NCBI RefSeq assembly: GCF_943169825.2
Contig: NZ_OW968402.1
Span: 1,550,001 to 1,614,000 of the forward strand
Direction: 5' to 3'
Length of the DNA stretch: 64,000 nt
DNA from: Varibaculum prostatecancerukia
Lineage (GTDB): Bacteria > Actinomycetota > Actinomycetes > Actinomycetales > Actinomycetaceae
Shown here: in pieces, positions 1-64,000 of the stretch
Layout of the letters: every line of letters begins with the position of its first letter
Numbering within the stretch: the stretch's first letter is position 1
The notes under the pieces: generated by a model
Databases searched by the model: none
What the model saw: only the letters and a program-made list of their open reading frames with translations
Told to the model about the DNA's origin: nothing
Program-made: the position numbers and the translations under genes

Positions 1-271
1 CCGAAGGGGTGGGGATAGCCAGCACCGTTTTAGCGGCACCTGCCTGGTCAATCACCTGGTCAATGGCTTTGCCCCACACATCGGGTTTCATCACCATCCC
101 CGCGCCCCCGCCCGCGGGGGCGCGATCCACAGTCCGATGTACGTCTTGGGTCCAGTCCCGCAAATCCCATATATGGGTTTGCAAAATACCGCTGCCTCGG
201 GCTTTACCCATAAGAGAAACATCTAAGCAATCAAAGAACTGGGGGAAAATCGAGATAATATCTATCCGCAT
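1..271 (-). CDS. trmD: tRNA (guanine37-N1)-methyltransferase, N-terminal part
   Basis: This is the first 90 codons of TrmD, cut by the window edge. The enzyme methylates N1 of G37 in tRNAs using S-adenosylmethionine and prevents +1 frameshifting. The protein starts MRIDIISIFPQFFDCLDVSL and continues through GKARGSGILQTHIWDLRDWT and DRAPAGGGAGMVMKPDVW, which are the conserved N-terminal blocks of the SpoU-TrmD knot fold, including the glycine-rich GGGAGMVM. The ATG lies 20 bases after the end of rimM, so rimM and trmD are probably one transcript, the usual rpsP-rimM-trmD order. The C-terminal half, which completes the active site, is outside the window. Confidence 0.93.
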   Translation of the reverse strand, partial: MRIDIISIFPQFFDCLDVSLMGKARGSGILQTHIWDLRDWTQDVHRTVDRAPAGGGAGMVMKPDVWGKAIDQVIDQAGAAKTVLAIPTPS

Positions 272-291
272 GGGGGAACCTTTCTGCACCC

Positions 292-777
292 TTAAAACAA
301 TCCGTCAGGTGCATCCACGGTGATTACCCCATTTTCGAGGTCAACCCCGGTCACTAAGGCTTTCACAAAAGGTACTTCCACTAGTTGATCCTCAGCCGTG
401 GTTACCTGCAGGCGGTCTTGGAATCCCCCCAGAGCAAGTCCCGCACATTTACCTAGGGGTTCACCCGCGGGACTAACGACTTTTAGCCCTTCTAGCTGCA
501 CAGAAGAGTATTCATCTTCCCGGGAAGTTTCCGGGGCAAAAAGTTCGGTACCCCGGATAGCTTCTGCGCCCTCACGCGTGTTTATATGCGAAAAAGTCAG
601 GCAGTAGCGATTTTTTATTTCCCGGTAGGACGCCACTGTCCATTCCTCACCTGCAGCGGTAGTCAGGGTGGCTCCCACTTGGAAACGTTCGGCGGGATAG
701 TCGGTAAAGGGACGCACCAGCACTTCGCCTTTTAGGCCACGCGGCGGGCCAACCTGCCCGACTTTTACCAGATTCAT
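292..777 (-). CDS. rimM: Ribosome maturation factor RimM
   Basis: RimM binds ribosomal protein S19 and helps mature the head of the 30S subunit. The 161-residue product begins MNLVKVGQVGPPRGLKGEVLV, the diagnostic N-terminal beta-barrel motif, and ends in a PRC-barrel-like half (VQLEGLKVVSPAGEPLG, then VEVPFVKALVTGVDLENGVI). I chose the ATG at 777 because AGGAAAG lies just upstream. The longer frame to 813 would begin inside a perfect hairpin and has no ribosome binding site. It sits between the KH-domain gene and trmD. Confidence 0.95.
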   Translation of the reverse strand: MNLVKVGQVGPPRGLKGEVLVRPFTDYPAERFQVGATLTTAAGEEWTVASYREIKNRYCLTFSHINTREGAEAIRGTELFAPETSREDEYSSVQLEGLKVVSPAGEPLGKCAGLALGGFQDRLQVTTAEDQLVEVPFVKALVTGVDLENGVITVDAPDGLF

Positions 778-798
778 AGTTCTCTTTCCTGTTATATA

Positions 799-836
799 AG
801 TTGCGAGCCCCATGAATCCTCATGGGGCTCGCAACT
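799..836 (-). terminator. Perfect 17-bp hairpin between the KH gene and rimM
   Basis: The arms 799-815 and 820-836 are perfect reverse complements with a 4-base loop. There is no clear U tract on the minus strand side (TTATATAACAGG follows), while six T precede it. It could be a weak terminator, an attenuator or an mRNA processing/stability element that separates ribosomal genes from rimM-trmD. Confidence 0.6.
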
Positions 837-848
837 AAAAAACTAGCG

Positions 849-1097
849 CTATCGGCGCGAACGACGATCCGTGTCGACTACATCAACCCGAACCGGTCCG
901 CGAGTAGAAAGTGCGCCCATAACCTTGCGCAGAGCCCGCGCGGTGCGACCTCCGCGACCGATTACTCGCCCAAGATCCTGCGGATTGACCCGCACCTCTA
1001 GCAGCTTGCCGCGCCGCATACTGCGTTCATCCACCCGCACATCGTCGGGGTGATCGACAATTCCACTAACTAGATGTTCTAGTGCATCCGCCAACAT
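849..1097 (-). CDS. khpA: KH-domain RNA-binding protein (KhpA/YlqC family)
   Basis: This 82-residue protein is a single type II KH domain of the KhpA/YlqC family, encoded between rpsP and rimM as in most Gram-positive bacteria. The nucleic-acid-binding GXXG loop is visible as GRVIGRGGRTARALRKVM, preceded by VRVNPQDL, and the N-terminus MLADALEHLVSGIVDHPDDVRV matches the family start. In other species KhpA pairs with KhpB and affects cell-division and cell-wall gene expression by RNA binding; that role is inferred here. It begins two bases after rpsP ends, so the two genes are surely cotranscribed. Confidence 0.93.
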   Translation of the reverse strand: MLADALEHLVSGIVDHPDDVRVDERSMRRGKLLEVRVNPQDLGRVIGRGGRTARALRKVMGALSTRGPVRVDVVDTDRRSRR

Positions 1098-1099
1098 AT

Positions 1100-1573
1100 T
1101 TAGGCTTCCTCACTCTCGGGAGCAGCTTCCTCAGCTTCTTCAGCCTTGGCTTCTTCAGCTTCTTTAGCTGCCGCCTCGGCCTCGGCCTTAGCTTTTTCTT
1201 CGCTTACCTTAGCCTTGCGCTTTTGTGCCTCGTCCGCGGCGGCCTTCACGTTCTTTTCGCGGGCCTCGTCGCTGCTAAGAGTTTCTTTGGTCTTAATCCA
1301 GCTTTCAACGTTTTCTTTACCGTTGAAGCGGGCAATATCGCCCGAAAGTACCAGCAACCGGCGAACTGCGTCCGAGGGCTGTGCCCCCACGCCGAGCCAG
1401 TACTGAACCCGATCCGACTGGACCTGAATAAAAGACGGTTCCTCGTTGGGGTTGTACTGTCCAACCTCTTCGATTACGCGACCGTCGCGCTTTTTGCGTC
1501 CATCCACCACTACAATCCGGTACACCGGGTAGTGAATCTTACCAACACGCTTTAAACGAATACGAACTGCCAC
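1100..1573 (-). CDS. rpsP: 30S ribosomal protein S16
   Basis: S16 is a primary binding protein of the 5' domain of 16S rRNA. The N-terminal 85 residues are a standard S16: [44 protein letters not shown], and later [19 protein letters not shown]. The protein is 157 residues against about 80-90 in Escherichia coli. The extra C-terminal part is a low-complexity Ala/Glu/Lys tail ([20 protein letters not shown]), a common extension in actinobacteria. It is the first gene of the rpsP-khpA-rimM-trmD group. Confidence 0.97.
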
Positions 1574-1868
1574 TTTTGTGGTTTCTCCTGTTCTATTGAC
1601 TGCTGAGTGTCCGCCCTAGCCGGTGGGATTCGGCCTGGATCAAACTCTCGAGACAAGGCCGCCACACAGAGAGGGGGTGTCTTGGCCCGGTACAACTAGC
1701 TATTCTGCCAGAATTTGAGGCTGTGTTTCTACTTTACTGCCCGCTAGGCCGGCTTCTTTGAGCAGTTTCACACCTCTTAGCTACTCTCTGCGCGATTCCA
1801 GGAGCATCGCCGCACAAAAGGCTGCCGCCCCTAATCGCTGGACTGACTGCGGTGAAACCGGGAGGGAG
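1574..1868 (-). promoter_or_regulatory. rpsP leader and promoter region
   Basis: This 295-base gap must hold the rpsP promoter and the end of the upstream phosphatase transcript. I cannot assign -35 and -10 boxes with confidence. The minus strand at 1649-1632 reads GAGAGTTTGATCCAGGCC, nearly identical to the conserved 5' end of 16S rRNA. No clear intrinsic terminator was seen. Confidence 0.35.
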
Positions 1869-2912
1869 CTACTGAAAAGCACGAATAAACTGTTCCACGG
1901 CGGCGCGGGCAGTAACCGGATCTAAATCGCGGGCGCTAGCCACAAACGCCCCGCGCAAATGTTCGGGATCTTCCCGGTTATAACGGGTTTGGAAAGTTTG
2001 GACTTGTCCCCCAGCCACTCGCACTAGGTGGATCCCGGCAGCCACATCCCAGGGGCGCATCGCAGTTCCAAAGGCGACGGCGGTATGCCCGGCAGCTACC
2101 TGTGCCAGGTCCAAAGCCCCGGCACCGGGAGAATGCACGGTCGCGTAAGCATTAGCCAGGCGGGCGGCCATCTGCCAGGATTTTTCTACTCGCTGCGGAT
2201 TTTTATCCCGGAAGGGGAAATACCCGGTGATGATGCCTTCGCTTTCGGCGCGCGCATTATCGGCTTGCATCGCGGTGGCGCGCTCCCCCTCATAAAGGGT
2301 GGCATTGGTAGCATCAGCGATGAAAAGTTCGCGAGTGTAGGGAACATAAACAGCGCCTGCCACCGCTTTCCCATCTAGCTCCACCCCGATAGAAGTGTTG
2401 AAATAGGCGACGCCGGAGGCAAAGTTCGCGGTGCCATCAATAGGATCTACAATCCAGCGCACCCGCTTCCCTAAGTCCTTCACTAGCGCTTTTGCTTCCG
2501 CCAGTTCGCCTGCCCCCGGGGCCTCCTCGCGCTGGTCGTCACGAGCCTGCTGCCAGGCGAACTCCTCAGCTGCAAGTGGCTGCTCTAGGCGATGCCGTGA
2601 TTTTTCCTGGCAAGCAGCGTGGACCTGTTGCAAAGTTAAGGCTCCGGCTGCGGCAACTTTTTCTTTCTCGAGGACGTGCTCCCCGGTTTCCTCCCCCAAG
2701 ATCCGGGAGCCGGGTATCGCGCTGCCTAGCAGGTACTGCAGCCGCGCCTCCACATAGCGGTCATGGATAGTGACTGGATCGTGGATACCGGCTTTTAAGA
2801 ACACCTCTAGGGGCGCACGAAAGGCTTTGCGCAGGTAGACCCCTACCTGTTGTGCCGCCTCCCCCGCGATTATCATTAACGCGTGGTCAAGGCTCATTCC
2901 CGAAGTGCTCAT
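1869..2912 (-). CDS. Inositol monophosphatase family protein
   Basis: This is a magnesium-dependent sugar-phosphate phosphatase of the inositol monophosphatase/CysQ superfamily. The metal-binding motifs are present: GEETGEH around residue 73, WIVDPIDGTANFASG around 153, and the C-terminal WDVAAGIHLVRVAGG around 283. The protein is 347 residues, longer than the usual 260-270. The extra length is a charged, Ala/Gln/Glu-rich insertion between the first two motifs (about residues 80-150), which looks like a helical or flexible insert. Substrate cannot be told from sequence; inositol-1-phosphate, histidinol phosphate or 3'-phosphoadenosine phosphate are all possible. Alternative start Met6 is also acceptable. 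Confidence 0.85.
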   Translation of the reverse strand: MSTSGMSLDHALMIIAGEAAQQVGVYLRKAFRAPLEVFLKAGIHDPVTIHDRYVEARLQYLLGSAIPGSRILGEETGEHVLEKEKVAAAGALTLQQVHAACQEKSRHRLEQPLAAEEFAWQQARDDQREEAPGAGELAEAKALVKDLGKRVRWIVDPIDGTANFASGVAYFNTSIGVELDGKAVAGAVYVPYTRELFIADATNATLYEGERATAMQADNARAESEGIITGYFPFRDKNPQRVEKSWQMAARLANAYATVHSPGAGALDLAQVAAGHTAVAFGTAMRPWDVAAGIHLVRVAGGQVQTFQTRYNREDPEHLRGAFVASARDLDPVTARAAVEQFIRAFQ

Positions 2913-2946
2913 AGCTTCTATTATTACCCTCTTTAGGCTATTAGTC

Positions 2947-4065
2947 CTAGGAAACCGGGGCTTTAGTGGCGAACTCGCGCCCCAGCAAGGCCACTTTTTC
3001 AGGTTTAACTGCCATTTCCAGATCGCTACTCGGATCTGAGGAATAGCGCAGGTAGTCGGCGCGGGCTCCCGGTTCCAGGGCGCCCACCCCTAGGTAGTCG
3101 CGGGCGCGCCAGGTAGCAAAATCAATAATTTCCCGGGCAGGTATCCCGCCGCGTTCCCATAGCGCCAGTTCCCGTCCCAACTCTCCATGCGGTTGATACC
3201 CACCGGAATCGGTACCCGGCAGCAGCTGCACTCCGGCATCGTAGAGCATCGCAAAATGCTCGCGCCGCCCTTCCCACATTTTCCGCATAGTTTCCGCATA
3301 CACCGGATATTTCTGACCCGCCTGCGCCGCGAACTGATTAAACAATTCAACCTGCAACAAGGTAGGAGTCACCGGAATCCCGCGCCGGGCGCACTCTTGA
3401 GCCTGCTCGGCATCAATTCCACTGCCATGCTCAATACAGTCGATCCCCGCTTCTAGCAGACCCGCAATCGCTTTATGGGAAAATGCGTGCGCGGTTACCC
3501 GCGCTCCTGCCTCATGAGCAGCCGCAATCCCCTCCTGCAAGATTTCGGTGGGCCACAGGGGATCCAAATCTGAATCCGCGCCGTTGGAGCGGTCGATCCA
3601 GTCGGCCACGATTTTTACCCATCCGTCACTTTTTTGCGCTTGGCTCGCCATCACCTGCGGTAAATCACTCAGGTTCTCTACATCGATAGGTAGCAGCCGC
3701 ATATAGCGTTTAGGGCGAGCAATATGGCGTCCACAGCGAATAATCGGCGGCAAAGCAGGGTTCCCTAAAATACCGGGAGCATATTCCAGGTTTCCGCAGT
3801 CACGAATCGCTAAAATTCCGCAGTCTCGATCCGCCTCTGCCTGCGCTAAGGCTTCTTGCGGTGTGGCTATCTGCCCTACTGCCGCGAAACCGATATGGCA
3901 ATGCACATCGCAAAATCCCGGCAGGAAATAGTCGCCGTCAGCGGTGGCGTCGGCTTTAAAAGTTCCGAAGTGTCCGTCCTCGGTAATCGTTAACTGCCCC
4001 CGCACCCAGCTGGGAGCCTGATTAGCTTGCTTACGGTAATAAAAATTTCCGCTAAGTTGCTTCAT
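2947..4065 (-). CDS. Amidohydrolase family protein (imidazolonepropionase-like)
   Basis: This is a metal-dependent hydrolase of the amidohydrolase superfamily. The metal ligands are visible: the HxH pair in FCDVHCHIGF near residue 54, a lysine in GWVKIVADWID, histidines in VTAHAFSHKA and CIEHGSGI, and the late aspartate in LLPGTDSGG. A short beta-sandwich forms from both ends, ending GALEPGARADYLRYSSDP, as in the imidazolonepropionase/prolidase branch. Substrate is unknown; cyclic amides and dipeptides are family substrates. Its ATG overlaps the ffh stop by four bases (ATGA), so it is cotranslated with ffh, an unusual partner. Confidence 0.87.
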   Translation of the reverse strand: MKQLSGNFYYRKQANQAPSWVRGQLTITEDGHFGTFKADATADGDYFLPGFCDVHCHIGFAAVGQIATPQEALAQAEADRDCGILAIRDCGNLEYAPGILGNPALPPIIRCGRHIARPKRYMRLLPIDVENLSDLPQVMASQAQKSDGWVKIVADWIDRSNGADSDLDPLWPTEILQEGIAAAHEAGARVTAHAFSHKAIAGLLEAGIDCIEHGSGIDAEQAQECARRGIPVTPTLLQVELFNQFAAQAGQKYPVYAETMRKMWEGRREHFAMLYDAGVQLLPGTDSGGYQPHGELGRELALWERGGIPAREIIDFATWRARDYLGVGALEPGARADYLRYSSDPSSDLEMAVKPEKVALLGREFATKAPVS

Positions 4066-5642
4066 CGCTGTCCCAGCATTCGTTTCAAGTCATCGGGCAG
4101 ATCATCCAAAGTGGGAGCTGCGGCCGGGGCGGCTGGCTGCGCAGCTCCCATCCCGAAAGCACTGCCGGGAGCCGGCGCTGTTTCCTCGCCTTTAGCGGCT
4201 TGTTGTGCCTCCCACTGTTTTTGCTTCGCGGGATTGCCGAACTTGCGGCGATTCTTCTTCCCCGCCCTACGCTGCTTCTTGGTGGCGCCTCCGCGCCCTC
4301 CGGGCATCCCCGGCATAGAGGGCATCCCGGGCATGCCTCCCCCATTAGACATCCGTTTCATCATTTTCGCAGCCTGAGTAAACCGCTCTACCAGCCCATT
4401 TATCTCGGTAACGGTGGTGCCGGAACCGCGCGCGATCCGGGCGCGGCGCGAACCGTTCAGCAGGGAAAGGTCATCGCGTTCTGCCGGGGTCATGGAGTTT
4501 ACAATGGCTTCAATCCGGTCGATGCTCTTTTCGTCAAAGGCATCCAACTGGTCGCGGTACTGATTCATGCCGGGCAGCATTCCCATCAGTTTCTTCATCG
4601 ACCCCATTTTGCGGAGCTGCTGCAGCTGCGCCATAAAGTCGGTGAGGGTGAACTGCCCTTTCTGCATCTTCCGAGCCAGCGCCTCGGCTTCTTTTTGGTC
4701 ATAGGCCTTTTGCGCCTGCTCAATCAGGGTGAGCATATCACCCATATCGAGGATGCGCCCGGCCATCCGTTCGGCATGGAAACGCTCAAAATCACCCAAG
4801 TTTTCGCCGGTAGAAGCGAACAAGATCGGTTGCCCGGTTACCCCGCGCACCGAAAGCGCCGCCCCGCCGCGGGCATCACCGTCAAGTTTAGAGAGCACTA
4901 CCCCGGTAAAGCCCACCCCGTCACGGAAGGCAATCGAAGTTTGCACTGCGTCCTGCCCCACCATGGCGTCCAGGACAAATAGGATCTCGTTAGGATTAAC
5001 CGCATCGCGAATATCGCGCGCCTGGCGCATCATTTCTTCATCGACACCGAGCCGACCAGCGGTATCGACGATAATCACGTCATAGCCTTCGGCGATTGCC
5101 CGGTTTAGTCCCGAACGTGCTACCTCGACCGGATCGCCCTTTCCGTCCCCGGATTCGGGAGCGTGAATATCTACTCCGGCCTTTTCGGCAACAATACTTA
5201 GCTGAGTGACCGCGCCCGGACGCTGCAGGTCACAGGCAGCGAGGAGGACGCGTTTGCCTTCTTCTTCTCGCAGCCACTTGCCGAGTTTTCCGGCCAGAGT
5301 AGTTTTACCGGCACCTTGGAGACCAGCCAGCATGAAAACTGATGGTCCGCGCTTAGCGTAGTTAAGTTCCCGGGTCTCGCCCCCCAAGACCTCCACCAGT
5401 TCGTCATGAACAATCTTGACTACCTGTTGGCCGGGATTTAGGGCTTTGGAACGCGCCGCTCCATAAGCTTGTTGCCGCACCGTCTTGGTGAATTGGCGGA
5501 CTACCGGCAGCGCTACGTCGGCTTCTAGCAGGGCACGGCGGATTTCGGAGACGGTAGCGTCAACATCCGCCTCGGTCAGCAAGCCTTTAGAGCGCAGACG
5601 CTTAAAGGAATCGGCTAGGCGATCAGACAGGCTATTGAACAA
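4062..5642 (-). CDS. ffh: Signal recognition particle GTPase Ffh
   Basis: Ffh binds signal sequences of nascent membrane and secreted proteins and, with 4.5S RNA, delivers ribosomes to FtsY. The NG domain has the P-loop GLQGAGKTTLAGKLG (about residue 108), the DTAGRLGVDEEMM motif and TKLDGDARGGAALS. The methionine-rich M domain follows from about 300 (MGSMKKLMGMLPGMN) and a C-terminal tail rich in Met, Gly and Pro (MPGMPSMPGMPGG), then basic and Ala/Pro residues, makes it 526 residues, longer than E. coli Ffh. It lies directly downstream of ftsY, so both halves of the targeting GTPase pair are coexpressed. Confidence 0.97.
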   Translation of the reverse strand: MFNSLSDRLADSFKRLRSKGLLTEADVDATVSEIRRALLEADVALPVVRQFTKTVRQQAYGAARSKALNPGQQVVKIVHDELVEVLGGETRELNYAKRGPSVFMLAGLQGAGKTTLAGKLGKWLREEEGKRVLLAACDLQRPGAVTQLSIVAEKAGVDIHAPESGDGKGDPVEVARSGLNRAIAEGYDVIIVDTAGRLGVDEEMMRQARDIRDAVNPNEILFVLDAMVGQDAVQTSIAFRDGVGFTGVVLSKLDGDARGGAALSVRGVTGQPILFASTGENLGDFERFHAERMAGRILDMGDMLTLIEQAQKAYDQKEAEALARKMQKGQFTLTDFMAQLQQLRKMGSMKKLMGMLPGMNQYRDQLDAFDEKSIDRIEAIVNSMTPAERDDLSLLNGSRRARIARGSGTTVTEINGLVERFTQAAKMMKRMSNGGGMPGMPSMPGMPGGRGGATKKQRRAGKKNRRKFGNPAKQKQWEAQQAAKGEETAPAPGSAFGMGAAQPAAPAAAPTLDDLPDDLKRMLGQR

Positions 5643-5678
5643 AGTGGTTTCCTCCTGGAAATAGTTTCGCCGTCTAGT

Positions 5679-7058
5679 TTACTTCAGCAGCGCATCTACG
5701 AAATCTTCGGGTACGAAAGGCGCCAAATCATCGGGGCCTTCCCCTAGTCCCACTAGCTTAACCGGCACTGCTAGTTCGCGTTGCACACTAACCACAATTC
5801 CGCCCCGAGCCGTCCCGTCGAGCTTGGTGAGCACAATACCGCTAACATCTACCACTTCGGAGAATACTTTTGCCTGTTGCATCCCGTTTTGGCCGGTAGT
5901 GGCATCTAGAACTAACAGGGTCTCGGTCACCGGGGCGCTCTTTTCGATTACCCGTTTGACCTTGCCCAACTCGTCCATCAAACCGGCTTTATTCTGTAGA
6001 CGTCCCGCGGTGTCTACCAGCACCACATCTAGCCCTTTATCTTTGGCATATTTAACCGTATCAAAAGCTACCGAGGCCGGATCGGCGCCCTCTTTATCGG
6101 AGCGCACTACTTCCACTCCTACCCGGTTACCCCAGGTCTCTAGCTGGTCAGCAGCGGCTGCCCGGAACGTATCGGCCGCTCCCAGCACTACGGATTTGTT
6201 TTCCGCCACCAAAATGCGGGCAATCTTGCCTACAGTGGTGGTTTTCCCGGTGCCATTTACTCCCACGGCGAGGACGATCCCCGGTTTTTTGCCATCGGCC
6301 TGCTCTAGGTTTAGGCTGCGATCCAAATCCGGGTTTACCAGCTCAATCAGTTTCGCACGCAAAATTTCTCGAATCTTATCCGGATCGGAAGTCCCCAGCA
6401 CTTTCGCCTGGGTACGCAGTTCCTCCATCAGCTCATCGGTGGCGGCGATCCCTAAGTCTGCCAGCAGCAAAGTATCTTCTATTTCTTCCCAATCTTCTGC
6501 GCTCAGGTCGCCGCGACCGAGCACTCCCAGCAGCATTTTGCCGAATGATCCTGATTTCGCCAGCCGGGAACGCAGACGCTGCATCCGTCCTTGGGCTGGT
6601 TCTGGGGTTTCGAGGGCGGCCTCAGTACTTTCCGGTTCTGGTTCTACCGGATGGGCTTCTTCCGCGATGGGAGCTTCGCTTGGCTCTTCGGCGGGTTCGG
6701 CGGATTCTGCCGCGACTGGCGTTTCTTCCGCTGCTACTGATTCCGGCGCTGCCTGCTCCGGCTCCGCAACCTCCGGCTCCGCAATCGCGGTCTCTGGGAC
6801 TGCCTCTTTCGCACCCTCTTTATCAGCGGTTTCACTTTCTTTAGCCGGTTCAGCTGCTGTAGGTTCCGCTCCCCCATCTACGGGAGTTTCTTCCTCCCCA
6901 CCCGCTTCACTGGGAGTCGCTTCCAGTTGTTTCGCTTTGGAGGGCTCTAGCCGTTTCTTCGCTTTCGCAGAGCGCACCGCCAAAGCGCTACCGGTTCCAA
7001 CGACCGCCAGAACTAGAACTACAACTACAATCCCGAGAGGTGTAAAAAGAAAATCCAT
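5679..7058 (-). CDS. ftsY: Signal recognition particle receptor FtsY
   Basis: FtsY is the membrane receptor for the SRP-ribosome complex. It has an N-terminal membrane anchor (FTPLGIVVVVLVLAVVGTGSALAV), then an acidic Ala/Glu/Pro-rich A domain of about 120 residues, a helical N domain from about 155, and the G domain with GVNGTGKTTTVGKIA, DTAGRLQNKAGLMDELGKV and TKLDGTARGGIVVS. A true N-terminal transmembrane segment is typical of actinobacterial FtsY, whereas E. coli FtsY lacks one. The acidic linker is low-complexity and likely disordered. It precedes ffh by 36 bases. Confidence 0.97.
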   Translation of the reverse strand: MDFLFTPLGIVVVVLVLAVVGTGSALAVRSAKAKKRLEPSKAKQLEATPSEAGGEEETPVDGGAEPTAAEPAKESETADKEGAKEAVPETAIAEPEVAEPEQAAPESVAAEETPVAAESAEPAEEPSEAPIAEEAHPVEPEPESTEAALETPEPAQGRMQRLRSRLAKSGSFGKMLLGVLGRGDLSAEDWEEIEDTLLLADLGIAATDELMEELRTQAKVLGTSDPDKIREILRAKLIELVNPDLDRSLNLEQADGKKPGIVLAVGVNGTGKTTTVGKIARILVAENKSVVLGAADTFRAAAADQLETWGNRVGVEVVRSDKEGADPASVAFDTVKYAKDKGLDVVLVDTAGRLQNKAGLMDELGKVKRVIEKSAPVTETLLVLDATTGQNGMQQAKVFSEVVDVSGIVLTKLDGTARGGIVVSVQRELAVPVKLVGLGEGPDDLAPFVPEDFVDALLK

Positions 7059-7145
7059 ATCCCTATTGTCACCTATCGGCGCGCCCAGGTCATATTAGGA
7101 AAAGTTTTTCCCGCGTGAACTGCCGGTTTAGAAAAAATATCGGTC

Positions 7146-7895
7146 TTATTCCGATTTGAGGGGTTGCCAGGAAACCTTATCCACCTGGAAAGGTTCATCT
7201 CCGGGCAAACCGGTGTGCTCCTCTAAATCCAGTTCGGCGGCGTCCGACTTCACCGGGGTGTCGGGGGTGAACTTGCGAGCCCAGCGACGCATCTGCCCGC
7301 CCTGGTGGTCTTTTGGCTTGTCCGCACGGGGCGTATCTGCAATCTTTTGGATTCCAGCAGCTTTTCCCTTGGTTTTATTGGCATTTACCGTCGGTACCTG
7401 CGGCAGGTAGCTAGTGGAATCTTCTGGATCTTTCACCATTGGGGTTGCGGCACTAGCTGGAGGACGCCGATGCTGCGAAGGAGCAAAAGTGGGAGGCAGC
7501 ATCCCCGTGTCATCCGGTGAAGCTCCCTTAGCGTTGGCTTTTGCTCGTTTTTCTTGACGCGCGGCATCTTTTTCTGCCCGGCGCGTGCGCATCGCTGCTA
7601 CTTCTTCCCCCCACATTTGTCCGGCGGCCGTACGCAGGTTCTCTACCTCTGCCAGCGGATTGGCGGAATCTCCCGGAGATGCCTCTTGTAGCAAAGTGTC
7701 GAGGCGTACCCGCTGACCAGAGTGTTCCCGGGGGGCGCGATGCTCGTTTTCTTGCCAAGAATCGGCTGACTCGCGGATCCATTCCCGCACCCCACCTCCG
7801 GGACGGCGGGTGCGCACCATTACTGCCACCACTAGCACCCCAATAAGCACAGTGATGCCGATGCCCACGAATAGCAAGATCAACGGTTGAGTCAC
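7146..7895 (-). CDS. Small membrane-anchored protein of unknown function
   Basis: I do not recognise a family. The 249-residue product starts with one strong transmembrane segment (PLILLFVGIGITVLIGVLVVAVMV) followed by RTRRPGG, which predicts the rest in the cytoplasm. The remainder is polar, charged and low-complexity, with an Ala/Arg/Lys-rich helix (RTRRAEKDAARQEKRAKANA) and Pro/Asp/Lys-rich stretches that look disordered. The start codon is GTG with no strong ribosome binding site, so the exact start is uncertain. It lies between smc and ftsY on the same strand, in a position where actinobacteria often carry poorly conserved membrane proteins. Confidence 0.6.
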   Translation of the reverse strand: MTQPLILLFVGIGITVLIGVLVVAVMVRTRRPGGGVREWIRESADSWQENEHRAPREHSGQRVRLDTLLQEASPGDSANPLAEVENLRTAAGQMWGEEVAAMRTRRAEKDAARQEKRAKANAKGASPDDTGMLPPTFAPSQHRRPPASAATPMVKDPEDSTSYLPQVPTVNANKTKGKAAGIQKIADTPRADKPKDHQGGQMRRWARKFTPDTPVKSDAAELDLEEHTGLPGDEPFQVDKVSWQPLKSE

Positions 7896-7979
7896 GTAAT
7901 CTAGTATGCCAATTCTTAAGCGATTTACCGACTTTAGATATTGACCGATACCAAACTGTTACCAGATTTCGGTGTGAGC

Positions 7980-10900
7980 TTAGCTATTAGCCGGCTCTAG
8001 GCGTTGCGAAATTACCCGCGATACTCCCTCACGCATAGTAACCCCGTAGAGCACATCAGCTACTTCCATAGTTCGTTTTTGGTGGGTAATCACAATCATC
8101 TGGCTAACTTCGCGCAGCTGTTTGAACAGCTCTAACATCCGTGAAAGATTCAAATCGTCCAGGGCGGCTTCAACCTCGTCCAAAATATAGAAGGGCGAGG
8201 GGCGGGCTTTGAAAATCGCGATTAGGAATGCCAACGCCGCTAGGGAACGCTCCCCACCAGAGAGCAGGGATAGGCGTTGCACGTTTTTTCCGGCGGGCCG
8301 GGCATTTATTTCCACCCCGGTAGTGAGCATATCTTCCGGGTCAGTCAGTTTCAGAGAACCGCTGCCCCCTGGGAACAGGTGGGAAAACACTTCCGTAAAC
8401 TCCCGGGCAATATCCGAGTACGCCTGTTCAAAGGCTTCTTTCACCTGGTGATCGACTTCCCGCACCACTACCAGTAGATCTGCTTTCGAAGTCCGCAGAT
8501 CTGTCAGCTGTCCCATTAAGAACTCAAAGCGTTTTTCGAGGGCGTGGTGTTCTTCTAAAGCTAAGGGATTAACTTTCCCCAGCCGGGAAATAGCGCGATT
8601 CGCTTTTTCCAGCAGGGCGCTCTGTTCAGCACGATCATAGGGGTGCCAGCCTCCTTCCTCAGGTTCTGCTGCGCTTTCCCCGCTGACAGTTTCAGTTTTT
8701 ACCTGCGCTTGCTCGGCGTTTGCTACTTCATCGGTTTTTGGCGTTTCCGTATCCTGTCCTTCATCTGCAGAGGTAGCAGCTTCTTCCTGGGCGTTTTCTG
8801 CCCGCTGCGCCAGCAGCTGCGGATCGGGAACCAGCTGCTGGGGACCAAAAGCGGCAATTAGTTCTTGGGGAGAAAGCGCGTAACGCTCCTGCGCTTGCTG
8901 AGTTAATTGTTCGGCGCGTACCCGGTATTCAGCGGCAGCCACCTCGTCGCGACGGCTTAAATCGTTTAGCTCTGCAAGCTGGGTATTCAAACGGTCTATT
9001 TCACTGCGTACTTGCCCGGCGGCCTGTGAGGAGGCGGCGCGGGCGGCCTCTGCGCTTTCCCGCCAAGTTTTCGCCACCTGGGCTACGCTGGCCGAACGCT
9101 GCGCAAACACTTCACACCAGGACGCCACCTGCAGCATTCTTTGGGAATCCCGGGCACGCTCGATTTCCCGTTGACTGCGGGCAGCTAGCCGCAATTGGAA
9201 CCGTTCCAAAGACTTTACTTCCCCTTGAAAACGTTCCCGCAAATTATTGGTGATCTGGGTAGCGGCCGCCAGCTCCAAGTGCGCCTGCGCAGCTTTTTCT
9301 CGAGCCGCTAAATCGGCGGCCCGAGCGGTCTCTAAAACTTGTTCTGCCTGCTGCAAAGGAGCTAAATCCTCGCTGCCCGCAAAAGCATCCCGCGCTTTTT
9401 GAGCCGCCGCTAACTGCTCCCTGCAGTTTTCAAAATCTACTTTCGCCTGCGCCAGCTCTGCTGCCGCCCGCTTTTCTTGGCTCTCGGCTCCGCTAACTGC
9501 TGCTTGGCTCAGTGCCCGTTCTTGCGCCTGCGCCGCCGCCTGAGCATCGGACTGGCGCAATACTTTCAATGCCTGCGCCGATGCCGCCGCTGCCTGCGAT
9601 AATTCTTCTGTAGCTACTTTCACCTGGGCACGCGCTTTTTCTGTAGCTTCTGCGGCCTCCTGAGCGGCTTTCCGGGCTAAGCGTAGACGCCGCTCCACCT
9701 CGATACGGTTAACTCCACCGCTGCCGGTTTCCCCCAGGTATTTGCCGATAATCGTACCGTCTTTGATCCCCACCCGCGCCTGCGGATTATCTGCGAGCAG
9801 TGCCTGCGCCTGCGCCAGATTTTCAGCTAAATAACTATCTTTTAGCAGCTCGTTTAATGCCGGGTGTAGCCCAGTAGGAGCCGAGATTACCTCTCGAGCC
9901 GGAATCGGTTCCCCCGAGCTGTTCGCGGCCGGCTTGCTCAGAGGAACGGCCGCGTCCTCTGGATTACCTACCACCCAACTAACGCTGCCACTGCGGTCTT
10001 TAACGGCCGCCAGCCCCGCCTCTAGCTGGGCTGCTTCAATGGTGAGGGCGGATCCGGCGCGCCCGAGCAAGGCGGCAATTGCCCCCTCCCAGCAATCGGG
10101 AACCGTGATTAAGGAGGCTAACTGTCCCCGCGACTTCGCTGCCTGCGCAAAAGTATTTTCAGCCTGGTTCGAGGAGGCGGCTAACACCCCACTGAGGCTT
10201 GCTTCGCTCTCGGAGGCGGCCACTGCTTTGGCTTCGCTTTCGCGCAGACGGTCGCGAGCTTTCTCTAATTGCGTGCGTACCTGGTTTTCCGCCTCGGATA
10301 GTTTCCGGTAGCTACCCGCCGCATCCACCCCGGATTCTGGAACTGTTTCTCCTGAAGCTTGTTGTTTTTCCCGCGCTGCCTCCAATTTTTCTTGCGCATC
10401 CGTCTGCGCTTTTTGGGCTCTTTGAATCCGGGAATCCGCTGCCTCCAGGCGCGCCTTGGCCGTTTCAACTTCCCGCTCTAGCCGCGCGGTCTTCTGGGTT
10501 TTTTGCTGTGCCTCTTCCCGCAACTCCTGGGTAATGCGAACCTGCTCCCCAACTTTCCGAGTGGTTTCTTCCCGGGCGGCTTCGGCGGCATCAGCTTGCT
10601 TGCGTTTAGCTAAAGTGTCCTCGTCATGACTGGCCAGTTCGCTTTGTAAATGTGCCAACTGGCTCTGGCGTTCCTCTACGCTGGGGCCGGCGGGAACTGG
10701 TTCAGGTTTCGCTAAGGAGGAGGCGCGTTCATTGGCTAGGGCTTCTAGGGCACGCAGGCGCTCGGTGATCGCGGTCAACTGTTGCCACAGATTGGTGGCT
10801 TTACCCGCTACATCGGTTTGCGTCGCATCTGCGGTTAATTTCTGCAGTTTTTCCTGCTGCAGAGCAAGTTTCTCCCCCAGTTCTTCGCGCCTAGTTGCCA

Positions 10901-11651
10901 GGGCTTTCCCGCTTTCTTTATAGCGGGAAAGCTGCAGGCTCATCTGCTGGAGGTCATCTGCCAGAATCCGGCACCCGGCATCGCGCGCCTGTGCCTGTAA
11001 CACCGCAGCTCGCCGCGCAGTTTTTGCTTGCCGCGCTAGAGGCCCTAGTTGCCTTTGAATCTCTTGGGTAAGGTCGGAAAGCCGGGAAAGTTTTTCTTCT
11101 AAACCATCGAGTTTCCGCAGAGCGCGTTCTTTACGCCGCTGATGTTTTAGCACCCCGGCGGCCTCTTCAATCAGGGAGCGCCGCTGGGAAGGGTCGGCAG
11201 AAAGTACCTGGTCGAGTTGACCCTGCCCGATAATCACGTGCATATTGCGCCCCATGCCGGTATCGGAAAGCAACTCTTGAATATCTAGCAGCCGGCAGGG
11301 AGTGCCGTTAATGGCATATTCGGAACCGCCCTGGCGAAACAGGGTGCGGGAAATGGTGACTTCCGAATAGTCAATCGGTAAATCTCCGCTGGTGTTATCA
11401 ATGGTCAGCGCTACTTCTGCGCGTCCTAGGGAGCTGCGGGAACTGGTGCCGGCAAAAATAACATCTGCCATGGAGCCGCCACGCAGATTCTTGGCACCCT
11501 GCTCGCCCATAACCCAGGCGAGTGCGTCTACGATATTGGATTTGCCAGAACCATTCGGACCGACAACACAGATGATTCCCGGGGTGAACTGCAAAGTGGT
11601 GGCGCTGGCGAAAGATTTAAATCCTCGCAGCGCCAGCGACTTTACATACAT
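7980..11651 (-). CDS. smc: Chromosome segregation protein SMC
   Basis: SMC is the ATPase core of the condensin complex with ScpA and ScpB. The 1223-residue protein has the N-terminal head with Walker A GPNGSGKSNIVDALAW (about residue 32), the GQGQLDQVLSADP motif, a first coiled coil, a hinge near residues 500-640 (LITVPDCWEGAIAALLGRAGSAL, then IGKYLGETGSGG), a second Ala/Gln-rich coiled coil, and the C-terminal head with the signature LSLLSGGERSLAALAF and Walker B FYILDEVEAALDD. An acidic Glu/Ala insertion near residue 970 (EEAATSADEGQDTETPKTDE) lengthens the second coil. ScpA and ScpB are not in the window. Confidence 0.97.
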   Translation of the reverse strand: MYVKSLALRGFKSFASATTLQFTPGIICVVGPNGSGKSNIVDALAWVMGEQGAKNLRGGSMADVIFAGTSSRSSLGRAEVALTIDNTSGDLPIDYSEVTISRTLFRQGGSEYAINGTPCRLLDIQELLSDTGMGRNMHVIIGQGQLDQVLSADPSQRRSLIEEAAGVLKHQRRKERALRKLDGLEEKLSRLSDLTQEIQRQLGPLARQAKTARRAAVLQAQARDAGCRILADDLQQMSLQLSRYKESGKALATRREELGEKLALQQEKLQKLTADATQTDVAGKATNLWQQLTAITERLRALEALANERASSLAKPEPVPAGPSVEERQSQLAHLQSELASHDEDTLAKRKQADAAEAAREETTRKVGEQVRITQELREEAQQKTQKTARLEREVETAKARLEAADSRIQRAQKAQTDAQEKLEAAREKQQASGETVPESGVDAAGSYRKLSEAENQVRTQLEKARDRLRESEAKAVAASESEASLSGVLAASSNQAENTFAQAAKSRGQLASLITVPDCWEGAIAALLGRAGSALTIEAAQLEAGLAAVKDRSGSVSWVVGNPEDAAVPLSKPAANSSGEPIPAREVISAPTGLHPALNELLKDSYLAENLAQAQALLADNPQARVGIKDGTIIGKYLGETGSGGVNRIEVERRLRLARKAAQEAAEATEKARAQVKVATEELSQAAAASAQALKVLRQSDAQAAAQAQERALSQAAVSGAESQEKRAAAELAQAKVDFENCREQLAAAQKARDAFAGSEDLAPLQQAEQVLETARAADLAAREKAAQAHLELAAATQITNNLRERFQGEVKSLERFQLRLAARSQREIERARDSQRMLQVASWCEVFAQRSASVAQVAKTWRESAEAARAASSQAAGQVRSEIDRLNTQLAELNDLSRRDEVAAAEYRVRAEQLTQQAQERYALSPQELIAAFGPQQLVPDPQLLAQRAENAQEEAATSADEGQDTETPKTDEVANAEQAQVKTETVSGESAAEPEEGGWHPYDRAEQSALLEKANRAISRLGKVNPLALEEHHALEKRFEFLMGQLTDLRTSKADLLVVVREVDHQVKEAFEQAYSDIAREFTEVFSHLFPGGSGSLKLTDPEDMLTTGVEINARPAGKNVQRLSLLSGGERSLAALAFLIAIFKARPSPFYILDEVEAALDDLNLSRMLELFKQLREVSQMIVITHQKRTMEVADVLYGVTMREGVSRVISQRLEPANS

Positions 11652-11664
11652 CTAGATTCTCTCG

Positions 11665-12114
11665 CTATTCGCAGGCGTCCGGGAACCAGATTTTTATTTC
11701 ACGGACAGCCGCGCTGGGCGAATCTGAAGCGTGCACCAGGTTTTGGATTTGTCCACTGTCGTAGTCGCGTCCATAATCGCCGCGAATAGTTCCCGGCGCT
11801 GCCTCGGTGGGGCTGGTGGCACCCACCAGGGAGCGTACCCCCTCAACTACCCGGGTGCCTTCAATAACTGCAGCCACAATCTTCCCGGACTGCATAAAGT
11901 CAACCACGGATTCAAAGAAATGTTTACCGCGATGCTCTTGATAGTGTTCATACAAATCATCATCGCTTGCCTGCACTACCCGCAAAGCGTCGATAGCGTA
12001 GCCTTTTTGCTCAATCCGCGCCAAGATTTTCCCAGTCAGCCCGCGGTGATAGCCATCCGGCTTCACCAGCACCAGGGTGTATTCCTTATCTGGATCCAAC
12101 TTGAAGTCACTCAT
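11665..12114 (-). CDS. ndk: Nucleoside diphosphate kinase
   Basis: Ndk transfers the gamma phosphate between nucleoside triphosphates and diphosphates by way of a phosphohistidine. The N-terminus YTLVLVKPDGYHRGLTGKIL and the active-site histidine in IQNLVHASDSPSAAVREIKIWF are clear, as is TSPTEAAPGTIRGDYG. At 149 residues it is slightly longer than the usual 135-140, with about ten extra residues before the first strand (MSDFKLDPDKE). It lies 13 bases upstream of smc on the same strand. Confidence 0.96.
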   Translation of the reverse strand: MSDFKLDPDKEYTLVLVKPDGYHRGLTGKILARIEQKGYAIDALRVVQASDDDLYEHYQEHRGKHFFESVVDFMQSGKIVAAVIEGTRVVEGVRSLVGATSPTEAAPGTIRGDYGRDYDSGQIQNLVHASDSPSAAVREIKIWFPDACE

Positions 12115-12244
12115 TCCCGTTTCCTTTCTCGCTTTCCCGCCCCGTTAAGCCCAAAAACTTACCGAGTTTACTTTTAAGAATACCGGTTGCGGACGCATCC
12201 CAATTCTTTTTCTGCGCTTCACAGATTTTACGGGAGTCGCTAAA

Positions 12245-12958
12245 TCATTCCCCAGGCTGGATTGCATCCTCTGCTTCGGGCGCCGTTAGTGCCGCCTCTA
12301 CCGCGTCTAAGGCTTTAAGGGATTCCCCGCCTTCGGCGGCAATCCGCAGTTCATCCCCGGGTTTTATCTTCAACCCCATAAGCGCGAGGACGCTGCCCGC
12401 ATCAACCTGGTTAATGGTCACCTGGGCATCAAAACCAGTAGCAATCCGAGCTAAACGCGCTGCTGGACGCGCCGACAGTGGCTCTGAAGCCCCATAGGTG
12501 ATAGTGCGGGGAGCAAGCGGATCCGGAGCGGGCGGAGGTGGCAAAATATCTGCCGCATCCTCTTCGGGGTAAAACTGGGAGGCAGCATTGATTGATCGCA
12601 GGATTTCTGCCAGGTCTGCGCCTTGAGCGGCGGCCACTACTCCCGCAGCGGTTCCCTCCACAATCGGGCCGCGCCCTAGCCGCAGCCGGCGCATCCCGAT
12701 ATCGGTGATTACCTGTTGGCAGGCTAGCCGCGCAGCCCCAAAATCTGCCATTAAGACAATCGCGTCTTGTTCTCCGAGTTTTTCCATTACTTTGGAAATT
12801 TTTCCGCTCAGGATTTCAGCGGCGGTACCCAGCCCTTCATCATGGCAACCGCAGGGCTCGATAATCACTTTTGGAGCCAGGTTGGCTACCACTTCGCATA
12901 TTCCCCGCGCCAGCGTTTGTGACTGCGAAACAACAATAAAGGCAGTTTGCGGTTGCAT
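12245..12958 (-). CDS. DhaM-like PTS protein lacking both active histidines
   Basis: The protein has the layout of DhaM, the PTS subunit that phosphorylates dihydroxyacetone kinase: an EIIA-Man-like domain (residues 1-130) and an HPr-like domain (about 155-235). In the first, the motif VSHS that carries the phosphorylated His reads VSQSQTLARG. In the second, the HPr signature LHARPA reads LSARPAARLA, so His15 is Ser; the later DAGSVLALMGLKIKPGDEL keeps the HPr Ser46 region. Both changes are unambiguous in the DNA (CAG and TCG). It cannot pass phosphate by the known route. No dhaK or dhaL is in the window. It follows ptsH in the fructose PTS operon, so a regulatory, non-catalytic role is an inference. 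The ATG at 12958 has GGAGGAAA upstream. Confidence 0.8.
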   Translation of the reverse strand: MQPQTAFIVVSQSQTLARGICEVVANLAPKVIIEPCGCHDEGLGTAAEILSGKISKVMEKLGEQDAIVLMADFGAARLACQQVITDIGMRRLRLGRGPIVEGTAAGVVAAAQGADLAEILRSINAASQFYPEEDAADILPPPPAPDPLAPRTITYGASEPLSARPAARLARIATGFDAQVTINQVDAGSVLALMGLKIKPGDELRIAAEGGESLKALDAVEAALTAPEAEDAIQPGE

Positions 12959-12976
12959 AGCATTTCCTCCAAATAC

Positions 12977-13035
12977 AGATGTCCCCTCTAGGCTATCGCG
13001 CCACGGGGCACGACTTAAACCTAGAGGGGACATCT
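12977..13035 (-). repeat. 16-bp perfect inverted repeat between ptsH and the DhaM-like gene
   Basis: Arms 12977-12992 and 13020-13035 (AGATGTCCCCTCTAGG and its complement) are separated by 27 bases. No T run follows on the minus strand, and the ribosome binding site of the DhaM-like gene comes right after. It is more likely a partial terminator or RNA-stability hairpin lowering expression of the downstream gene than a full stop. Confidence 0.65.
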
Positions 13036-13082
13036 ACTTTTCGGTTTTAAGCGGATTTTTCCGCACGCAGGGTTGAGAACCC

Positions 13083-13343
13083 CTATTCGGCGTCTAAATC
13101 CTTTTCGACCAGTTCTGCAATCGCCGCGACAGCATCCTCGTTTTCACTCTCCACGGTAACCTCGGCACCGCATTCGGCACCCAAGGTCATGATCAGCATC
13201 ATCGAGGAGGCATCTACCGGTTCTTCTTCGGCGGTTCCAATAGTGATTTCCTCATCGAACTCGGCGGCTTTTTCCGCGATAATCGAGGCCGGGCGGGCAT
13301 GCAATCCCACGGAAGATCCTACTTTCACAGTTTTTGAAGCCAT
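13083..13343 (-). CDS. ptsH: PTS phosphocarrier protein HPr
   Basis: HPr carries phosphate from enzyme I to the sugar-specific EII components. The 86-residue protein has the active-site histidine in SSVGLHARPASIIAEKA (His15) and the regulatory serine region DASSMMLIMTLGAECGAEV. It is acidic at the C-terminus (ELVEKDLDAE). It lies 36 bases after fruA and belongs to the fructose PTS operon. It is the intact HPr of this locus, unlike the histidine-less HPr-like domain encoded just downstream. Confidence 0.96.
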   Translation of the reverse strand: MASKTVKVGSSVGLHARPASIIAEKAAEFDEEITIGTAEEEPVDASSMMLIMTLGAECGAEVTVESENEDAVAAIAELVEKDLDAE

Positions 13344-13379
13344 GATTTTTCCTTTCCTTATTTAACTAATGTATCTAAC

Positions 13380-15428
13380 TTAGGCTTTGACTGCTGCCGG
13401 TTTCTTGCGGCGCATCTTAGCGAAAGTGACCGCGGCCGCAGCCACTGCCACCCCAGCTACCAGGGCGACTAGCGCCCCGAAAATATTGGTGTAGGCAAAT
13501 AGCACGAAGATTCCCCCATGCGGAGCCCGACACCCAACCCCTAGCGCCATCGCAATTGCGCCGGTCACCGCGCCGCCTGCCATCATAGAGGGGATTACCC
13601 GCAGGGGGTCGGCTGCGGCGAAGGGAATCGCGCCTTCAGAAATAAAGGACAGTCCCAGTAGCCAAGCGGCTTTACCGTTTTGCTGTTCTGCCGGCGAATA
13701 CAGTTTCGGACGCACCGTAGAAGACAGCGCCATCGCCAGGGGCGGTACCATTCCGGCCAGCATCACTGCTGCCATGAACTGATAGGACCCATCGGTAGCT
13801 TGCGATAGGCCGGCCGTACCTACCAGATAGGCGGCCTTATTGACCGGTCCGCCCAGGTCGAAGCACATCATCAGACCAATAATGATCCCCAACAAGATCG
13901 CCGAGGTACCGGCCATAGAGTTCAGCCAGTTCTGTAAGCCGCTCATCAAGGCTGCCAGGGGGCGACCGAGCAGCAGTAGCATTAATAGCCCCATTAGCAG
14001 GGTGGTTAGCAGTGGCACAATCGCCACCGGCATCAGTCCTGCTAGCCAACGCGGACATTTCAGAGTGGAGAGAGCATTAGCAATAATCCCGGCCAGAATC
14101 CCGGTCACCAGGCCGCCGATAAATCCGGCTCCCAGGGTTACCGAAATCGCGCCTCCAATGAAGCCAGGGGCGATGCCGGGACGTCCTGCCAGACCGAAGG
14201 AAATATATCCAGACAGCGCTGGCACCAAGAAACTCATTCCCGTTTGCCCCAGGAAGACCAACAGGGCTCCCAGGTAAAGCAACAATCCGGAGCGGTTAGT
14301 CATTATTTTGGCTTCCCCGAAGGGGCCAGAATCTGGCAGATTCCACAGCGAGAAGTTAAGGGAGATATCTTGCGCCGGGCCGGCCACATCATAACCGCCC
14401 AGCAGGAATCCCAAAGCGATTAGCAAACCGCCGGCTGCTACGAAGGGAATCATATAGGAAACCCCGGCCATCACTGCCTTTTGGATTCGCCGTGCCCAAC
14501 CTACTTTCTCTTCCGGCTGCGCATCGCTAGTAGTGGCTACCGGAGCCGCATTCGGGTCTTTCTTTTTCGTCATTACCTCCCGAATTAGCTTTTCGGGATC
14601 GTTAATGGCCGCTTTTACTCCCACATCCACTATCGGGAGATGAGAAAAACGTTCCGGTGCCTGCACACTAACGTCGTGTGCAAATATCGCCCCGGAGGCG
14701 CAGGCAATCAAAGCCGGGTCTAGCCGGTCGATATGCCCGGATCCCTGTGCCTCCACATGTACGGGAATCCCCAGTTCTTTGCCTTTGTTAAGCAGCGAAT
14801 CTGCCGCCATATAGGTGTGGGCAATCCCTGTGGGACAAGAAGTCACCGCTACCAGGTATTTCCCTTGGTCACCGCTGGATCCCGCTTCCGGTTTTACCGG
14901 AGCTACCGGGGCTGTAGGAGGATTCGCCGGAGCTTCCTTAGCCGCGGGCGCACTCTTGGAGGCAGCTGCCGAACCGGGCTCGACCACCTCCATAATGATC
15001 TCTGCGACCTGGTCGGCAGAATCCGCCGAACGTAAAGTAGCCAGGAAGTTCTTATCCACCAGTTTGCGTGCCAGCTTTTGCAGCAGTTTCAAATGTGCCT
15101 GTCCTTGCCCTTCGGCAGCAGCAATCATGAAAATCAAATCTGCCGGGCCGTCTTTGGCTCCAAAATCTACCGGCTGTGCCAGCCGGGCAAATGCCAAGCT
15201 GCCAACTTTAACTGCCTGCGAGCGGCAATGCGGAATCGCGATTCCCCCGGGCATCCCGGTCACGGATTTAGCCTCCCGCGCCATCAGGTCGCTAATTAAA
15301 CCATTTTGTTCAGCGCGCCCGGTGAGTGCGATTTTCGCAGCTAGAGCCGCGATTACGTTATCTTTATCTGTCCCCAGCGGCTCATCTAGGCTCACCAGCT
15401 GCGGGATTATCAACTTTTCGTCTTCCAT
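13380..15428 (-). CDS. fruA: PTS fructose transporter subunit IIABC
   Basis: This is a single-chain fructose-specific permease that imports fructose as fructose-1-phosphate. The IIA domain (residues 1-145) has the phosphohistidine in GIAIPHCRS. The IIB domain (about 185-285) has the phosphocysteine in VAVTSCPTGIAHTYMAADSL. The IIC domain (about 310-670) has multiple membrane helices, including GVSYMIPFVAAGGLLIALGF and GFISEGAIPFAAADP-like sequence. Linkers are Ala/Pro-rich. I start at the ATG at 15428, which follows AGGAGAACT, five codons inside a longer frame. It is followed by ptsH and preceded by the 1-phosphofructokinase gene. Confidence 0.95.
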   Translation of the reverse strand: MEDEKLIIPQLVSLDEPLGTDKDNVIAALAAKIALTGRAEQNGLISDLMAREAKSVTGMPGGIAIPHCRSQAVKVGSLAFARLAQPVDFGAKDGPADLIFMIAAAEGQGQAHLKLLQKLARKLVDKNFLATLRSADSADQVAEIIMEVVEPGSAAASKSAPAAKEAPANPPTAPVAPVKPEAGSSGDQGKYLVAVTSCPTGIAHTYMAADSLLNKGKELGIPVHVEAQGSGHIDRLDPALIACASGAIFAHDVSVQAPERFSHLPIVDVGVKAAINDPEKLIREVMTKKKDPNAAPVATTSDAQPEEKVGWARRIQKAVMAGVSYMIPFVAAGGLLIALGFLLGGYDVAGPAQDISLNFSLWNLPDSGPFGEAKIMTNRSGLLLYLGALLVFLGQTGMSFLVPALSGYISFGLAGRPGIAPGFIGGAISVTLGAGFIGGLVTGILAGIIANALSTLKCPRWLAGLMPVAIVPLLTTLLMGLLMLLLLGRPLAALMSGLQNWLNSMAGTSAILLGIIIGLMMCFDLGGPVNKAAYLVGTAGLSQATDGSYQFMAAVMLAGMVPPLAMALSSTVRPKLYSPAEQQNGKAAWLLGLSFISEGAIPFAAADPLRVIPSMMAGGAVTGAIAMALGVGCRAPHGGIFVLFAYTNIFGALVALVAGVAVAAAAVTFAKMRRKKPAAVKA

Positions 15429-15451
15429 AGTTCTCCTGTTCAAGGTCGCTG

Positions 15452-16423
15452 TTAAAGGCTAAGTTTGGTTATTTTGGCTTCTTCGGGATGGATTTCTGCG
15501 GGGGTAGGCGGCTGGGTTCCCACTTTCGCGCAGGCAGCTGCCCCATAGGCGAGCGCAGTCGCTAGGCATTCTTCTGAGCTCTTCCCTCGGCTTTGAGCAA
15601 GTACATATCCGGTGAGGGAAGAATCTCCGGCTCCCACGGTGGAACGCACCCGCACATCGGGGCTGGTTCCATGCCAGGCGCCCTCTTCAGTAATCAAAAT
15701 GGCACCGGCCGGCCCCAGGGTAGCCAGCACTGCCCCGACTCCCCGTTCGCTAAGTTCTTTGGCTTTACGCGCTACTGGCAGTAAATCTCCGCTGATAGCC
15801 GCCCTTTCCATTTCGGATCCGTTTCCTCCCAAAAGCTCAGCTAGCTCAAAAGAGTTGGGTTTCATCAGGTCAACTTTTACCTGGCCGAGCGCTTTCCCCA
15901 GGGCGCGCAGCGGCTGCCCGGAGGTATCGACTGCGAACCGCCCCTGGCAGCTAGCTAGTTCTTGTAGGCAGGTCACGTAAAAATCATCCGGCAACCCCGG
16001 GGGCAAGGATCCAGCGAGTACCACCCAGTCACTATCCTCGAGGGTTCCCGTCTGTTCCCTGAGTGCTGTCAGCAGCAATTTTTCTTGCTCCACATCGAGA
16101 GTGGGGCCGGGTTCGTTGATTTTGGTGGTTTCCCCACTGGCGTCGATAACCGTGAGGTTAGTGCGTACTGCTTCCGGAATTTCGGTGCACACATAGGGGA
16201 GGTCTACCTGGTCTAACAGCTCCAGAATCGGATCTTGGGTTTTTGCCGGCAACACGCAGCGAACCGGGAAACCGGCCTCTTGGGCTACCCGCGCCACATT
16301 GATTCCCTTCCCGCCCAGATCGGTGTGGGTAGAGATGATGCGGTGGACACCTCCCGGCACCAGGGTCTGCTCCAAGTTCACGGTTTTATCCAAACTGGAG
16401 TTCGCGGACAGGGTAACGATCAT
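15452..16423 (-). CDS. fruK: 1-phosphofructokinase
   Basis: This PfkB-family kinase converts fructose-1-phosphate made by FruA into fructose-1,6-bisphosphate. The N-terminus MIVTLSANSSLDKTV and HTDLGGKGINVARVAQEAGF are the sugar-binding start of the family, and the C-terminal catalytic signature is RVRSTVGAGDSSLTGYVLAQ, with the base Asp in GAGDS. The gene overlaps the stop of the DeoR regulator by four bases (ATGA) and is eight bases before the longer fruA frame, so regulator, kinase and permease are translated as a coupled set. The usual fruR-fruK-fruA order supports the assignment. Confidence 0.94.
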   Translation of the reverse strand: MIVTLSANSSLDKTVNLEQTLVPGGVHRIISTHTDLGGKGINVARVAQEAGFPVRCVLPAKTQDPILELLDQVDLPYVCTEIPEAVRTNLTVIDASGETTKINEPGPTLDVEQEKLLLTALREQTGTLEDSDWVVLAGSLPPGLPDDFYVTCLQELASCQGRFAVDTSGQPLRALGKALGQVKVDLMKPNSFELAELLGGNGSEMERAAISGDLLPVARKAKELSERGVGAVLATLGPAGAILITEEGAWHGTSPDVRVRSTVGAGDSSLTGYVLAQSRGKSSEECLATALAYGAAACAKVGTQPPTPAEIHPEEAKITKLSL

Positions 16424-17190
16424 GCCAAGAACACTTCTTTCGCTAGTTTTCCTAAGTCTTTGCCGGCAATTTCACTCAGACGCTGATCCGAAATCAGCAT
16501 TTCAATTTCACCGGGAGCAGCAAACTGGACGATACCGGTGTGGCCATATTTATCTGCATCCGCCAGCACTACCGCGTGACGACTGCTCTGCACCATTGCC
16601 CGTTTTACCGCAGCTTCCTCGATATCAGGGGTGGTATAACCATCGAGCGGATCCATCCCGTTTGTACCCAAGAAAGTGATATCCGGGTGGAGGGCGCGCA
16701 CGGCCTGCACCGTGACCGCCCCGACTGTCGCCAGGGTGGACTCGCGCACTGTCCCTCCGATTAGATGTACTTTCAGGCTGCGGGTGCGGGTGGCAACAGC
16801 CGCTGCAATCGCCGCCGAGTTAGTCACCAGTAGTAAATCGGCGCGGTCAGGGAGCAGCTCTGCAAAATAGGCGGTCGAGGAGCCGGCATCCAGGAAGACA
16901 GTAAACGCGCCCTCGGGAATGTGGCTGAGGGCGAGCTGCGCCATTTTTCTTTTTTCTTCGCCGTTGACTTTCATCCGCTCGGACAATTGCGACTCGGGGA
17001 TCTGTTGGATGCCGACTGCTCCCCCGTAAACCCGCTTCGCTTTGCCCTGGTCGGACAATAATTCTAGGTCGCGGCGAATAGTTTCATCGGAAACTTCAAA
17101 CCGCTGCGCTAACTCGCGCAGACTCACCTGCCCGAACTCAGATAGCGCTTGCTCGATGAGGAGGCGGCGGCCTCCGCTATGAACCGGCAT
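16420..17190 (-). CDS. fruR: DeoR-family transcriptional regulator of fructose PTS
   Basis: The 256-residue protein has an N-terminal winged helix of the DeoR type (VSLRELAQRFEVSDETIRRDLELLSDQGKAKRVYGGAV) and a C-terminal sugar-phosphate sensor domain related to ribose-5-phosphate isomerase (FLDAGSSTAYFAELLP, LIGGTVRESTLATVG, FLGTNGMDPLDGYTTPD). It likely represses the fru operon and responds to fructose-1-phosphate, as known for related regulators; this is inference. The ATG at 17190 has GGGAGGCGAAG directly upstream, so I reject the longer start at 17241. It heads the operon, divergent from ptsI. Confidence 0.92.
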   Translation of the reverse strand: MPVHSGGRRLLIEQALSEFGQVSLRELAQRFEVSDETIRRDLELLSDQGKAKRVYGGAVGIQQIPESQLSERMKVNGEEKRKMAQLALSHIPEGAFTVFLDAGSSTAYFAELLPDRADLLLVTNSAAIAAAVATRTRSLKVHLIGGTVRESTLATVGAVTVQAVRALHPDITFLGTNGMDPLDGYTTPDIEEAAVKRAMVQSSRHAVVLADADKYGHTGIVQFAAPGEIEMLISDQRLSEIAGKDLGKLAKEVFLA

Positions 17191-17228
17191 CTTCGCCTCC
17201 CGTCTTGCTGTAAGAATGGAACCTGGTA

Positions 17229-17257
17229 GATAGAGAATCACCAGAGCCGTTGGTCAA
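17229..17257 (-). promoter_or_regulatory. Candidate promoter of fruR-fruK-fruA
   Basis: On the minus strand TTGACC (17257-17252) and TCTATC (17234-17229) are separated by 17 bases, about 40 bases upstream of the fruR ATG. No operator could be recognised with confidence. Confidence 0.5.
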
Positions 17258-17378
17258 TACTCTACTCAACATAACCTGCAACTTCAAGAGATTCTGTGAG
17301 TTTAGCGAGAGAGTTTGTGGGGTTATGAGATTATTTCGCTGTTTACTATGGAGGTTTAGAGTATTTCCTTGTTTAACT

Positions 17379-17408
17379 TTCCAAAAGATGCGACACTGGC
17401 ACTATAAA
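17379..17408 (+). promoter_or_regulatory. Candidate promoter of ptsI
   Basis: TATAAA at 17403-17408 has a weak -35-like TTCCAA 18 bases upstream. GAGGAGG precedes the ptsI ATG at 17432. The intervening divergent region with fruR is AT-richer than its surroundings. Confidence 0.4.
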
Positions 17409-17431
17409 GTTGCCCTCAGTGAGGAGGAAAA

Positions 17432-19105
17432 ATGTCCGCAGAAGAAACAATCTATGGCACTCCAGTGGTTAATGGTCTAGCCTACGGGCCAGTCGCCTGG
17501 GTTAGCCGTTTTGAAATCCCCAAACTGCCTGCCACGAAAATCCCGCTAGATGAGCGGGAGGCTGAAGCCGAGCGCTACACTCAAGCGGCTCAGACCGTAT
17601 CCGGACGCCTGCTGGCTCGCTCTAAAGAAACCGTAGGCAGCGCCGCGGATGTTTTGGCCGCCCAAGCGGAACTTTCTCGCGACCCCGGTTTCAAGAAAAT
17701 GGTGGTCACAGCCATAAACAAAGGCACCCCAGCCGCCACTGCCGTGATGACCACCACCGAAATGTTCTGCTCTATGTTTGAAAAGGCCGGCGGGTTGATG
17801 GCCGAACGCACCACTGACCTGAACGATCTTTGCTTGCGAGTGGTAGCCGAACTGCTAGGAGAACCCGAACCGGGACTGCCCCATCTGGCTGAGCCTTCGG
17901 TACTTTTCGCCGATGATCTAGCTCCGGCCGACACCGCCGGATTGAACCCGGCAGAAATCTTGGCTTTGGTTACCGAACAGGGCGGCCCCACCTCCCACAC
18001 TTCGATTATTGCTCGCCAGCTGGGGATTCCCTGTATTGTAGCGGCACGTAAACTGCACCAGATCGAGCAAGGGGAACAGGTCTTTGTAGACGCCTCCCTG
18101 GGGACGATTACCACTGGAGCTGACCCGGATGAAGCCCTCCCGAAAGTTGAGGCTGATCTGCGCGCTCGCGAAGCTATCCGTAACTGGTCGGGGCCAGCCC
18201 GGCTTGCCAGTGGCGAGGATGTGGAACTGTTAGCCAATGTTCAAGATGGTCCCGGCGCTCAGAAAGCCGCCACCGGATATGCGCAAGGGGTGGGTCTGTT
18301 CCGTACCGAGCTCTGTTTCTTAGATTCGGCGAAAGAACCTACTACTGAACAACAGGCAGAGATATATTCACAGGTGCTGGCGGCTTTCCCGGACAAGAAA
18401 GTGGTTACTCGCACCTTGGATGCCGGATCGGATAAACCGATTTCTTGGGCAACTTTGGATGAAGAACCTAACCCCGCCCTGGGGGTGCGAGGGCTGCGCA
18501 CCACCGGCATTGACGAAGATCTATTCATCCGACAGTTAGATGCGATTGCGCAGGCAGCTCAGAGTCATCAAGGGAAAAACTGGGTGATGGTGCCGATGGT
18601 TTCTACCTTGTCCGAGGCAAAGTGGGTGGCAAAGCTGATTCACGACCGGGGCCTTACTGCCGGAATCATGGTGGAAGTGCCGGCAGTCGCGATTATGATT
18701 GACCAGTTCTTAGCCGAGGTTGATTTCGTTTCTATCGGCACTAATGACCTCACCCAATATGTGATGGCGGCAGATCGGATGAACGCTAATCTGGCCACCT
18801 ATACCGATTCCTGGCAGCCAGCAGTTTTGACTTTGATTTCCCGGGTAGCTGACGCCGGGGTGCGCCTGGGTAAACCGGTAGGGGTTTGTGGGGAGGCTGC
18901 GGCTGACCCCATTTTGGCCTGCGTCCTGATTGGTATGGGGGTCACTTCCCTGTCGATGGCTGCTTCGGCGATTCCCGGAGTGGGTGCCCAGCTAGAACAA
19001 GTGACTAAAGAACAGTGTGAAAACGCGGCGAAAGAGATTTTGACGGCTCAAGATAGCGGAGATGCCCGGACTAAAGCCCGCCGCGCCCTGGGGATTGATC
19101 GCTAG
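17432..19105 (+). CDS. ptsI: PTS enzyme I (phosphoenolpyruvate-protein phosphotransferase)
   Basis: Enzyme I takes phosphate from phosphoenolpyruvate and passes it to HPr. The 557-residue protein starts with GTPVVNGLAYGPVAWV, has the phosphohistidine in TEQGGPTSHTSIIARQLGIPCI (about residue 188), and the PEP-binding barrel with GVGLFRTELCFLD, TLDAGSDKPISW, NPALGVRGLR, GIMVEVPAVAIMIDQF and FVSIGTNDLTQYVMAADR ending in the active cysteine VGVCGEAAADP. All catalytic residues are present. It is transcribed away from the fructose operon and ends one base before the convergent FHA gene, with no terminator between them. Confidence 0.96.
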   Translation: MSAEETIYGTPVVNGLAYGPVAWVSRFEIPKLPATKIPLDEREAEAERYTQAAQTVSGRLLARSKETVGSAADVLAAQAELSRDPGFKKMVVTAINKGTPAATAVMTTTEMFCSMFEKAGGLMAERTTDLNDLCLRVVAELLGEPEPGLPHLAEPSVLFADDLAPADTAGLNPAEILALVTEQGGPTSHTSIIARQLGIPCIVAARKLHQIEQGEQVFVDASLGTITTGADPDEALPKVEADLRAREAIRNWSGPARLASGEDVELLANVQDGPGAQKAATGYAQGVGLFRTELCFLDSAKEPTTEQQAEIYSQVLAAFPDKKVVTRTLDAGSDKPISWATLDEEPNPALGVRGLRTTGIDEDLFIRQLDAIAQAAQSHQGKNWVMVPMVSTLSEAKWVAKLIHDRGLTAGIMVEVPAVAIMIDQFLAEVDFVSIGTNDLTQYVMAADRMNANLATYTDSWQPAVLTLISRVADAGVRLGKPVGVCGEAAADPILACVLIGMGVTSLSMAASAIPGVGAQLEQVTKEQCENAAKEILTAQDSGDARTKARRALGIDR

Positions 19106-19106
19106 T

Positions 19107-19889
19107 TTAGTACCCGGCGGGGGCAGTACCGATAGACAGGTATTGCCCCTCACCCAGGTCGACAATATCGCCTGCTTGCAGCACTACCGGATCTGCGGGT
19201 TCAATCGGGTAGACTTGCCCATCTCGACGTAACCGGGTGCCGTTTACCGACTCTAAATCTTTCAAAGACGGGTTACCGTGCTCGTCAATATAGAGCAGGC
19301 AGTGGGTGCGGGAAATCTGTTTAGCCGGGCTAGGCACAGTCATGGTTTGGGCTTGCGGATAGGTGGAGGTGGCGGCATCAGGCCGGCGCCCCACTACAAT
19401 CGCGTCCTCTAAAATCATGGACTGCCCCTGCCCGGAAGTGACCGTATAACGCATAGCAGGTTGGTAAGCAGGCTGTTCCTCGTATTGAGGCTGCATCTCG
19501 TATTGTCCCTGCCCATAGTCGGCTTGCCCATACTGTTGCTGGTATTGGGGTTGCTCATAGGCGGGCTGTTGATACCCGGGTTCTGCATAGGGGGGCTGCT
19601 GGTAGGCAGGTTGCCCATATTCTGGTTGTTGATATTCGGGCTGCCCGTACTCAGGTTGCTGATATCCGGGAGCTCCCTGGGGAGAATAGCCCGGATATTG
19701 GGGAGCTTGCGGTTGTTCGCCATAGGGATTGGGGTAAGCGGGATTTGCCCCCTGACCATAGGGGTCGGGATTTCCCGGCACGGGCGCACCGGGCTCCGCT
19801 TGGGGGGCTCCATAGATCCCGCTGGGCGGATAGCCTGCACTGGCACTACCCGACTGGTTCGGATAGTACTGGTAGGGATCGTTGCTCAT
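19107..19889 (-). CDS. FHA-domain protein with Pro/Gln/Tyr repeat N-terminus
   Basis: The 260-residue protein has a C-terminal FHA domain (from about residue 140) that binds phosphothreonine: VVGRRPDAATSTYP, then KQISRTHCLLYIDEHG and LESVNGTRLRRDGQ, the GR, SxxH and NG signatures. The N-terminal 130 residues are low-complexity repeats such as QQPEYGQPEY and QPAYQQPPYAEPGY, probably disordered. It is the last gene of the kinase operon, just after the Ser/Thr kinase. A reader of kinase-phosphorylated partners is the natural inference. The ATG at 19889 follows GGAGGAAACACT, so the longer start at 19916 is rejected. Confidence 0.88.
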   Translation of the reverse strand: MSNDPYQYYPNQSGSASAGYPPSGIYGAPQAEPGAPVPGNPDPYGQGANPAYPNPYGEQPQAPQYPGYSPQGAPGYQQPEYGQPEYQQPEYGQPAYQQPPYAEPGYQQPAYEQPQYQQQYGQADYGQGQYEMQPQYEEQPAYQPAMRYTVTSGQGQSMILEDAIVVGRRPDAATSTYPQAQTMTVPSPAKQISRTHCLLYIDEHGNPSLKDLESVNGTRLRRDGQVYPIEPADPVVLQAGDIVDLGEGQYLSIGTAPAGY

Positions 19890-19928
19890 AGTGTTTCCTC
19901 CATTACCAACCGGCAATTTTGTGCTCTC

Positions 19929-21380
19929 CTATTTACACCAGTCTACCCCAGGCGAGGTTTTTCCATCTATGCTCACCGCAAAAACTTTTACGCACCATTT
20001 CCCGCCTTGAGGCTTAAGGCTGATTTTCGGTTCGGTGACCGTATGACTGCCCGCGTCCTTGCCATCTTGGGTCACTTGCACCTGGTAAGAGGCGGGGGTA
20101 TCGCCCTCGCCCGGTTTCCAAGTTAGCGCTATTTGCCCATCTGCAGCGGGTTTTCCTTCCAAGGCAGTGACTGCAGATACTTCCGTCACGATGCCATCAT
20201 CTGCGGAGGCAGTAATTAGCGGTTCGCTGGAACTGGGAGCGCTTTTAACCGAGCTAGTATCGGATTTGAAATAGTAGGCAACCCCGGCACCAGTTCCAGC
20301 TACCAGTACAAACGCTCCGATTAGAGCCAGGAGGATTCGCCGCCAACCCAAGCGGGAAGCCGGTAAGAGGGAACGCGAAAGCGCCACGCTAGAGTGTCCC
20401 CCTACAATCAGGGGACTATCTGCCCGCGCCGCATCTGCCGAATCTAGCGCTGGCTGCGAACCAGACGCATCTTTAAGGCGAGTCGCATCCGGATCGGTAG
20501 ACACTTGCGCCAAAGTAGGATTAGCGCTCGCAATATCCATGCTGGTCACCGGCTGGTTTAGCTGAGCCTGCACTTCCTGTAACACTTGCCCAAATTGGGC
20601 GGCACTTGCGGGACGATCCGCTGGATCTGGCTGCAGCGCCCAGACCAGAATTTCGCGTAGCGGCGGAATCAACTGGGGAGCATCTAGGCGGGGAGCCGTA
20701 TGTAAAATCCGCTCGGTCAGCGCAGATACCGAGTTATCGCCGCCAGGAATTTCGAAGGGACTACGCCCAGTAACCAGCGAATGCATAGTTGCCGCTAGGG
20801 AATAAATATCACTAGCCGCTCCCGCCAAAGAGTTTTCATCGTGCTGTTCCGGGGGTGCCCAGGGTACTGAAAGTCCTAAAACATCACGGTGAGCTAGTGG
20901 CTTTCCCAGTGGTAAAGCTAGACCAAAGTCAGAGAGTACCGGGGTGGAAAATTCAGAGATCAGCACGTTTGCCGGTTTCATGTCGCGGTGAGCGAGCCCT
21001 GCCCGATGTATAGTTTCTAAGGCTCCCGCCAGACGTATGGTGATGTCCAGCGCCTCTTTGAGGGGCAGGGGGCTGCGGCGAACCCGCTGCGACAAGTTCG
21101 TCACCGGACAGTATTGCAACACTAGATAGGGGCGACCATCGGGCAGTTTTCCGGTTTGATACAGAGACAGAATCGCCGGGTGCGCGCAGGTAGCTGCCAG
21201 GGCATCGGCCTCGGTAGTAAAAACTTGGCGCCCTTCCCGGCTGCCCAGCTCCCGCAGGACTTTAACCGCTACTTTGCGTTCAGGACGTTTTTGCCTATAG
21301 AGGTAAACATCGGCGAATCCCCCTCTGCCCAGCAAAGACTGCACACTGAAACCCGGAATTTTAGGGGGTGTCTGCGCCAT
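19929..21380 (-). CDS. Receptor-type serine/threonine protein kinase
   Basis: This 483-residue protein has a cytoplasmic kinase domain (about 10-270): GRGGFADVYLYRQ, the ATP lysine in KVAVKVL, HRDMKPANVLI, the metal-binding DFG in LSDFGLALPLG, and APPEQ. A Ser/Thr/Asp-rich juxtamembrane segment contains DPDATRLKDA, a motif repeated in the neighbouring gene product. A transmembrane helix follows (ILLALIGAFVLVAGTGAGVAYYF), then an outer domain that reads like one Fn3-type fold with two cysteines (WCVKVFAVS and VDWCK). It has no PASTA repeats, so it is not the classical PknB. The ATG at 21380 follows AAAGGGGGTGACC and overlaps the preceding gene by 20 bases. No PP2C phosphatase is in the operon. 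Confidence 0.92.
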   Translation of the reverse strand: MAQTPPKIPGFSVQSLLGRGGFADVYLYRQKRPERKVAVKVLRELGSREGRQVFTTEADALAATCAHPAILSLYQTGKLPDGRPYLVLQYCPVTNLSQRVRRSPLPLKEALDITIRLAGALETIHRAGLAHRDMKPANVLISEFSTPVLSDFGLALPLGKPLAHRDVLGLSVPWAPPEQHDENSLAGAASDIYSLAATMHSLVTGRSPFEIPGGDNSVSALTERILHTAPRLDAPQLIPPLREILVWALQPDPADRPASAAQFGQVLQEVQAQLNQPVTSMDIASANPTLAQVSTDPDATRLKDASGSQPALDSADAARADSPLIVGGHSSVALSRSLLPASRLGWRRILLALIGAFVLVAGTGAGVAYYFKSDTSSVKSAPSSSEPLITASADDGIVTEVSAVTALEGKPAADGQIALTWKPGEGDTPASYQVQVTQDGKDAGSHTVTEPKISLKPQGGKWCVKVFAVSIDGKTSPGVDWCK

Positions 21381-24300
21381 GGTCACCCCCTTTCCGTAAG
21401 CGAGTTTCGTCAACGCTCGGGGGCGTAGCTGCCCGGCGAGTGTAATCTAGCAGATCCTGATTTCCTCCGGGGTTGTTCTGCGGAGGTTGTGGCGGCGGAG
21501 GGAGCGGGGAAACTGCCGGCTTTCCTAAGCGAGTAGCGTCCCAGTCCCCCTCGGAAGGTGCCCCTGGCGAAGCCTTTGGCGGCCGCGGAGGCTGGGTTGA
21601 TCCCGGCGGGAGCGGAGGTTGTGGCGGCGGCGGGAGCGAGGAAACCGCCGGCTTTCCTAAGCGAGTAGCGTCCCAGTCACCCTCAGAAGGCACCCCCGGC
21701 GCCGGCGAAGGCTCGGGTGGCGTTGGCGCTTTCGGAGGCTCTGGCGGCAGCGGAGATTGCTGCGAATTCCGCACCCGGGTAACTTCCGCTGCTTCACTGG
21801 CTTTATCCGACTCCCCCTCGGGTGCCGGCTCCTCCCCTAATTTCCAGGCAATCGTTCCTAAGCGAGTAGCATCCGCTGCCGGTTCTTCCTCGGAGGATCC
21901 CAGCGGCTTTGCCAGACGGGTGCCGTCACTAAAATCTATCCCTACCTGCGGTAATCCTACTTTACCTAGACGGGTAGCTTCTGAGAACACCCCGCCTGCA
22001 GCGGCCGGAACCGGTGCGGCTTCACTGCGCACCGGAGCTAAGGGCGTACGCAGCTGCCGGTATTCCTGCTGGGTAAGCCCCAAGGACAAACTGGGCAGCG
22101 AAATCTCCTTACGCGGGGTCAGAATCTTCTCCACCCCCGGAATTACAGTGAGCTTTTGGGCGAACTCACTGCGAATAAAGCGGCTATACAGAGAGGAAGG
22201 GCGAATCGCGGCCACCATTGCTTTTGCTTTACCGGCGGCCGCTTTCCAGGTGTCGGTTAGCTGTTTCACCAGATCCCATGCCCAATCGGAATCAATTTCG
22301 CTATCGAGACCGGGACTGTAATCCAGGTAGTCAGCGATTCCGGCTAGTTCGCGCGCTCCTGATTCTGCCTTCGCTTGTTTTATTCCCCCTAGGTAAGTAT
22401 CGATTATCCAGGCGGCTTCTTGACGGGTAGCTCCTGCCGGGAGTCGTACCCCGCGGTCACGGAAACGATCTACTATTTCCTCCCAGGCTCCCCGCAAACG
22501 CTTACCTGGTTCTTTGGCTTTCCGCCTCCTGCGCGTGCGGTACCACTTAGCCAGTAGCACTAGCAGGATCGGCGAAAGTAGCAGCAGCAACCAGGAACCA
22601 TATTTTGCGGCCACCGCGAGCGCTGCCAAAATCTGCATACCGGTGGAGGGATTATCAGCGTGCGCCTGCTTTTCTACGTGCGGCAAAACCGGCGGAGTGG
22701 CCGGTGGTGGCGGGGGCTGCAATACCTGTGGTTTAGGCACGGATTTGGGTTGCGGCTGATCGGTGCGGGGTACCCGATTTCGGGGAGGCGTGGGATCGAA
22801 GGGTACCCAACCTACGTCTTTAAACTTCACTTCTACCCAGGCGTGAACGTTATCGCCCTTTAGTGTCAGGTTTCCGCCAGCTTTCTTATCGGCCGGATAG
22901 GCGCCCATCACTACTCGTGCAGGTGCCCCGAATGCCCTCACCATCAGCGCCATAGCTACCGCGTATTGTTCATCGTCACCGATTAATTCTTTCCCTTGGA
23001 AAAATTGGCTCATCCGGGAGGCGCGATGTCCGGGGCGAGACAGCCCATCCGAGCCATCGGAAAAGAAACCCTCGCCGGACAAATAAGACTCCACATTGCG
23101 AACCTTTTGCAAAGGGGTAGTTGCCCGCGCGGTTAACTGGTTATTTAGTTCGGTAATTTCAGTGGGAACTGCCTCGTCTTTACCTTGGGGAATGGGGTCA
23201 AACTCCAGTCCCGAAATCCGCGAGTCACTGGGGATCCGATCCCTGGCAAACCCAACCTGGTAGGACAGGTTAGCAGGCGCAGCAGCGAAGGCCGACCGCA
23301 GCGAGGTCGAATAGTAAATAACTGGTTTTGGCTGATTATTGACTTTTAGGGAATAGGCATCGCCCAAGAGCGGCACCCAGGGTTGGTCATAGTTCACCAG
23401 TTTTATGTGCGCGGTGCTATCAGCTGAAACCTGTTTATCTAATACCGAATCAACCTGCACAAATTGCGCGTTTAGTTGGGGGTCAATTTTGAAGACCGTG
23501 CCGTCATAGGCGTTCATAGTGGCAAAACGCATCCGGGTACCCGCCGGATAGTTCTTGACCTCCGCGATGGTTTTATCTTTCCAGTCGCGGGAAAGATGCC
23601 TAAAGGAGGCTAGGGGGGAAATAAAGTCTTCTAGTTCTACTGGCGGTAGTACGTGGGTGCGGAGCACTTCCCGGTTGCCGCGTTCAGTTATCGCCGCCAA
23701 AGAAGCGGAGGCCAGGCAGATAACTACCGTCACGGATACCATCGCTAGGGGGCGGGTAATACTGCTTTTCTGCCTGGCATCCGCTAGGTTAACCCGGCGG
23801 GTACGTGCCTTGGTAGCAGAACCGGTAACTAGGGCGCACCAAAGTAGGGCTACCAGGAAATATCCGGCTCCTGCCCAACGCGCCGCTGGAACCACTTGGG
23901 CTCCCCAAGCAATCGCTACCACCAGGCTAATCGTGGCAGGTACCAGCGCCACCCAGGGGCGACGCGAAGCCGCTGCTAAGCCCGCTAGTAGGGCGGTTAC
24001 GAGGCAAGTAATTAGGGGCAGTACTGCTGCTCCCCCAGACGGGGTTAGCGGCAGCGCGGCGGTTAGGGCGTCGCGCCAGCAGGTCACCGTGGAGGTCACC
24101 AATACTTGGAGACCGGATAAGGTGGGGTAAAACTTGCGTCCCAGCGGGTCAGTAGCAGCCAAGGTGGGGCCGAAGGCTAAAAATACCCCCAGCATCAGGG
24201 TCACAGTGTAGATTATTCCCAGGTTCCAGCGGCGAACCACTAACGCGATCAGCACCCCCAGGACAGTGCCTCCGATAGCGGCGATTCCCCCGGCGAAACC

Positions 24301-24381
24301 TAGGAAAGGTAGGGCAAATAGCCAGCAAGGAATGATGAATAAGCATAGGGAGCTTAAGCAGATTAAATCGGATCTTTTCAT
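21361..24381 (-). CDS. Membrane protein with transglutaminase-like domain, catalytic Cys replaced
   Basis: The N-terminal part (1-230) has several membrane helices, the next about 300 residues are extracellular with a transglutaminase-like core, then another helix (YGSWLLLLLSPILLVLLAKWY) and a long cytoplasmic tail. The usual G-x-C-E-x-F-A active site reads IGDDEQYAVAMALM, so the Cys column is Asp; the His (HAWVEVKF) and Asp (FDPTPP) of the triad remain. The tail of about 230 residues holds eight TR[LVR] motifs, among them EATRLGK, DGTRLAK, ADATRLGT, WDATRLGK twice and DETRLRK, between Pro-rich linkers. The start at 24381 shares ATGA with the DUF58 stop; the frame extending to 24582 is rejected. 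Likely a kinase substrate and FHA ligand, by inference. Confidence 0.87.
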   Translation of the reverse strand: MKRSDLICLSSLCLFIIPCWLFALPFLGFAGGIAAIGGTVLGVLIALVVRRWNLGIIYTVTLMLGVFLAFGPTLAATDPLGRKFYPTLSGLQVLVTSTVTCWRDALTAALPLTPSGGAAVLPLITCLVTALLAGLAAASRRPWVALVPATISLVVAIAWGAQVVPAARWAGAGYFLVALLWCALVTGSATKARTRRVNLADARQKSSITRPLAMVSVTVVICLASASLAAITERGNREVLRTHVLPPVELEDFISPLASFRHLSRDWKDKTIAEVKNYPAGTRMRFATMNAYDGTVFKIDPQLNAQFVQVDSVLDKQVSADSTAHIKLVNYDQPWVPLLGDAYSLKVNNQPKPVIYYSTSLRSAFAAAPANLSYQVGFARDRIPSDSRISGLEFDPIPQGKDEAVPTEITELNNQLTARATTPLQKVRNVESYLSGEGFFSDGSDGLSRPGHRASRMSQFFQGKELIGDDEQYAVAMALMVRAFGAPARVVMGAYPADKKAGGNLTLKGDNVHAWVEVKFKDVGWVPFDPTPPRNRVPRTDQPQPKSVPKPQVLQPPPPPATPPVLPHVEKQAHADNPSTGMQILAALAVAAKYGSWLLLLLSPILLVLLAKWYRTRRRRKAKEPGKRLRGAWEEIVDRFRDRGVRLPAGATRQEAAWIIDTYLGGIKQAKAESGARELAGIADYLDYSPGLDSEIDSDWAWDLVKQLTDTWKAAAGKAKAMVAAIRPSSLYSRFIRSEFAQKLTVIPGVEKILTPRKEISLPSLSLGLTQQEYRQLRTPLAPVRSEAAPVPAAAGGVFSEATRLGKVGLPQVGIDFSDGTRLAKPLGSSEEEPAADATRLGTIAWKLGEEPAPEGESDKASEAAEVTRVRNSQQSPLPPEPPKAPTPPEPSPAPGVPSEGDWDATRLGKPAVSSLPPPPQPPLPPGSTQPPRPPKASPGAPSEGDWDATRLGKPAVSPLPPPPQPPQNNPGGNQDLLDYTRRAATPPSVDETRLRKGGDHGADTP
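21482..21701 (-). repeat. Tandem 132-base repeat in the transglutaminase-like gene tail
   Basis: A block of about 88 bases starting at 21482 recurs at 21614 with only a few changes, an in-frame 44-codon duplication. It carries the SEGDWDATRLGKPAVS unit twice, each followed by a Pro-rich linker. It has multiplied a Thr-Arg-Leu motif, which argues that motif number matters or drifts freely. Confidence 0.85.
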
Positions 24382-25628
24382 GCCTGACTCGCCCCGCTTA
24401 ATGCTCGGGGCAGCTGCGTGAGTTCCCCGATGTTTAGTAGTCGCCGCGAGGTAGCGCCTCGCCGAGTCAAAGTAGCTCCGGCATCTGCCCGCACACCGGT
24501 GGTAGCCATATCGGCAGGAGGCAGCAAACAGATTTGTTGCAGGCGGCGCATAGATACTCCCGGTCCGCAGATCAGGGAACAAACCGAGGCCTGCGCCTCA
24601 TGGGCAAGCGCCCAGCGCACCAGATGCCGATACTCTTGGGCGTCCTCTTCGGGCTGAACTTCGGTAAGAAAGTCCAATACTGCCCGGGAAGTGGCCGCTT
24701 TCAACACGGTTTTGCCTGCATATAGGGTCAAGGGCTGCCCGCTGGACAGGGAGGAAACCGCTAGAGAGGCCGCCGCCTCTACCGCGAGTTCAAAATCAGC
24801 TTCCCCATAATTTTCGCGTTTCAGATCCAGCACAACTAAATGGTGGGAGCGGCGAGTCTCTAGGTATTGCCGCATCATTAACTGGCCAGTGTGAGCTGAC
24901 ATTTTCCAGTGAATATGGCGGCGGTCATCGCCGCTCTCATAGGGGCGCAAGGCGTGAAAGGCAGCATCGGAACTGGTTATTACCTGCGAGGTTGCCCCCT
25001 CCATATCTCGAGCATAGCCACTTAAAGTTCCCAGCGCGGAGGTGAAGTTGGGGTACACATAGACCTCTTGAAAGTCTGGCCAAGAACGCACCCGGCGGAT
25101 TAACCCTAAAATATCTTCACGCACCGTGCGGGGCGGCCCCACTACAATCTTTTCCCGCCGCCTAGTTTGCAACTGGAAATCTCGGCTAAAACTCTTATCC
25201 GAACGCAAAGTCGGCAGGGCAATATCGGCTTGTTCCCTCCCCAGGGGTAACTCTATTTTGAGGGCGCGCACCGCGCGGCGTCCATTATTTTTAGCGGTTG
25301 CCCGTCCGATTAGATCTTGTCCTTTTCGCAGCCGGTCTTGCTCTACCCGCACCCGCACCGAGAGGTCTCCCCCACCCCAGGTTTGCGCTACCGCGGCTAC
25401 CAGCGCTAATAGGGAGGCAAACATCACTGCGCCGGCCTCTGCCCAATCCCAAAGCACCCAGGCAGCCAGGCTGGCGAGCCCTCCTAGCAGGACTAGCCAC
25501 CCTAAACCGGTAAGCGGAATATTGCGTAGCGCACCCAGGTAAGGAGTGGTGCGCGCCCGTTTCCAGGCTTTATTTCCGCTTTTCAGCGCGCTCTTTAGCG
25601 CGGTGGTGGTGGTTTCGGGAACTTTCAT
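24378..25628 (-). CDS. DUF58 domain-containing protein
   Basis: DUF58 proteins form a von Willebrand factor A-like fold and nearly always neighbour a MoxR ATPase. The 416-residue protein has two N-terminal membrane helices (LGWLVLLGGLASLAAWVLW and AGAVMFASLLALVAAVAQTW), a beta-rich part with KIELPLGREQAD, and the diagnostic DUF58 motif around residue 232: LRPYESGDDRRHIHWKMSAHTGQLMMRQY. It starts four bases after moxR ends and its stop overlaps the start of the transglutaminase-like gene, a common MoxR-DUF58-transglutaminase triad. Function of the triad is not established; chaperone-like assembly of envelope proteins is suspected. Confidence 0.9.
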   Translation of the reverse strand: MKVPETTTTALKSALKSGNKAWKRARTTPYLGALRNIPLTGLGWLVLLGGLASLAAWVLWDWAEAGAVMFASLLALVAAVAQTWGGGDLSVRVRVEQDRLRKGQDLIGRATAKNNGRRAVRALKIELPLGREQADIALPTLRSDKSFSRDFQLQTRRREKIVVGPPRTVREDILGLIRRVRSWPDFQEVYVYPNFTSALGTLSGYARDMEGATSQVITSSDAAFHALRPYESGDDRRHIHWKMSAHTGQLMMRQYLETRRSHHLVVLDLKRENYGEADFELAVEAAASLAVSSLSSGQPLTLYAGKTVLKAATSRAVLDFLTEVQPEEDAQEYRHLVRWALAHEAQASVCSLICGPGVSMRRLQQICLLPPADMATTGVRADAGATLTRRGATSRRLLNIGELTQLPRALSGASQA

Positions 25629-25632
25629 TATT

Positions 25633-26601
25633 TTAGGCCTGCGAATCCACTGGCGGTGGTACCTCGTTGAGCGCCCTCTCGACTACGCTTTGCGCGGTCG
25701 CTCCTTCAAAGAGGGCATCGGCATCCATAATGATCCTATGCGACCAAACTGGCACTGCCAGGGTCTTTATATCGTCTGGTAATACGTAGTGACGTCCTTG
25801 GGAAGCCGCCCACACTTTCGCCATCCGCATCATCCCGATGGCCGCCCGGGTAGAAACCCCCAGGTTAACGGCATCATCTTCACGGGTGGCTTCCGCGAGC
25901 TGCTGTACATACCGGGTGATTTGGTCATCTACATAGTTACGTAGCCCCAGCTCCCCCAAGACATTAATTTCTTCCGCCTCTACCACCGCGGTTAAATCCT
26001 TGGAGAGGTCGGGTTGAGATGCTCCCGACAAAATCTTCACCGTGGTTTCCCGATCGGGATACCCCAGAGAAACTTTAATCAAGAAGCGGTCTAGCTGTGC
26101 TTCGGGAAGTTTATAGGTGCCTGCCTGTTCTACCGGGTTCTGGGTGGCGATTACCAGGAATGGCGAATCTACCGGATGTACCACCCCATCCACGCTGACC
26201 TGGCGTTCTTCCATTACTTCTAGCAGCGCCGATTGGGTTTTAGGGCTGGCACGGTTGATTTCATCTGCGAGTACAATATTGGCGAAAATCGGGCCGGCAT
26301 GGAAATCCCACTGCTTAGTTTTCTGGTCATAGACGGTTACCCCGGTGATGTCGGTGGGTAACATGTCGGGCGTGAACTGAATCCGGCTGTGCGAGGCGGC
26401 TACCGAGGCGGCGAGGGCGCGCGCCAGGGCAGTTTTCCCAGTTCCGGGGGCATCCTCTAAAAGTACGTGTCCGCCTGCCAAGAAGGCCGCGAGTACCAGG
26501 CGCACCTGGTGTCCTTTACCGAGTATCGCCTGATCAACGTTTTCGGCGATCTGCGCGAAACGAGTGGAAAAATCGGCGGCTTCTGCCTGTTTAAGGATCA
26601 T
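25633..26601 (-). CDS. MoxR-family AAA+ ATPase
   Basis: MoxR ATPases act as chaperones for metal insertion or assembly of complexes, often with a von Willebrand-type partner such as the DUF58 protein next door. The 322-residue protein shows Walker [19 protein letters not shown] (about residue 54), Walker [26 protein letters not shown], sensor 1 [27 protein letters not shown], and arginine/sensor 2 features in ILSGASQ and [18 protein letters not shown]. Its ATG overlaps the stop of the giant surface protein by four bases. Confidence 0.95.
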
Positions 26602-29600
26602 AGAGCTATCTGCCTTTCGGTTTGCCGGGCAGGTAACTCCCGCCCGCTATGACTGGGATTGTGGTTCTGATAGTTGCTTAGGGCGCCCCACCTGATTTGA
26701 GTAACCGGGTTGCGCCAAAGAGGGCGGTTATCACTGGGTAAAGTCGGCTGCTCTACCAGCGGGATCAGCTGCGGGTATAGCGGTTTCGACACCGGAATCA
26801 TAGGATTGAGATTCAACCAATTGTTCAGGTAGGAAACAGATGACATTGATTCATCATCGGAAGGATCAGTAGGGGTAGGGCTGGAATCGGGGATTGAAAT
26901 AACTATCTGCTTTTCATCTATGGAGGTGCCGCCAGATTTGAACTTTAGTGTCGCAGTAATCGTCCATTCATCACCGGGTTTCAAATACTTCAGGCTAATA
27001 ACCCAACCGCTCCCACGGATGGCACCCACTTTGTATTGAGAGCTTATAAGTGGTTTTCTGCTACCGCTTTCTACCCCAGAAACTTTCAAATCTAAGTATT
27101 TGTCGATATCCCACGCGTCTAGGTTGCTCCCGTCCACGGTTATCGTCGCGCTAGTACCCTTTTGGTCTGTCAGACGCATATCGGTGATAGACGGATTTTC
27201 CTGGGCAGCTAGATTCGCGGTCACTGAATCAGAAACACCCCCATTATGGTCAAAACTACAGGTGTATTCGACTTTCAGATCGTTTTGCGCCTGCGGGTTA
27301 TCGAATGGGAAAGCTCCGTCGTTTCCTACCGATTTTCCCGCAACCCGGGTGGCTTTGCAGCTTCCGCTATCTCCGGCGGGGGCAACTGCTCCACTCAGAT
27401 TCACTTTGGCTTGTTTAGCTCCATTACGTTCTAAAGTAGCTTTTACTGCCTTTTTGTTAAAAGAGTCGTAAGTTGTGAAGTTGCCGGTAGCCGCTGGCCC
27501 CGACTTGGTATTGACCGCGTAAACACTGAATTTGTGGGAACCTCCAGAAATCTCAGAAACCTTCCAGGAGGTACCTTTAGCCTCCCAAGTACCGGCTCCC
27601 TCTACAGACACCACATAGTGATCAATCGGGGAACCACCGTTAGTACTAGCCGCATCCCAAGTTAGGGTGGCAGTTCCGGGTGTATTGCCAGTGCTACCTC
27701 TGGGATTGCCGGGGGCGCCGGGAGTAACCTCTACCACTATCTCCGGGGAAGTCCCCGGCTTAGAATCCCCCACCCGGTTAGTGGCTACCACCGTGAATTT
27801 GTGTGCTTTTTTCCCAGGTTCTAGCCCTGGGAAGTCCACTATGGTTGCGGTAGAGGTAACCGATTTACCGGAAACTGAATCGGTAACTTTATAACCGGTA
27901 ATCGGCGCCCCATTGGCTGCCGGGGCAATCCAGCTAATAGTGGCAGTGGTGGATTCTTTAACGGTAGCGGTTACCGCAGTGGGCGCATCCGGTACTGTCA
28001 CTACCCGAACCCGCGCGGTGCCGGTCACCTGGCGGTCCGGATCCCCAGAGGCATCCTGCAAGGTATAAGACACCACCATATCGCCTTTAAAATTAGCTGC
28101 CGGGGTAACTTGCAATTGAGTTCCCGAAGCCGAAGCCTGACCGGATCCTTGCACCACACTGGGCGATCCCACAGTTTTCAGGGGTTTTCCGGGATAGGGA
28201 TTGGTGGCGTAGCGATTCAAATCAATACTGAGGGTCTTACCCGACTCGCCCTCCAAATCAATCGCCGTTAACTGGATTAAGGGGCGGGTAGAGCTGACCA
28301 CCCGCACCGGAATTTTCCCGGTAGTCGGCCCGGAGGCGTCCTCTACCGTGACTTCGATATTGCCCGCGTTACCTTTGGCTTTACCCGCATCCGCCGAAAC
28401 CGAGAGCCTGGTGCCCTTCAAAGATGCTTTAATCCCGGCCGGAACCGCCCCCAGACGGTAACGCATTTTTGCGGGGTTATCGCCATCTAGATCGCTAACC
28501 ATATCCGCAAGATTGGTGGTAACAGCCTCTTCACCTGCAGCTACGTCTATGCGCGTGGGGGTGAAAATCGGGGGACGGTTATCGGTGGATTTAACATCTA
28601 TCGGCAGGGTCAGGGAGGCACTAAGGGCGGAAGAGTCATTAGATTTCCCGTCACTTACTTGCATCACCAGCGAAGTTTTCCCGAAAAATTCGGGGCTAAT
28701 AGTTACTTGGAAGGAGTCATCTCCGGACATTTTCACCCCGCCGGAAAATCCGGCCCCCAAGGTGATAGCTTTCGCGGAGTGAATATGGGGGGTGCGTGCC
28801 TTCCGGGTGACCACGTAGGAGGCCAGGTCGACAGTCAAAGTTTCCCCGGACTGGGCTTTTATGGGCACACTATCGGGGTCAATATAGGGTTTTTGCTCGG
28901 AAACCCCCGGTACATTAACTATGGCGTTGGCACTTAAACCGTCCTGGTCAGTGACTTTATAGAGCACCAGTTGCCGCTTAGAAGGCGCCGGAATCACCAG
29001 CTTTGATCCTCTTACCGTCACCCCTTTTTGCTGGCAGCTCACGGTCAGGGCGGCTCCATCCCCATCGGGGTCAATGTCATTGGCGAGGACGTCTACTACA
29101 ATCGGTTCGCCAACTTTCCTTCCCCCCTCTTTCGCGGTCACCAAGTCATCGGCGGCCTCGGGAGCCTGTAGCGGCGCATGGGGGTCTACCTGCACAGTGG
29201 CAATCGAGGTATCTTGTCCGCCTCGTCCATCGGTAATGGAGTATTGAATCCCGTAGGAGTCCGCTTTCTTCGGGGTAGTAAGCATCACCGCATCTTGACG
29301 TGCGGAAACTTTCAAAGAATCCCCCGGGGTTTGCAAGGATTCCGGCAGCAAGCCAACCCCGTCACCGTCAGGATCAGTATCGTTCGCGGTTACTGCGACT
29401 GCGAGGGCGCGATTCGGCCTTACCCGTACTTCATCTGGATTAGCCTGCGGATTTTGGTTAAGGGCAGAGGCGGGAGCCACCCCGACCTGTACCCGAGCGG
29501 TTCCTTGTTTACCGAAGCGGTCTTCCACGATATAGCTGAAAGTATCGGTACCGATTTTTCCAGCTATTGGCTGGTAGTTGAGCCAGCTGGGGCCAATATC

Positions 29601-32474
29601 TACTACCCCCATCTTGGGGGCGTCTGCAATCCCCACCAGGGAAACTGAATCGCCATCGGGGTCAATATTGGTTAGTTCCACTGGTATCCGGGTGGTTTGC
29701 CCCGATATCGCCCGACCGGTCACTACTCGCGGCTCAGGAGCCGCATTATCGGAGGCATTGGCCGGTTTTATCTCTACACTGACTCGCGCGCTGGCCTGAT
29801 TCTGGTTGGTGTCCGTGACCGTGTAGGTGGCCTCGTATTTGCCGGGTTTCTTCGCCATGAAACGCACCTGGTTTCCGGTCACAAAGAACCTTCCTGCCTC
29901 CGCGGGAGTAGTGGTTTGCAGTTTGGGAGACAGCTTCAGGGTGAGCCCCACGGGGGAACGGTCATTAGCCAGCACGTCTACGCTGGCTACATCCCCTACT
30001 CGCCCTTTAGCTTCATCCGGTTTGGCGTTGGGGGGTGTAGTCGCCGACTGCGTCCTCATGGGGATAACCGTAACTACCCCTTCGGCACTTTCATACCCAT
30101 TGGACACCTGGTATTTTAAGGTTTCTGCTTTGGTGATTCCGCGGGGAGCGGTGATATTTAACAGGGAATGATCCATCACGGTTGCCCGCAGCGGCGAGGA
30201 TTCCCCCACGGTTACCGCCTGGGTGACTAGCACTTCGCCAGCGGGGTCGGCATCGTTGGCGAGCACATCGGTTAGCACTTGCCCGCCGATGGGCAGTACC
30301 GCCATATCGTCTTCTACTACCGGTTTCCCGCGTTTGCCTGAGGAAGTGACATCGACCCGGATAACTCCGGTGGCGGTGGCGGGGCCGTCAGACACGGTAT
30401 AGGTCAAATAATAGGTGCCTTCTTGTTCGCTCTTAAAAGATAAAGTTCCCCCCGCCAAATCCGGGGTTACCTGCGGACCGGTTCTTTCAATATTGACTCC
30501 CGCCAGGGTCAAGGGATCGCCGTTCGCGTCGGTGTCATTAGCGAGGGGACGGATTGTAATAGTGTTTCCTGCCCGCGCAAACGCAATATCCCCGTTGGCT
30601 TCGGGCGGCACATTTCCGGCGGCACGCACATCCACGTTCACCCGCCCGGTGATTTCTTCGCGCCCATCAGATACCAGCACTTTTATTTCTTTTTTACCGA
30701 TAGAGCCGCCCTGGTTGCGGATCACCAGGGTGCCTTCTTGTCGATATTCGACTTGGTTTTCGGCGCTAGCGGATACCCCGGTCAGGAACACCGGATCCCC
30801 ATCCGGATCGCTAAAGGCAGGCAGGGCGTTGTATTCGATCTGCTTACCCGATTCCACTACTACCGTGGGTACTCGCTTTTGGGTCGGGGCATTATTTTGC
30901 GACTCCGGGGTGATATTCACGGTCACATTGGCGGTATCTACCCCGCCTCTACCGTCTTTTGCCTGATAGGTAAAGTTTATGGTTCCGGAGGCATCGGCGG
31001 GCAGCTCGATCCGCAGCGCGGCGCCTCCCCGCACTGGTTTCACCTGACCTTTCTTGGCCTGCCCTACGACCTCGGCGGTCAGTAAATCCCCATCGGTATC
31101 AGAGTCGTTTTCCAGCACCGGCAAAGTAGTTATTTTCCCTGGTCGCGCCCCAAACACATCGTCGCGAGCGACCGGTGGAGTATTTTCTTTTTGCCGATCT
31201 TTCTGCGCTATTTCTTCGGTCAACTGCGGGGAATCTTCGCGCTCTTCCTGTTTCTTTAACATGGTGGAGATTTCATCCCAGTTATCTACCAGTTCCATGT
31301 TTCTGTCGGCTAACCAGACTGCGCCATCAGCGGTGTCATTGAGTACCACCAAATCGCGGTTCTTGCGGAACACCGGGTTCTGTGCGGTTTTTAGCCGCTC
31401 CAACTCTTGGGAGGGTCGGTAAACTTTCCCGGAGCATTCCCGCACGAACTTGCCGCTACCTGCCCACGCCCCATAAACGCATTGGGCTTTCACCATCGGG
31501 CGGGCAGGGGTACCGCTACTACCTCCAGAGGGAATCTCGCTAGTTCCCCCGCTAGAAAGATCAACTTTTAGCAGTTTATCCTGGTCGGCGAGGAGCACGA
31601 ACGGTTTTTTGGGGCCGGATTCTTGCAGCTTTAACTGCGTGCCCTGCAGTTTTATTCTTTTCCCGCTGGGTAAATAGAGGATTCCTTGGTCACCATCGAG
31701 GGCGACTGCCTGGTCTCCTACCCCTGCTACCTCTAGTTTCGCGTTAAGTGGCAGTTGGGAAAGATCTACCCGTTCGTCCTTCCACAGCTTTCCTTCTTTT
31801 CGTACGGTTATCAGCTCTTTGGTGGTAGCTGAGGCCAGGAAGAAAGTTCCTTTTTCCCCTCCGGCCAGCTGAGCGCCGCGTAGGGAACGCACGCTAGCAT
31901 TAGCCCGGTTGCGCTCTACTCCCAAGAGGTCTTTTCCACTCCAGAGCAGACCGGCTTCGGGGTCAAGAATCGCCAAGTTCTCCCCAGATTGGGCGATTTG
32001 CTGCCCTTTCCCCAGGGAGGATGAGGTTTCTAGGCGTACTTTCTTAGGGTCGATTTTGGCGGCTTCACTGGCCGCTTGGTTCTGGAAGTGTACGTTTTCA
32101 CCCGCCTGGGTAACATCGAACTGTCCGGCTTTGGAACGGACTGCTCCATCTAAGGCGCGTGCGGGAAAGTTCAAATGCCCCACCAGGTGTTGGGACTGGT
32201 TAGTTACCCAGATTCCGCCATCATTCAGATCTACCTGCGCCTTAGTTATTCCGGGATGCTGCCAAGCCAGATAGGCGATTACTAGGCTGAGGACGGTGAG
32301 CACTCCCACCGCGGATTTGCGTATCCGTCTGCGCCTTTTAGCATTATTTTCCCGTCGCGCCCGGAAACTGGAGTATCCGGTAGTTCCAGTTTGCTGCTGC
32401 GAGGAGCTATTTTGCCTGGAGATAGAGCGAGCGGAGTGGCGAAAGCTCCCCTTACTTCCCCGCAACCTAACCAC
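26598..32474 (-). CDS. Giant tandem-95/Ig-like and fibronectin type III surface protein
   Basis: The 1958-residue protein begins with a basic Ser/Gln-rich cytoplasmic stretch, one transmembrane helix near residue 55 ([17 protein letters not shown]), then a beta-propeller-like region of about 350 residues ([16 protein letters not shown]). About eleven Ig/cadherin-like modules follow from about 440, each with a motif like [25 protein letters not shown] or [12 protein letters not shown], the mark of tandem-95 and calcium-binding repeats. Two Fn3 domains come near 1500-1680 ([21 protein letters not shown] and [14 protein letters not shown]). There is no LPXTG. It starts with GTG behind AGAGGAC. 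It is the first gene of the MoxR-DUF58-kinase operon, so it is the probable client or outer effector, by inference. Confidence 0.9.
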
Positions 32475-32805
32475 AGCGACGTCCTCTTCTCATCTTTTAA
32501 TCTTCCGCCGCCAACCCGGGAAAACTTTTCCGCGCAGGCGGGGAACTAACCTGCAAGTATTTACTAAATAATGAGTCTACTAAACTCCAGCGCTTCTCCG
32601 CCGCTTTTAATCTATTTTTGTCCCCGGGTATCGGTTTTCAGACTTTCCGCAACCTATAGGCGGAGCTAATCAACTGCGTGTTTTACGGTTCCAAGCTCCC
32701 CGACCGCTCTTCTTTTACCGCGAGCAGCGGTTTCCGAAATAGCGGTCTGTTTATTTTCCTAACTATTCATGAACAGTCTTTCAGATACACTACTGCACTG
32801 CAACC

Positions 32806-32834
32806 TTGATATCGCCTCTACCTGCAAATATGCT
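32806..32834 (+). promoter_or_regulatory. Promoter of the beta-helix wall protein
   Basis: TTGATA (32806-32811) and TATGCT (32829-32834) are separated by exactly 17 bases. Transcription would start near 32841, giving a leader of about 60 bases that contains the C9 run at 32873-32881. Confidence 0.6.
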
Positions 32835-32872
32835 TAACTATGAATATAGGCACATAGGAATCCATTGCACTA

Positions 32873-32881
32873 CCCCCCCCC
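32873..32881 (+). repeat. Homopolymeric C9 tract upstream of a surface-protein start
   Basis: Nine consecutive C end 19 bases before the GTG start codon, in the predicted leader. No Shine-Dalgarno sequence is apparent between it and the start. Such tracts slip during replication and often switch surface-protein expression. Confidence 0.9.
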
Positions 32882-32900
32882 ATTTACATAAAATGAAATA

Positions 32901-35591
32901 GTGCTAATAAAGAAAAAAGTTTCCTCCGTTTTTCAGTTCCTAGCCACTCTCGCGACCCTCGCGGTGATTGTGGCGCTCGGGTCGACCAATCCGGCAGCAG
33001 CCGAGGGCGTGACCAGCTGGGACGACTTGGTGGCTAAAGCCGACACCTTCACTTCCGGGTCACACGACCTGACGGTCACCGGCAACCTCACCGTGGGTGA
33101 GCAGTCAAAACCGCTGGTAGTTCCCCAGGGCGCAGAGCTCACTCTTAAAGGCAAGGGCAGCACAGTTACCGGAATTAACAAGACGGCAGTGGAAGTGAAA
33201 TCGGGCGGGAAACTGAACCTGGCGGGTCCCTCCTTCACCAAAACACAGTTCACGGTAAACGGAGACTTAAACTTTAGCGCCGGTTCCATTCACGATTCCG
33301 ACCCCGCCGGCCCGGTGATTTTTGTTGACGGCGGCACCTTCACCATGAGCGGCGCTGCCATTTTCTCTAATAACACCACCACAGTAAGTGCAACTCCTAC
33401 CCCTCAGGGCGTTAGCAGGGGCAAATATGCGCCGATAACCGCCTACGGTAACAGCACTATCACCATCAGCGGCGGATCCATTACAGAAAACAATAATAAC
33501 CGCTTGACTCGTGGGGGCGCCATAGAAATTTGGGGCAGCAAAGATAATCACGCCACCCTTAATATCCAGGGCGGAGAAATCGCCAACAACAAAATAGAAA
33601 ACCCCGATAGTACCGGTCTTGGGGGAGCCATTTTTGGGGTTTTCACCGACGCAACCATTTCTGACGGTAATATCCACGACAACTTCACGGAGTACGCCGG
33701 CGCAATTGCACTCTTTAGCGGATCTCTAACTATGAGCGGTGGCGCCATACAAAACAACCACAACAACATGAAATACAGTGGGGAAGCCGGAGCAATGATA
33801 CTGGGATCCGTAAAAACCGAGATTTCCGGGGGCACCTTCCAGGGCAATACCGGCAGTGATGACGGTAGCGGAGCCATCAAGGCTGCCGGCAGTGACCTGC
33901 GGATTAGCGGAGGAACTTTTAGCGGAAACCAAAGTCGAGACGGGGGTGGTGCGCTAATGTCATACGATGGCAAGCTCACCATTGACGGCGGGGTTTTCCG
34001 CGATAACCAAGCAGATGGATGGGGCGGGGCTATCGGCGCTAGGGGAGGCACTGTAACTATCAATGGTGGTTCTTTCACCGGAAACACTGCTGAGAAATCC
34101 GGGGGCGCAATTGCCCTGTCAGGTGGCACGAAGAAATACGACGGAAGCCAAACCGTGATTAACGGGGGGCATTTCGCAAAGAATACCTCGAAAGGCTTTT
34201 GGGGCGGCGGTGCCATTTACAATGACACTTTCTCAAAACTCACCGTTAATAATGCTCTGATCAGGAATAATACGGTTAAAGATTCATTATTAATCGGTGC
34301 CGGGAACCACCCCATTAGCAAGCAAGGTGGCGGAGTGTGGAACTGTCCCACCGGGAAGACCACGCTGAACATTACTCGCGGGGTCGCATTTTATGGGAAT
34401 TCCGCCGAGGACACCCCTAAATATGAAAGTTTCAATGGTGCCGGGGATGATTTCGCCAGTATCTCTACCCACACCTTCGGGAAATTCACCGCAGGTCAGC
34501 CAGTATCTATTACCTCTCGGATGCTAGGAGGGGGACAGCGCCTCTGGTATCAAGACGGCTCAATCCATGGTATTCACTCTAACTGGGACTTAGCTAGGCA
34601 GCTGCCGCGTTATAAAGAGGGCGGCGATAACAAGCTGATCCCTTACGACACGGAAATCAATGAAAATAAAGCTTTCAAGTCGGTACCCAGCGAAGACTCA
34701 AAGAAACTCGCCGAGAAACTAGCACGAGTGGTTATTGAAGATAACTTTGCGACTAGTGCCGGTATCAGTGGCGCGGGGATAGCCAATAATGGTCAGCTGG
34801 CTTTCGGTGAACCCGAAAAATGGAAGCTTCAGGTTAAGAAGGCTTGGCAAGGCGATGACCCGGAGCAGCGTCCTACCAAGATAACCCTGGACGTGCTAGT
34901 CGGCGGATTCCAGGTAGACCAGGTGGAACTGAGCAAAGAAAACAACTGGACGGCCGTGCTCGAAGACTTCCCCGACCCTGACACCCTGAAAGACGCGAAG
35001 ACCGACAAGAAACTGCCGATCACCTTCAGAGAACATGACGGGAACGGCAAGCAGCTGGATGGCTACCAGCTGGCCGTAACCGGAGAGTCTAAAGACGAGG
35101 GAACCAAGACCTACAACATCTCGGTAGTCAACAAAATGACCACCGAGGTCGAGGTGTCCAAGAAATGGGCAAACCCGGATGGCACTTGCCCAGACGCCTC
35201 TCAAATTGAGGTACAGCTGCTGACCAACGGGAAAGCGACCGACAAGAAACTTACCCTGAACGCTGCCAACTCTTGGAAAGGCAAGTTCGAGGATCTGCCG
35301 AAGTATATTGACGGTAAACTCGCGAAATACACTGTTTCCGAGGTAGCGATACAGGGATACAGCAGCGAAGTAAGTGGCAATGCCAGCAAGGGATTTACGC
35401 TTACCAATACCTGTACGGTTCCTCCGCCCACCACTACCCCACCTCCCCCGCCGGGAGATACTCCTCCTCCGCCAAAGAAGACTCCCCCGCTGCCGCCTAC
35501 CGGCTCTGGAATTAGTGCGGCGCTAGCGCTAGGGATCTTGGCGCTGGCTAGCGGAGTGGTGCTGGTACGCCGCCGGCTGCAAAACGCCTAA
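32901..35591 (+). CDS. LPXTG-anchored beta-helix surface protein with Cna-B domains
   Basis: The 896-residue protein has a signal peptide (KKKVSSVFQFLATLATLAVIVALGSTNPAAAEG), then a long repetitive part (about 40-620) of polymorphic beta-helix repeats such as GGAIEIWGSKDNHATL, GGTFSGNQSRDGGGAL and GGSFTGNTAEKSGGAI. Two Cna-B type domains follow (LQVKKAWQGDDPEQRPTKI and EVEVSKKWANPDGTCPDASQ), which typically form internal Lys-Asn bonds, then a Pro-rich spacer, the sortase motif LPPTG, a hydrophobic helix and an Arg-rich tail (RRRLQNA). It is likely a host-facing adhesin. The only in-frame start is GTG; a C9 run lies just upstream. It has no obvious operon partner. Confidence 0.87.
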   Translation: MLIKKKVSSVFQFLATLATLAVIVALGSTNPAAAEGVTSWDDLVAKADTFTSGSHDLTVTGNLTVGEQSKPLVVPQGAELTLKGKGSTVTGINKTAVEVKSGGKLNLAGPSFTKTQFTVNGDLNFSAGSIHDSDPAGPVIFVDGGTFTMSGAAIFSNNTTTVSATPTPQGVSRGKYAPITAYGNSTITISGGSITENNNNRLTRGGAIEIWGSKDNHATLNIQGGEIANNKIENPDSTGLGGAIFGVFTDATISDGNIHDNFTEYAGAIALFSGSLTMSGGAIQNNHNNMKYSGEAGAMILGSVKTEISGGTFQGNTGSDDGSGAIKAAGSDLRISGGTFSGNQSRDGGGALMSYDGKLTIDGGVFRDNQADGWGGAIGARGGTVTINGGSFTGNTAEKSGGAIALSGGTKKYDGSQTVINGGHFAKNTSKGFWGGGAIYNDTFSKLTVNNALIRNNTVKDSLLIGAGNHPISKQGGGVWNCPTGKTTLNITRGVAFYGNSAEDTPKYESFNGAGDDFASISTHTFGKFTAGQPVSITSRMLGGGQRLWYQDGSIHGIHSNWDLARQLPRYKEGGDNKLIPYDTEINENKAFKSVPSEDSKKLAEKLARVVIEDNFATSAGISGAGIANNGQLAFGEPEKWKLQVKKAWQGDDPEQRPTKITLDVLVGGFQVDQVELSKENNWTAVLEDFPDPDTLKDAKTDKKLPITFREHDGNGKQLDGYQLAVTGESKDEGTKTYNISVVNKMTTEVEVSKKWANPDGTCPDASQIEVQLLTNGKATDKKLTLNAANSWKGKFEDLPKYIDGKLAKYTVSEVAIQGYSSEVSGNASKGFTLTNTCTVPPPTTTPPPPPGDTPPPPKKTPPLPPTGSGISAALALGILALASGVVLVRRRLQNA

Positions 35592-35652
35592 AACCGCTCA
35601 GATTCTGACAGTCATTTATGGGTCAAAAGCCCTAGAGGCGTAGACTGCCGCT

Positions 35653-36882
35653 ATGGCTGCGGAAAGAAGCGATAACGGTGGCTACTCCCGAGGGGATCCT
35701 GAATATCGACGCATCGAACTCGCGCTATTTATTGCCGCGTTCGTCAGTTTCGCGCAAATGTACGAAACCCAGGTGTTATTGCCGGAAATCTCGGAGCATT
35801 TTCACCTAGATCCTTCGGCTGCGTCTCTAACGGTTTCCCTCACTACCGGAGGCTTAGCGCTTGCTTTATTCCTGGTCGGTCCCTCCTCCGAGCGACTGGG
35901 GCGCCGACCCATCATACTCACCTCAATTTTGGTAACCTCCCTGGTGGGTATGATGCTAGGCTTTGTCCCTACCTGGCATCTTTTGCTCGCCGGACGTTTC
36001 CTACAAGGTCTAGCGGCCGCCGGTCTGCCCGCAGTTGCGACCGCCTACCTCGCCGAGGAAGTGCGCGCTAAAGATTTACCCCGGGCAGCCGGTGTTTATA
36101 TCGCCGGCACCGGCCTGGGCGGTCTTTTCGGGCGCATCCTCAGCGGCGTCATTTCCCATTTCCTTCCTTGGCACTGGGTCTTAACCGTGATTGGCGTGGC
36201 GGGAGTTTTATTTTCGCTGTCGGTCTGGCGGCTGTTGCCTCCCCAAGAAAACTTCCAGAAGTCTCCCCCGGGGTTAAACACCTTGATAGCCCACACCAAA
36301 GCGGTGCTTAGTGAGCCGGGATTGGCCTTGCTATTTCTGATTGGCGCCTTGACGCTGGGAGCCTACCAGGCGGTTTTCAATATGGTGCCCTACCGTTTCA
36401 GCGCCGCCCCCTACCTCTTCCCCGCTTGGATCGTGTCCGGGTTCTTCCTGGTTAATGCCTTCGGCTCCCTAGCCGCCTCGGTGAGCGGCAACCTAGTTGC
36501 CCGCTACGGCAGACGGCGAGTAATGCCCATGGCGGCGCTGCTGACTTTAATCGGCTTGGTATTGACCATTTTTGAAACCCTGTGGATCGTGATTCCCGCG
36601 CTAATAATCTTTGCTATCGGGTTCTTCGCTGTCCATGCCACCGCCTCCGGCTGGGTAACTGCCCGCGCCGTTGCGGGAGTGGGTGCTGCGGGGCAAGCAG
36701 CCTCCGCCTATTCCATTTCTTACTACCTGGGAGGCTCCTGTTTCGGCACCGTAGGAGGGATCGCCTGGTATCACTGGGGTTGGTCAGGTTTAGTCGCCCT
36801 CACCGCCACCCTGATTGCCCTAGTAGTAGTGTTCGCCCTGCTCCTGCGAAAAATCCCACCCCTACAAAAATCCGGTTACTAA
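35653..36882 (+). CDS. MFS transporter
   Basis: The 409-residue protein has about twelve membrane helices and the major facilitator loop-2/3 signature GPSSERLGRRPIILTSILV (about residue 80). The start MAAERSDNGGYSRGDPEYRRIELALFIAAFVSFAQMYETQVLLPEI is typical of the YnfM/AraJ drug or sugar efflux group. The substrate cannot be read from sequence. It lies 61 bases after the wall-protein gene on the same strand with no visible terminator between, so they could share a transcript. Confidence 0.9.
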   Translation: MAAERSDNGGYSRGDPEYRRIELALFIAAFVSFAQMYETQVLLPEISEHFHLDPSAASLTVSLTTGGLALALFLVGPSSERLGRRPIILTSILVTSLVGMMLGFVPTWHLLLAGRFLQGLAAAGLPAVATAYLAEEVRAKDLPRAAGVYIAGTGLGGLFGRILSGVISHFLPWHWVLTVIGVAGVLFSLSVWRLLPPQENFQKSPPGLNTLIAHTKAVLSEPGLALLFLIGALTLGAYQAVFNMVPYRFSAAPYLFPAWIVSGFFLVNAFGSLAASVSGNLVARYGRRRVMPMAALLTLIGLVLTIFETLWIVIPALIIFAIGFFAVHATASGWVTARAVAGVGAAGQAASAYSISYYLGGSCFGTVGGIAWYHWGWSGLVALTATLIALVVVFALLLRKIPPLQKSGY

Positions 36883-36901
36883 CCTCTTTCCGTACCTGTT
36901 C

Positions 36902-36990
36902 GTGCACTGAGCGTAAAAGCGCTCGGGGGACCCCGGTGAGCCTTGCTTCGCTCGGCTCAAGCCCCCTCTCGCATCTTTTACGCTCAGCAC
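36902..36990. repeat. 89-base nested fold-back element
   Basis: Outer arms 36908-36919 and 36975-36986 (TGAGCGTAAAAG and complement) enclose G5/C5 runs and an inner stem TGAGCC/GGCTCA, so nearly the whole 89 bases fold on themselves. A local alternative stem GAGCG/CGCTC overlaps the left arm. It follows the MFS gene, so it may serve as a terminator, a small RNA or a short repeat element. Confidence 0.6.
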
Positions 36991-37039
36991 ACAAGTTTGC
37001 GAGAGAGATAGGTTTTATCCGAGTAGGCGCGGTGGGCAT

Positions 37040-37078
37040 AAGAAATCGGGGAGAGACTAGATCTCTCCCCGATTTCTT
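37040..37078. terminator. Bidirectional 17-bp hairpin between convergent genes
   Basis: Arms 37040-37056 and 37062-37078 (AAGAAATCGGGGAGAGA and complement) are perfect, with a 5-base loop. It lies between the plus-strand MFS gene and the minus-strand surface protein that ends at 37169. The outer A/T-rich ends of the stem provide short T runs on both strands. Confidence 0.75.
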
Positions 37079-37168
37079 GGGCAGGAGGAAAAATATATCC
37101 CCCGCGCACACTATAGGCTGCGGAGCTCTTTTACCGCCCCGTATCTATACCCTGTTGAGGAAAATCTG

Positions 37169-40100
37169 CTACCGCTGTTCGCGGCGACGTAGGATTAGGT
37201 ATCCTCCGGCGAGGCATGCCAGCATGGCACCTAGCGCCACGCTAACTTGCGCACCAGTCTTTCCTAGCTTCTTATGCACGTCACCAGTATTGCCCGGCTT
37301 GCCCGGAATCTTGGTACCCGGTTCCGGCTCGTTGGCCACATAGATATAGGCACCATCGTACTGCTGGGTTTCATCCGCAGGATTCTTCCAAATGGTGAAG
37401 GTCAGCGGCTCTTCTAGTAGCTTGTAGCCCTTAGGAGATTTCACTTCTTTCAACTGGTACTCGTACTGGTCGTTCTCATCGCTAACCGACAGCGCCCATT
37501 TGAGTTGTTCCTGGTCGCCCCTAATGGTGACTTCCCCATTCTTATCGGTAGTAAACCGCAGGGGCTCTTTCTCAGCCTGCTCTGGGGTAAGCTTCCCCAT
37601 CAGCGGCTGGAATTTACCGTCCTTCTTCTCATAGAGTTCGAACTCGGCGCCTTCCAGCTGAGTGGTCAAGTCACGGGAATCATGCTTATGAATGGTTATT
37701 CCGGGGTTGGGGGCGCTACCGCCCCCGCCCATACGCACTGCCACGGAAGCTTCAACCTTGGACTGTTCCTTCCCGACCTCGACCTCGTTACCGTAGTTAA
37801 CCAGATCCTTGCCGATTACTTTCGCTTTATAGGTGACCACTACTTTCTGCTTGTTCGGCACCTGCATAGTGAGCACCCCGTCCTTATACACCGGCCGGTA
37901 ATCATAATCGGCGGGGGTCATCTTCAAGGTTTCCGGCTGCAGACGCAGATTTGTCATCTGGTCTTTGAAGTTCGCAGTCTGCGCCCCATTAGCAATATCT
38001 AGGCCGCCGGGGTTAATGGTGACCGTAAAGGACGCCACATAGTTGTTACTCAAAGTAGGCTTGTCAGTTAGCTCTTTGGTGAGGGGGGCATACTTGTATT
38101 CGGCATCCACAGCTTTCGTGGTCACCGGCCCCCAGGTGGCGGTGTTGCTGACCTTTAAGCTTTCTGGGTTCTTATTGATGGCATCTAGCGCTGCCCGACT
38201 AACCGGAATTAGCGAGTAATCCAGGTAATAGACAGATTGCTTTTTGCCTTCCGAATCCTTCGGCAACTTATCAGTCTTCATCTCGAAGTTAATCACGCCA
38301 TCTTGCTGTGCGATCTTTAGGTTCTCTACACCTGACACATTGGGCTTCGGGTCGTCAGCCAACTTTAACAGTTTGGCATCGAACTTGTCAGTGATCTGGA
38401 AAGCATCCTTTTCATATTTATCCAGTCCTTCGAGGCGTAGCCGGTAGTTGAACACCGGATAGTCAACCCCGCCGATTTCCTTGAATTTAATGCCGTTGAA
38501 GGTTTTGTGAATGCCTTCGGGATCCGGGGTTGCCGCTGCCGACGCGGTGCGGTCAATGCCATTGGCGGTGGCCTTCACCCGATTTACGTGCCGGTATAGA
38601 CTATCGTCACCAGCGCGGTAAGCCTTTACCCATTCTGGATCATTATTGGTAGTGAAAGTAAGTTTTACCGTGCGCTCGATGGGCTTCTGTTGATCGTCTA
38701 GTTCATTATTTTCCAGAAGTCCTTTTTCTGTATGCTCTTTATTTTTGAAAAACTCAATGGTAAATCCCCTATCGGGATTCTCAGGGTCTGGTTCGAACGT
38801 ATAGTCTTCGTCTCCGATCAAGCCTTGAACCGTGATCTTGGTGTCTTTATTCAACGTGTCCTGGAAAGATTTATCGCCACTCTTGGCTGCCGGCAGGGTA
38901 TCCGTCAATACTAGGGAGTCATAGCCCTGCGGCACCACATTGACGGCTACCTCCCAAGTGACCTTTTCTGGATCGGCGGAAAAGGCTTTCTTTTCAACGT
39001 TAAAGATATGCGGAGGGGTGAGGCCGACGGTGGGAGCCACTACTTCCTCCGGGCCATTGGGATTGCTAGGAGTCCGGCTGGAAGCACCATTCTTCACCGA
39101 AGTCGGCACAATCTGCTGGGTGACATCTACCTGGGTGGTATAGGTGATTTCGTAGCTGGAATTTTCTGGGTCAGTATCAGTACCGGGCAACACGTACGAC
39201 CACTCGAACTGTGTATCCAAATCGGTGATGCCAACGTCTGCCCATTTAATCTCGCGGGTTTTCTCGATAGAGTTGCCCTCCGCGTCCTTTTTACCCTTGT
39301 TGACCACGAGCGTAATGCCGTCTCCCGCGTACTTCATCATCTTTTGGAACTCTTCGGGGATGGAGTCTTTGACTTTATTACCTGCCACCTTCAGCTTCGA
39401 GTATTTATTAACGTTCAGCGTCCACGGCTGCTCGTAGATTCCCGACTTAGGAGCCGTTTCTTTCGGACTGCCAGCACCCTTGGTGATGGTGCCGATCTTT
39501 AGCTTATGCTCCAGGTCATTAGTGGTCTCTTTAGGGGCGGGAATCTGGTCAGAAACCACATTGGCTTTATTCTCAGTTTGAGCCTTGGAGCCAGCCTCGT
39601 CCGGGTTAATCTTGGAGTAATCAACGCTGGCGGAGTACTCGACCGTGACCCGCTCCCCATGCGTCATCTTGGGGATGGTCACCGTAAACCCATTTTTGCC
39701 AAACTGCGGTACGCCAGGTTTGGGGGCTTGCTTATTCGAGGACTTGATCTTGAATGCTTTGGGATCTTTGTCCAGGTGAAGCGCGGTGTCGTCACCTTGG
39801 ATCTCGTCAGAAATCACCACATTTTCGTTAGTGTTTATGGAGTTAACCGTCAGGGTGTAGAACACTTTCCCGGCAGCAAAATCATGGCGCGCACTCTTAG
39901 TGATAGACAGATCGGGATCGTTAGAAACCACTACGTCCATATGGACGCCATTTTTCAGGTCGATCTTAGAGGCGTCTTTTGCGAACTTTACATCTAAGGT
40001 GACAAAGAACTTGGCCTGCGGGGACTGAGTTAACTTCTCATCTTTAGCTAGCTTTACATGGATTTTATTGTCTTTCGTCACCCAAAAGGTATTGTCCTCA

Positions 40101-40675
40101 ACGGGTTTCCCTTGAGCGTCGATCGTGAACTTTAGCGGATTTTTGGTGGGAAAAGCCTGCAGAGCGGCAGGTAAAGCGTAAACGAGTTCAGTATCGCTAG
40201 GTATTTGCCATTCAGGACCGGGTTTCTCGGCAAATCCTAGTTTCAACTGGTAAGGGGTGTCCGGGTGGACTTTATATTTCCCTTCCGTATCTTTGGTCAG
40301 TTCGGCGCCACCGTAGGACAGCGTCGCATCGTTAGTTAGGAACTTGGTGAGGTCAAAAGTGCCGTCTGCTGGATCCGGAGCAGGCGCGCCCGGTGCTTTC
40401 GCGGGACCTGGTTGCTGCGTCGGGTTTGCGGGAGTGGTGCTTTCCCCCGGCGAGGTCGCGGGGGCACCGGCAGGGGCAGGCGAAGTAGTAGTGGCAGCGG
40501 GGTCGCTAGCTGTCTGAACGGGGGCGGAAGTGCCATCCCCGCTTGGCTCCGCATAGCTGACCCCAGCTTGCGGCCCAAATCCCAGCAGCAGTGTAAACGC
40601 TAACAAGGGAAGCAATAGTTTTAAGGCACGATATTTCCTTTTTTGCCCCATTGCGCGAGTGGATCCCGTTTTCAT
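37169..40675 (-). CDS. Large adhesin-like wall protein with SpaA-type domain and LGKTG sorting signal
   Basis: The 1168-residue protein has a signal peptide (MGQKRKYRALKLLLPLLAFTLLLGFGPQAGVSYAEP), a Pro/Ala/Thr-rich stalk (about 40-105), and then many beta-sandwich modules of collagen-adhesin type (KVFYTLTVNSINTNENVVISDEI, then repeated VEYSASVDYSK-like strands). A C-terminal SpaA/Cna-B domain follows (GITIHKHDSRDLTTQLEGAEFELYEKKDG, ending YQLKEVKSPKGYKLLEEPLTF). The tail has LGKTG, a helix and RRREQR. The sorting motif lacks the usual Pro of LPXTG. GGGAGAGATAAGT precedes the ATG at 40675. It is probably a pilin-like or collagen-binding surface protein. No sortase gene is in the window. Confidence 0.85.
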   Translation of the reverse strand: MKTGSTRAMGQKRKYRALKLLLPLLAFTLLLGFGPQAGVSYAEPSGDGTSAPVQTASDPAATTTSPAPAGAPATSPGESTTPANPTQQPGPAKAPGAPAPDPADGTFDLTKFLTNDATLSYGGAELTKDTEGKYKVHPDTPYQLKLGFAEKPGPEWQIPSDTELVYALPAALQAFPTKNPLKFTIDAQGKPVEDNTFWVTKDNKIHVKLAKDEKLTQSPQAKFFVTLDVKFAKDASKIDLKNGVHMDVVVSNDPDLSITKSARHDFAAGKVFYTLTVNSINTNENVVISDEIQGDDTALHLDKDPKAFKIKSSNKQAPKPGVPQFGKNGFTVTIPKMTHGERVTVEYSASVDYSKINPDEAGSKAQTENKANVVSDQIPAPKETTNDLEHKLKIGTITKGAGSPKETAPKSGIYEQPWTLNVNKYSKLKVAGNKVKDSIPEEFQKMMKYAGDGITLVVNKGKKDAEGNSIEKTREIKWADVGITDLDTQFEWSYVLPGTDTDPENSSYEITYTTQVDVTQQIVPTSVKNGASSRTPSNPNGPEEVVAPTVGLTPPHIFNVEKKAFSADPEKVTWEVAVNVVPQGYDSLVLTDTLPAAKSGDKSFQDTLNKDTKITVQGLIGDEDYTFEPDPENPDRGFTIEFFKNKEHTEKGLLENNELDDQQKPIERTVKLTFTTNNDPEWVKAYRAGDDSLYRHVNRVKATANGIDRTASAAATPDPEGIHKTFNGIKFKEIGGVDYPVFNYRLRLEGLDKYEKDAFQITDKFDAKLLKLADDPKPNVSGVENLKIAQQDGVINFEMKTDKLPKDSEGKKQSVYYLDYSLIPVSRAALDAINKNPESLKVSNTATWGPVTTKAVDAEYKYAPLTKELTDKPTLSNNYVASFTVTINPGGLDIANGAQTANFKDQMTNLRLQPETLKMTPADYDYRPVYKDGVLTMQVPNKQKVVVTYKAKVIGKDLVNYGNEVEVGKEQSKVEASVAVRMGGGGSAPNPGITIHKHDSRDLTTQLEGAEFELYEKKDGKFQPLMGKLTPEQAEKEPLRFTTDKNGEVTIRGDQEQLKWALSVSDENDQYEYQLKEVKSPKGYKLLEEPLTFTIWKNPADETQQYDGAYIYVANEPEPGTKIPGKPGNTGDVHKKLGKTGAQVSVALGAMLACLAGGYLILRRREQR

Positions 40676-40936
40676 ACTTATCTCTCCCTGAGTTAATGCG
40701 CCTATTTCCCCTGTTCACAACAGTTAAGCTACACTAATAAATCTCTCATATACCACCCTACTATATACCTCCTACCTTTAGAAATACAGAGGGAAATTTT
40801 ATTTCCCAAATGCTTTTTGTTGCTAAAAAATAGCGACTTCCCGATTTTTACCCCACCGCCATAACCTCAAGTTTCCCCCGGCCCCCAACAACCCCCGGAA
40901 CTCCAGCGCCCGCCCTCATCGGTAACCAAACCATCC
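40676..40936. other. Intergenic region before the surface protein
   Basis: This AT-rich gap holds the promoter of the minus-strand adhesin-like gene, which I cannot place exactly. A short hairpin GGGAAA/TTTCCC lies near 40790-40806. No gene is visible in it. Confidence 0.4.
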
Positions 40937-40965
40937 TTGCCGACCCGTATCCCACAGGATACGAT
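40937..40965 (+). promoter_or_regulatory. Promoter with operator palindrome of antitoxin locus 1
   Basis: TTGCCG (40937-40942) and TACGAT (40960-40965) are 17 bases apart. Inside the spacer and into the -10 box lies the palindrome CGTATCC-CACA-GGATACG (40946-40963), a typical site for autorepression by an antitoxin. The same arrangement occurs at 59160-59187. Confidence 0.7.
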
Positions 40966-40978
40966 TAGTAAAATCTAA

Positions 40979-41062
40979 AAGCTAAAGACGATCCAAGCTC
41001 AGGACATAGAAAAGGCGAAGAATCTCGCTAAACAGCTGAAAGAGGAGGGAACATGGCAATAA
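40979..41062 (+). pseudogene. C-terminal remnant of a HI1419-type toxin gene
   Basis: A frame of 27 codons without a start codon, ending in TAA, reads KLKTIQAQDIEKAKNLAKQL, like the C-terminal helix of RelE-related HigB/HI1419 toxins, whose usual ending has DI..A..LA. It begins almost directly after the promoter and overlaps the antitoxin start by ten bases. The toxin body is gone. Confidence 0.65.
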
Positions 41063-41346
41063 ATATTTCAAGCTGGGACGCCAGCGAGTATCTGGAAAGC
41101 GCAGATGACATAGCTGCCTACTTAAATGCTGCTTTAGAGGACGGGGATCCGGCAATCCTGCAGGCAGCTCTCGGGGACGTTGCAAAAGCCCGAGGAATGA
41201 GCGCTATCGCCCGGCAAGCAGGTCTGGGGCGCGAATCCCTCTACAAGTCATTATCACTAGAGGGCAACCCCTCCTGGGCAACTATCACCAAAGTATTAAA
41301 CGCGCTCGGCTTACAGCTAGAAATCAAATCGCCGGTTTCCGCCTAA
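41053..41346 (+). CDS. Addiction-module antidote protein (HI1420 type), orphan
   Basis: The 97-residue protein has an HTH core (MSAIARQAGLGRESLYKSLSLEGNPSWATITKVLNALGLQLEI) characteristic of the HI1420-type antidote proteins that neutralise a RelE-like HI1419 toxin. The N-terminal WDASEYLESADDIAAYLNAAL is the toxin-contact part. A close paralogue lies at 59309, with ESLYKSLS and EGNPS in common. Only a 27-codon tail of the toxin remains upstream. It likely still represses its own promoter through the palindrome at 40946. AGAGGAGGG precedes the ATG. Confidence 0.85.
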   Translation: MAINISSWDASEYLESADDIAAYLNAALEDGDPAILQAALGDVAKARGMSAIARQAGLGRESLYKSLSLEGNPSWATITKVLNALGLQLEIKSPVSA

Positions 41347-41487
41347 CTTTCCCGAGGTATCACCAACCTCCCCCTAAGGGAATAGCTGGGAAGCGGAAAA
41401 GCGCTTTTTTCTGCTTTAGGTGAATCTGCTTCCTAGCGCGGTTTATTTAATATTTTCGCACGTCACTGTTTTTTAAAAGCTATCTCC

Positions 41488-41575
41488 TTGCGGTTCTACA
41501 GAGGTTCCGTTGCGGTTTTACAGTACTTTCGTTGCGGTTCTACAAGAGTTTCGTTGCGGTTCTACAGCAGGCAAA
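41488..41575 (+). repeat. Four 22-bp iterons
   Basis: TTGCGGTTCTACA-type units begin at 41488, 41510, 41532 and 41554, an exact 22-base period. The first 13 bases are conserved (one T for C in copy 2) and the other nine vary around a final TTTCG. A single further copy, TTGCGGTTCTAC, lies at 49549-49560 in the same orientation. Confidence 0.9.
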
Positions 41576-41638
41576 ACCATCCCTTAGTCCTCCGCGAGTG
41601 GCTAAAGCGCCCGAAAGACACCCATACAAATTCGCGCC

Positions 41639-41808
41639 GGAGGGTGATTCTGCACCGGGAGGGTGAAAATGTCGCCTATCCCCCTAAGCACTCCCAATTC
41701 CCCGAACCAAACCACCCTCCAACGATGAAAGCGCCCTCCAGCTACGAAAGCGCCCTCCACAGACAACGAACCACCTAACTTGTCGTCCCTCCCCCCCAAC
41801 CGGGAGGG
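41639..41808. repeat. Cluster of GGAGGG-containing short repeats
   Basis: Seven GGAGGG or CCCTCC blocks occur within 170 bases. Three on the minus strand near 41720-41760 are spaced 14-19 bases with GGAGGGCGCTTTC as the unit. The last pair forms the stem 41787-41793 / 41802-41808. Confidence 0.55.
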
Positions 41809-41860
41809 CGATTTTGCAGCAGGAACAAAATAGAGTTAAGAAAAATAGGAGGAGTTTAAG

Positions 41861-43078
41861 ATGAGTGATTTCGATATTGCGGAGGCCGTAGAAAAGCTAG
41901 GTTCCTGGCAAGAGGAAACCTACAAGTGTCTACATCAGCACCCCGAGCTTTCTATGGCTGAAACCGAAACCTGCGATTTTATTTACCAGCAGCTGCAAGA
42001 TTTTGGTTATGAAACTCAAAAAATCGGTGGCGGCGTCGTGGGGGTGCTAAAAAACGGCACTGGTAAGACCACACTTTTCCGCGCCGATATCGACGGACTG
42101 CCAGTAAAGGAAGAAACCGGACTGGACTACGCTTCCACTATCACCCGGCGCGATCAAGACGGGAATGAAGTCCCCGCGATGCATGCCTGCGGACACGACG
42201 TGCATATTACTGCTGGTCTGGGGGCAGCCCGGGTACTGGCCGAGAACCGGCAGGCCTGGGGCGGCACCCATATTGCGCTTTTTCAACCCGGTGAAGAAAC
42301 CGCCGAGGGCGCAAAGTCAATGGTTGCCGACGGGCTAGTTGAGAAACTTCCCCGCCCCGATGCGGCTTTCGGCCAGCACGTCCTCACCGGTCCTATGCCT
42401 ACCGGTTCAGTCGGCACCCATATTGGCGCCATCCTCTCGACTGGCGCCTCTTTGAAAATCACGGTGCATGGTAAAGGCTCGCATGGATCAATGCCTCATA
42501 TGGGAGTTGATCCGGTGGTGCTCGCCTCGGCGATTGTGCTGCGCCTGCAAACTATTGTGTCTCGCGAAATTGATCCCTTTAAGATGGCGGTAGTGACCGT
42601 GGGGTCACTGCAAGCTGGTTCCAAGTCGAATATCATTCCCGAACGCGCCACCTTGCTGGTTAACATCCGCGCCTATGACCTGCAAGTGCGCGAGCACCTC
42701 TTGGCGGCAATTAAACGGATGGTGAACGCCGAATGCGAAGCAGCCGGAAGCCCCGAGCCTGCCCAGTTCGAGCTTTACGATTCCTATCCCCTGACCAACA
42801 ACGATGCCGAAACCACTAAAACGGTAACCGACGCATTCATTGCACACTTCGGATCAGAGCGCGTAGGTGACTGCGGCGAAGTTCCGGCCTCAGAAGATTT
42901 CAGCACCATCCCGGATGCGTTCGGAATCCCCTATTGCTATTGGGGATTAGGAGGATTTCGCGAAGAGGACCCCAAGTTCCCCAATCACAACCCCAAGTTC
43001 GCACCCATCATGCAACCCACGCTAGCCACCGGCACCGAAGCAGCGGTGGCTGCAGTGCTGGCTTGGCTGGGGAAGTAG
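41861..43078 (+). CDS. M20-family amidohydrolase (hippurate hydrolase-like)
   Basis: This 405-residue enzyme belongs to the M20D metallopeptidase group that cleaves N-acyl amino acids, with two metal ions. Metal ligands are visible in HACGHDVHITAGLG (about residue 108), the catalytic glutamates in QPGEETAEGAKSM, the ligand in FGQHVLTGPMP, and ASEDFS near the end. The dimerisation domain lies between, at about 185-300. The start has AGGAGG and the ATG at 41861. It stands alone behind a repeat-rich gap, so its pathway is not shown by neighbours; peptide or amino-acid-conjugate use is inferred. Confidence 0.93.
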   Translation: MSDFDIAEAVEKLGSWQEETYKCLHQHPELSMAETETCDFIYQQLQDFGYETQKIGGGVVGVLKNGTGKTTLFRADIDGLPVKEETGLDYASTITRRDQDGNEVPAMHACGHDVHITAGLGAARVLAENRQAWGGTHIALFQPGEETAEGAKSMVADGLVEKLPRPDAAFGQHVLTGPMPTGSVGTHIGAILSTGASLKITVHGKGSHGSMPHMGVDPVVLASAIVLRLQTIVSREIDPFKMAVVTVGSLQAGSKSNIIPERATLLVNIRAYDLQVREHLLAAIKRMVNAECEAAGSPEPAQFELYDSYPLTNNDAETTKTVTDAFIAHFGSERVGDCGEVPASEDFSTIPDAFGIPYCYWGLGGFREEDPKFPNHNPKFAPIMQPTLATGTEAAVAAVLAWLGK

Positions 43079-43492
43079 AAAGCGTTATTCCCTGTGAGGA
43101 ACTTTCCATATGCTCCCACTTCACAATCCCACTTTTTAGGAAAGCATTAGCGTTAGCGCAAAGCCTAGCCCAATTCCGCAGGGAATCCTGTCAGGATATT
43201 CCGCATACGTAAGTTACCAGCGATTCTTCTCCACGAGAAAGGTGCTATCGAACGCACGCGGGCTGATAGCCGGTTATTATCTCCCCAATACTACTGTTTT
43301 AGACGTTAGCTAAACCCAGATAGTTGCGCAAAGTACAAACTATCTTGCATAGCGCTATAACTGCGATTAGAAAAATTGCAAAAAAATACATCTATTTAAC
43401 GCCTAATTGTATTTTCTTCAAAGTATATTGATGCAAAAATAAGGATGAATGCAAAGATGCATGGCAAATTATCTAATCACTAAGGAGTGATA
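43079..43492. promoter_or_regulatory. Leader region of the GH2 sugar operon
   Basis: This 414-base AT-rich gap precedes the sugar-binding protein gene. The last 100 bases are very AT-rich and contain GATGCAAA and GAATGCAAA, which could be half-sites for the ArsR-type regulator of this locus. I could not assign the promoter boxes with confidence, and no gene was seen. Confidence 0.35.
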
Positions 43493-44740
43493 ATGAAAAG
43501 GATAGCCAAACTTGCAACCGTTTGTGTTGCAGCTTTAGCACTCGGTGGATTATCCGGATGCAGCGGGAGCAGCAGTTCCTCGAAAAGCAACGACTCAGAA
43601 ATAATAGTTTGGAGCCAAGTGACGGGCCCCGATGCAAAAGCGGCAAAAGCTACTTTTGACGATTACAACAAGACTAATCCTGACGTAAAAGTTAAGATGC
43701 TCACGATGAAGAAGGATACCTTCAACGCCAAGCTAGCTACCACGGCTCGCAGCGGTAAGGATGTGCCCGATATTGCGTGGGTGGCGTCCGAAGAGGTTCC
43801 TTCTTGGCAGAGCCAAGGAATTTTAGATTCTTGGGATAAACTAATTAAAGGCACGAAGCTAACTAAAGATGCTTATTTGCCAGCCGCTTGGACTGCGGGA
43901 CAGGTGGATAACTCTCAATACGGAATCCCCGGAACCATGGGTACCTGGGTCATGTATTACAACAAAGATTTAGTCGATAAGTACGTCCCTGGCGCCATGG
44001 ATGACGGCATAGCAACTTTTGAAGAAATAGAAAAGGCAGGTGCTGCAGCTAAGGCCGATGGCGTCTATTCTTATGCAAACTCTTGGCCGTTCCAGAACTA
44101 CGATAATCTCTATCTACAAATGGGCGGTAAGTGGACTGATAAAAATGGCAACATCTCCGTAGACAACGATACTTCTACTAAGGTCTTTGAAGAGTTAAAG
44201 AACCTTTTAGACGAGGGTTACATGGTTCCGGACGGCAAGGAAGCAGTCAAGTTGTTCATGAACGGTAAACTGATTTTTATGCCCGAGGGAACTTGGCAAC
44301 TCTCCACAGTAAAAGACGCGAAATTCGAGTGGGGAGAAACGACAGTTCCCCAATGGGATCTGGAAAACCTAGTCCAATGTTCCGGTGCTGATCAGTACGT
44401 AATAATCAAGAACAAGAGTGGCCGATCCGAAGAAAAGCTAAAGGGGATGGTGGCTTTCATGGAATGGCTACAGTCTAACCAACTCGAAATGTTGAAATCA
44501 GGGGCAAACCCCTCGGCTAAAGCCATGCTAGACAACTCAGAATATGCGAGCATGCCGCAATCCTTCCTGTTAAAGCAGGAAAACATCGCCAAATCTGTCA
44601 ACGTAATCAACACTCCTGGACTCAGTTATGTAAACACCGAAATCGATGCCAGGGCATGGGACATGATCACTGGTAAGGCCAATATCAAGCAAACTATGCA
44701 AGATATCCAGAAAATCGCTGAACAGAAAATGAAAAAGTAA
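43493..44740 (+). CDS. ABC transporter sugar-binding lipoprotein
   Basis: The 415-residue protein has a lipoprotein signal (MKRIAKLATVCVAALALGGLSGCSGSSSSS) with the lipobox LSGC, and then a family 1 extracellular solute-binding fold (DIAWVASEEVPSWQSQGILDSW, GTMGTWVMYYNKDLVDKY). It binds an oligosaccharide outside the membrane and hands it to the two following permeases. AAGGAG precedes the ATG at 43493; the GTG two codons upstream is rejected. Codon use is AT-richer than the flanking genes. A strong hairpin follows at 44755-44792. Confidence 0.9.
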   Translation: MKRIAKLATVCVAALALGGLSGCSGSSSSSKSNDSEIIVWSQVTGPDAKAAKATFDDYNKTNPDVKVKMLTMKKDTFNAKLATTARSGKDVPDIAWVASEEVPSWQSQGILDSWDKLIKGTKLTKDAYLPAAWTAGQVDNSQYGIPGTMGTWVMYYNKDLVDKYVPGAMDDGIATFEEIEKAGAAAKADGVYSYANSWPFQNYDNLYLQMGGKWTDKNGNISVDNDTSTKVFEELKNLLDEGYMVPDGKEAVKLFMNGKLIFMPEGTWQLSTVKDAKFEWGETTVPQWDLENLVQCSGADQYVIIKNKSGRSEEKLKGMVAFMEWLQSNQLEMLKSGANPSAKAMLDNSEYASMPQSFLLKQENIAKSVNVINTPGLSYVNTEIDARAWDMITGKANIKQTMQDIQKIAEQKMKK

Positions 44741-44754
44741 TATTTAGCACCCGT

Positions 44755-44792
44755 TTTGGCGGGTGGGTACCCTGGGGTACCCACCCGCCAAA
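44755..44792 (+). terminator. 18-bp hairpin after the binding-protein gene
   Basis: Arms 44755-44772 and 44775-44792 (TTTGGCGGGTGGGTACCC and complement) are perfect with almost no loop. No U run follows. Hairpins at this place in sugar operons usually give the binding protein more mRNA than the permeases. Confidence 0.7.
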
Positions 44793-44832
44793 CTTAAAAA
44801 TCAGACCATACCATTTTTGGGGTTGTATAGTT

Positions 44833-45735
44833 ATGAAATCCGAAACCAAAAAACACAAGAGCCGTATACGCAATGGCCTGTGGGCGACTTTTTTTATAGG
44901 GCCACATAGCGTTCTGTTCATATCATTTTTCTTATTTCCGGTCATCTATGGGATCTATGCATCCTTCACAAAATGGTCTCTCTTCAATGACCCGATTTGG
45001 ACGGGACTAGCAAACTATAGAGAACTACTATTTGATAAAAATTCCATATTCCACGACCAGTTAGTAAATGGGCTATCTGCAACACTAATTTTCGTGGTTT
45101 TTACTGTTCCTCTATGCATAATAGTCCCTTTGATACTGGCGGCAATGTTACAGACACAGCAAAAGTTTAAGAAAATTTTTCAAGCAGTTTTTTACATTCC
45201 TTCTATGTTCGCTGTTTCAGCTGTAATGCTAATTTTCGCTTTTTTGCTAAGCCGTTCTTATGGGCCCTTTACCGAATGGTTCAACTTTGATCTCAACGTT
45301 ACTCAAACGCAGCCTTACGCGTGGCTGGCGTTGATTCTAGTCACCGTTTGGTGGTGTATCGGACAAAATTTAATTATATATATCGCCGCATTGGGCGGAG
45401 TTTCTCAGGAAGAAATAGATGCCGCAAGAATAGATGGAGCTTCAAATTTCCGCATTCTCCGTCAAATACAACTCCCAAGTATCCAACTGCCAATGCTTTT
45501 TACAGTAATCACAACTACCGTTTTACAGTTCAACGTTTATGGCCAGCCTCTGATGCTGACAAATGGCGGGCCGAATGACTCCACAAAAGTACTACTCATG
45601 AGTATTCAACAAAATGCATTTGGATCAGGGGTACCGGTTGCTGGAATGGCATCGGCGATGGCAACAATACTAGGGCTGGTAATCATCCTGGTTTCCGCAG
45701 TGGAACTCATCATTCTAAAACTTTGCCAAAGGTAG
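44833..45735 (+). CDS. Sugar ABC transporter permease (MalF type)
   Basis: The 300-residue protein has about six membrane helices (VLFISFFLFPVIYGIYASF, LILVTVWWCIGQNLIIYIAAL) and the EAA loop SQEEIDAARIDGASNFRILRQIQLP that contacts the ATPase. It is the first permease of the pair. The ATG at 44833 follows a weak ribosome binding site. DNA is distinctly AT-rich. No ATPase is encoded in the operon, so a shared MsiK-like ATPase elsewhere is likely, as known in actinobacteria. Confidence 0.92.
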   Translation: MKSETKKHKSRIRNGLWATFFIGPHSVLFISFFLFPVIYGIYASFTKWSLFNDPIWTGLANYRELLFDKNSIFHDQLVNGLSATLIFVVFTVPLCIIVPLILAAMLQTQQKFKKIFQAVFYIPSMFAVSAVMLIFAFLLSRSYGPFTEWFNFDLNVTQTQPYAWLALILVTVWWCIGQNLIIYIAALGGVSQEEIDAARIDGASNFRILRQIQLPSIQLPMLFTVITTTVLQFNVYGQPLMLTNGGPNDSTKVLLMSIQQNAFGSGVPVAGMASAMATILGLVIILVSAVELIILKLCQR

Positions 45736-45742
45736 GTAAGCC

Positions 45743-46576
45743 ATGAAGTTTAGCACCGTTGAAAAATTTTTTGCCGGAATTATTCTCTTAGTACTTTCAG
45801 TCCTATGGATATTCCCAGTTGTTTGGGCATTTTTCACCTCATTCAAATCCAAAGATGAGATTATTTCTAGCAGTTTTAGTCTGATTCCTAAGAAATTCAC
45901 TTTGGCTAACTATATCGAACTGCTAAGCGCCAATGAACAAACACCTGTATTGACTTGGTTTTTCAACTCGTTGGTAATCTCCGTAGGTGAAACGCTGCTT
46001 GTGTTAATTGTTGTTTCACTCGCAGCCTATGGATACACCCGAGTTAATTTCAAGGGAAGGGACGTACTCTTTCTATTTTTACTATCGACGATGATGTTCC
46101 CCTCAGTCCTTAGCTTAATTCCTAACTATAAAATCGTAGACACCTTGGGGCTTTTAAACTCTCCCCTGGCTGTAATATTGCCAGGAGCGGCCGGAGTCTA
46201 CAATGTTTTCTTAGTTCACCAATTCGCCAAGGCAATCCCTAGTGAGCTAGATGAGGCAGCTAGGATAGACGGAGCGAGCCACCTTCAAATTTATTTACAT
46301 GTGATAATGCCTTTATTAAAACCAGCTCTGACGGTTGTAGCGTTATTTACTTTCACCGCGGCATGGAATGATTTTTTGTGGCCCTCAATTGTACTCACCG
46401 ATGTGGGAAGCATGGCTATAACCCCTGGCCTGCAACTTTTACAAGGCCAATACGAAACCTACCCTGGTATTTCTACCGCTGGCGCATTAATCGCCTTACT
46501 ACCAATGCTGGCCATATTTATTTTTGCTCAAAAGTATTTCATGGAAGCACTGCACATGACCAGCGGAATCAAGTAA
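45743..46576 (+). CDS. Sugar ABC transporter permease (MalG type)
   Basis: The 277-residue second permease has six helices (IILLVLSVLWIFPVVWAFFTSF, LFLFLLSTMMFPSVLSLI) and the EAA motif IPSELDEAARIDGASHLQIYLHVIMPL. The C-terminal QKYFMEALHMTSGIK is typical of MalG permeases. It starts eight bases after the first permease ends and shares its AT-rich composition. Confidence 0.93.
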   Translation: MKFSTVEKFFAGIILLVLSVLWIFPVVWAFFTSFKSKDEIISSSFSLIPKKFTLANYIELLSANEQTPVLTWFFNSLVISVGETLLVLIVVSLAAYGYTRVNFKGRDVLFLFLLSTMMFPSVLSLIPNYKIVDTLGLLNSPLAVILPGAAGVYNVFLVHQFAKAIPSELDEAARIDGASHLQIYLHVIMPLLKPALTVVALFTFTAAWNDFLWPSIVLTDVGSMAITPGLQLLQGQYETYPGISTAGALIALLPMLAIFIFAQKYFMEALHMTSGIK

Positions 46577-46590
46577 TTGGAGAACTTCCT

Positions 46591-48384
46591 ATGATCTATT
46601 TACGTAATGAGTATCCACGTCCGCAGTTTAAGCGGGAGAACTGGCAGAATCTAAATGGAGTATGGAATTTCTGCTTTGACGACGAAGACAGGGGTCTGCG
46701 TGAACGCTGGTTTTTACAAGACACCCCTTTCAAGATGCAGATCAATGTCCCTTTCGTTTATGAATGTGAGCTCAGCGGCATTAATGTCCAAGAGCGACAC
46801 GACATTATCTGGTACAAACGCGATTTTGATACACCGACCTTAACCCCACAACAACGCTTAATACTGCATTTTGGAGCAGTCGATTATCAAGCACAAGTAT
46901 TTATTAACGGTCAGATGGTAAAAGAACACATCGGCGGCGAAACCCCGTTCTCTATCGATGTCACACCTTTCCTCGAAAAAGGGACTGTTCAAAGCCTTTG
47001 TTTACGAGTTCAGGACCCGCTTGATAACCAAGAAATACCGCGTGGCAAACAGTTCTGGATGCCGAAATCCCAGGGAATCTGGTACACGCGAAGCACCGGA
47101 ATCTGGCAAACAGTTTGGTTGGAAGTTGTAAACGATCAACATATTGAATCTCTAGCTATCGAACCCGATTTGGACAGTGGAACTGTTGAGTTCAATATTA
47201 AAACTAAAACCAGCAATCAAAATACTATCCTGGGTTTGAAGATTTATTACCGCGACCAACTGGTCGTCGAGACACGTACCAAATGTATAGAGCCCAAACT
47301 AAAGTTTTCTGTGGATATCGTGCAATCAGATGTCTTCCGAACAGGTTTTCATGACAGCGATGAATACTTGTGGAGTCCAGAATATCCCAATTTATTTACT
47401 GTTAAACTAACGCTAATAGATATTGATTCAAATATTGAAATAGACTCTGTTAGCAGCTATTTCGGAATGCGAAAAATACATTCAGAGAATGGAATTATTT
47501 GTTTAAACAACAAGCCTTACTACCAAAAATTAGTTCTTGACCAGGGATATTGGCCTAGAGGCTTACTGACTGCCCCTGAAGATAAGGATTATCGTCGGGA
47601 TATTTCCTTGGCGAAAGAGATGGGCTTCAATGGATGCCGAAAACATCAAAAACTTGAAGATCCCCGTTTTCTCTATTGGGCAGATAAACTAGGTTTTCTA
47701 GTTTGGGAGGAATGCTCCTCTACCCCGTTTTTCACTGCGGATTCTCAGATAGCTATTTTCGATTCTTGGAAAGAGGTTTACCTGCGAGATCGCAATCATC
47801 CCTGTATCATAACCTGGGTACCACTAAATGAAAGCTGGGGTGTTCCCAATATTCACTTAGATGGGAAACAACAGCACTGGGCACAGACTCTGTATCATTT
47901 GTTGCGTTCACTCGACGACACTCGTCTGGTGAGTTCCAACGATGGTTGGGATCAAACTGTTACCGATATCTGTGCCATTCACAATTATCGGTTCGGCAAA
48001 AATGAAGACGACCCCGAGTTCAAAGAATTCTGCGAGACTCTTAGTACCCCGGAGGCGTTAGTGTCGCAATATGTTAGCGGACGCCCGGTATACGCCAATG
48101 GGTTCAGTTATGGCGGCGAGCCCATTCTAGTTACTGAATGCGGGGGTATCGGATTTGCTACCAATCAGGAATCGGATTGGAGTTACCTCAGCGTATGTTC
48201 CGAAAAAGAATTTTTATCTGCCTATCGACGCCTAGTTTCTGCACTCTGCACTTCAAAGTATGTGCAGGGATTCTGTTACACCCAGCTCACGGATGTCGAA
48301 CAAGAGGTGAATGGGCTACTAACCTACGACCGCAAGCCCAAATTCGATTTGAAGGAACTACACCAGATTAACGCAAACAACTAG
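46591..48384 (+). CDS. Glycoside hydrolase family 2 protein
   Basis: The 597-residue protein has the GH2 layout: a sugar-binding jelly-roll domain (PQFKRENWQNLNGVWNFCFDDEDRGLRERW, about 10-170), an Ig-like domain (about 180-285), and a TIM barrel from about 300 with the catalytic acid/base in HPCIITWVPLNESWGVP and a nucleophile in GGEPILVTECGG. Family activities include beta-galactosidase, beta-glucuronidase and beta-mannosidase; which one is unclear, and there is no signal peptide, so it acts on imported sugar. TTGGAGAACTTCCT precedes the ATG at 46591; the longer frame from 46378 overlaps the permease and is rejected. Confidence 0.92.
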   Translation: MIYLRNEYPRPQFKRENWQNLNGVWNFCFDDEDRGLRERWFLQDTPFKMQINVPFVYECELSGINVQERHDIIWYKRDFDTPTLTPQQRLILHFGAVDYQAQVFINGQMVKEHIGGETPFSIDVTPFLEKGTVQSLCLRVQDPLDNQEIPRGKQFWMPKSQGIWYTRSTGIWQTVWLEVVNDQHIESLAIEPDLDSGTVEFNIKTKTSNQNTILGLKIYYRDQLVVETRTKCIEPKLKFSVDIVQSDVFRTGFHDSDEYLWSPEYPNLFTVKLTLIDIDSNIEIDSVSSYFGMRKIHSENGIICLNNKPYYQKLVLDQGYWPRGLLTAPEDKDYRRDISLAKEMGFNGCRKHQKLEDPRFLYWADKLGFLVWEECSSTPFFTADSQIAIFDSWKEVYLRDRNHPCIITWVPLNESWGVPNIHLDGKQQHWAQTLYHLLRSLDDTRLVSSNDGWDQTVTDICAIHNYRFGKNEDDPEFKEFCETLSTPEALVSQYVSGRPVYANGFSYGGEPILVTECGGIGFATNQESDWSYLSVCSEKEFLSAYRRLVSALCTSKYVQGFCYTQLTDVEQEVNGLLTYDRKPKFDLKELHQINANN

Positions 48385-48446
48385 CTCAGCAGCTAGAATT
48401 GGAAAGGACAATAGATCACTCGCAAAGAGCCCGGAGAACACTAGGT

Positions 48447-49394
48447 ATGGAACTTCGTCTGGACAAGGAATCCCTAGTAGTTTACCGGGCTCTGGCATCT
48501 GATTCACGGCTTAGCATTCTCCAACAGCTATCTCAAAAACCCGCAACCGCTACCGAGCTGGCAAAGATTTTACACCTTAGTAAGACAACGCTTTCGAGAC
48601 ACTTAAACCAGCTACGCCAAGCAGGCTTGATACAGGTAAAAGAAGACTCTCAAAATGAAGATCGCCGCCAAAAAATAGTTTCCTTATCTGTCGATTCCAT
48701 AGAAATAGTTTTCCCTTCGAAGATTTACCTCCCCTTTGAACGTGTCACTCAGAAAACACCTATCGGTTACTATTCGGACTTCCAAGCCGAGCCCACCTGC
48801 GGGTTAGCCAGCAGGACCAAGATTATCGGGGTAATTGATGATCCTCGTAGCTTCACTTGCAACGATAGAATTCGCTCCCAGCTATTATGGTTTTCCTCCG
48901 GGTTTGTATCTTATCGATTACAAAACCCTTTAGACTCAAATCAACATGCGGAGATGCTCGATATTTCTATGGAAATTTGTAGTGAATATCCCGGATCCAA
49001 CAACGAGTGGAAAAGCGATATTTTATTTACAATCAACGACGTCGATGTAGGATCTTGGACGAGTCCCGGAAATTTTTCTGACGTTCGTGGCATCTTGACG
49101 CCCTCGTGGTGGAAATCCAACTTGAGTCAATATGGAAATCTGATTCATCTACGAATTAATCACGAAGATAGCACGGTGAATGGTAAACGTATATCAGGCT
49201 GTACCTTAAATGATTTACGTCTTCATTCTTCCCCCTTCCTTACGGTTAAAATTGGAACAAAACCTGACTCTCCTAATCAAGGGGGACTTACTATATTTGG
49301 GAAGTATTTTGGAAATCACGCGCAAGATATAGTAACCACCTTGTATTATTCGGAACCGTCAGTTCACAGCAGGGATAGCGGCACGCTCCTCTAA
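48447..49394 (+). CDS. ArsR-type winged-helix regulator with sensor domain
   Basis: The 315-residue protein starts with an ArsR-like winged helix (YRALASDSRLSILQQLSQKPATATELAKILHLSKTTLSRHLNQLRQAGLIQV) and has a C-terminal beta-rich domain of about 210 residues (WTSPGNFSDVRGILTPSWWKSN, then NLIHLRINHEDSTVNG and VKIGTKPDSPNQGGLTIFG). I recall the same architecture from sugar regulators in Firmicutes. It closes the GH2 operon and probably controls it in response to the sugar, by inference. The ATG at 48447 was preferred over TTG at 48399 on the family start, though its ribosome binding site is weak. Confidence 0.8.
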   Translation: MELRLDKESLVVYRALASDSRLSILQQLSQKPATATELAKILHLSKTTLSRHLNQLRQAGLIQVKEDSQNEDRRQKIVSLSVDSIEIVFPSKIYLPFERVTQKTPIGYYSDFQAEPTCGLASRTKIIGVIDDPRSFTCNDRIRSQLLWFSSGFVSYRLQNPLDSNQHAEMLDISMEICSEYPGSNNEWKSDILFTINDVDVGSWTSPGNFSDVRGILTPSWWKSNLSQYGNLIHLRINHEDSTVNGKRISGCTLNDLRLHSSPFLTVKIGTKPDSPNQGGLTIFGKYFGNHAQDIVTTLYYSEPSVHSRDSGTLL

Positions 49395-49708
49395 CCTCGG
49401 AGTGTTCTTCTGTTACAGTTGCGGGTTGAGTTCAATCCTGAACTACCCCAACTTTCTTCTGATTACCTGAATAATGCAGTCAGTGAGTGCTTTAGGATTA
49501 TTGCTCAGTAAATCAGGGTGTAAGTACTGCACTTTCACCAGTATTTTGTTGCGGTTCTACCGAGGACGCAAAGGGCATTTCTAACAAGTACGACTACTAA
49601 TGATAGAAAGTTGTGGGCAACCGATTCTCCGGCTGCCCACAACTTTAGGCTAATTCTCAAACCGTTAATAGCAGGCAGAATGCACTACTAGCAACCGCCA
49701 GCGATCAC
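49395..49708. other. Convergent intergenic region with single iteron copy
   Basis: This 314-base gap lies between the convergent regulator and GH32 genes. It contains one TTGCGGTTCTAC copy at 49549-49560 that matches the 41488 iterons, and the bidirectional hairpin described separately. No gene was seen. Confidence 0.5.
49607..49646. terminator. Bidirectional terminator hairpin
   Basis: Arms 49607-49619 and 49634-49646 (AAAGTTGTGGGCA and complement) are perfect with a 14-base loop, and the A/T outer ends give a short T run on each strand. It lies between the convergent regulator and GH32 genes. Confidence 0.75.
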
Positions 49709-51193
49709 TCAGTTTCCCCAGATGGATCTGAGACTATGAATCTTTAGGTCGCTGACCGCAATCACTCCCCCAACAGAGGCGATACTGACCCCGCGTTTAT
49801 CCCCAGCCGGGAAAGCCAGCGAAGATAAACTATAGCGACCATCATTGATGAACACCTCAAGCGAGCCGCGATCAATGATTACCCGCAGTTTCAACTCCGC
49901 TCCCCCCACGTAGGGAGCAGAGCGGTAACCGCGATCACTGGAGCCACTTTTACCCCGGTCAAGGATCACTCGATTCGATAGCGTGTCGTAAGCAACCTCG
50001 GTATAGCGGTCGACACTTGTTTGTTGCAGCAACAAAGAAACCTGTTCAGAGGAGGTTTTATCCAGATCTACCGTCAATTCTATTTCCCCGACGCTCATAT
50101 CAGACGCGATTTCCACGGTGCTATCGGTATCCACGGTGAACGCACCTTTATCGACAGTGTTTTCACGTAACCTATCGAACTCTGGGATCGGGGTAGCAAT
50201 AATTCCGAAATCTTCACCCAGCGAGACCTCCCGCGGGGTCGCCAGCTGCCCACTCCAACCATCTGCTGCTTGGCTGGCAAGCGGCAGGGTGAAGCCTCCC
50301 ATCCACGCGAACATTAGGCGGCGGTTATCGGGAGAATGCATCGACTGGGTCGCATAAAAGTTGTGGCCGAAATCGAACTGGGCGAAGTTCTTGAGAACTT
50401 CAAAGTCCCCGCCCGGAGTCCAATTTCCTACCGCATAACCGGTGTTGTGTCCATTGCGTTGGTTATATCCCTGGCGACGTACGGAAGTCATCGGGCTGTA
50501 GACCAGCACCCATTTGCCATCAACTTCAAAAAAGTCGGGGCACTCGATCATAAACGTGTCCGGATCAGGATCTTCGTAGAGTACGCGATCAAATTCCCAA
50601 GTGTATAGATCGGCGGATGAGTAGAGCCAAACCTGCCCGCACCCCTCTGGCGTTTCCACACCGAGTACCAGCCACCATTTTTCGCCCTGTTTCCACACTT
50701 TAGGATCGCGGAAGTTAGAGATTCCCTTCGGATTCTCGATAACGGGCCCGTGTTTGGTGAAGGTAAACCCATCGGAGCTGACTGCCAGACATTGGCGTTG
50801 GATTGAGCCATCACCATCATCTTTACCGTTCGCCCAGCGGTTACCCGTATATAAAACATACAGTTTGCCCTGATGCTCGAGGGCGCAGCCAGACCAGACT
50901 CCGTCCAGATCGTATTCCTCACTGGGGGCAAGCGCGATGGGTTCGCGTTTCCAAGTCACCAAATCCTCACTTGAGAAGTGACCCCAATGCATGGGTCCCC
51001 ACTGCGCACTATAGGGATGGTGCTGGAAAAACGCGTGATAGCGCCCTTGGAAGTAGCTAATACCATTAGGATCGTTGATCCACCCGGCGGCTGGAGCTAG
51101 GTGTACCTGCGGATACCAACGCGGGTTTACGTCCTCTTGCGCCGCAGAAACGAATTTATCGGCTTTTTGTAACAGTTATTGATGCTCACTCAA
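49709..51193 (-). CDS. GH32 beta-fructofuranosidase, interrupted by an early in-frame stop
   Basis: The enzyme splits sucrose-type fructosyl bonds in raffinose breakdown. GH32 catalytic blocks are all present: the nucleophile in AAGWINDPNGISYF, the FRDPKVW block, and the acid/base in MIECPDFF. The sequence is open in frame to 51178, then has a TAA (51176-51178). Five codons further up, a TTG (51193-51191) follows AAAAGGAG with good spacing, so the original start was probably MSEHQ-TAA-LLQKADKFVSAAQ. The first ATG at 50992 would lose the nucleophile Asp. It may be a pseudogene, or the stop may be a sequencing artefact. It follows the binding-protein gene. Confidence 0.72.
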
Positions 51194-51262
51194 GGGATTC
51201 TCCTTTTAGCGGTTGCCACAGACTTTAAAATATCTATATCTCGCCATACCCCCCTAAAACGG

Positions 51263-51306
51263 AACTTGGACGCCCTCACCACAATCACGATAAGGGCGTC
51301 CAAGTT
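51263..51306 (-). terminator. 14-bp hairpin after the raffinose binding-protein gene
   Basis: Arms 51263-51276 and 51293-51306 (AACTTGGACGCCCT and complement) are perfect with a 16-base loop, between the binding-protein stop and the GH32 start. Only a short T4 follows on the minus strand. It is placed like the hairpin at 44755. Confidence 0.65.
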
Positions 51307-51328
51307 TCAGTCATTACCTTTAAATCAC

Positions 51329-52729
51329 CTAATCTTTGCCACGGTTAGAGCGCATTAGCGTATTTACCCGCTTGTTTGCCTCCGTCAACGAGGACGGCTC
51401 GCTTTCAAAGGCGACAACCGAAGACATTGCCGGCTTCATGAGGGCATCTACCTGCGCCCACCGGTCAACTACTGGAGAGGGCACCGTAGTGCCTTCCTCA
51501 ATATGAACCGAAAATGCGCGGGCATCAAACCCCATATCTTCAAAGGTTTTGATCGCTTTCTTCGTTGAAGAAGATATTGCCGGGAACACCGTACCTTGTT
51601 CAGCGATTACATCTTGGCATTGAGCCGAGCCTAGATATTTAACCCAACGCCAGGATTCCTTAGGATGCTTGGTGCCAATCCAAATCGAATCTGCCAAACC
51701 GTTCATTACCGAAGCACGATGCCCATCAGGACCGATTGGGGTGGGGGCAACTTGAATCGGGAGTTTAGTGGCGTTAGCGATAGTAGAAATATTCCACGAC
51801 CCCTCAACCAGGCTGGCATATCCACCTGATCCCAGAGATTCCACAGTCCCGATCCCCGAGGATGCTACCGATAACGGCGGCATATATCCCTTATCAATCA
51901 AGGATCTCCACCATCCAATACTTTCCTGGAACTTCGGATCGTCGTAGTTAAAGTGCATCCCCCAGGGATTCTTTTCCGTCCAGGTCCAGCCCCCATTAGA
52001 CAAAGCATAAGGTGACCACTGTACTTGTCCATATCCAGATCCAGCTTCGTTGTAGCCCAACGCGTAAACCTTGACATGCTTCTTGTCGAAACCAGGTTCA
52101 TCCCCGCGAACGCCATTCACATCAACCGTGAGACGAGCAAGAAACTTTTCAAAAGTCCCTCCGTCTTTCGGATTCCATTCTAACTTCCAGAGGTCTTCTT
52201 GGGTATAACCTGCGGCTTTGACCATATCCTGGTTGTAGAACAGCGCCTCAGTATCCCAGTCTTTAGGAAGACCGTAACGATGTTTACCATCCGCAGACTC
52301 CCACTGTTCGGCAAGCCCCGGGGCATAATGACTCAAATCAAACTTCTCGGCCTTGACATAAGGTTCAATGTCCAGGAGCTGCCCCAAAGAAGAATACTTA
52401 CCGAACTGCGAAGTATGATCGGTGAAAACATCTGGCGCATTTTCAGCCACCATAGAGGCTGTCATTTGCGTCCAATAGTCATCCCAACCGAACTGTTCAA
52501 TTTGAATATGAATATCGGGGTTTTGTTTTTCAAAATCGGCAGCACATTGGCGGTATCCCGGAAGTTGTCCCGAATCCCATAACCAGTAACGCAATACGGT
52601 TTGCCCCGGTTTTCCACTCACTTGCGAACTACAAGCAGCAAGTCCCCCTGCAAGAATCAGCCCCAGGGTCGCCGCCAAAACAGCGGTGACCATTCGGCGC
52701 CCAGAAGCAGTAAACGCAGATTTTTTCAT
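51329..52729 (-). CDS. ABC transporter sugar-binding lipoprotein (raffinose-type)
   Basis: The 466-residue protein has a lipoprotein signal ending in GLAACSS (Cys about residue 32) and a family 1 solute-binding fold (VLRYWLWDSGQLPGYRQCAADFEKQNPDIHI, DVFTDHTSQFGKYSSLGQLLD, KDWDTEALFYNQDMVKAAGY). It is the receptor of the transporter formed with the two permeases upstream. GTGAGGCTCGAC precedes the ATG at 52729, and the ribosome binding site overlaps the permease stop, so translation is coupled. Raffinose or related sugars are inferred from the alpha-galactosidase and GH32 genes. Confidence 0.9.
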   Translation of the reverse strand: MKKSAFTASGRRMVTAVLAATLGLILAGGLAACSSQVSGKPGQTVLRYWLWDSGQLPGYRQCAADFEKQNPDIHIQIEQFGWDDYWTQMTASMVAENAPDVFTDHTSQFGKYSSLGQLLDIEPYVKAEKFDLSHYAPGLAEQWESADGKHRYGLPKDWDTEALFYNQDMVKAAGYTQEDLWKLEWNPKDGGTFEKFLARLTVDVNGVRGDEPGFDKKHVKVYALGYNEAGSGYGQVQWSPYALSNGGWTWTEKNPWGMHFNYDDPKFQESIGWWRSLIDKGYMPPLSVASSGIGTVESLGSGGYASLVEGSWNISTIANATKLPIQVAPTPIGPDGHRASVMNGLADSIWIGTKHPKESWRWVKYLGSAQCQDVIAEQGTVFPAISSSTKKAIKTFEDMGFDARAFSVHIEEGTTVPSPVVDRWAQVDALMKPAMSSVVAFESEPSSLTEANKRVNTLMRSNRGKD

Positions 52730-52737
52730 GTCGAGCC

Positions 52738-53691
52738 TCACTTAATTCCAGAGAATCCAACAGAGTTCACAATCCGCTTTCCGAGGATGATGAACAAAAT
52801 GATAATGGGAAGTGCTGCCACTAAAGCGGCAGCCATCAGAGCTGTCCAGTCCGGCGAACCTTGCGGTTTTTGGGACCGGAAAATACCCAGCGCTACCGTC
52901 AGCACCCGCACATTATCGGACTGCCCCACCAATAACGGCCACATATAGTCGTTCCAAGCGTTAATAAAGGTCAGCACTGCCAGGGTAATGATGGGGGCAG
53001 AAGCCATCGGACAAATAACCCGGAAAAATACCCGGAACGGACCTGCCCCGTCGATCATTGCTGCCTCATCAATCTCACGCGGAATTCCGAGGAAGAATTG
53101 GCGCAAGAAAAATATCGAAAACGGAGTCATAAAGAAGGTAGGCAGGATTATCCCCGCGAAGGTATTGAGCAGACCCAGCTGTTTAATCAACACAAAGTTA
53201 GGGATGGCAGTGAAAATAGACGGTACCATCAGCGCCGATAGGAACAGCGCGAAAACCGCATCTCGTCCTCTCCACCTTAAACGGGAAAATGCGTAGGCTG
53301 CCATCGCCGAAAACAAGGTTTGGCCTATCATGACTGCTGCTGCCACCACGCATGAGTTACGCAGGTACAACCAGAAGTTGATAGAGGCTCCCGCGCCCCC
53401 TTGTGCCAAAGACTCCTCCGGAGTAGTCATCCCTAAAACCCGTTTATAGGCATCGAAAGTGGGATTTTTCGGCCATAACTGTCCCGGGTGTGCCAGCAAC
53501 TCTGAGTTGGTCATCAAAGAAGATCGCAGCATCCACAAGAAGGGGAAAATCGTTAAAAATAACAAAATAATCAGGCATGCCCACGCACCGTAGAAACCTG
53601 GGCCGCGATGCTTACTGGAACCAGTCTTTTTATCCGCAGCGCCCTTTTTAGAGGACGCAGCTTTGGTATCTGTCACCGTTGAAACACTCAT
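52738..53691 (-). CDS. Sugar ABC transporter permease (MalG type)
   Basis: The 317-residue protein has a charged N-terminal cytoplasmic stretch (TKAASSKKGAADKKTGSSKH), six helices starting GFYGAWACLIILLFLTIFPFLWML, and the EAA loop IPREIDEAAMIDGAGPFRVFFRVICP. It forms the transport channel with the MalF-type partner encoded 11 bases upstream. No ATPase is in the operon. GGAGCGAG precedes the start. Confidence 0.93.
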   Translation of the reverse strand: MSVSTVTDTKAASSKKGAADKKTGSSKHRGPGFYGAWACLIILLFLTIFPFLWMLRSSLMTNSELLAHPGQLWPKNPTFDAYKRVLGMTTPEESLAQGGAGASINFWLYLRNSCVVAAAVMIGQTLFSAMAAYAFSRLRWRGRDAVFALFLSALMVPSIFTAIPNFVLIKQLGLLNTFAGIILPTFFMTPFSIFFLRQFFLGIPREIDEAAMIDGAGPFRVFFRVICPMASAPIITLAVLTFINAWNDYMWPLLVGQSDNVRVLTVALGIFRSQKPQGSPDWTALMAAALVAALPIIILFIILGKRIVNSVGFSGIK

Positions 53692-53701
53692 AACTCGCTC
53701 C

Positions 53702-54574
53702 TCACAGTTCGTCGGATTCGCCGGCGCGCATCAGTCGCAGCTGAATCAGCGAAATCCCAAATAGCAGGACAAATAGCACCATGGCGATGGCAGAGGCATA
53801 CCCGAAGTCGAGCTGTCCGAACGCCAGATCCCAAATGTAGTAGTAGATAACCCGGGTGGCGTTGATGGGGCCACCTTTAGTGGTAATCGCTACCGTGTCG
53901 AAGATTTGGAAGGAGCCAGTCAAAGTCACCACCAAAACCATGGCGAGGACGGGACGAAGCAGGGGCAAAGTTATCGAGAAAAACTTTCGCCCCTCCCCAG
54001 CTCCATCAATATCGGCCGCTTCATAGACCGTACGGTTGATGGTTTGCAGCCCCGCGAAAACCAGTAGCGCCGTATAACCCATGTGTCGCCACACGTTAAT
54101 AAATGCGACTGTAGGAATCGCCCAGGCGGATTCCCCAAAAAATGCGACCCGGTCTAGTCCCACCCAGGTGAAAATTTCGTTAACGATACCGATTTGGTAA
54201 TCCATCATGAAGTACCAAACCAGGGCAACAACCACATTCGCTATGAAATAGGGCAACAATGCCATACCGCGAATAATGGTGGAGTTGGTTAAGCGCTGCA
54301 GCAGAACTGCCAGGACGATGGCGATAATGGTTTGAAAACCGATGTTAAGCACTACGTAGTACACCGTGACTTTTACGGCATTCCAAAATAGCGGGTCGTG
54401 GATTAGACGGCGATAGTTCGCTAATCCTGTCCATTTTTCGGGAGTTAGCACTGCGTAGTCGGTAAATGAAAAATAAAAACCGCGCAGTGCTGGTAGTAGG
54501 TAAAAGAAAAATAAGCCGATTCCAGCGGGAATCAAGAAAATTAACGCATATCGCGTTTGACGTGAGTTAACCAC
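53702..54574 (-). CDS. Sugar ABC transporter permease (MalF type)
   Basis: The 290-residue protein has six helices (ALIFLIPAGIGLFFFYLLPALRGFYFSF, VALVWYFMMDYQIGIVNEIF) and a permease loop YEAADIDGAGEGRKFFSITLPLL, the EAA motif. The start is unsettled: the frame begins with GTG at 54574 without a good ribosome binding site, while the well-formed AAGGAG-ATG at 54618 is in a different frame and an 11-bp hairpin lies between. This could be a small frameshift or a regulatory upstream frame. Confidence 0.88.
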   Translation of the reverse strand: MVNSRQTRYALIFLIPAGIGLFFFYLLPALRGFYFSFTDYAVLTPEKWTGLANYRRLIHDPLFWNAVKVTVYYVVLNIGFQTIIAIVLAVLLQRLTNSTIIRGMALLPYFIANVVVALVWYFMMDYQIGIVNEIFTWVGLDRVAFFGESAWAIPTVAFINVWRHMGYTALLVFAGLQTINRTVYEAADIDGAGEGRKFFSITLPLLRPVLAMVLVVTLTGSFQIFDTVAITTKGGPINATRVIYYYIWDLAFGQLDFGYASAIAMVLFVLLFGISLIQLRLMRAGESDEL

Positions 54575-54618
54575 GCGGTGTTGCTTCTTCTCGAAGCAAC
54601 ACCCAGGGATGTGCTCAT
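54541..54618 (-). other. Short upstream frame with strong start overlapping the permease
   Basis: AAGGAG and ATG at 54618 open a 25-codon frame (MSTSLGVASRRSNTAWLTHV and on) that ends at 54541 inside the permease gene, one frame away. The hairpin GGTGTTGCTTC/complement (54577-54603) lies within it. Either a one-base change broke the true permease start, or it is a regulatory leader frame. Confidence 0.5.
54577..54603 (-). repeat. 11-bp hairpin at the permease start
   Basis: Arms 54577-54587 and 54593-54603 are perfect with a five-base loop. It sits immediately upstream of the GTG start at 54574 and downstream of the AAGGAG-ATG at 54618, so it could block or expose the permease start during translation. 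Confidence 0.75.
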
Positions 54619-54669
54619 CAGCTTCTCCTTTCAGATTTTTTTAGGGAACAAAGCTGGGTTAAGCGCACA

Positions 54670-56847
54670 TCATTGCGCAGTTAAAACTATCAAAACGGTT
54701 TGCATAGGATTGAGATCCGGTAGGCGAATGCCGGCTCTTTGCAGCACGGTTCCCGGTAACTCCAATCCCTCGCCCCACCAGGAAACCGTATCCTCGCCCC
54801 ACCAGGAAACCGTACCTTCGCCCTCGCCAATCGCAGACTTGATTCCTTTGGGCAGCAGCTCCCGGAGCCGGTAAGAAATGGAACTATCTAATCCCGGTAA
54901 GCAAAGTGCTGGTGAGAGACGTTGAGCCGATGTGCGCAGGCGGGTCACCGCAAACACGGCCTGGGCTTTGTCCTCAGATACCACTCCATGAACCCAATAA
55001 CCCTGGTCGGGGTGATCTACATGAACAGTTCTCCCAGAGTGCAAGAAGGAGCGCAGTTCCTTATGGAGAGCTACCCAGCTTGCAAGTTGCTCAATCTCTT
55101 CTGCAGTAGCGGATGCCAAGTCCCATTCAATTCCCATATGCGAGAACATAGCGTTGGAGGCGCGCAGAGCCAGACTTAGGGTACGTCCGGTTTGGTGAGA
55201 AACCGGGGAAGCCACATGGGAACCTACCAGCTCCGGCGGGAGTAGCAGGGAGGTGCCCGCCTCTATCAACATCCGCTCAATGGGATCGGTACAGTCAGAG
55301 CCCCAAACCCGAACAGCATATTCCATGATTCCCAGATCAATGCGACCACCACCGCTCGCGCAGGATTCGATTTCCAGATTGGGATGGGCGTTTTTAATTT
55401 CCTCCATGAGCCGATAGGTGGCGAGAGTTTGCTGGTGATATGCCGGAATCCCGCTGGCAGGCGATACCGCCTCGTAGAGGTCACGATTGAAATCCCACTT
55501 AATATAGTCAATCTGGGTGGATGCCAATACCGCTAACATCTGCGATTTTACGTGGTCAAAGGCCCCGGGATTGGTTAAATCCATTACCTGCTGGTGCCGG
55601 GCTTCTTGAGGACGATGGGTACGGGGGGAAAGCATCCAATCTGGATGATCCCTGGCCACTTGGGAGTCGGGGTTAATCATTTCTGGCTCAAACCACAGCC
55701 CGAACTGCATCCCCTTGGCATGCACTGCATCTGCCAGCGGGGCAAGCCCATCGGGCCACACGTCCTCAGATACTGTCCAGTCCCCCAAACTTGAGGTATC
55801 GTCGCGACGTCCGGAAAACCAGCCATCATCGAGCACGAACCGTTCTACGCCAACCTCAGCTGCCAGGTCTACCAGCTTTAATAGATGCGGTAGCGATTGA
55901 TTGAAATAAACAGCTTCCCAAGCATTAAGGGTCACTGGACGGGGAGTCCTCGGATGGTTATCGCGACTGCGAACAAAACTATGCATCCGCCCTGCCGCCT
56001 CATCTAGTCCGCGCCCCCAAGTGCCAATGATCCAAGGAGAGGCGTATTCTTCACCCTTTTTCAGCACGACTTCACCGGGTAGCAATAATTCCCCTGCTAG
56101 TAGTCCTTGATATCCTTGAATATCTTTTTCGGCAATGGTGCGGGTATTTCCGGACCATGCCACGTGTACATAGTGAACCAGCCCGCTGCGCCAAGAAGTA
56201 TTGGCTTCACAAGTTCCGTGGATACTGGATAGTGCGAGCCCGCGTGCGATCCGCGTGTCGCGTTGATGCGCTCCAATAGTGAACTCATGCTTTTGAATAT
56301 CACGTTCTCGCAGATGATGCCCGGTTTGATCCAGAACATAGGTTTCTGCTGCCGGCGTAGGTAGTCCCAGCAATAGTGAATCCACCTGGTAACCGTCAGC
56401 GCCAGTGTTGGTGATCGTAGCTCGGGTACGGATTATGCCGGAGGGGACGATCTCAAGTTCCAAAGTGAGGTCGATATCAGCTTCCATGTCATGTAGTTTT
56501 GCCGACATAGCCGAGGCCGCACCGTCAGTTCCTTGATAAGTCAGTTTCATATCGGTCAAGTTGAAAGCCGAAAAAAGCGTGTTGCCGTTACGCGAACCAA
56601 CTAACCCCGGTGTCCCTACCCAACCCTCACTTTGTTGCGGCACTAAAGAAAAGAGTGGGGAAACATCAGCGTTGCCTAAAACTATGGCCGGAAATTGCGA
56701 ACGTGAAAAATTTTGACTTTGAGCAGCAGTTAACTCCCCGAGATCTTTCCCCCAGTAGAGAATCTGCGGAGTCCCCTGCTCCGTAATGCGCAAACATACC
56801 GAAGTGCCTCCATTACGAAGATTAAGTAACGCAGGAAAATTCATCAT
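54670..56847 (-). CDS. Alpha-galactosidase, GH36
   Basis: The 725-residue enzyme removes alpha-1,6-galactose from melibiose, raffinose and stachyose. It has an N-terminal beta-sandwich (1-300), a TIM barrel with the nucleophile Asp in QIDYIKWDFNRDL, ESCASGGGRIDLGIMEYA, and the acid/base Asp in RVWGSDCTDPIERM, and a C-terminal beta domain. The substrate-binding FVLDDGWFSGRRDD is clear. Near the C-terminus an in-frame 24-base duplication gives VSWWGEDTVSWWGE. AGGAGGGATTG precedes the ATG at 56847. It is the first gene of the raffinose-type operon. Confidence 0.94.
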   Translation of the reverse strand: MMNFPALLNLRNGGTSVCLRITEQGTPQILYWGKDLGELTAAQSQNFSRSQFPAIVLGNADVSPLFSLVPQQSEGWVGTPGLVGSRNGNTLFSAFNLTDMKLTYQGTDGAASAMSAKLHDMEADIDLTLELEIVPSGIIRTRATITNTGADGYQVDSLLLGLPTPAAETYVLDQTGHHLRERDIQKHEFTIGAHQRDTRIARGLALSSIHGTCEANTSWRSGLVHYVHVAWSGNTRTIAEKDIQGYQGLLAGELLLPGEVVLKKGEEYASPWIIGTWGRGLDEAAGRMHSFVRSRDNHPRTPRPVTLNAWEAVYFNQSLPHLLKLVDLAAEVGVERFVLDDGWFSGRRDDTSSLGDWTVSEDVWPDGLAPLADAVHAKGMQFGLWFEPEMINPDSQVARDHPDWMLSPRTHRPQEARHQQVMDLTNPGAFDHVKSQMLAVLASTQIDYIKWDFNRDLYEAVSPASGIPAYHQQTLATYRLMEEIKNAHPNLEIESCASGGGRIDLGIMEYAVRVWGSDCTDPIERMLIEAGTSLLLPPELVGSHVASPVSHQTGRTLSLALRASNAMFSHMGIEWDLASATAEEIEQLASWVALHKELRSFLHSGRTVHVDHPDQGYWVHGVVSEDKAQAVFAVTRLRTSAQRLSPALCLPGLDSSISYRLRELLPKGIKSAIGEGEGTVSWWGEDTVSWWGEGLELPGTVLQRAGIRLPDLNPMQTVLIVLTAQ
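54770..54814 (-). repeat. 24-base tandem duplication inside the GH36 gene
   Basis: A 21-base stretch at 54770-54790 recurs exactly at 54794-54814 (period 24), an eight-codon in-frame duplication. It repeats VSWWGE in the C-terminal domain, so the protein stays open. Confidence 0.85.
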
Positions 56848-56911
56848 CAATCCCTCCTAGAATAAAAGCGGAGTAACGCCACACCGCGCAGACATATTTT
56901 CAATACTAAAA

Positions 56912-56940
56912 ACAGTAGCGCGAGTGTAGGGCTGATACAA
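56912..56940 (-). promoter_or_regulatory. Candidate promoter of the alpha-galactosidase operon
   Basis: On the minus strand TTGTAT (56940-56935) and TACTGT (56917-56912) are 17 bases apart, about 65 bases upstream of the GH36 ATG. A palindrome CTGGT-TG-ACCAG at 56967-56978 lies nearby between the divergent genes and is a possible operator of the ROK regulator. Confidence 0.45.
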
Positions 56941-57015
56941 CTACTTTTAAAAAAGCTGGATACGCCCTGGTTGACCAGACAGGAATATTTTTTAAGGGAA
57001 CCTGAAAAGAGAATA

Positions 57016-58200
57016 ATGACACGGCTATTTGACGACTCCTCGCTGGCACTCGTTGCGCACGTCTTGGCACATGGCCCCCTTTCGCGCGCCGACACCGCAC
57101 GGGATCTTGATTTATCACCTGCCACCCTCACTCGCCTAGTTCGTCCTTTGATTAACAATGGGACAATCAGTGGGGTGTGTTCTGGGATGTCAAAAACGGG
57201 GATGGGGCGTCCCACGAAATTGCTGGAAGTTTCTTCCCACAATCGTTCTTTTATCGGAATTAACCTGACCAGTTCTACGATCCACTGCGTGCGCACCGAC
57301 ACCCATGCACGCATTATTTCTAGTCAAACAGTTCCGATCCAAAATCGGAGCACAGATGAATGCCTATTGCAGTTAAAGGGGCTGATTGACGAACATATCC
57401 ACTCAACTAAGTACCCCTCCGTTGAAGGAATCGGAATTTCATTGGGAGGGAAAATCGATGGTTCCACTGTCCTTGAAAGCCGCTTCTTGGGGTGGCGAAA
57501 CGTAAACCTAAAAACTTTTTTCGCAGAAACCACAGCTGAAAACATTCCCGAAATAGAACTAGTTAATGACGTAACCGGTTTAACCATGTTGGAGCAATGG
57601 TTTGGGTTGGGACGGCATTGTGAAGATTTCGTGGTTGCCACAATTGGGGATGGCGTAGGTCATGGCATGGTCCATAACCTACGAGCTGTTCGCTCCCCAC
57701 AGGGCGGTGTAGGTATGACCGCCCATCTTCCTCTGGCGGGAGCCCACGGCGTTTGCCAGTATGGACACGTGGGGTGCGCTAATGGGGCGCTGACTGTACC
57801 AGCGATTTTGTCGCGAGCTCAAGCGGGTAGAGCCATTACCGAGAAGGGTAATTCGCCAACATCGGCGGAAGAACTCATGCGGCTAGCAGATAACGGCGAT
57901 AAATCCTGCAGGCGCGCGATTGCCGAATTTGCTCGAAGCCTGGCGGTGTACCTTCAGACAGTCGCGTCTGCTGCTTTGGTTATGGATGTGGTCTTGGACG
58001 GGGAGGGCGTGTGCCTATTGGAATCTTGCTGGGCAGCGGATTTCGACAAGCATTTAAATTCTTATGCCCGCCCCGACGATCCTCGAATCACGGTTCACCG
58101 GCGTTCAGGTAGCTTTGAGCGTTGGGCACAGGGCGCCGCGGTAGCGGCGATTGTAAAGTGGCTAATCCGCGCAACTCGCAGCGCTAATGGTAAGGCGTAA
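57016..58200 (+). CDS. ROK-family transcriptional regulator
   Basis: The 394-residue protein starts with a MarR-like winged helix (LVAHVLAHGPLSRADTARDLDLSPATLTRLVRPLINNGTI) and has a ROK sugar-binding domain (GIGISLGGKIDGSTV, IGDGVGHGMVHNLRA). The zinc-binding signature C-x-C-G-x-x-G-C reads VCQYGHVGCANG, with Tyr at the second Cys, and the ExGH motif is missing, so zinc binding is doubtful and glucokinase activity is unlikely. It lies divergent to GH36 and likely controls the alpha-galactoside operon. The ATG at 57016 is preferred over TTG at 56971. Confidence 0.88.
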   Translation: MTRLFDDSSLALVAHVLAHGPLSRADTARDLDLSPATLTRLVRPLINNGTISGVCSGMSKTGMGRPTKLLEVSSHNRSFIGINLTSSTIHCVRTDTHARIISSQTVPIQNRSTDECLLQLKGLIDEHIHSTKYPSVEGIGISLGGKIDGSTVLESRFLGWRNVNLKTFFAETTAENIPEIELVNDVTGLTMLEQWFGLGRHCEDFVVATIGDGVGHGMVHNLRAVRSPQGGVGMTAHLPLAGAHGVCQYGHVGCANGALTVPAILSRAQAGRAITEKGNSPTSAEELMRLADNGDKSCRRAIAEFARSLAVYLQTVASAALVMDVVLDGEGVCLLESCWAADFDKHLNSYARPDDPRITVHRRSGSFERWAQGAAVAAIVKWLIRATRSANGKA

Positions 58201-58301
58201 GTCTTTAACTACCAGCTATTATCGCTTCTGGGCAATCCCGCTACTGTAGCGCCGCCGATTCTCAGCAGATAACACCTATCAATAAGTGAGTCCCTTAAAA
58301 A

Positions 58302-58586
58302 CTAGAGGGCGACGAGTGGCTTCACATAGGGGATCTCTTTGCTGCGAGCCTGATCAAGTTCATAGGCGGTCTGCATGTCCAGCCACAGGCGGGCATTACC
58401 GATTCCCGCAAGCTCCAGCCGCAAAGCCAGGCTAGGGGTTAGTGCCGCTTTCCCATTCAGAACCCGCGAAAGGGTAACTCGAGATACCCCCAACTTGCGA
58501 CTGGCGTCGCTCACCGAAACACCAAGTTCCTTCAAGAAATCCTCCCGGATTACCGCCCCGGGATACACCGGATTTTTCATACTCAT
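58302..58586 (-). CDS. higA: HigA-type antitoxin
   Basis: The 94-residue protein has the HTH of the HigA/VapI antitoxin family (KNPVYPGAVIREDFLKELGVSVSDASRKLGVSRVTLSRVLNGKAALTPSLALRLE). It binds and neutralises the HigB toxin encoded 15 bases upstream, and as a complex represses the operon. The order toxin first, then antitoxin, is the usual higBA order. A truncated second copy of its N-terminal 23 codons is found at 59599-59691. Confidence 0.93.
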   Translation of the reverse strand: MSMKNPVYPGAVIREDFLKELGVSVSDASRKLGVSRVTLSRVLNGKAALTPSLALRLELAGIGNARLWLDMQTAYELDQARSKEIPYVKPLVAL

Positions 58587-58601
58587 TCTCTCTAACCCTC
58601 C

Positions 58602-58886
58602 TCAGTGATAGTCAAGGTAATCAACAAGTTCCACATCTTCACCCACGAATCGAAAGATCAACCGCCAGTTCCCACTGACTCGCAGCGACCAATAACCCGC
58701 AAGCGTTCCCGTCAGTTTGTGCGCACGGTAGCCCGGAAAGGTCAGCAGCGGCGCCGGATCATGTACTTGATCCAACACCGACAGCATCCGCGCAAGTTTA
58801 TCTGCGTGAGCAGGATTGATACCGGATTTCGATCCTGATTCGTAAAACCGCTGCAATCCTGCGTGTTTGAAGCTGACGATCACCAC
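58602..58886 (-). CDS. higB: HigB-type mRNA interferase toxin
   Basis: The 94-residue protein is of the RelE/HigB family of ribosome-dependent mRNA endonucleases. Family motifs are FKHAGLQRFYESGSKSGINPAHADKLARMLSVLDQ, YRAHKLTGTLAGYWSLRVSGNWRLIFRF and DVELVDYLDYH, with the basic RVSGNWRLIF strand typical. It is the first gene of a higBA pair and looks intact. A promoter was not assigned. Confidence 0.93.
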   Translation of the reverse strand: MVIVSFKHAGLQRFYESGSKSGINPAHADKLARMLSVLDQVHDPAPLLTFPGYRAHKLTGTLAGYWSLRVSGNWRLIFRFVGEDVELVDYLDYH

Positions 58887-59032
58887 CTAAGTGTATCGCA
58901 TAACTTTACAGCACGAAAGGGCTAAACCTATTCGTGACTCAACTCAGTTCTTCTGCTGTTCCGTCAAGTACACCTCGCGACTGACAAGTGCGGGAGCCAA
59001 ACACATCTCCAGCAACCGCGGTGTCCAAAAAA

Positions 59033-59071
59033 GTCCAACTTGCACAACAGAAACGGTCCAACTTGCACAAC
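59033..59071 (+). repeat. Two 16-bp direct repeats
   Basis: GTCCAACTTGCACAAC occurs twice with a seven-base spacer. The design resembles the 22-bp iterons at 41488 (also upstream of an antitoxin region) but the sequence is unrelated. Confidence 0.8.
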
Positions 59072-59159
59072 GCACGATAAGACAGGGCTGGATGCTGGTG
59101 CCGTTCTGAGGTTAGATTGCGCCGCATCCTGCACTATCGGGCAAAAGGGACAGCACCCC

Positions 59160-59187
59160 TTGACCAATGTAGCTTTTAAGCTACAAT
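59160..59187 (+). promoter_or_regulatory. Promoter-operator of antitoxin locus 2
   Basis: TTGACC (59160-59165) and TACAAT (59182-59187) are 16 bases apart. The palindrome TGTAGCTT-TT-AAGCTACA lies between and over the -10 box, so an antitoxin bound there would block transcription. The layout matches 40937-40965. Confidence 0.75.
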
Positions 59188-59222
59188 TAGGGTGTGAAAA
59201 TTGCTTCCAGCAGCTTGTTTGA

Positions 59223-59312
59223 CGCTTCGCTGGAGGGGATAAATCTAGCCAAATCAGAGATATTAAAACCGCTCAAAACCTCGCAAAACAGATAAGAAAG
59301 GAACGATCATGA
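59223..59312 (+). pseudogene. C-terminal remnant of a HI1419-type toxin gene
   Basis: After a stop at 59220-59222 an open frame of 29 codons reads AGGDKSSQIRDIKTAQNLAK and on, ending TCA TGA and overlapping the antitoxin ATG. GGDKSSQ..DI..A is the family C-terminal signature of HI1419-type RelE-like toxins. The rest of the toxin is gone, as at locus 1. Confidence 0.75.
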
Positions 59313-59596
59313 ACGAAGTGACTTTTTCTGCGTTTGACGCGAGCAAATATCTTGACACTGATGAAGCGATAAATGACTACTTAACTATCGCACTCGAAGA
59401 TGGTGACACCAAAACGGTGCAAGTGGTTTTACGTGACATCGCCCGAGCACACGGCATGACTCAGCTCGCTAAAGAAACTCAGCTCAACCGCGAATCCCTC
59501 TACAAATCATTATCCAAAGAGGGCAACCCATCCTTTGCGACCATCACGAAAATCATGAAAGCCCTCGGACTCAAAATGACCCTCGCCACCCAATAG
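59309..59596 (+). CDS. Addiction-module antidote protein (HI1420 type), orphan
   Basis: The 95-residue protein is a paralogue of the antidote at 41053: FDASKYLDTDEAINDYLTIALEDGDTKTV matches its N-terminal half, and MTQLAKETQLNRESLYKSLSKEGNPSFATITKIMKALGLKM its HTH core. It has only the toxin tail upstream, so no active partner is present in this window. It likely binds the palindrome at 59168-59185. GAAAGGAACGATC precedes the ATG. Confidence 0.86.
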   Translation: MNEVTFSAFDASKYLDTDEAINDYLTIALEDGDTKTVQVVLRDIARAHGMTQLAKETQLNRESLYKSLSKEGNPSFATITKIMKALGLKMTLATQ

Positions 59597-59598
59597 CC

Positions 59599-59691
59599 CT
59601 AAACCCTGGAACGAAAAAGATCAACCCTAAGTTTTTCCAAACAATCCGCCCGGATTACCGCCCCGGGATACACCGGATTTTCTATACTCAC
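59599..59691 (-). pseudogene. Truncated higA duplicate
   Basis: A 30-codon frame starts with GTG and reads VSIENPVYPGAVIRADCLEK, close to the first 23 residues of the HigA at 58302, then diverges to a stop. The DNA is nearly identical to 58553-58586 around CCGGATTACCGCCCCGGGAT. It is a leftover of a second higA whose rest has been lost. Confidence 0.7.
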
Positions 59692-59752
59692 GTTTCCTCG
59701 CCCTCCCCTGGATATCTCTCCCTCTGATAGTCGCAGCCCTGGGCGCCGGTTA

Positions 59753-60022
59753 TTAGCGGTAAACGTCTTTACGATGTCCCAGATCAACTAGAACAACAAT
59801 CAGTTCTCGGTCCCGGATTTCAGTAATGAGTCGATAGTTTCCAACCCGGTAACGCCAGTAACCAGAGAATTTGCCCTTTAATGGTTTCCCATACTTTCTG
59901 GGCTCGGCAGTATTGACTAGGTTCTTTTCTACCCCCGCTTTAATCATCACCAATACCGGCTTATCCAGTTTTTTCAGGGCTTTCTTGGCTTCTTTCGTGT
60001 AGTAGAGCGAATACCGCTTCAT
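59753..60022 (-). CDS. relE: RelE/ParE-family toxin
   Basis: The 89-residue protein has the RelE fold pattern: MKRYSLYYTKEAKKALKKLDKPVLVMIKAGVEKNL, then PLKGKFSGYWRYRVGNYRLITEI and ELIVVLVDLGHRKDVYR. The basic RYRVGNYRLI strand and final GHRKDVY are typical of RelE mRNA interferases. It overlaps the antitoxin stop by four bases (ATGA), so translation is coupled. The longer start at 60040 is rejected. Confidence 0.93.
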   Translation of the reverse strand: MKRYSLYYTKEAKKALKKLDKPVLVMIKAGVEKNLVNTAEPRKYGKPLKGKFSGYWRYRVGNYRLITEIRDRELIVVLVDLGHRKDVYR

Positions 60023-60246
60023 ACCCCCAATTCCGCCCATAAATCATCGTGGGAGTACAGCTCCGCCTCACCGGCGACCTTCTGCTTTTCATAACGCGCG
60101 ATCGTCTGCAGATCGTATTCGTCCTCAATGCGTTCCATCATGGTTGCGCGAATAACCGCAGATAAACTCCGGTTATGAATCCGCGCGTAATCCTTATATA
60201 AATCCAGCTCTTTATCCGGAACCCGTAAACTAATCGTCCCCATCAT
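60019..60246 (-). CDS. relB: RelB-type antitoxin
   Basis: The 75-residue protein begins MMGTISLRVPDKELDLYKDYARIHNRSLSAVIRATMMERI, a ribbon-helix-helix DNA-binding fold of the RelB/DUF6290 kind, and has an acidic C-terminal helix (EDEYDLQTIARYEKQKVAGEAEL) that wraps the RelE toxin. GGGAGGAGAG precedes the two adjacent ATGs. It lies upstream of relE, the usual order. The operator palindrome is at 60263-60280. Confidence 0.92.
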   Translation of the reverse strand: MMGTISLRVPDKELDLYKDYARIHNRSLSAVIRATMMERIEDEYDLQTIARYEKQKVAGEAELYSHDDLWAELGV

Positions 60247-60262
60247 CTCTCCTCCCAGCGCT

Positions 60263-60280
60263 GTACTACAAGTGTAGTAC
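60263..60280 (-). promoter_or_regulatory. Operator of relBE
   Basis: Perfect palindrome GTACTACA-AG-TGTAGTAC (60263-60280). TTGCGC with TACACT 18 bases away on the minus strand would place the -10 box on it, so RelB or RelBE would repress the operon directly. Confidence 0.7.
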
Positions 60281-60339
60281 CACCTAGATTGAGGGCGCAA
60301 CAGTTTTACCCCTAACCGAGGGCGAAAACCCGGGATGCT

Positions 60340-60714
60340 TCACCCGATAACGCCAGTAGCCACAAACCACGGGTGTTTATTGGACGTGTGGTTCGGGACG
60401 ATGTCTATCACTACCCGAATGCCACGCTCACGTAATGCCGTCACCAGGTCGAGAAACTGCGCCAGCGTACCGATACGCGGATCAACATCGCGATAGTCAA
60501 TCACGTCATATCCGCCATCAGATAGTTCTGACGGATAGAAAGGGCTGAGCCACACCGCGTCGATATTTAGGGAAGCCAAATAATTAATACGTGAGGCTAT
60601 GCCAGCCAAATCCCCGATGCCGTCACCATTAGAGTCAGCGAAGCTGCGCGGATAAATCTGGTAAACAACACCTTGACGCCACCAATCTGCGTCTGAAAAG
60701 GCGATAATCCTTCC
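60340..60714 (-). pseudogene. N-terminal fragment of a GH13 alpha-glucosidase
   Basis: The frame is open from just after the stop at 60715 and reads FSDADWWRQGVVYQIYPRSF, then IASRINYLASLNIDAVWLSPFYP and VVIDIVPNHTSNKHPWF, the N-terminal third of an oligo-1,6-glucosidase. It ends in VATGVIG and a stop, where a real enzyme would run on for about 400 residues. No normal start codon is visible before FSDADWW, so a start was also lost. Confidence 0.75.
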
Positions 60715-61150
60715 TTAAGCTTTCTTGAAAGACAAGATACGAGATTCCCAGGGCGCCAAATAATCCGGTGCATTATCGGCATGGGTGCCCAGTATCAGTT
60801 CGCCGCCGTTAAGATCCGGCAGGTCGTTTGGAATAGCCGCCCGCTTAGACGAACAATTCGCTAAAACTAATAAGGTCTCGTCACCGAGGGTACGGGTAAA
60901 TGCCCAAATTTGTTCGTGTTCCGCCAGCAGCAATTCAAAGCGACCTTCGCGCACCACTTCAGATTCGTGGCGCAGTTTAATTAGCGCCTGGTAGTGCTTG
61001 AATACCGAATTCGGGTCTTGACGAGCAGCTTTGGCATTTATCTTCGGGTAATTCGGGTTGGGCTTAAACCATGGCTCACCATTGGTGAATCCAGCATTGG
61101 CCGACTCCTCCCATTGCATTGGGATGTGGGGCGTTTCGACGCCGCAGTCC
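60715..61150 (-). pseudogene. C-terminal fragment of a GH13 alpha-glucosidase
   Basis: The frame reads PHIPMQWEESANAGFTNGEP and on through NPNYPKINAKAARQDPNSVFKHYQALIKLRHESEVV to the C-terminal beta domain ending LAPWESRILSFKKA. That is the final third of a GH13 oligo-1,6-glucosidase. Upstream it runs into unrelated sequence near 61150-61190, and the catalytic part is missing. The frame stays open to 61257 but those codons overlap the next gene. Confidence 0.75.
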
Positions 61151-61187
61151 GGACCTGTGTACTCATGGTGATGTTCTTCCCCGCCCG

Positions 61188-63038
61188 TTACCGCAAACGC
61201 ATCCACACGCTGGTGTCCTGCGGCAGCATGCCGTCCGCAGTCAGCTCTCCCGAGCACAGCAGCACATCGCCCTCAGGCAGGGCGGCTGGCGTGGCACCGA
61301 AGTTCGTCAGATTCGCCCAGCCGTTGCTGCGACGATAGGCGATCACACCGCCCGCATTGCCGTCCGCTCCGTCTTTGCTTCCGGATTCCGCATCCTGCTC
61401 CAACCATTCGAGCTCGGTGTCATACAGCTTCAACTCATGGCGTAAGGCGAGCGCCCGACGGTACAGGTTGAGCATCGAGTTACGGTCCGCCCGCTCTCGG
61501 TCAACGGCGAAATCACGGAACCACAAGGGCTGAGGGAGATGCGGCCGGGCCGGGGTCTTCCCGTCCTGCGCACGTTCAGGCGAAAAACCGAAGGACCCTG
61601 TCTGCGCGAAAGCACTCCCACCATCACGAACACCGGCATCCGCCGCGACCCAAGGCAGGGGCACACGGCACCCATCACGGCCTTTGCTCATACCGGAACG
61701 GGCGGTGCGCAAGGCAGTCGGGTCTTCGAGCCGGTCCCAGGGGATATCGGCCACTTCGAACAGGCCCAGCTCCTCACCCTGATAGATGTATGCGGAACCG
61801 GGGAGTGCAAGTTCCAGCAGAATGGCGGCCCTGGCACGTTTGGTGCCGAGCGCGCGATCCTCGACATAGGTCTTGCCATCACGCAGCAGCCAATCCAAAG
61901 CGAGCTGATGCTGATGCCCCGGTACGGAAACCTGGGGCAAGGCGTATCTGCTGGCATTGCGCGGCACATCGTGGTTACTCATCACCCAGGTCGAGGTCGA
62001 GCCGGACTGCTTCGCCGATGCGATGCCTTCGGCAATGGCCTCGTGCATCTCGTCGCGGATCCAGTTCTTCTTCGCGAATTCGAAGTTGAATACCTGTCCG
62101 AGCTCTTTGGGGCTGGCGTACAGATGCTGCCTGTCAGGGTTCACCCAGGCCTCCGCAACCGCGAAACGCGGAGGATTGTACTGGTTGAACAGCTTCCTCC
62201 ATTCACGGTAGATCTCATGCACCTCATCGCGGTCATAGGTCGGATGCGAGCCATCGGAGGGAATGGGCTTGAATACGTCAACATCCCACTGGTCAAGGTC
62301 ATCCCGGTCCAGGTCCTTGGCCAAAGCGTGTGCGACATCGACGCGGAAACCGTCCACACCACGGTCACACCAGAACCGCAGCGTCTTGAGGAAGTCATCA
62401 CGCACCTCCCTGTTATCCCAGTTGAGATCGGGCTGATCGGGCGTGAAGAGATGCAGATACCATTGGCCGTCGGCCACACGCTTCCAGGCGGAACCGCCGA
62501 AGTTGGCGATCCAGTTCGTCGGCGGCAACTCGCCATGCTCGCCCCGCCCCTCGCGGAAGATATACCGTTCTCTCGCCGCGGAACCCGGTTCCGAATTCAG
62601 GGCCTGCTGGAACCACGGATGATGGCTGGAGGTATGGTTCGGCACGATGTCCACCACGACCTTGATATCGCGGGAGTGCGCGGCCTCGACCATTTCGCTG
62701 AAATCATCCATCGTGCCCAGACGACTGTCCACATTGCGGTAATCGTCCACATCATATCCGCCATCGAGCAAATGGGAGGGGTAGAAAGGGCTGAGCCAGA
62801 TCGCGTCGATGCCCAGATCGCTCAGATAGTCCATTCTTGAGGTGATGCCCTTGATATCACCCAAACCCGATCCGGTGCTGTCGCTGAATGACCTCGGGTA
62901 GATCTGATAGACCGAAGCCTGTTTCCACCAGAGCTCGTCCTTCAGCGCGTCGGATTCCTGCGCATCGGTTCCGAATACGCCACTCACGGCCGTTGTGTCA
63001 TCCTGGGATACTTTGAGGTTCAATGAATCTGCACTCAT
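61188..63038 (-). CDS. GH13 alpha-glucosidase (oligo-1,6-glucosidase type), Bifidobacterium-like
   Basis: The 616-residue enzyme cleaves alpha-1,4 or alpha-1,6 glucosyl oligosaccharides. GH13 blocks are VVVDIVPNHTSSHHPWF, the nucleophile Asp in GVDGFRVDVAHALAKD, the acid/base Glu in RFAVAEAWVNPD, and WVMSNHDVPRN. The close match I recall is AglB-type enzymes of bifidobacteria. Its DNA is distinctly GC-richer than the genes to its left. It starts at 63038 (MSADSLNLKVSQDD) and is divergent from a LacI regulator with operators at its promoter. Confidence 0.92.
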   Translation of the reverse strand: MSADSLNLKVSQDDTTAVSGVFGTDAQESDALKDELWWKQASVYQIYPRSFSDSTGSGLGDIKGITSRMDYLSDLGIDAIWLSPFYPSHLLDGGYDVDDYRNVDSRLGTMDDFSEMVEAAHSRDIKVVVDIVPNHTSSHHPWFQQALNSEPGSAARERYIFREGRGEHGELPPTNWIANFGGSAWKRVADGQWYLHLFTPDQPDLNWDNREVRDDFLKTLRFWCDRGVDGFRVDVAHALAKDLDRDDLDQWDVDVFKPIPSDGSHPTYDRDEVHEIYREWRKLFNQYNPPRFAVAEAWVNPDRQHLYASPKELGQVFNFEFAKKNWIRDEMHEAIAEGIASAKQSGSTSTWVMSNHDVPRNASRYALPQVSVPGHQHQLALDWLLRDGKTYVEDRALGTKRARAAILLELALPGSAYIYQGEELGLFEVADIPWDRLEDPTALRTARSGMSKGRDGCRVPLPWVAADAGVRDGGSAFAQTGSFGFSPERAQDGKTPARPHLPQPLWFRDFAVDRERADRNSMLNLYRRALALRHELKLYDTELEWLEQDAESGSKDGADGNAGGVIAYRRSNGWANLTNFGATPAALPEGDVLLCSGELTADGMLPQDTSVWMRLR

Positions 63039-63095
63039 AGTCAACTCTGACTTTCTTCCAATCGTCATTGATAGTGTTTGGAACAACAACCTTTA

Positions 63096-63132
63096 TGCTA
63101 GCGCTTGCATAAATGTTGTGCAAGCGCTAGCA
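63096..63132. promoter_or_regulatory. Paired LacI-family operators
   Basis: TGCTAGCGCTTGCA (63096-63109) and TGCAAGCGCTAGCA (63119-63132) are reverse complements nine bases apart. Each has the AGCGCT core flanked by T...A of LacI-family operators, so a tetramer or two dimers could bind. They lie between the glucosidase and the divergent LacI gene. Confidence 0.75.
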
Positions 63133-63249
63133 ATAAATAGTCACTGAACTTCGCTCCCCACGTCCCGCCGATGGGATAGCGGGCGGCCGATGGCCCTTCA
63201 CAGTACAATTGCAGCAGTAAGCAGGAGATTCCAGGCGGGACAGAGAAGA

Positions 63250-64000
63250 ATGTTGTTGAAGGATATAGCCGAAATGGCTTCCGTATCACTTTCGACGGTT
63301 TCCCGTGCCCTGCACAACGATGAACGCATCAGCGAGGCCACCCGGCTACGCATCCAGGCCATAGCCGAACGTGAGCATTTCCTGCTGTCGAAAAGCGCTT
63401 CCGCGCTGGCTTCCCGCAAATCCTTCCGTATCAGTGCGCTCTTCGTCGACCGCTTCAACACCTGGTTCACCTCCACGTCATTTGAAGGTCTGTATACGAC
63501 CATCGCAGGAAGCGGATACGATCTCTTTCCCATCGTCTTGCACACCCCGGAACAGATGGACAGCTATTTCCGCAGCATCTCCGAGAACAAGAACACCGAC
63601 GGCATCATCATCGCCTCGATTCTGCTCAGCCCCGAGCAATCCTCCCAGTTGGCGGATGCCAACATCCCCATCGTCGGCCTTGACTCGCAGGACACCGAAG
63701 GCTATGACGCCGCGGTGCTCCTCGATAACACCGCATCCATGCGGGACGCCGCCGAGCACATACGCGATCTCGGGCACCCGCAGGTCGGCCTCGTCGAATT
63801 CCCCCAACCAGGGTCATTCAGGCGATACAGCTTTACCGAACGCATCCCCACCTTCGAACTGGCGTTGGGCGCCGCAGGCTACGATCCGCGGAACGTTCAG
63901 CGTTTCCGTAGCGAGAACAACCGCGCCGATGCCCAGGGCGTCGCCTCTTTGTGCGCACAGATACTGTCCGCCCAGACCCGGCCCACCGTGCTCTTCGTGG
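63250..64000 (+). CDS. LacI-family transcriptional regulator, cut by the window edge
   Basis: The ATG at 63250 opens 250 codons to the end of the window without a stop. The start MLLKDIAEMASVSLSTVSRAL is the LacI HTH, with the hinge helix around KSASALAS. The effector-binding domain follows (ISALFVDRFNTWFTSTSFEG, NTDGIIIASILLSPEQ, ANIPIVGLDSQDT, HIRDLGHPQVGLVEF). It very likely represses the divergent alpha-glucosidase through the paired operators. The DNA is GC-rich like the glucosidase, so the two probably arrived together. The C-terminal part is outside the window. Confidence 0.9.
   Translation, partial: MLLKDIAEMASVSLSTVSRALHNDERISEATRLRIQAIAEREHFLLSKSASALASRKSFRISALFVDRFNTWFTSTSFEGLYTTIAGSGYDLFPIVLHTPEQMDSYFRSISENKNTDGIIIASILLSPEQSSQLADANIPIVGLDSQDTEGYDAAVLLDNTASMRDAAEHIRDLGHPQVGLVEFPQPGSFRRYSFTERIPTFELALGAAGYDPRNVQRFRSENNRADAQGVASLCAQILSAQTRPTVLFV

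Follow-up and report, generated by a model that had tools for sequence, protein, structure and literature searches.

The window, a stretch of 64,000 nucleotides from Varibaculum prostatecancerukia, carries a fructose operon of the phosphotransferase system (PTS) with, next to it, a gene for a fusion of a IIA-Man-like and an HPr-like domain. This is the domain make-up of DhaM, the protein that passes phosphate from a histidine of its HPr domain to a histidine of its IIA domain and on to ADP on DhaL. Both histidines are missing from the protein encoded here, which is referred to below as pseudo-DhaM. In window coordinates, the genes and features of the locus are as follows.

7980–11651, minus strand: smc-like gene (name based on sequence), also conserved in this neighbourhood
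11665–12114, minus strand: ndk-like gene (name based on sequence), downstream, conserved next to dhaM and homologous across relatives
12245–12958, minus strand: pseudo-dhaM, IIA-Man–HPr fusion of 237 aa, both phospho-histidines missing
12281–12511, minus strand: HPr-like domain, residues about 150–226 (Pfam PF00381; matches to HPr and Crh structures)
12473–12475, minus strand: TCG codon of Ser162 (LSARPA), replacing HPr His15 (alignment; S, D, K or G across four lineages of the clade described below)
12581–12940, minus strand: IIA-Man-like (EDD-fold) domain, residues about 7–126 (Pfam PF03610; Foldseek matches to 3b48, 3cr3 and 3ct6)
12836–12853, minus strand: clade motif C36-x-C38-H39-D40-E41, in the loop that follows strand 2, on the sheet edge shared with residue 12 (9 of 9 in the clade; predicted secondary structure)
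12923–12925, minus strand: CAG codon of Gln12 (VSQS), replacing the phospho-His codon (alignment; all 100 other relatives have His)
12976–13036, minus strand: intergenic hairpin immediately upstream of the pseudo-dhaM ribosome-binding site (RNA fold z −9.8)
13083–13343, minus strand: ptsH (HPr), histidine intact in LHARPA (translation, Pfam)
13380–15443, minus strand: fruA (fructose EIIABC)
15452–16423, minus strand: fruK (1-phosphofructokinase)
16420–17241, minus strand: DeoR-family regulator
17432–19105, plus strand: ptsI (enzyme I), divergent

The frame of pseudo-dhaM is unbroken and begins with an ATG preceded by a GGAGG ribosome-binding site. A longer frame of 262 aa from an upstream ATG is also present; the 237-aa start is favoured because of the GGAGG site and its agreement with the starts of the Varibaculum orthologues. 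Pfam assigns residues 7–119 to EIIA-man (PF03610, E 1.4e-4) and residues 152–225 to PTS-HPr (PF00381, E 5e-17), while the NCBIfam DhaM models score far under their cut-offs. In Foldseek searches the fold resembles that of DhaM (3CT6, 3CR3) and of the DhaM relative 3B48, and the AlphaFold model is of moderate confidence (pLDDT 78, pTM 0.55). Gln12 aligns with the histidine of VSHS in Lactococcus lactis DhaM (3CT6/3CR3), and Ser162 with the phospho-histidine position in the HPr chains of solved structures. A misalignment, with the phosphorylated histidines lying elsewhere, is ruled out by these alignments to solved DhaM and HPr sequences, which leave no other histidine at either position. The sequence-only reading had reported VSQS and LSARPA, with codons CAG and TCG, in a full-length and intact frame, and codons, alignments, the uninterrupted 237 aa and the matches to both Pfam domains all bear it out. 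Elsewhere in the operon the phosphorylation sites are intact, as read directly from the translations: LHARPA in HPr, GGPTSHTSI in enzyme I, GGIAIPHCRS in the IIA domain of FruA and SCPTGIAH in its IIB domain.

The hairpin between ptsH and pseudo-dhaM is also strong in two near relatives (G004 and V. vaginae) and not in three others (V. cambriense and G005). It contains the element TTTAAGT-N-GCGATAnCCTAG, which is single-copy and conserved in 5 of 6 genomes. An Rfam search of 12976–13036 returned no credible family, only a sub-threshold microRNA match.

Joint loss of the histidines in a single clade

Searching 213 genomes within the family, together with 59 relatives, supplied the DhaM-type proteins, and 109 distinct ones were aligned. 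Both histidines are present in 100 of these and neither in nine, and not one of the 109 has lost a single histidine. The nine come from six Varibaculum species, Nanchangia anserum, a second genome of the Nanchangia genus and one further genus (G168). The residues at the IIA-Man and HPr sites are Q and S in Varibaculum, Q and D in G168, V and K in N. anserum, and Q and G in the second Nanchangia-genus genome. As the histidines are absent from 9 of 9 within the clade and present in 100 of 100 elsewhere, their loss is not a matter of chance or sequencing error. The question raised by the sequence-only reading, whether Gln and Ser are shared in the clade, is answered by a missing histidine throughout, with Q or V at the first site and S, D, K or G at the second.

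In the DhaM tree the histidine-less proteins group together (100/98), as do the nine genomes in a tree of the neighbouring smc (93/95), which fits a single origin and vertical descent. A scan for the clade motifs across the contigs of 84,980 species gave matches only in Varibaculum, Nanchangia and two Actinomycetaceae MAGs, besides one partial match, only 16 residues long, in a MAG of Ilumatobacter. A contig titled 'Tissierella sp. Marseille-P2918' (L138) has a locus of the Varibaculum type and is placed with Varibaculum by the trees, so that the name of the record is apparently outdated or wrong.

The pseudo-DhaM proteins of the six Varibaculum species are 78–94% identical across the whole alignment. 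Pairwise dN/dS is 0.04–0.11 (Nei–Gojobori; approximate values, because dS is near saturation in distant pairs), the same as for ndk, ptsH and ptsI, and pseudo-dhaM is under strong purifying selection. Loss of two catalytic residues is what a decaying pseudogene might display, and the sequence-only reading had allowed that orthologues might keep VSHS and LHARPA while this copy decays; that case is excluded by the clade-wide loss and the dN/dS values. With frames intact in nine genomes of three genera, new invariant residues and neither relaxed selection nor a broken frame, the probability of decay is negligible.

Missing kinase partners and the history of the locus

In most of the relatives examined the gene order is dhaK–dhaL–dhaM–ndk–smc–ftsY, and many of them have folC upstream (a label given from sequence and consistent homology). 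Nanchangia and G168 have folC–pseudo-dhaM–ndk–smc; dhaK and dhaL are gone and dhaM is retained. All six Varibaculum species have fruA–ptsH ahead of pseudo-dhaM–ndk–smc and a divergent ptsI, and in four of them deoR and fruK accompany fruA–ptsH. In V. cambriense (L036, L037), unlike other Varibaculum species, there is no fruK or deoR between ptsI and fruA. The short IIA-Man–HPr form of DhaM found in Actinomycetota shares domain order, length, fold and the ndk and smc synteny with pseudo-DhaM and is its direct orthologue. With both the IIA-Man and HPr domains and the dhaM–ndk–smc position preserved, pseudo-dhaM is the original, vertically inherited dhaM of the Actinomycetaceae, left after the loss of dhaKL at the locus. 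The linkage to fru genes is limited to Varibaculum, and because the sister genera carry pseudo-dhaM without fru genes alongside, its role probably predates the fructose operon context.

The search for dhaK and dhaL proposed in the sequence-only reading found no DhaK (no PF02733 match) and no stand-alone DhaL in the V. prostatecancerukia genome, where the sole Dak2 match is weak and lies in a 649-aa frame; in this genome, then, there is no DHA kinase for pseudo-DhaM to serve, and such a role is excluded. According to a survey of the PTS, IIA-Man-containing multiphosphoryl proteins always go together with DHA kinase genes (PMC2405797), and the Varibaculum–Nanchangia clade is an exception to this rule.

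Elsewhere, some genomes of the clade have another kind of DHA kinase locus, with a DhaM–HPr–EI fusion. DhaK is encoded away from pseudo-dhaM in G001 and G003 (V. cambriense), in the Nanchangia genome G032 and in G168, which would leave room for pseudo-DhaM as a residual, unphosphorylated helper of a DHA kinase. We regard this as highly improbable, as DhaK occurs in 2 of 6 Varibaculum genomes and pseudo-dhaM in 6 of 6, the four genomes without DhaK including that of V. prostatecancerukia, and the dha locus, where read in Varibaculum, has its own DhaM–HPr–EI fusion. The V. prostatecancerukia genome holds an orphan fusion of this kind, of 814 aa and without dhaK or dhaL (L075 9708–12152, minus strand; C1 39707–42151). 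It shares its first two domains, IIA-Man and HPr, with pseudo-DhaM but is fused to enzyme I and keeps its histidines in VSHS and GMHARPA. Beside it (L075 12228–14606), a putative acyltransferase gene occupies the place of dhaKL in V. cambriense. In the Nanchangia genome G032 a dhaK match (C1 1698114–1699023) runs over two frames with one TGA inside, near DhaL and DhaM-like matches, which might reflect a disrupted gene or an error of sequencing.

A different role for a DhaM without histidines

Within the IIA domain, the clade has acquired the motif C[GS]CHDEGL, in which C36-x-C38-H39-D40-E41 occurs in 9 of 9 proteins where canonical DhaM has A-G-G-T/x-D-D/E. C36, C38 and H39 do not vary among the nine, and canonical DhaM, with A, G and T at these positions, seldom or never has them; further residues gained in the domain that are likewise rare or absent there include Q12 (8 of 9), E41, F73 and G95. 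Sites gained by the clade cluster in the loops of the former active edge, at 11 of 35 positions against 6 of 88 elsewhere (Fisher p 9e-4), although the p values of this and the following comparison are guides only, because sites were treated as independent, ancestry was ignored and the loops were chosen by hand from predicted secondary structure after viewing the alignment. The predicted structure (pLDDT 78) places the motif loop after strand 2 and residue 12 after strand 1, a topology from which we infer that C36, C38 and H39 may lie close to residue 12.

In the HPr-like domain the former histidine position is S, D, K or G across four lineages and thus unconstrained, while all nine proteins agree in residues of helix 1 (R164, P165, A166) and of the Ser46 loop (S189, V190, L191, M194, L196). 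It is with this face that known HPr proteins make contact with enzyme I and IIA domains, and that HPr and Crh make contact with CcpA. Invariant residues are enriched on it (13 of 21 positions against 10 of 55; Fisher p 4e-4, again as a guide), but canonical DhaM shows the same enrichment, so the conservation may reflect a constraint of fold or dimer.

Compared with DhaM as the phosphoryl donor of the PTS-dependent DHA kinase, pseudo-DhaM lacks the histidine of the IIA-Man domain, that of the HPr domain and the linkage to, or presence of, dhaK and dhaL, and carries the C-x-C-H-D-E motif in addition. Judged by its residues, it cannot relay phosphate by the histidine route of DhaM. The loss of both histidines and of the kinase genes, strong selection and the new Cys/His motif together make a different job most likely, and pseudo-DhaM probably has a new, regulatory one. 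The suggestion of the sequence-only reading that the protein has a role without the usual histidine phosphotransfer gains strength from the clade-wide loss of both residues and the retention of the gene. For the decoy or sensor of HPr or enzyme I that it named as examples, the conserved HPr face would allow docking.

Among known systems, Crh would be the nearest analogue in working. This regulatory HPr-like protein of Bacillus and relatives has His15 replaced (by Gln in Parageobacillus) and Ser46 kept (PMC9631020), much as pseudo-DhaM has Ser162 at the His15 position and, in 9 of 9 proteins, S189 aligned with Ser46. Crh, however, is a single HPr domain that is phosphorylated by HPr kinase and has CcpA as its partner, whereas pseudo-DhaM also carries a IIA-Man domain. 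No HPr kinase (PF07475) was found in the nine clade genomes; pseudo-DhaM is therefore not a Crh, and a Crh-type Ser46-phosphate switch, left without a known writer, is rejected. The EDD-fold proteins DegV and FakB use a IIA-Man-like fold for binding rather than for histidine phosphotransfer (PMC9136124) but have no HPr domain, and the best matches of pseudo-DhaM, by sequence or by structure, include none of them.

We tentatively prefer to think of pseudo-DhaM as a pseudo-phosphotransferase in which the HPr-like domain docks a partner while the altered IIA pocket either holds a metal or ligand or responds to redox state, a reading that is plausible but somewhat short of probable. With dhaK and dhaL lost from the locus and both phospho-histidines lost from the protein, in either order, dhaM has stayed on in the Varibaculum–Nanchangia clade under strong purifying selection. 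Helix 1 and the Ser46 loop of the HPr-like domain might dock a normal reader of HPr, be it the N-domain of enzyme I, a IIA domain or a regulator, and the pocket rebuilt around Gln12 and the C36-x-C38-H39-D40-E41 loop could serve for binding of a metal or small ligand or for thiol redox sensing, its state setting the docking state of the HPr-like domain. In Varibaculum, the position downstream of fruA–ptsH could tie the dose of pseudo-DhaM to fructose uptake. A narrower version, in which a Cys-x-Cys-His metal or redox site controls the docking domain independently of phosphate and couples redox or metal state to sugar uptake, is distinctly doubtful.

Other roles can be drawn from the same features. 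The protein might be a new enzyme or metal protein, its IIA-Man fold having acquired a site for catalysis or metal that has nothing to do with the PTS, and its HPr-like domain serving structure only; invariant new residues in the old active-edge loops, the drifting HPr histidine position and the sharing of the EDD fold with FakB, a fatty-acid binding protein (PMC9136124), point this way, but the HPr partner face is still constrained, no known homologous site was found and the closest solved structures are plain DhaM and HPr, so that we hold it a minority possibility. Rather unlikely is a decoy or buffer, whose dead HPr-like domain would compete with HPr for enzyme I or the IIA domain of FruA and so damp fructose phosphotransfer, with the IIA domain merely dimerising: such a protein would suit the fruA–ptsH linkage in 6 of 6 Varibaculum species, the conserved HPr face and the presence of enzyme I and a separate HPr in all nine genomes, but it leaves the invariant C-x-C-H-D-E motif unexplained, and the sister genera keep pseudo-DhaM without neighbouring fru genes. 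That pseudo-DhaM is still a phosphocarrier, with phosphate on another residue such as H39, is very unlikely; H39 is invariant, its loop lies at the sheet edge of the lost histidine and free HPr might in principle phosphorylate it, but the S, D, K or G of the HPr domain has no replacement histidine beside it, which breaks the normal HPr-to-IIA relay.

Pseudoenzymes are well known among kinases. It is unusual for a PTS carrier to lack the phosphorylation sites of two domains, to have outlasted its kinase partners and to show a newly conserved motif where its active site used to be, and our searches of the open-licence literature found no report of such a protein. Annotation by domain or similarity alone would wrongly label pseudo-DhaM a working DhaM. 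With nine genomes that point back to one ancestor, the Varibaculum–Nanchangia clade offers a tractable natural example of a phosphotransfer protein that has probably been given a new role.
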